From contig DLDU01000009.1 in assembly GCA_002481295.1 (NCBI GenBank), forward strand, positions 7,548-26,538: a stretch of DNA of 18,991 bases, given 5' to 3'. The notes below the pieces were generated by a model that saw only the letters and a program-made list of their open reading frames with translations, did not search any database and was not told the origin of the DNA. This stretch comes from Prevotella sp. UBA7764. GTDB lineage: Bacteria; Bacteroidota; Bacteroidia; Bacteroidales; Bacteroidaceae. Shown piece after piece: positions 1 to 18,991 of this stretch. The position numbers and the translations under genes are program-made. How positions within the stretch are numbered: position 1 is the stretch's first letter; each line of letters starts with the position of its first letter.

Positions 1-992
1 CCAATGGCTGGAACGCAGACAATGCTACGGCCATGGAGCGTGTTGACAATGGTATATTTGAATGGGAAGGTAATCTGAAAGCAGGTGCTCTGAAATTCAT
101 CACCACAAAAGGTCAATTCCTTCCCTCTTACAACAAAGGCACAGATGGCCAGGCCGTACTACGCACCAGCGACAGCGAGCCCGATGAGCAATGGCAGATA
201 GAAGAGGACCATTATTATAAAGTGGAGGCCAATCTGCTTACGGGTGATGTTACATTCACCCAAGCCGAAGGCAACCGTCCGGCTTTCGATCATCTCTACT
301 TTGTGGGAAACATGACCGATTGGAACTTTGAGACGATGACACCAGATGCCCTCGACCCATACCTTTTCCGCATCGGCAGAGTGTTTGACAAAGGCGGTGA
401 GTTCAAGTTCGGAACAACAAAAGGCAGCTGGGAGAATATGTACAAGGCGACGGTAGACAATGCTCCTTATACCGATACGCACATGCAGCTTGTCAGCGGC
501 TATGACCCTGACCATAAATGGTTCTTGAAAGACGAAGAGACGGGAAAGGCATATAAAATATGTGTGGACATTCGTAAAGGACAAGAAAGAATGCTGATGA
601 AAGCGTTCACGCCTTATTCCACCATCTGGATGGTAGGCGACGCTACGCCGGCAGGTTGGTCAATTGATAATGCCACAGCCCTGCAGGCCACCGATAATCC
701 TTACATCTTCACATGGACCGGCACACTCAACGCCGGTGAGTTGAAGTTCACTTGTGACAAACGCAGCGACTGGAATGGTGCTTGGTTCCTCTGTGCTGCA
801 GGCAACGACAAGGAGCCTACCGGACAGACCGAAAAGATGCTCTTCATCGACAAAAGCGATGAGGATCTTAAGAGCCAGTACCTCGACATCAATGTGGGTG
901 ACATAGATCAGAAGTGGAAGATCTCACAGTCGGGTACTTATACCATCACGCTTAACCAACTTTCCGAGACAGTCTCCATCGTCAAACAATAG
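1..992 (+). CDS. SusE/SusF-like outer-membrane glycan-binding protein, C-terminal part (5' end outside window)
   Basis: The frame is open from base 3 (first codons N-G-W-N-A-D-N-A-T-A) and stops with TAG at 990-992, so the start codon lies upstream. About 330 residues are visible. They contain related modules of the SusE/SusF type: a 'G-W-x-x-D/N-N-A-T-A' strand, then 'F-x-W-x-G-x-L-x-A-G-x-L-K-F'. One copy sits at the window edge, a diverged copy begins near 'FVGNMTDWNFETM' (about base 300), and a clear copy begins at 'WMVGDATPAGWSIDNATAL' (about base 628). In this family each module is a starch-binding-like beta-sandwich on a surface lipoprotein that works beside a SusC/SusD pair. The gene ends 8 nt before the GH66 gene, so the two are probably cotranscribed. 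Family assignment is firm. The ligand is inferred from the neighbours as dextran or a related alpha-glucan. Confidence 0.85.
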   Translation, partial: NGWNADNATAMERVDNGIFEWEGNLKAGALKFITTKGQFLPSYNKGTDGQAVLRTSDSEPDEQWQIEEDHYYKVEANLLTGDVTFTQAEGNRPAFDHLYFVGNMTDWNFETMTPDALDPYLFRIGRVFDKGGEFKFGTTKGSWENMYKATVDNAPYTDTHMQLVSGYDPDHKWFLKDEETGKAYKICVDIRKGQERMLMKAFTPYSTIWMVGDATPAGWSIDNATALQATDNPYIFTWTGTLNAGELKFTCDKRSDWNGAWFLCAAGNDKEPTGQTEKMLFIDKSDEDLKSQYLDINVGDIDQKWKISQSGTYTITLNQLSETVSIVKQ

Positions 993-1000
993 ACCATATT

Positions 1001-2818
1001 ATGGATATCTCAGTACAACATAAAACTATATACATGACCATGTACTCTTTGCTTTTAGCTATACCGCTGTTGTGCGCAGCTTGCGGCAGCGAGAGCGATA
1101 CTCCCGCAGCTCCATCGACCATCAGTCCGACGCAGCCACAGACAACGCTCATCTCCAACCTCAACTTGCAATTGTCCACCGACAAGGCCTGTTATGCTCC
1201 CGGTGAAGCAGTGTCCTTCACATCCGGCAGCCCGTTGCCGGACGGTGCCAAGGTGCGCTACCGCCATGGTGCCACTGTCATTGAGGAACAGTCAGCCACC
1301 GGTACCAGTTGGTCATGGACGCCACCCTCCACAGACTACACGGGCTACCTCGCTGATGTATACACTACCGATGCCAGTGGCAAGCAGACTATCTACGGCA
1401 CCATCGCTGTAGATGTGTCTTCCGACTGGGCACGCTATCCGCGCTATGGCTTCGTGGGCACCTACGACGATACCAAAACCTCTGAAACCATCAGCCAGGA
1501 AACAGCATTGCTCAACCGTTGCCACATCAACGGTCTGCAGTTCTATGACTGGCAGAATAAACACCACGAACCCGTAGTGCTCCGCGACGGCAAGGTAGAG
1601 GACAGCTATGCCGACATTGCCAATCGCAAGATCAACACCAGTGTCGTCAAAGCGTATATCAGCCAAGCTCATGCCCACGGCATGAAGGCCATGTTCTATG
1701 ATCTGTGCTATGGCGCGCTAGACGATGCGGCTCAAGATGGTGTCAGTTCCAAATGGTACATGTATAAGGATGAGAACCACAGCACTGTCGAAGCGCTCGG
1801 CCTGCCATCAGGATGGAAAAGCGACATCAAGCTCGTTAATCCCGGCAACACAGCCTGGCAAGACTATTTCTCCCAGAAGGTCAGCGACGTTTATAAAACA
1901 TTTGACTTCGACGGCTTCCATATCGACCAGGTAGGAAAACGTGATCCGGAATACGACTATTATGGTAGTAAGATCAATGTCACTCAGGGATTTGCCTCGT
2001 TTATTGCCAAGATGAAAAAATCCAATCCTGAGAAGAGACTGGTGATGAATGCTGTGAGCAACTATGGTGCCCAGCAGATGGCTGCCACGGGTGACATAGA
2101 CTTCCTTTACAGTGAATTATGGGCGAACGAGGATCAGTTTGCCGACCTGTTCTCCATCATGCGCAGCAACCAAAGCAAAGCCAACACGGATCCGGCCGCT
2201 CCGGCAATGGCGCAGGTTTTCGCTGCCTATATGAACTATAATAAGGAGTCTGGAACCTTCAACACGCCGGGGGTGCTGCTCACAGACGCTGTGATGTTTG
2301 CCATCGGTGCCAGTCATCTGGAGCTGGGCGACCACATGCTCCATAAAGAGTATTTCCCCAATGACGACCTGAAAATGGACAACGATTTGAAGAAGGCCAT
2401 CGTGCACTACTACGATTTCTTCACGGCATACGAGAATCTGCTGAGAGACCGGGGGACAGACCTCTCCATTCCAGTAGAAACAAATAGCAGCGAGATGACC
2501 ATCAACGCGTGGCCGCCCAAATTGCAGACGGTAACCACAGTATGCCGGGAGGTAAACGGGAAGAAGGTCATCAGCCTGCTCAACTTCTCCCAAGCCAATT
2601 CTCTGAGTTGGCGCGACATGGATGGTACACAGCCTGAGCCAAAACATCTGTCCGACATTCCTTTGACGGTGAAGGCCAAAGGGGTGAAGAAGGTATGGGT
2701 GGCCTCCCCCGACTCTTTCGGCGGTGCTGTCCAGGAGTTGCAGTTTCAGCAACAGGGTGACTATGTGACCTTCACCCTGCCCTCACTGAAATACTGGACC
2801 ATGGTGGTGATAGAGTGA
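1001..2818 (+). CDS. GH66 endo-dextranase, lipoprotein
   Basis: This 605-residue protein matches glycoside hydrolase family 66 (endo-dextranases and cycloisomaltooligosaccharide glucanotransferases), which cleave alpha-1,6-glucan with retention. The N-terminus has a hydrophobic stretch ending at Cys28 (L-L-C-A-A-C), a plausible lipobox, followed by an acidic Ser/Glu/Asp tail consistent with surface display. An Ig-like N-terminal domain (about 50-135) precedes the catalytic barrel (about 140-500) and a C-terminal beta-sandwich. The GH66 signature 'FDGFHIDQ' places the nucleophile at Asp309, and 'YSELWAN' places the acid/base at Glu372; both are present. The ATG at 1001 is 8 nt after the previous stop. 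In-frame ATGs at 1034 and 1040 are possible alternatives and keep the signal. No CITase-type insertion is obvious, so dextranase is preferred. Confidence 0.92.
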   Translation: MDISVQHKTIYMTMYSLLLAIPLLCAACGSESDTPAAPSTISPTQPQTTLISNLNLQLSTDKACYAPGEAVSFTSGSPLPDGAKVRYRHGATVIEEQSATGTSWSWTPPSTDYTGYLADVYTTDASGKQTIYGTIAVDVSSDWARYPRYGFVGTYDDTKTSETISQETALLNRCHINGLQFYDWQNKHHEPVVLRDGKVEDSYADIANRKINTSVVKAYISQAHAHGMKAMFYDLCYGALDDAAQDGVSSKWYMYKDENHSTVEALGLPSGWKSDIKLVNPGNTAWQDYFSQKVSDVYKTFDFDGFHIDQVGKRDPEYDYYGSKINVTQGFASFIAKMKKSNPEKRLVMNAVSNYGAQQMAATGDIDFLYSELWANEDQFADLFSIMRSNQSKANTDPAAPAMAQVFAAYMNYNKESGTFNTPGVLLTDAVMFAIGASHLELGDHMLHKEYFPNDDLKMDNDLKKAIVHYYDFFTAYENLLRDRGTDLSIPVETNSSEMTINAWPPKLQTVTTVCREVNGKKVISLLNFSQANSLSWRDMDGTQPEPKHLSDIPLTVKAKGVKKVWVASPDSFGGAVQELQFQQQGDYVTFTLPSLKYWTMVVIE

Positions 2819-2824
2819 ACAGCT

Positions 2825-2855
2825 TCTCCTCCTGGCCTCTCTGGCAAGGAGGAGA
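2825..2855 (+). other. Intergenic hairpin between GH66 and GH97 genes
   Basis: A perfect 9-bp inverted repeat, TCTCCTCCT (2825-2833) with AGGAGGAGA (2847-2855), encloses a 3-bp inner stem GCC/GGC (2835-2837 with 2843-2845) closed by a TCTCT loop. No T-run follows, so it does not look like an intrinsic terminator. It may be a processing or mRNA-stability element inside the operon. Confidence 0.5.
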
Positions 2856-2865
2856 GGAATCATAA

Positions 2866-5043
<2,178 letters not shown>

Positions 5044-5132
5044 CACAATCGGTAACGACATTGCACATGGATGAGAGTTCATTTCCTTTCGCAAAGTGTA
5101 ACTTCCTTCTCCTTGTGCTTTGAAGATAGTCT

Positions 5133-5172
5133 AACCTCTGTGTCCGTGAGGATGCAGAGGTTCTTGTTTTTT
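5133..5172 (+). terminator. Rho-independent terminator after the GH97 gene
   Basis: A perfect 8-bp inverted repeat, AACCTCTG (5133-5140) with CAGAGGTT (5155-5162), encloses a further TCC/GGA pairing (5143-5145 with 5150-5152) and is followed by a T-rich tail (CTTGTTTTTTG). It lies 90 nt after the GH97 stop codon and is the best terminator candidate in the window, marking the end of the glucan-utilization unit. Confidence 0.8.
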
Positions 5173-5249
5173 GCTACTTATAGGTTAATAAACACTAAAT
5201 ATGTCTTCTGTTTTTGGCTACTTCTTTTTTTCTTCCGTCTTTTGCACCC

Positions 5250-6668
5250 ATGATCATCATCCTTTCCATACTCGTGTATTTCCTTTGCCTGCTCGCCCTG
5301 TCGTGGCTGACCAGTCGCAAGGCCGACAACCGTGACTTCTTCAGCGCGCGTCACAGTTCGCCGTGGCCGATGGTTGCCTTCGGCATGATCGGGGCCAGCA
5401 TCTCGGGCGTGACGTTTGTCTCCGTGCCCGGCATGGTGCTCAGCGTGCAGATGACCTATCTGCAGATGTGCATGGGATATATCCTGGGATACTTTGCCGT
5501 GGCCTTTGTGCTCATGCCGGTGTATTACAAGCGCAGGCTGACGAGCATCTACTCCTATCTGCAGTGCCGGCTGGGCGAGCGCAGCTATCTCAGTGGCACC
5601 CTCTTCTTTCTCATCGGCAAGATGACGGGGTCGGCGGTGAAGTTCTATGTCGTCTGCATGATTCTCCAGCGCTTTGTCCTCGATGCCTGTCATGTGCCGT
5701 TTGCCCTCACCGTGTCGACACTCGTTCTGCTCATCTGGCTCTACACCCGTCGCGGCGGCATCCGCACGCTCGTCTGGACCGACTCGGTCCAGACGCTGTG
5801 CATCCTCGCCACGCTGGTGCTCATCATCCTCAGCGTGACGCATACCCTGGGACTGACACTGCCCGAGGCCGTCAGCGCCGTGGCGCACGACTCCCGCTCG
5901 CGCATCTTTGTCTTCGACGACTGGCGGTCGACACAGAACTTCTGGAAACAGTTCCTCTCCGGCGTGTTCATCGTGGTGGTGATGACGGGGCTCGATCAGG
6001 ACATGATGCAGAAAAACCTCACCTGCCGCACGTTGCGCGAGGCGCAGAAAGACCTGTGCTCCTATGGCTTCGCCTTCCTGCCGACCAACCTGCTGCTGCT
6101 CGCGCTTGGCGTCTTGCTGGCACTGCTCTCGCAGAAACTGGGCATGGCCCTGCCAACCGACACCGACGAGCTGGTGCTCAACTTCACGGCAGGCGGGCGG
6201 TTGGGGCCGCTGGTCACCGTGCTGTTCTCCATCGGCATTGTGGCCGCCTGCTTTTCCTCGGCCGACTCGGCCCTCACGGCTCTGACCACGAGCGTGTGCC
6301 TCGACCTGTTTCGCCGCCCCAACGCCGAGCGGTTGCGAAAGACCACACATGCCGTGATCGCCGTGATCTTTGTGGTGTTTATCCTGATCTTTGCCCGTTT
6401 CAACTCCACCAGTCTCCTGCAGGCCGTGCTGATGCTGGTGGGATATACCTATGGCCCGCTGCTCGGCCTCTTCGCCTACGGGCTGCTCACCCGCCGCGCC
6501 GTGCGCGACAAGTGGGTGCCCGTCATCTGTCTGGCCTCCCCTTTGCTCTGTCTTGCCGCTGATCTGTATGCCCGTCAGCACCTCAACTACCAGTTTGGCT
6601 ACGAGCTGCTCATGCTCAACGGAGCCCTCACCTTCGGTGGACTGTGGTTGTCAGGACTACGTCGATAA
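5250..6668 (+). CDS. Sodium:solute symporter family (SSS) transporter
   Basis: This 472-residue, highly hydrophobic protein has the pattern of the SSS/SLC5 family, inner-membrane carriers that couple Na+ entry to uptake of sugars, sialic acid, amino acids or vitamins. The N-terminal helix is followed by 'RKADNRDFFSARHSSPWPM', then 'GASISGVTFVSVPG', both typical of SSS proteins. 'ACFSSADSALTALTTS' (about 334-348) matches the TM8 signature whose Ser/Thr residues bind Na+ in vSGLT. Thirteen or so membrane segments are expected. The start at ATG 5250 opens directly into TM1; a TTG at 5214 would add an unlikely tail. It lies downstream of a terminator, so it probably has its own promoter; a weak TAnnTTTG-like box (TGTTTTTG, 5209-5216) lacks a clear partner. 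The base composition is more G+C-rich than in neighbouring genes. Substrate is unknown; a sugar is a guess from context. Confidence 0.9.
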   Translation: MIIILSILVYFLCLLALSWLTSRKADNRDFFSARHSSPWPMVAFGMIGASISGVTFVSVPGMVLSVQMTYLQMCMGYILGYFAVAFVLMPVYYKRRLTSIYSYLQCRLGERSYLSGTLFFLIGKMTGSAVKFYVVCMILQRFVLDACHVPFALTVSTLVLLIWLYTRRGGIRTLVWTDSVQTLCILATLVLIILSVTHTLGLTLPEAVSAVAHDSRSRIFVFDDWRSTQNFWKQFLSGVFIVVVMTGLDQDMMQKNLTCRTLREAQKDLCSYGFAFLPTNLLLLALGVLLALLSQKLGMALPTDTDELVLNFTAGGRLGPLVTVLFSIGIVAACFSSADSALTALTTSVCLDLFRRPNAERLRKTTHAVIAVIFVVFILIFARFNSTSLLQAVLMLVGYTYGPLLGLFAYGLLTRRAVRDKWVPVICLASPLLCLAADLYARQHLNYQFGYELLMLNGALTFGGLWLSGLRR

Positions 6669-6775
6669 AGATACAAAAATGCAGCCTTTTGCTATTATAT
6701 TTATGTAAATATGCACGCCGAGGTTAAAAAGTTTAGGATTACTGTGTTAAAATTAGGAAAAATGTTCGCTTTTCC

Positions 6776-6806
6776 TTGCTTGCAAACAAAAAAAGTACTA
6801 CCTTTG
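6776..6806 (+). promoter_or_regulatory. Bacteroides-type promoter (-33/-7) for the exopolysaccharide operon
   Basis: The -7 box TACCTTTG (6799-6806) fits the Bacteroidota consensus TAnnTTTG exactly. A TTGC -33 element (6776-6779) lies 19 nt upstream, the usual spacing. The surrounding DNA is A+T-rich. Transcription would start near 6813, giving a leader of nearly 200 nt before the first lipoprotein gene. No other candidate of this quality was seen in the gaps further downstream. Confidence 0.72.
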
Positions 6807-6820
6807 GATCGGACTATTAT

Positions 6821-6835
6821 GGTTTACCATAAACC
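6821..6835 (+). other. Small hairpin at the start of the leader
   Basis: GGTTTA (6821-6826) and TAAACC (6830-6835) form a perfect 6-bp inverted repeat with a 3-nt loop, just after the predicted transcription start. It could protect the 5' end of the mRNA or be an operator half-site pair. The sequence alone does not decide between these. Confidence 0.35.
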
Positions 6836-6856
6836 TATGACGATAATGGAGGCTTA

Positions 6857-6925
6857 ATGGATGAAAAGATGTCAATAACTGCCGAAAAGCGACAGAAAAG
6901 CATTCTTATGAGTCCTGGCCTTTGA
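6857..6925 (+). CDS. Possible 22-codon leader peptide
   Basis: A short ORF, ATG at 6857 to TGA at 6923-6925, lies inside the predicted leader between the promoter and the first lipoprotein gene. It is preceded by GGAGG (6848-6852), an unusually strong Shine-Dalgarno match for this window, although the spacing of 4 nt is short. An overlapping ATG at 6861 has an 8-nt spacing but gives only five codons. The peptide begins M-D-E-K-M-S-I-T and shows no recognisable motif. It could be a regulatory leader or chance; confidence is low. Confidence 0.25.
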   Translation: MDEKMSITAEKRQKSILMSPGL

Positions 6926-6955
6926 AAACGGATATAGATATAATGTGAATTTCAT

Positions 6956-6977
6956 GACGTGGATTGGAACCACGGTC
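6956..6977 (+). other. Hairpin just upstream of the first lipoprotein start codons
   Basis: GTGG (6959-6962) pairs with CCAC (6970-6973). The outer GAC (6956-6958) pairs with GTC (6975-6977) across a single bulged G, and the loop is 7 nt. It ends 10 nt before ATG 6988 and could affect translation start. On the minus strand the inner part resembles a tRNA T-arm, but no complete tRNA can be built around it. Confidence 0.35.
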
Positions 6978-7008
6978 AGTAGTTCTAATGAATAAATGTT
7001 TTGTAACG

Positions 7009-9468
7009 ATGGATATTAATAAGATTTCTAATTTCGCCATCTCGTCACTGATCGTGATGGGTATGACAGCCTGCTCCAGCGACGACCCCAGCAATGGAGG
7101 AACGCAGATCAACTCACAGGCAGACCAAATCAGTGTGCTGCTGAACAGCACCGATAACCGAGTAACTAACTACGGTAACACTACCGGAGCCAAGGCGTTC
7201 ACACGCGCATTGTCTGCTAATGCACCGACCCTTGACCTTAAACTGCCAGAGAAACCTACTGGCAACGAATGGGCGCCGCTGAACAGTGGTGACACAAAGC
7301 TCGCTGACAACGCTATCGTCACCATCAGCATGCCTTCCCTGTCTCTTGACATGAACGGAAAGCAACTGCTGTTGCAGAAAGACCTGACGCTCACCGGACT
7401 GACAGGCGGTGGTACAATCTATGTGCCGGGCGGCAAAACGCTGACACTCAAGGGCGTGAGCAGTACCGCCACAAACATCATCGTCTATGGCGGCGGTAAG
7501 CTCGTGGTGACGGGCGTCTCTACTTTCACCGTAGAAAAGGATGCCAGCCTCATGGCCAAGAACTCTTTCTATAAGTCGGGCGACGGCAACAAAGAAGAAG
7601 CTGCGAAAGACCAGACCTTCCTTGGCATCGACCTGATCAACAACGGTAAGATCCTCACCGGAACAGAATTCCACGCTAAGAACATTACGCTCGGCGCTGG
7701 CTCGCAGACGCAGATCGGTACCAACCTCACCGCCGGCGTCGACTTTGTAGCCGACGGAGCAGTATCCGCTGAGATCATCACCGCGCAGAACGCTACGGTG
7801 AAAGGCACCCTTGTTGCCAGCAAGCTCTTCTCGCTCGCCAACAGCCTCACCGTGAATGGTGCCGATGCTAAAGTCTATGGCAACTATATCAAGGCCGGTC
7901 AGTATGACGACTCCAAGACCAAAGCCGAGACCTTCATCCGTCAGACCAATGGCTCAAATATCTATGTTGGCAACAACGGACTGATCAACACCTACACCTA
8001 TTATAATACAGACGGCAAAGAATCCAAGATCAACCTCACCGACGGCACACTGGCTGTCCTGGAGACCAAGCAGATCGTGACCGACGGAGACAATGCTTCC
8101 TTCCTCACAGCCCCCAGCGGCAGCACCTTCGGCGTTTATTTCAAGCGCGCCTATAAAGGCAGCGTGGCTGACAACACCCTCCTCGACTGGGATGACTTCG
8201 CCTTCGACGGCAGCGCAAACGTGCGCAAGCTGAACAAGGAAAACGACTTCGCCGACATCACTATCCCCGCTGACGAGAGCATCAAGTGCCTCGGCTTCAA
8301 CCCCAACAAGGAAGGTACTAAGACAGCCACCGACTATCAGCTTCTCCGTCCGACGGCTGAGGTGAAATATGGCATCAACGATGCTGAGCGCAATGGCCGC
8401 TCCGCCACGGGCGTGGTCGTCGACGGCAACAACGTTTATGTCTGCTACCACACCAACGGCACCACACAGGCCGGTATGCTCGACTACTTCACCACGACAA
8501 GCGACGGACACGTGACGCTCCAGCAGTCGATCTCGGCCGTAGACGCTTCAAAGAAGAATGCTGTCGACTGGAACAACATCGTGCTCGACAAGGAGCAGCA
8601 CAAGCTCATCGGCACCGGTAACGGACAGAAGGGCGGACTGATCACATCACTGTCACTGACAAATGCCGGCGCCTTCGACACAAACGCCTCCTCCACTGCC
8701 GGCAGCACACTGGAGCCGTTGAAGGCAACAGTCCTGCAAAAGGTTACGGCGGCTACGGAAGGTAAGACGACGGGCGACGGCAACGCTGTCATCGTCAACG
8801 GCGACTATTACCAAGTAGCTACCCTCTACGGCACAGAGACTTTCAACCGCAGCGATCTCAGCGGCGCCTATGCTTCAAAACTCGGCGACGCCAAGTACAT
8901 CACGAAAGACAACAAGAATGTATATGTCAGCTATGTCGATGGCGACCACCTCAAGGTCAACAGCTACGATGCAAACAACGTACGCCTGGACAACGGCTCT
9001 ACACTCTTCGACGCCGGTAGATTCGAGACCTTCATCGGCACCAAAGGCAAGAGCGTGATGGCTGTTGACGGCAACGACATCTATGTCTGCCTTGGCAAGG
9101 GCGGTCTGGCTAAATACACCAACGGCAGTCTGAGTGGACTCTTCATCCCGAAGGACGCTACCTATACCGCTGATGCAGATAACAAGAAGTACAGTGAGGG
9201 CGACGTCGTGACCCGCGGCTACTGCAATGGCGTCTGCGTCAAGGGCGACAAGATCTACATTGCCTACGGCTCGCTGGGTCTCATCGTCCTCAACAAGAGC
9301 GACATGAAGGCTACGACAGCCGACGCTGCCAAGCAAACACCTGAGGTGGCCCGCTACACCGCCGGCAAGTCTGCTAACTTCGTGGCTGTGGATGACAACA
9401 ACAACATCTACGTGGCCTACGGACGGAACTGCCTGAAGGTGCTCAGACTGGTGGACAAATCTCGCTAA
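7009..9468 (+). CDS. Surface lipoprotein, solenoid-like N-terminus and propeller-like C-terminus (paralogue 1)
   Basis: No named family is recognised. The protein has 819 residues from ATG 7009; ATG 6988 is an alternative that adds seven residues. A signal peptide ends in the lipobox G-M-T-A-Cys22, and the next residues S-S-D-D resemble the surface-export signal of Bacteroidota lipoproteins. Residues of about 60-400 are rich in short Gly/Asn/Val/Thr strands ('GGGTIYVPGGKTLTLKG', 'IIVYGGGKLVVTG'), as in beta-helix proteins. From about 455 to the end, repeats such as 'NNVYVCYH', 'NDIYVCLGKGGLAKY', 'IYIAYGSLGLIVLN' and 'IYVAYGRNCLKV' suggest a beta-propeller. The next gene encodes a clear paralogue with the same layout. 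The position at the head of a polysaccharide synthesis/export operon suggests a role outside the cell in holding or organising the polymer; this is inference. Confidence 0.85.
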   Translation: MDINKISNFAISSLIVMGMTACSSDDPSNGGTQINSQADQISVLLNSTDNRVTNYGNTTGAKAFTRALSANAPTLDLKLPEKPTGNEWAPLNSGDTKLADNAIVTISMPSLSLDMNGKQLLLQKDLTLTGLTGGGTIYVPGGKTLTLKGVSSTATNIIVYGGGKLVVTGVSTFTVEKDASLMAKNSFYKSGDGNKEEAAKDQTFLGIDLINNGKILTGTEFHAKNITLGAGSQTQIGTNLTAGVDFVADGAVSAEIITAQNATVKGTLVASKLFSLANSLTVNGADAKVYGNYIKAGQYDDSKTKAETFIRQTNGSNIYVGNNGLINTYTYYNTDGKESKINLTDGTLAVLETKQIVTDGDNASFLTAPSGSTFGVYFKRAYKGSVADNTLLDWDDFAFDGSANVRKLNKENDFADITIPADESIKCLGFNPNKEGTKTATDYQLLRPTAEVKYGINDAERNGRSATGVVVDGNNVYVCYHTNGTTQAGMLDYFTTTSDGHVTLQQSISAVDASKKNAVDWNNIVLDKEQHKLIGTGNGQKGGLITSLSLTNAGAFDTNASSTAGSTLEPLKATVLQKVTAATEGKTTGDGNAVIVNGDYYQVATLYGTETFNRSDLSGAYASKLGDAKYITKDNKNVYVSYVDGDHLKVNSYDANNVRLDNGSTLFDAGRFETFIGTKGKSVMAVDGNDIYVCLGKGGLAKYTNGSLSGLFIPKDATYTADADNKKYSEGDVVTRGYCNGVCVKGDKIYIAYGSLGLIVLNKSDMKATTADAAKQTPEVARYTAGKSANFVAVDDNNNIYVAYGRNCLKVLRLVDKSR

Positions 9469-9517
9469 ACACCCTGAAGAGGTGAGAATCAAATCATTCG
9501 TAACTTCCATCCGGGGG

Positions 9518-9545
9518 GTAGGGCGGGCATAAAGCCCGCCCCTAC
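9518..9545 (+). repeat. G+C-rich palindrome (REP-like hairpin) between the two lipoprotein genes
   Basis: GTAGGG-CGGGC (9518-9528) pairs with GCCCG-CCCCTAC (9534-9545) around an ATAAA loop, with one bulged C. It is preceded by a run of six G (9513-9518). No T-run follows. From general knowledge, palindromes of the form TAGGGGCGGG...CCCGCCCCTA recur between genes in many bacterial genomes, so this may be a dispersed repeat copy. It could also reduce read-through or shield the upstream mRNA. Confidence 0.6.
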
Positions 9546-9582
9546 AAGCTCACCACAATCAATAACAATAAACTCAGAAACC

Positions 9583-12042
9583 ATGAATAAGAAGATCTTT
9601 TATCTATTCTCTGCCGCACTCCTCATAGGAGGGTTGACAGGGTGCTCGTCAAGCGACGACGTTGGCAGTGAGGCTAATCAGGTCAACCCCACTCGCATCG
9701 GCGAGGCGCTCGACGATATTACCAGTCAGATGCAGTCGTCTATCTTTAACTGCAACCAGGCTAAATCAAGGACACGCGCCGCAAGCGATATCGAAGCACA
9801 GATTCCCAAAGGGAATGAAGTAAGCTTCAACAATGCAGTGCCAAGCAATGCCGTGGATATCACAGAGGGTAATCCTGCTACCTGGAATGCTGGCGGCACA
9901 TGGCGGGTGCCTAAAGGAAAGAATAAAAGCGACCTTCAATTAAACATGCAGGACGCGACACTCTATGTAGAAGGCACTGCTACTTTGACCAAAGCTTGGG
10001 GCAGCAATGGCAAGATCATCGTCAAGAACGGAGGACATCTTATCATCAAGACGAGCGACAATCGCTTCAATGGTAATGGTGGAACGGCCATTATCGAGAA
10101 GGGTGGTAAGGTGACTTCTGCATCCGGAACTCTTCATATCAATGCTGATGATAAGGTGTATGTCGAGGGTGACCTGACGACCATCGATAACATTGCCATT
10201 CAGGGTAGGCTCTATGTTGGTGGTGACCTCTCGGCAAAGCAGTTCCTCAACCCCACCAATAATGCGATCATGAACAGCACCACCCACCTCTATGTCGCAG
10301 GCAAGCTGACCTCCACGGATGCTGATTTATGGACTGACGGCTACATCCGCGTGGGCGGGGACATTGACGCCGGAAACCATGCCATCTACTTCCAAAACAC
10401 TACTCATCTGATTGCAGACTGTGGTATTAAGGCAAATTTGGTGGAGGTGAACTCCAACAAGGCTGAGATCCACGTCAACTATATCAAGTGCGCCAACTTC
10501 AACCAGTGGGCCACTTCAAAAGTATATCTGAACGACAAAGGCCTCATTGACATTGACAACACCTATACCAACAAGAACAATGGCAACGATGCCGCCATCA
10601 TCATGGAAGGCGACGGGGCCATGGGCGTGGTAAAGGCCGCTAAGATTTGTTTCAACGGCAGTGGCTCACCCGAGACACTCAATGACTGTTACTTCATTCA
10701 GACTTCCGGCTCACAGAAGGCAGGCGTGGACTGCAACACCTTTAACTTCGCTACCGGGGGGGACGTAGACTTCACGAAGGTCAACTTCGTCAAAGGTACA
10801 GTGGAGCACATCTCCAAAGGTAAGGTCTTAGATGCCAGTGGTAATAAAGTAAGTGATGAAGTAAAATACTCCATCCCCGCCGACGGTTGTCACGGCAACG
10901 GATACGTCCCCAGCAAGCCCGACACACCGGACACACCGGATACACCAGATACTCCGGAGAACCCGCAGCCGGTGGTCGTCTCCGAGAGCCACACCCACGA
11001 CATCTCTGCTACCTGTGTGCAGACCGACGGCACCAACGTCTATGTGTCTTACCACAAGAGAGGCAATGAACAGAGTGGATGCCTGGAGATGCTCAGCACC
11101 ACAGGCGATGTGACAACGCTCAAGCAGTTCGTACGCGATCATGACAATGCCATCGACTTCAACCACATCACCCTCGATAAGTCCGACAAACGGCTCTATG
11201 CGGTCGGCAACAACAAGAATGGAGGCTTCCTGGGCTATGTGCGCCTTACTGACGATGGCAAGATCGACTGCACATCGCAGGATATGAAAGGCCTCGATAG
11301 CACCGAGATCGCCCGCAAGACCTACGAGCCGCTGCAGCTCGTCAAGCTCTATCAGGCTCAAAGAAGCGCTAACACCACGCATTCCAAGGACGGTGGCGAC
11401 GGCAACTGCGTGATCGTCAACGGCGACAACCTGCAAGTGGCTTCCACCTACGGCTATGAAATCTTTGACAAAGACCTCAACCCTGTGGGCTACAAGCAGA
11501 CTGCAGGACGCGCTAAGCACCTCTGCTTCTCGCCTGACGGCAACAACGTCTTTGCTATCCACTACGACGGTACCCAGATCGAGAATGAAAACACTGAGGT
11601 AGGCTTGGTGCTGGAGAAGTTCAACAAGAGCGATGCCACGATGCAGTCACCCGTCTTCAGTAAAGATGCCAACAAGGTGAAGCCCAACAACGGCAAGAAC
11701 GCCATGTGTGTCTACGACGGCAAGGTCTATGTCTGCCAGAGCATGAACGGACTCTACGTCTATGATGCCAACACCGGTACACAGGTCGGCCATTACAAGG
11801 AGGATATCTGGTCCGACGACCTCCAGAAGGATCTTGCCATCTGCGCCAATGGCGTGGCAGTCGATGCCAAATACGTATATATCGCTTATGGCAGCCGCGG
11901 ACTCGTCGTCTTGGACCGCAACACGTTGAAGAAGGTTTCAAGCTTTGTCAGCATGCGATCCGCCAACTACGTGACGCTCGCCAACGGCTATATCTATGTG
12001 GCATACGGACGCAACTGCCTCAAAGTGTTCAAGCTCATGTAA
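9583..12042 (+). CDS. Surface lipoprotein, solenoid-like N-terminus and propeller-like C-terminus (paralogue 2)
   Basis: This 819-residue protein is a paralogue of the preceding gene product. The signal peptide (M-N-K-K start) ends in G-L-T-G-Cys21, followed by S-S-S-D-D, consistent with export to the cell surface. Both proteins then have a short polar stretch ending in T-R-A. Residues of about 90-440 contain repeated beta-strand units with Gly/Asn turns ('GKIIVKNGGHLIIKT', 'VYVEGDLTTIDNIAIQGR'), like a right-handed solenoid. A Pro-Asp-Thr linker (446-457) separates this from a C-terminal half with propeller-like repeats ('TNVYVSYHKRGNEQSG', 'VYIAYGSRGLVVLDRN'), ending in 'IYVAYGRNCLKVFKLM'. 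That ending is nearly the same as in paralogue 1. The linker is missing from paralogue 1. Function is unknown; a surface role linked to the exported polymer is inferred from the operon. Confidence 0.87.
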   Translation: MNKKIFYLFSAALLIGGLTGCSSSDDVGSEANQVNPTRIGEALDDITSQMQSSIFNCNQAKSRTRAASDIEAQIPKGNEVSFNNAVPSNAVDITEGNPATWNAGGTWRVPKGKNKSDLQLNMQDATLYVEGTATLTKAWGSNGKIIVKNGGHLIIKTSDNRFNGNGGTAIIEKGGKVTSASGTLHINADDKVYVEGDLTTIDNIAIQGRLYVGGDLSAKQFLNPTNNAIMNSTTHLYVAGKLTSTDADLWTDGYIRVGGDIDAGNHAIYFQNTTHLIADCGIKANLVEVNSNKAEIHVNYIKCANFNQWATSKVYLNDKGLIDIDNTYTNKNNGNDAAIIMEGDGAMGVVKAAKICFNGSGSPETLNDCYFIQTSGSQKAGVDCNTFNFATGGDVDFTKVNFVKGTVEHISKGKVLDASGNKVSDEVKYSIPADGCHGNGYVPSKPDTPDTPDTPDTPENPQPVVVSESHTHDISATCVQTDGTNVYVSYHKRGNEQSGCLEMLSTTGDVTTLKQFVRDHDNAIDFNHITLDKSDKRLYAVGNNKNGGFLGYVRLTDDGKIDCTSQDMKGLDSTEIARKTYEPLQLVKLYQAQRSANTTHSKDGGDGNCVIVNGDNLQVASTYGYEIFDKDLNPVGYKQTAGRAKHLCFSPDGNNVFAIHYDGTQIENENTEVGLVLEKFNKSDATMQSPVFSKDANKVKPNNGKNAMCVYDGKVYVCQSMNGLYVYDANTGTQVGHYKEDIWSDDLQKDLAICANGVAVDAKYVYIAYGSRGLVVLDRNTLKKVSSFVSMRSANYVTLANGYIYVAYGRNCLKVFKLM
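10918..10953 (+). repeat. Four tandem 9-bp units encoding a Pro-Asp-Thr linker
   Basis: Four in-frame 9-nt units (CCN GAY ACN) encode P-D-T four times between the solenoid-like and propeller-like halves of the second lipoprotein. Units differ only at wobble bases, which suggests slippage followed by drift. The unit number may vary between strains. Confidence 0.8.
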
Positions 12043-12058
12043 ATACATCTCTTTTCCT

Positions 12059-12106
12059 TCCTCACCCTCCGCCGTCTGTCCGTCGGGACGCGGCGAAGGG
12101 AGAGGA
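12059..12106 (+). other. Long imperfect hairpin between the second lipoprotein gene and the TolC-like gene
   Basis: The left arm (about 12059-12076) pairs with the right arm (12087-12106): TC-CTC/GAG-GA, CCC/GGG, CGCC/GGCG and GTC/GAC, with two single mismatches and a two-base bulge. An alternative tip forms GTCC/GGAC with a GTCG loop (12078-12089). No T-run follows, so full termination is doubtful. It may set relative expression of the lipoproteins and the export genes. Confidence 0.5.
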
Positions 12107-12121
12107 TAACTAACTGAAACT

Positions 12122-13519
12122 ATGCACCACTTTTCTCATCGATTGTCCCTGGTGATAATCCTGGCTTTACTGACGGCTTTGGCCCATGCACAAAACGACA
12201 TGGAATATGGCTACCGCCCGAAGATGCTGGTTTATGAGAATCTCAAGAACGACAGCGTACTGCGCGACTTCCATCGTCGTTTTCGCGTCATGGAGCGTGT
12301 CGTCTTCTTTCCCGTTGACTATGTCATGCCCCAGGCTCCTGTCTTCGGCTTTCCTGCTGGCGATGCCGTCAGCGACAGCCTTTACCAGCTCAAGGCCGGG
12401 TTGGACATGCTGGCTCTGGACCGCAACACAGGATTGGAAGTCACCGGACAGGTCTACGGCCGCCTCAGCAAGAAGCTGACAAGCTTCCTCTCCACCGACG
12501 ACGACGACCCCGTCTCTGTCTACAAGGCCAAGGTGCAGGCCGAAGTAGGATGGAACTGGATCAACAGCAAATTCTATCACGGATACTACAAGGAGCGTGA
12601 CATCAAGCTCAGTACCGACATTGCCAAAGCACGCCAGCGCCTGGATGACGGCCGTGCCGACATGGACGCTTGGGCCGACAGCCTGGAACAGCACTGGAAT
12701 CACGTCATCGCCGGTGTCATGCTCTGCCACGTTCGCAACCTCGACGTACTCAACGAGGCCTACCAGATGATGCTCGAGCAGGACCGCATCACCAGCGGAC
12801 AGCTCCTCGACGTGATGAACGAAAAGATGCAACTCGAGTTTCAGCTTGCCCAGTTCTATGCCAAGGACTCCATCGCCCCGCGTGAGGAGCTGGTATGGCT
12901 CAAGCCGGAAGCCATTGCCATCGACACGGTGAGCCTGCGCCAGCAGGTGTCCGCCAACAACCCACAAAACCTGCTCAACAAGCTGAAGATAGCGCAACTC
13001 GACAACAGCGCCAAGTTGCTATCCTATATCGCTACAATGCGACTGACCCCCTTCGCCCGCTGGTCGACCTATCTCACCAGTCAGGACAAGATCTCAAACA
13101 ATGTCGACTTCGGTGTGCGCTTCACCTTTCCGCTGTGGAACGCCACCAAACATCAGAAAGCTTCCATCGAGGTGCAGAAGGAAATCCTCCGCGACGAAAA
13201 CACCACATACACTGACAACGTCATGACCCACTGCCGGATGAACATCGACGCCGTCCGCCGCCTCAACCAGGCCATCGCCGTGGAGTACCGCCACCTTACC
13301 CAATTGAAGAAATATCTCGCCATGCGACAGAATACCTACGCCAAGAACCAAGGCCGATACAGCTATATCGACCGACTCTTAGAGTACAACCAATACCTCA
13401 AAAGCATGGAACGCCTCTATACGCAGATGAAAGAGCGATCGCTGAGCCTCATACAGATCCAGCGACTGGCCAACGTGCCCAATGTCCACAGTTTCGTAAC
13501 GACGACACCCATACTATGA
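12122..13519 (+). CDS. TolC-like outer-membrane efflux protein
   Basis: This 465-residue protein starts with a signal peptide ending A-H-A before Gln-Asn. It is otherwise rich in long amphipathic helices with periodic Gln, Leu and Arg (about 160-260 and 345-455). Two helical regions separated by strand-rich stretches, such as 'NNVDFGVRFTFPLWN' (about 325-340), match the duplicated layout of outer-membrane factors of the TolC family. The 'F-x-F-P-L-W-N' segment is typical of the second beta-hairpin in these proteins. TolC trimers form an outer-membrane barrel with a periplasmic tunnel that docks to a membrane-fusion protein. The next gene, overlapping by 4 nt, encodes just such a partner. The sequence is diverged from drug-efflux members, and its cargo here is probably a polysaccharide. 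Confidence 0.8.
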   Translation: MHHFSHRLSLVIILALLTALAHAQNDMEYGYRPKMLVYENLKNDSVLRDFHRRFRVMERVVFFPVDYVMPQAPVFGFPAGDAVSDSLYQLKAGLDMLALDRNTGLEVTGQVYGRLSKKLTSFLSTDDDDPVSVYKAKVQAEVGWNWINSKFYHGYYKERDIKLSTDIAKARQRLDDGRADMDAWADSLEQHWNHVIAGVMLCHVRNLDVLNEAYQMMLEQDRITSGQLLDVMNEKMQLEFQLAQFYAKDSIAPREELVWLKPEAIAIDTVSLRQQVSANNPQNLLNKLKIAQLDNSAKLLSYIATMRLTPFARWSTYLTSQDKISNNVDFGVRFTFPLWNATKHQKASIEVQKEILRDENTTYTDNVMTHCRMNIDAVRRLNQAIAVEYRHLTQLKKYLAMRQNTYAKNQGRYSYIDRLLEYNQYLKSMERLYTQMKERSLSLIQIQRLANVPNVHSFVTTTPIL

Positions 13520-14661
13520 AAGAATTTAAGTTTGAACAGCACACCGAGGAGCAAGACGCCCTCTTCCTGCTGAAACAGCAGAAGAAGAAACTCGCCAAGC
13601 AGCAAGTCATCTTTGCCGCTGCCTTCATCGTGGCGCTCATCTTTCTCATCTTCTATGCCGTCAGCCGCTCGGTCTACACCTACTACGATGGATATATCAG
13701 TCTCGACAAAAACACCATACGCGCAGCGCAAGACATCTACATTCTGAAAATGAAGGCCAACGTCGGCGACTCCGTGCAAAAAGGCGACACTCTCTTCTCC
13801 TATGTCATCATCAACCACATCGGAGAACTCAACAACATCGGCAACGAACCGGTCTATGTGCAACGCGCCAACGACATGAAGACGCAGGCCATGCTCGCCC
13901 GCCAGGAGATCCCCGTGCTCCGTGAGCAGCTCCGCCAGCTGCAGCTGCAACTGCACTCCGAGCGCAACGACATCTTCTACGGTCTGACCAACAACACCAA
14001 GCAAAACGACCTCAAGGCACAAATCGCCGAGACACAGGCAAAAATCCGCGAGGCTGAGAACAAAGTGCGCATCTATCTCATGAACGAGGGGCAGGGACGC
14101 CTCAAACTCATCCGCGCCGGCCTTTACAGCCGCTCTGTCAACGCCATGCCCTACTCGCCCTATGGCAACGAATACACCGAGGGGGTCCTCAACTACGCCT
14201 GCGCACCCGAAGACGGCTTCATCACGGACATCCACTTCACCAACTATTCCATCGCCATCAAAGGCGACGAGGTGCTGAATCTGAAATTTCGCGATATCGA
14301 CAAGTCCCACCTACACGTGATGACCTACGTGCCTGTTGACAAGGCACGCTCACTGTTGCGCGCCGACTCCATCGAGGTCATCGTCGACGACCGCACCCGT
14401 TTCAATGCCCACCTCGTGCGTCTGGGACTGGGCGTGCAGCAACTTCCGGATTATCTGATGAACAACTTCTCACGCGACGCCATGGTCATCATGGCCACCC
14501 TCAACATCAACAAAGGGCAGGAGATACCCTTCTGGGTCCTCAACAACGACTTGCCCGTGAAGATCCGTGTCGGTAAATTCTTCCTGCACAAAAAACTTAA
14601 AGACGCCGAGCAACGTTACCTGATCAAGCCTACCCCTCCCACGGTAAAAGGCGGGCAATAG
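13516..14661 (+). CDS. HlyD-like membrane-fusion (periplasmic adaptor) protein
   Basis: The 381-residue product has a charged N-terminal tail, one membrane segment (about 30-50), then a first lipoyl-like half (58-97, with 'ANVGDSVQKGDTLFSY'). A coiled-coil hairpin follows (about 115-195, with 'LREQLRQLQLQL' and 'AQIAETQAKIREAENK'), then a second lipoyl half (about 227-256, 'APEDGFITDIHF ... KGDEVLNL') and a beta-rich C-terminal domain. This is the domain order of HlyD/EmrA-type adaptors, which link an inner-membrane machine to a TolC-type channel. Its ATG lies inside the stop of the TolC-like gene (ATGA), pointing to translational coupling and fixed stoichiometry. No transporter ATPase is encoded nearby, and the inner-membrane partner is likely the GT2 enzyme. 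That would make it comparable to the adaptor part of Alg44, but without PilZ. Confidence 0.85.
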   Translation: MKEFKFEQHTEEQDALFLLKQQKKKLAKQQVIFAAAFIVALIFLIFYAVSRSVYTYYDGYISLDKNTIRAAQDIYILKMKANVGDSVQKGDTLFSYVIINHIGELNNIGNEPVYVQRANDMKTQAMLARQEIPVLREQLRQLQLQLHSERNDIFYGLTNNTKQNDLKAQIAETQAKIREAENKVRIYLMNEGQGRLKLIRAGLYSRSVNAMPYSPYGNEYTEGVLNYACAPEDGFITDIHFTNYSIAIKGDEVLNLKFRDIDKSHLHVMTYVPVDKARSLLRADSIEVIVDDRTRFNAHLVRLGLGVQQLPDYLMNNFSRDAMVIMATLNINKGQEIPFWVLNNDLPVKIRVGKFFLHKKLKDAEQRYLIKPTPPTVKGGQ

Positions 14662-14752
14662 AAACTAATGAGTAGCGCCGGCAGCGCGAGCCGCAGCCTC
14701 AACCCATCTTAGCCGCGCAGACTAATAAACAGACACATTACAAGAAGGTCAA

Positions 14753-16426
14753 ATGATAAATATCGTAACTAACAAACACGGCTACCGCATCCTGGTATGT
14801 GACGAGCCTGTATGGGTGGAGTTCCACACCCAATACAAGGCCGACGACTTCGATGGCGTGTTTATCAACATTCCATTTGCCAATGATGTGGAGCTCATCC
14901 TCAAGGGCCTCAACCCGATCACCTGCAACAAAGCAGCCTACAAGCCGTTCTTTGCTGCCAGGACACTGAAAGACAAGATCGGCATCTACGACGAGATGTT
15001 CGATGCCTATATCGACAGTGTCGACGAGGAACTCGTGCTCAAAACCTTCAAAGAGTTGGAAAACTACCGCAAAGAATATGACGTGCCCCAAGAGACCGGT
15101 GCCATCACCAACCATGGTCTGCTGATCCTGCGCATCTTCCGCTATTACATTTCCCGCAATAAACTGATCCTGGAGCCCAAGGTCATGGAAAAAAGCGCCA
15201 TGGGCTGCGCCCTCCCGCTGGCAGAATGCCTACACAGCTGGAGCCTCTTCCATATCAATGAGTATTTCTCCTGGATCGACATGGGCTTAGCACACGGCAC
15301 GCTGGCTTACCGCAAGACCGTCTACCGCATGCATGTCTGCCCAAAGTGCCAGCACTCCCACCTGATCTATCAGGAGCAGTGCCCCAACTGTGGCAGCAAC
15401 GAACTTGACTACGAGCCGGTGATCCACCACTTCCCCTGTGCCAACATTTCTCCGGAGCATACCTACATCGTCGGCGGACAGCTCATCTGCCCCAAGTGCC
15501 ACAAGCCTCTGCGACATATCGGCATCGACTACGACCGCCCCACCTCGCTCTATCTCTGCCACAACTGCCATCAAAGCTTCCTCACGCCCGACACCACCGC
15601 CCGCTGCACCTACTGCGGCACTGTGTCGAACGTCAACGACCTCTTCCCCCGCAGCATCCATGTCGTGGAGATCACACCGAGAGGCATCAACGATATCTGC
15701 CATAGTGTCCACTCGTTCTCACCCTACAACGACTATTTCAACAACTACATGCCCATGGAGGCATTTGAGAACCGACTCCAGTTGATCGCCACCCGTTCCC
15801 TTGCCCACGACGGCGTGATCCGCGGACTGATGATCGCGCTCCTTTGGGCCACAGACGAAAACGGCGGCGTGATGACCCGTACGGAGAAGGTAGTGGAGGC
15901 CGTCTCACGACTCTTTGTCAACAACAAGGTGACGGCAACCAATTTCTGCATATACGTCCAAAGCACCATCCTCGAAGACGAGGGCGAGCATGCCAAGGAG
16001 CAGTTCCGGAAAAAAGTCAGCGACAACGCTGCCTACATAGCCATGTTTCTCCAACCCTACTCCCAGCTGCACATCGCCTTCAAGACCATCGGCAACAACG
16101 TAGAGGAAGACCGCCTCTTCGCCAAGGAATGGTCGCTCATACCCAGCACCAGCGACATCACCATCCGCTATGAAGAAGTGACGCACCCCAAGGACATGAG
16201 CACGATGATGTTTATCAGCCACAAGCTCAATGCCGCCTTTGAAGACGGACAGACCGAGGAAGCACGCCGCCTCGCCGACCAAGAGCGTATGCGCCAGGAA
16301 ATCGACGAGCTCCAGGACCGACCGCCTATTTCCGAGCTCCTCTCATACCTGAAGTGGGGATATATCGTTTTGGCCATTGTGGCCATCATCGCCATTATCG
16401 CCGGATACTGGTTCTGGCTGAGATAA
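14753..16426 (+). CDS. TackOD1-like zinc-binding protein with C-terminal membrane anchor
   Basis: This 557-residue protein has four visible parts. Residues 1-190 show no family that I recognise. Residues 196-289 hold five CxxC pairs (196/199, 210/213, 246/249, 269/272, 285/288) plus Cys229, enough for two or more zinc ribbons. The segments 'IHHFPCANISPEH' and 'CPKCHKPLRHIGIDYDRP' match what I recall of the TackOD1 domain (thaumarchaeal output domain 1), proposed as a signalling output module. Residues of about 335-470 form an alpha/beta region that could be a degenerate nucleotide-cyclase-like fold; this is tentative. Residues 535-555 form one membrane helix at the extreme C-terminus, so the bulk would be cytoplasmic if tail-anchored. 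A possible weak Shine-Dalgarno AAGAAGG lies before ATG 14753. Its place between the adaptor and synthase genes suggests control of polymer synthesis, possibly replacing PilZ. Confidence 0.75.
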   Translation: MINIVTNKHGYRILVCDEPVWVEFHTQYKADDFDGVFINIPFANDVELILKGLNPITCNKAAYKPFFAARTLKDKIGIYDEMFDAYIDSVDEELVLKTFKELENYRKEYDVPQETGAITNHGLLILRIFRYYISRNKLILEPKVMEKSAMGCALPLAECLHSWSLFHINEYFSWIDMGLAHGTLAYRKTVYRMHVCPKCQHSHLIYQEQCPNCGSNELDYEPVIHHFPCANISPEHTYIVGGQLICPKCHKPLRHIGIDYDRPTSLYLCHNCHQSFLTPDTTARCTYCGTVSNVNDLFPRSIHVVEITPRGINDICHSVHSFSPYNDYFNNYMPMEAFENRLQLIATRSLAHDGVIRGLMIALLWATDENGGVMTRTEKVVEAVSRLFVNNKVTATNFCIYVQSTILEDEGEHAKEQFRKKVSDNAAYIAMFLQPYSQLHIAFKTIGNNVEEDRLFAKEWSLIPSTSDITIRYEEVTHPKDMSTMMFISHKLNAAFEDGQTEEARRLADQERMRQEIDELQDRPPISELLSYLKWGYIVLAIVAIIAIIAGYWFWLR

Positions 16427-16436
16427 AAACAATGCT

Positions 16437-17756
16437 ATGCTTGACACGATACTATACTACATCAGCAGCTTCATCGACTTCCTGCGTGGACTCAATGTGA
16501 GCAATGTGGTGAGAACCTACTGGTTTCTCTTCTTCGTGGAGTTTCCGCGATACTACATCCTGGAGTACGGTGTACTCTTTTACCGCTTTCTCACACGTAA
16601 TCGCCGCCATCGTCGACGTGCGCTGGCGCGGTGGCTTCTCCACCACGACCGCCCGCTGGTGACGATACTCGTGCCAGGCAAGAACGAGGGAAAAAATATC
16701 TATAAGCTGGTCACCACACTGCGTGAGCAAACCTATCAAAACTTCGAGATCATCATCGTCGACGACGGCTCCGACGACGACACGCCACTCATCTGCCACG
16801 ATCTGGAGCGCGCGAAATACATCACCAAATACCTGCGTTGCAACGTGCGCGGCGGTAAAGCCTCTGCCGCCAACTTCGGCGCACGCATCGCCACAGGAAA
16901 ATATATCGTTCACCTCGACGCCGACTCCTCGCTGGACCGCAATGCCATAGAGAACGTGCTCATCCCCTTCTACATGGACAAACGTGTGAAAGCCGTCGGC
17001 GGATGCGTACTCGTGCGCAACTACAAGGAAAACATCTGCACCTCGCTGCAAGGCTATGAGTATCTCAAACGCATACAGGTGGGCCGACTGGTGACGAGTC
17101 AGCTCGGCATCTACCATATCATCTCCGGTGCCTTCGGCGCTTTCGACGCTGAAACACTCAAGGAAATCGGTTACTGGGACATTGGACCGGGCCTCGACGG
17201 CGACATCACGCAAAAGGTGCGCAAGGCCGGACTCCGCGTGGCCTTCGCGCACAATGCCGTCTGCCTGACCAACGTGCCTACACAATGGTACAAGCTCTAT
17301 CATCAGCGCATACGCTGGAGCCGCTCGCTGGTAAGGTTCCGACTCAAGAAGCACCTCGACATTCTGCTGCCCAACCGCAACTGGAACTTCCTGAACTTCC
17401 TGAGCAACATGGAGAGCATCTTCTACGATTGCATCCTGAACTTCATCTGGTGGTTCTATATCATCAACCTGATCTTCACCTTCCACGCCTCGTTTCTGCA
17501 AATCTTCGCCATGGGATATATCCTGCGCATCGCGCTGAACTATATCGGCTGGGGATTGGTGAGAATCATCAGCGAGCGGCCGGGCGCCACCTACTGGTAT
17601 CTGCGCTACTTACCCCTCATGCCCGCCTACTCGGGATGGTTCATGCGATTTGCCCGCACCACGGCGCAGCTGAGCGAGCTCTTCTTCTTCCAGTCCTATA
17701 AAGACAACTGGAATCCCTATAAGACCTCACGGTCTGCACAATTGGAAAAAATCTAA
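16437..17756 (+). CDS. Processive family 2 glycosyltransferase (polysaccharide synthase)
   Basis: The 439-residue membrane enzyme carries the GT2 processive-synthase motifs: 'VDDGSDDD' (Asp109, Asp110), the metal-binding 'DADS' (Asp161, Asp163), an acidic 'LDGD' with Asp256 at the place of the catalytic base of TED, and 'QRIRW' (290-294), the QxxRW acceptor-channel motif. A membrane segment lies near 25-48 and about three more follow the catalytic domain (330-415). This layout resembles NodC, HasA, PgaC and Alg8, which polymerise a UDP- or GDP-sugar and pass the chain through the inner membrane. The ATG is 10 nt after the TackOD1-like gene. The downstream dehydrogenase suggests that the substrate is a UDP-amino-uronic acid or that such a sugar is one of two alternating units. 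The Glu-to-Gly change in the TED motif is unusual. The polymer is not known. Confidence 0.9.
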   Translation: MLDTILYYISSFIDFLRGLNVSNVVRTYWFLFFVEFPRYYILEYGVLFYRFLTRNRRHRRRALARWLLHHDRPLVTILVPGKNEGKNIYKLVTTLREQTYQNFEIIIVDDGSDDDTPLICHDLERAKYITKYLRCNVRGGKASAANFGARIATGKYIVHLDADSSLDRNAIENVLIPFYMDKRVKAVGGCVLVRNYKENICTSLQGYEYLKRIQVGRLVTSQLGIYHIISGAFGAFDAETLKEIGYWDIGPGLDGDITQKVRKAGLRVAFAHNAVCLTNVPTQWYKLYHQRIRWSRSLVRFRLKKHLDILLPNRNWNFLNFLSNMESIFYDCILNFIWWFYIINLIFTFHASFLQIFAMGYILRIALNYIGWGLVRIISERPGATYWYLRYLPLMPAYSGWFMRFARTTAQLSELFFFQSYKDNWNPYKTSRSAQLEKI

Positions 17757-17765
17757 CTCATAAAT

Positions 17766-18991
17766 ATGAAGAAAACAGATATTGCATTGATCGGCTTAGG
17801 TTATGTTGGACTGCCTTTGGCTCTGGCCTTCGCAAAACGCTACCACGTTGTAGGATTCGACGTTGACGGTAAAAAATGCAACAACCTCAAAAAGGGACTT
17901 GTCAGCCGTGACCAGTGTGATGCCACAAAGCTTCGCAATGCCTTAGACCATGGTAACTTCCACATTACTAACGAACTAAACGACACCAAGGCATGTAACT
18001 ACTACATCATCGCTGTACCCACACCCGTATCCAAAGACTATCACGCCGACCATACACTGCTGAAAAAGGCCTGCGAAATGGTGGGACAGGTCATCGACAA
18101 AGACGACACTGTCGTCATCGAGTCTACCGTATGGCCGGGAATGACGGAAGAGATCTGTGTGCCCATCCTGGAAAAAGTCTCCGGACTGAAACTCAACACC
18201 GACTTCTTCGTCGGTTATTCACCCGAGCGTATCAACCCTGGTGACAGCCAGCACCCCGTGGAGCGCATCAGAAAGATTGTCTCCGGATCCACTCCTGATA
18301 CGGCGGCCGCTTTAGAGAAACTCTATGGTTCCATCCTGCTCAACGGCACTTACAAGGCTCCCTGCATCCGCGTGGCTGAGGCCAGTAAGGTCATGGAAAA
18401 CTGCCAGCGTGACGTGCTCATCGCCTTTGCCAACGAGATGCACACGATTTTCTCGGCCTTGGGCATCAACACGGAGGATGTCATCGCTGCCGCCTCTACT
18501 AAATGGAACTTCGTGCCTTTGCACCCGGGACTTGTTGGCGGACACTGTATCCCCGTGGATCCCTACTACCTTATTGATAAGGCCGCCACAGCGGATGTCG
18601 ACGCACGACTACTGAAGACGGCAAGAGCTATCAACAACGAAATGGCAATCAGCTATGCCCGACGCATAGCCGCCAGACTCAAAAAGACTGGCGGATCGAG
18701 TGTGCTGCTCCTCGGATTTGCCTTTAAGCCCAACTGCGATGATATTCGTAATACACGTGTCGCGGATGTGTATCATGAACTGGCGAAGACCGTCAGCGAT
18801 ATTACCGTGTGTGATCCGCTCATTGATGTGGAAAAGGCCAAGGCGGAGTATGGTATTAATGTTGTACACAGTGTGCCGCGCAACCGGGACTACGACGTGA
18901 TCGCGATCACCACCGCGCATGATATCTTTGCCCGCGACGCCTTCCTCAACATCGAGCACAAGCCTGTCATGCTCTTATGCGACAAGCCGAC
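17766..18991 (+). CDS. UDP-HexNAc 6-dehydrogenase, TviB/WbpO type (3' end outside window)
   Basis: The frame runs from ATG 17766 to the window end without a stop, giving about 408 residues of a protein usually near 420. The Rossmann motif 'GLGYVGLPLA' (10-19) binds NAD+. 'EASKVMEN' supplies Lys208 and Asn212, and 'GLVGGHCIPVDPYY' holds the catalytic Cys261, the complete set of the UDP-glucose/GDP-mannose dehydrogenase superfamily. The C-terminal part has 'LLGFAFKPNCDDIRNTR', the UDP-binding domain signature. The phrases 'VPTPV', 'ESTVWPG' and 'GYSPERINPGD' resemble TviB (Vi antigen) and WbpO more than UDP-glucose dehydrogenase, so oxidation of UDP-GlcNAc or UDP-GalNAc to the uronic acid is the best guess. 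It lies 9 nt after the GT2 gene and would provide its precursor. UDP-ManNAc dehydrogenase (WecC-like) is a less likely alternative. Confidence 0.9.
   Translation, partial: MKKTDIALIGLGYVGLPLALAFAKRYHVVGFDVDGKKCNNLKKGLVSRDQCDATKLRNALDHGNFHITNELNDTKACNYYIIAVPTPVSKDYHADHTLLKKACEMVGQVIDKDDTVVIESTVWPGMTEEICVPILEKVSGLKLNTDFFVGYSPERINPGDSQHPVERIRKIVSGSTPDTAAALEKLYGSILLNGTYKAPCIRVAEASKVMENCQRDVLIAFANEMHTIFSALGINTEDVIAAASTKWNFVPLHPGLVGGHCIPVDPYYLIDKAATADVDARLLKTARAINNEMAISYARRIAARLKKTGGSSVLLLGFAFKPNCDDIRNTRVADVYHELAKTVSDITVCDPLIDVEKAKAEYGINVVHSVPRNRDYDVIAITTAHDIFARDAFLNIEHKPVMLLCDKP

Follow-up and report, generated by a model that had tools for sequence, protein, structure and literature searches.

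A conserved gene cassette of a GT2 synthase, HlyD-type adaptor, TolC-fold channel and TackOD1 protein as a probable polysaccharide secretion system in Bacteroidota

In textbook synthase-dependent secretion, a polysaccharide leaves the cell by way of a TPR scaffold and a large outer-membrane barrel of 16 to 18 strands. The usual partners of HlyD/TolC pairs are ABC, RND or MFS pumps, and TolC-type channels are made to pass small molecules and unfolded proteins. For cyanobacterial cellulose, Maeda et al. reportedly proposed an XcsA-XcsB-TolC route in 2018. The available text of PMC12430437 presents this synthase-HlyD-TolC export as a proposed, unvalidated model, in which, as in the cassette described here, a GT2 synthase, an HlyD-like adaptor and a TolC-like channel make up a tripartite exit. 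Going by the accessible portions of their sources, two further systems are close: the rhizobial mixed-linkage beta-glucan proteins BgsA and BgsB, a GT2 and an HlyD-like partner thought to form the exit, as here (PMC9495663, PMC7997180), and Alg8/Alg44, which like the cassette combine a GT2 with a partner bearing a periplasmic membrane-fusion domain and with cytoplasmic control (PMC8461298).

We analysed a window of 18,991 nucleotides (the whole stretch of DNA studied) from Prevotella sp. UBA7764. Open reading frames and annotation give a run of five plus-strand genes within positions 12122-18991, encoding a TolC-fold outer-membrane protein, an HlyD-type adaptor, a TackOD1 protein, a QxxRW GT2 and a dehydrogenase (Table 1). 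This bears out the initial annotation, which had placed a tight run of GT2, dehydrogenase, HlyD and TolC-like genes here. The channel and adaptor genes overlap by 4 bases, and 91 bases separate the adaptor gene from that of TackOD1. Scans for sigma-70-like sites (6 observed versus 8.5 +/- 3.1 in shuffled sequence) and for sites resembling terminators (21 versus 12.6 +/- 4.2, nearly all on the opposite strand) were uninformative, and the Bacteroidota-type promoter pattern TTTG-N18-22-TAnnTTTG had no match at the locus; the putative transcription unit is therefore drawn from gene spacing only. No known RNA element reached the gathering threshold. PADLOC gave no match for the five proteins, and a role in anti-phage defence was set aside.

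Table 1. Features of the locus (window coordinates)
Feature	Length	Position	Strand	Evidence
Paralogue of the next protein, probable accessory	834 aa	6964..9468	+	same sequence cluster
Large secreted lipoprotein-like protein, probable accessory	819 aa	9583..12042	+	shared sequence cluster
TolC-fold outer-membrane channel	465 aa	12122..13519	+	AlphaFold2, Foldseek, cassette OMF profile, hydropathy
HlyD-type periplasmic adaptor	381 aa	13516..14661	+	sub-threshold PF13437, hydropathy, cassette HlyD profile
TackOD1 protein	557 aa	14753..16426	+	PF18551
Putative degenerate receiver-like alpha/beta domain of TackOD1	residues 1-118	14753..15106	+	secondary structure of model
TackOD1 zinc-ribbon domain	residues 127-304	15131..15664	+	PF18551, invariant CxxC pairs
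GGDEF-fold domain of TackOD1, without GGDEF motif	residues 325-471	15725..16165	+	predicted fold
Processive-type family 2 glycosyltransferase (GT2)	439 aa	16437..17756	+	PF00535 2.8e-28
UDP-sugar 6-dehydrogenase (TviB-like), no stop, cut by contig end	408 aa	17766..18991	+	TIGR03026

The GT2 has the features of a synthase, namely D,D,D,QxxRW motifs and membrane segments, and is predicted to be processive. DDG, DAD, DGD and QxxRW are kept at 97% or more across 44 aligned sequences, and averaged hydrophobicity marks segments at residues 24-49, 328-374 and 388-406 with a weak one at 218-236, leaving about 33 residues beyond the last. A Pfam scan found neither PilZ nor any further domain. The nearest NCBIfam model is PgaC/IcaA (TIGR03937), at 150 bits versus a curated cut-off of 422.3, and a PNAG (PgaC) system proper was rejected on this score; PDB matches include chondroitin and hyaluronan synthases and also non-processive transferases.

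The adaptor lies just under the PF13437 cut-off (4.6e-4, 21.3 bits versus 22.2) and has one N-terminal transmembrane stretch by hydropathy (residues 31-49); a sequence search among solved structures returned no relatives (best E 0.5, a SusD homologue). The channel protein matched nothing in Pfam or NCBIfam, and its N-terminus has a hydrophobic stretch resembling a signal peptide. All 41 Foldseek matches to its AlphaFold2 model (pLDDT 83.6) at E<=0.001 are TolC/OprM/CusC-type channels, with TM-scores of 0.34-0.55 and rmsd of 8-28 A that identify the fold class, not the detail. It also falls in the cassette OMF profile (E 4e-101, the profile having been built with the channel included). More than half of the OMF matches (23 of 43) exceed 640 aa and carry an extra C-terminal domain, part of which is shared by an Aeromonas channel (E 2.5e-9). 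This domain matched GH18 in 5 of 21 proteins scanned (E<=1, best 1.7e-6). Among solved structures its top match carries a GH97 label (E 8.6e-4); complement-inhibitor chains come next, probably by chance, and chitinases only at E 0.25-1.5. A single-sequence query returned nothing. Since many relatives have the TolC protein fused to a GH18-like domain, a polysaccharide is the likely cargo.

TackOD1, like the GT2 and the dehydrogenase, is a clear Pfam match (PF18551, 3.9e-44, 150.9 bits versus a curated cut-off of 32), and an alignment of 52 TackOD1 sequences has 24 invariant columns, 11 of them Cys. The body of the protein is predicted to lie in the cytoplasm, anchored by a transmembrane tail at its C-terminus (residues 538-556). 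A sequence search found no relatives among solved structures (best E 0.14). Profile comparisons were non-significant both for the receiver-like part (E 0.12, a control pair likewise 0.12) and for the GGDEF-like part (E 0.08, control pair 0.72); true receiver domains are present in alphaproteobacterial TackOD1 proteins. Residues 325-471 of the model match the GGDEF fold, with PelD and BcsE among the structural matches, and contain neither a GG[DE]EF nor an RxxD motif. The model thus points to a degenerate GGDEF fold like that of PelD and BcsE, and we infer that TackOD1 is a cytoplasmic subunit or switch of the secretion system. GGDEF enzymes (PF00990) had no match in the source genome, which is 88.6% complete. 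Among 37 other cassette genomes 35 had none, one had true GGDEF proteins and one had only a sub-threshold match, inside its TackOD1 protein.

The gene-neighbourhood search for GT2, HlyD, TolC and TackOD1 that the initial annotation called for showed that the run recurs, and TackOD1, there only a search term, proved to be a constant part of it. TackOD1 and GT2 genes adjoin in 48 of 54 Bacteroidota loci and all four core genes are present in 44, four loci being cut at contig edges; TackOD1 stands alone in the remaining six, from one genus. The cassette is widespread across many Bacteroidota families, with intergenic gaps mostly of 30 bases or fewer. By sample, the counts are as follows: (i) in the phylum sample collected by TackOD1, each of the 12 loci had the full set of four genes, seven genomes with only sub-cut-off TackOD1 matches having been left out; (ii) the class sample collected by GT2 had TackOD1 beside GT2 in all 20 fetched loci (two GT2 matches, G525 and G644, were left out), with an 82-aa frame called between the two genes in one locus and with the channel and/or HlyD gene missing from three, all cut at contig edges; and (iii) in the family sample collected by TackOD1, for which 22 of 42 matches were left out, GT2 adjoined TackOD1 in 14 of 20. 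These counts include genes uncalled at first and recovered by six-frame search in L044 and L134 (GT2), L137 (GT2 and channel) and L135 (HlyD); the same search showed the GT2 of L130 to be split over two frames. Across 40 loci, the four proteins have pairwise identities that correlate with one another at 0.86-0.94, for which shared descent alone could suffice.

No inner-membrane pump is encoded in the cassette. Among the scanned window and contig genes, ABC, Wzx/Wzy, OPX and polysaccharide barrel/TPR families are absent and the sole barrel is a SusC-type receptor, in agreement with the earlier statement that no ABC, Wzx/Wzy, Wza/Wzc or barrel/TPR set is visible. The contig stops at window position 18991 (contig base 26538), and the assembly has no right flank. 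A Wzx/Wzy or ABC set past that edge, named at the outset as evidence against the proposal, is absent in the relatives examined. The tally of flanking genes excluded members of the lipoprotein cluster, loci that were near-duplicates, frames shorter than 100 aa or longer than 760 aa, and a few others; of the 187 families in these 137 proteins, the 25 commonest include no Wzx/Wzy/ABC/OPX, RND, MFS or O-antigen-ligase-type family. Synthase, HlyD protein and TolC-fold channel form a single conserved unit that contains no further inner-membrane transporter, as had been suggested, and export would be through the channel.

The core extends beyond the phylum named in the initial annotation: synthase, HlyD and TackOD1 occur in some Pseudomonadota as well, where the set is often reduced. 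GT2 and HlyD-type genes follow TackOD1 in all 15 TackOD1-bearing bacterial plasmid records (in L166 the third gene was assigned only from its position). Four of these also have TolC, Aeromonas with all four genes in a row, and 11 have no adjoining TolC gene (one of the 11 is unannotated). In the reverse search with the window GT2, the best 13 of 539 plasmid matches were all linked to TackOD1. The cassette was found on a mobilizable plasmid; TackOD1 was not found in phage records, and in haloarchaea one of five TackOD1 genes is near a GT2.

Neighbouring genes are more variable. The dehydrogenase scores 374 bits against TIGR03026 (cut-off 189.8), and its nearest family model is TviB (NF011729), at 396 bits. 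This score, from a protein that the contig end truncates, is below the curated cut-off of 592; a Vi (TviB) system proper was rejected on it, and the proposed UDP-HexNAc 6-dehydrogenase activity is likely. Such a gene adjoins only 15 of 48 cassettes, and the description of the polymer as acidic is apt for some lineages but not in general. The 819-aa lipoprotein-like gene ends 79 bases before the channel gene; its sequence cluster has members in 19 of 54 loci, and in Hallella mizrahii (L012) two such genes likewise precede the cassette.

We favor the view, to which we give a probability of roughly 0.7, that the cassette encodes a synthase-dependent system secreting polysaccharide by way of HlyD and TolC. 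The GT2 would polymerise a UDP-sugar, in this lineage probably an N-acetylhexosamine or the corresponding uronic acid, and would itself push the growing chain across the inner membrane. The HlyD protein would dock the GT2 to the TolC channel, and the chain would exit through a closed HlyD/TolC tunnel replacing the TPR protein and barrel. TackOD1 on the cytoplasmic face may act as scaffold or switch, comparable to PelD, BcsE and the PilZ portion of Alg44, though in this case probably independently of c-di-GMP. In lineages that carry it, the dehydrogenase would provide the acidic sugar, and surface lipoproteins may retain the polymer.

Alternatively, HlyD and TolC could belong to a conventional pump for efflux or type I secretion that lies beside sugar genes, its inner-membrane pump encoded elsewhere. 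Such pumps are the usual partners of these proteins, the source genome has other OEP genes, OEP and HlyD models each match 2 of the 137 flanking proteins, and the closed genome G912 has a TetR, OEP, HlyD and MFS set beginning about 2-3 kb past the cassette. We consider this very unlikely and rejected it as first choice for want of a recurring pump gene: the four genes keep together, no pump family is among the commonest neighbours, the window channel and adaptor fall short of the Pfam models matched by ordinary efflux components, the Pseudomonadota adaptor gene goes with the synthase even where no TolC gene adjoins, and many channels bear the GH18-like domain. It is also improbable that the product of the GT2 is a short or lipid-linked glycan or a decoration on some surface component, with HlyD and TolC moving a modified lipid or protein, such as the large lipoproteins, in place of a growing chain. 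The QxxRW motif and membrane segments near the C-terminus are hallmarks of processive synthases, the nearest model is a PNAG synthase, chondroitin and hyaluronan synthases are among the PDB matches, and no O-antigen-ligase-type family is among the 25 commonest in the flanks. In favour of this alternative are the single glycosyltransferase in the window where two sugars may be used, the recurrent lipoprotein-like genes, the non-processive PDB matches and the failure of the GT2 to exceed the cut-off of any characterised synthase model.

TackOD1, for its part, might be a transcriptional or two-component output protein, merely co-transcribed and outside the machine. Consistent with this, the available text of PMC5847659 names it an output domain of response regulators, there are receiver genes next to some loci and to five of the six orphan TackOD1 genes, and Alphaproteobacteria have true REC-TackOD1 proteins. 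Our reasons for thinking this unlikely are the membrane anchor, the fold common to PelD and BcsE, the lack of a DNA-binding domain in a Pfam scan of the window protein, and the direct adjacency of TackOD1 and synthase genes in two phyla.

If the secretion reading is correct, the cassette suggests a little-known route to build and export a surface sugar coat. It is an even question whether TackOD1-GT2-HlyD(-TolC) is a distinct secretion class of at least two phyla, with a TolC-type tunnel and a dedicated receiver/zinc-ribbon/GGDEF-fold cytoplasmic subunit that can dispense with c-di-GMP. The TackOD1 domain, described in 2018 as obscure in function, would thereby gain a first role, and the class might reach into archaea, given the haloarchaeal gene near a GT2. 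The cassette also points to a setting in which a synthase may be controlled by a GGDEF fold in a cell that has no GGDEF enzymes. With a TolC-type exit, polysaccharide secretion would be linked to the world of efflux pumps, and the physical question would arise of how a polymer threads a channel of this kind. A compact four-gene cassette makes the role of an orphan domain family directly testable.

We found no description of this cassette in Bacteroidota in a literature search that mostly did not reach subscription journals and in which a single paper named TackOD1. The initial claim of an undescribed architecture is nevertheless only partly right: in the available texts, the cyanobacterial cellulose model precedes it (PMC12430437), related partners are described for glucan (PMC9495663) and alginate has Alg44 (PMC8461298), but the cyanobacterial model lacks validation, its genes are scattered in the model organism and TackOD1 goes unmentioned (PMC12430437), whereas here there is a four-gene run. 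XcsA, moreover, carries a PilZ domain (PMC12430437) and the window GT2 does not. BgsA has a c-di-GMP-binding C-terminal domain of 139 aa where the window GT2, in a comparison made without aligning BgsA, has only its short tail, and the accessible portions of PMC9495663 and PMC7997180 mention neither TackOD1 nor a TolC gene. Alg8/Alg44 differ in their c-di-GMP-binding PilZ control and in an exit made of the AlgK scaffold and AlgE barrel, and PelD and BcsE, degenerate GGDEF-fold cytoplasmic regulators of polysaccharide machines, as TackOD1 may be, bind c-di-GMP (both from the available text of PMC8461298). TackOD1 lacks RxxD in its GGDEF-like part and has, in addition, zinc ribbons and a tail anchor. 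With TolC/OprM/CusC- and HlyD-type efflux and type I secretion the cassette shares channel fold and adaptor type but not the dedicated ABC, RND or MFS pump. The TPR scaffold and barrel of the strict synthase-dependent class were not found among the scanned window and contig genes, which have the TolC fold instead; the cassette, while no member of that class in the textbook sense, appears to work as its members do.

The contig is 26.5 kb long, and the window forms its right end. A dextran-type utilisation locus (see table) is followed by genes for two large secreted proteins, of 834 and 819 aa, and then by the run itself, in the order TolC-fold channel, HlyD adaptor, TackOD1 protein, GT2 and dehydrogenase. 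Family scans gave clear matches for TackOD1, GT2 and the dehydrogenase and a marginal one for the HlyD adaptor; the channel was recognised solely through its predicted fold and its membership of the cassette's own profile. The gene run claimed in the initial annotation is real, and it is conserved in that the cassette recurs across our Bacteroidota samples.

Coordinates of features in the window, its genome and fetched loci
Feature	Location	Description
Dextran-type utilisation locus	window 3-6668; L009 497-8539	DUF6377 protein, SusC-like, SusD, SusE, SusF/SusE-like, GH66, GH97, sodium:solute symporter; immediately left of the cassette
Partial dehydrogenase frame	G000 (own genome):C25:2582-2803	173-aa frame; 70% identity to dehydrogenase residues 334-407, rest of protein absent
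Plasmid cassette	L159 3422-9244	complete TackOD1, GT2, TolC, HlyD set on 29-kb mobilizable Aeromonas caviae plasmid; two strains
Haloarchaeal plasmid genes	L154 8950-11911	TackOD1, DUF2334 protein, GT2, consecutive
Channel variant	L069 4780-7440	N-terminal YCF48-like domain (PF14870) ahead of TolC part, in one channel

Three samples bear on conservation. (i) A TackOD1-first search of 395 Bacteroidota genomes gave 12 above the Pfam cut-off, one of them the window's own genome, with seven further genomes left out because their matches fell below it; the 11 other genomes yielded 12 loci, and all 12 carry channel, HlyD, TackOD1 and GT2. (ii) A GT2-first search of 395 genomes of the class gave 24 at E<=1e-60, including the window's own and one from the first sample. 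Loci were fetched from 20 of the 22 remaining genomes, and TackOD1 adjoins GT2 in every one of them, once with an 82-aa frame called in between; channel, HlyD or both are missing from three of these loci, all of which are cut by a contig edge. (iii) A TackOD1-first search of 399 genomes of the family gave 43 matches including the window's own, and GT2 adjoins TackOD1 in 14 of the 20 loci fetched from the 42 others. The remaining six, all from one genus (g353), have TackOD1 without any other cassette gene and, in five cases, with an adjoining receiver gene. GT2 of the cassette kind was absent from the nine g353 genomes tested for it, and two other genomes of the genus (L120, L128) hold the full cassette. 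The orphan loci (L121-L126) lie near suf and histidyl-tRNA synthetase genes.

Given that samples (i) and (iii) were conditioned on TackOD1 and sample (ii) on GT2, the adjacency of the two genes is seen from both directions. With the window and a Hallella mizrahii locus (L012) included, TackOD1 and GT2 occur together in 48 of 54 loci; all four core genes are present in 44 of the 48, the other four being cut at contig edges. Gaps within the cassette are mostly <=30 bases. The dehydrogenase adjoins it in 15/48 loci, and a large lipoprotein-like family is present in 19/54. The distribution of the cassette is sporadic, and a search of the 39 nearest relatives found TackOD1 in not a single one.

One genome (G242) has two cassettes (L033, L034) about 11 kb apart on the same contig, with the dehydrogenase in one only. 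In one family the cassette (L033, L035-L037) has genes for a histidine kinase, a receiver, Hpt and LytTR just 5' of it, and phospho-signalling may therefore control it there. In L077-L079, which belong to one family, an additional GT2-like gene, shorter at 316-388 aa, adjoins the channel gene. A nucleotide-sugar dehydrogenase and TackOD1 are naturally fused in a single 743-aa protein (P0080). A contig labelled uncultured Clostridiales RUG626 (L013) encodes a TackOD1 98% identical to the window's across 161 residues, and is probably a mis-binned Bacteroidota contig.

The association extends beyond Bacteroidota. When 72,556 plasmid records were searched by tblastn with TackOD1, 15 bacterial records matched, and use of a second query added five archaeal ones. 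TackOD1 is followed by GT2 and an HlyD-type gene in all 15 bacterial records (the third gene being assigned by position in the second Methylocystis record), from Plesiomonas, Aeromonas (two), Photobacterium (two places), Phyllobacterium (three), Aminobacter (two), Methylocystis (two), Rhodobacteraceae M382, Alisedimentitalea, Palleronia and Roseibium. A TolC gene directly adjoins in both Aeromonas records, in the order TackOD1-GT2-TolC-HlyD, and lies one gene further on in both Methylocystis records. Among the five archaeal records GT2 is near TackOD1 in one (Halorussus), and annotated HlyD genes are absent there; archaea are not known to have an outer membrane of this type. In the reverse search the window's GT2 matched 539 plasmid records. 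Each of the top thirteen rows is linked to TackOD1, and the next one, a GT2 and HlyD pair of Sinorhizobium medicae, has no TackOD1 within 5 kb.

The cassette is functionally suggestive, and we infer polysaccharide export as its mechanism. Processive-synthase catalytic motifs are kept at >=97% in 44 aligned GT2 sequences, and the closest family model for the window's GT2 is PNAG synthase, with a score below the cut-off. Channels longer than 640 aa (23 of 43 channel hits) have an extra C-terminal domain with invariant His, Glu and Asp in 21 sequences (two near-duplicates left out); five of the 21 match GH18 at E<=1, the best at 1.7e-6. The Aeromonas channel matches part of this domain, and the window's own channel is without it. 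The TolC C-terminus is periplasmic, so a GH18-like domain there would occupy the place that AlgL or BcsZ takes in other polysaccharide systems. Polymers of N-acetylglucosamine are the main substrates of GH18 enzymes, in line with the synthase being PNAG-like and the dehydrogenase TviB-like; the sugar itself we only infer.

The cassette includes no inner-membrane pump. The initial annotation saw no ABC transporter, Wzx/Wzy, Wza/Wzc or barrel/TPR export pair, and no complete Wzx/Wzy or ABC set was seen past the right edge in the relatives with the dehydrogenase, where the downstream genes have housekeeping or other unrelated roles. In a closed genome (G912) a MutS-like gene comes first and a TetR/OEP/HlyD/MFS efflux set after it; the others have receiver and radical-SAM genes, NMT1-like and EPSP synthase genes, a family-less protein, or the large lipoprotein. 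When 137 flanking proteins were tallied by Pfam family, Wzx/Wzy, ABC and OPX export families were not among the 25 commonest of 187, a list that families with one or two members could escape; OEP, HlyD and TPR models had two members each and polysaccharide deacetylase four.

As described in the available text of a 2022 paper (PMC9601211), synthase-dependent export comprises a synthase, a TPR protein and a 16- to 18-strand barrel. The accessible parts of other sources report an HlyD-like partner in mixed-linkage glucan synthesis (PMC9495663), a membrane-fusion partner in alginate synthesis (PMC8461298) and, for cyanobacterial cellulose, a proposed GT2-HlyD-TolC route whose model is unvalidated (PMC12430437). 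The exit idea is thus not new, and the initial annotation's 'undescribed architecture' must be narrowed to the operon: in the literature searched, none turned up that unites every component with an invariably present TackOD1 subunit. As far as the available text of the cyanobacterial proposal goes, the GT2-HlyD-TolC exit is common to both systems, but the genes are scattered there whereas here they form one run.
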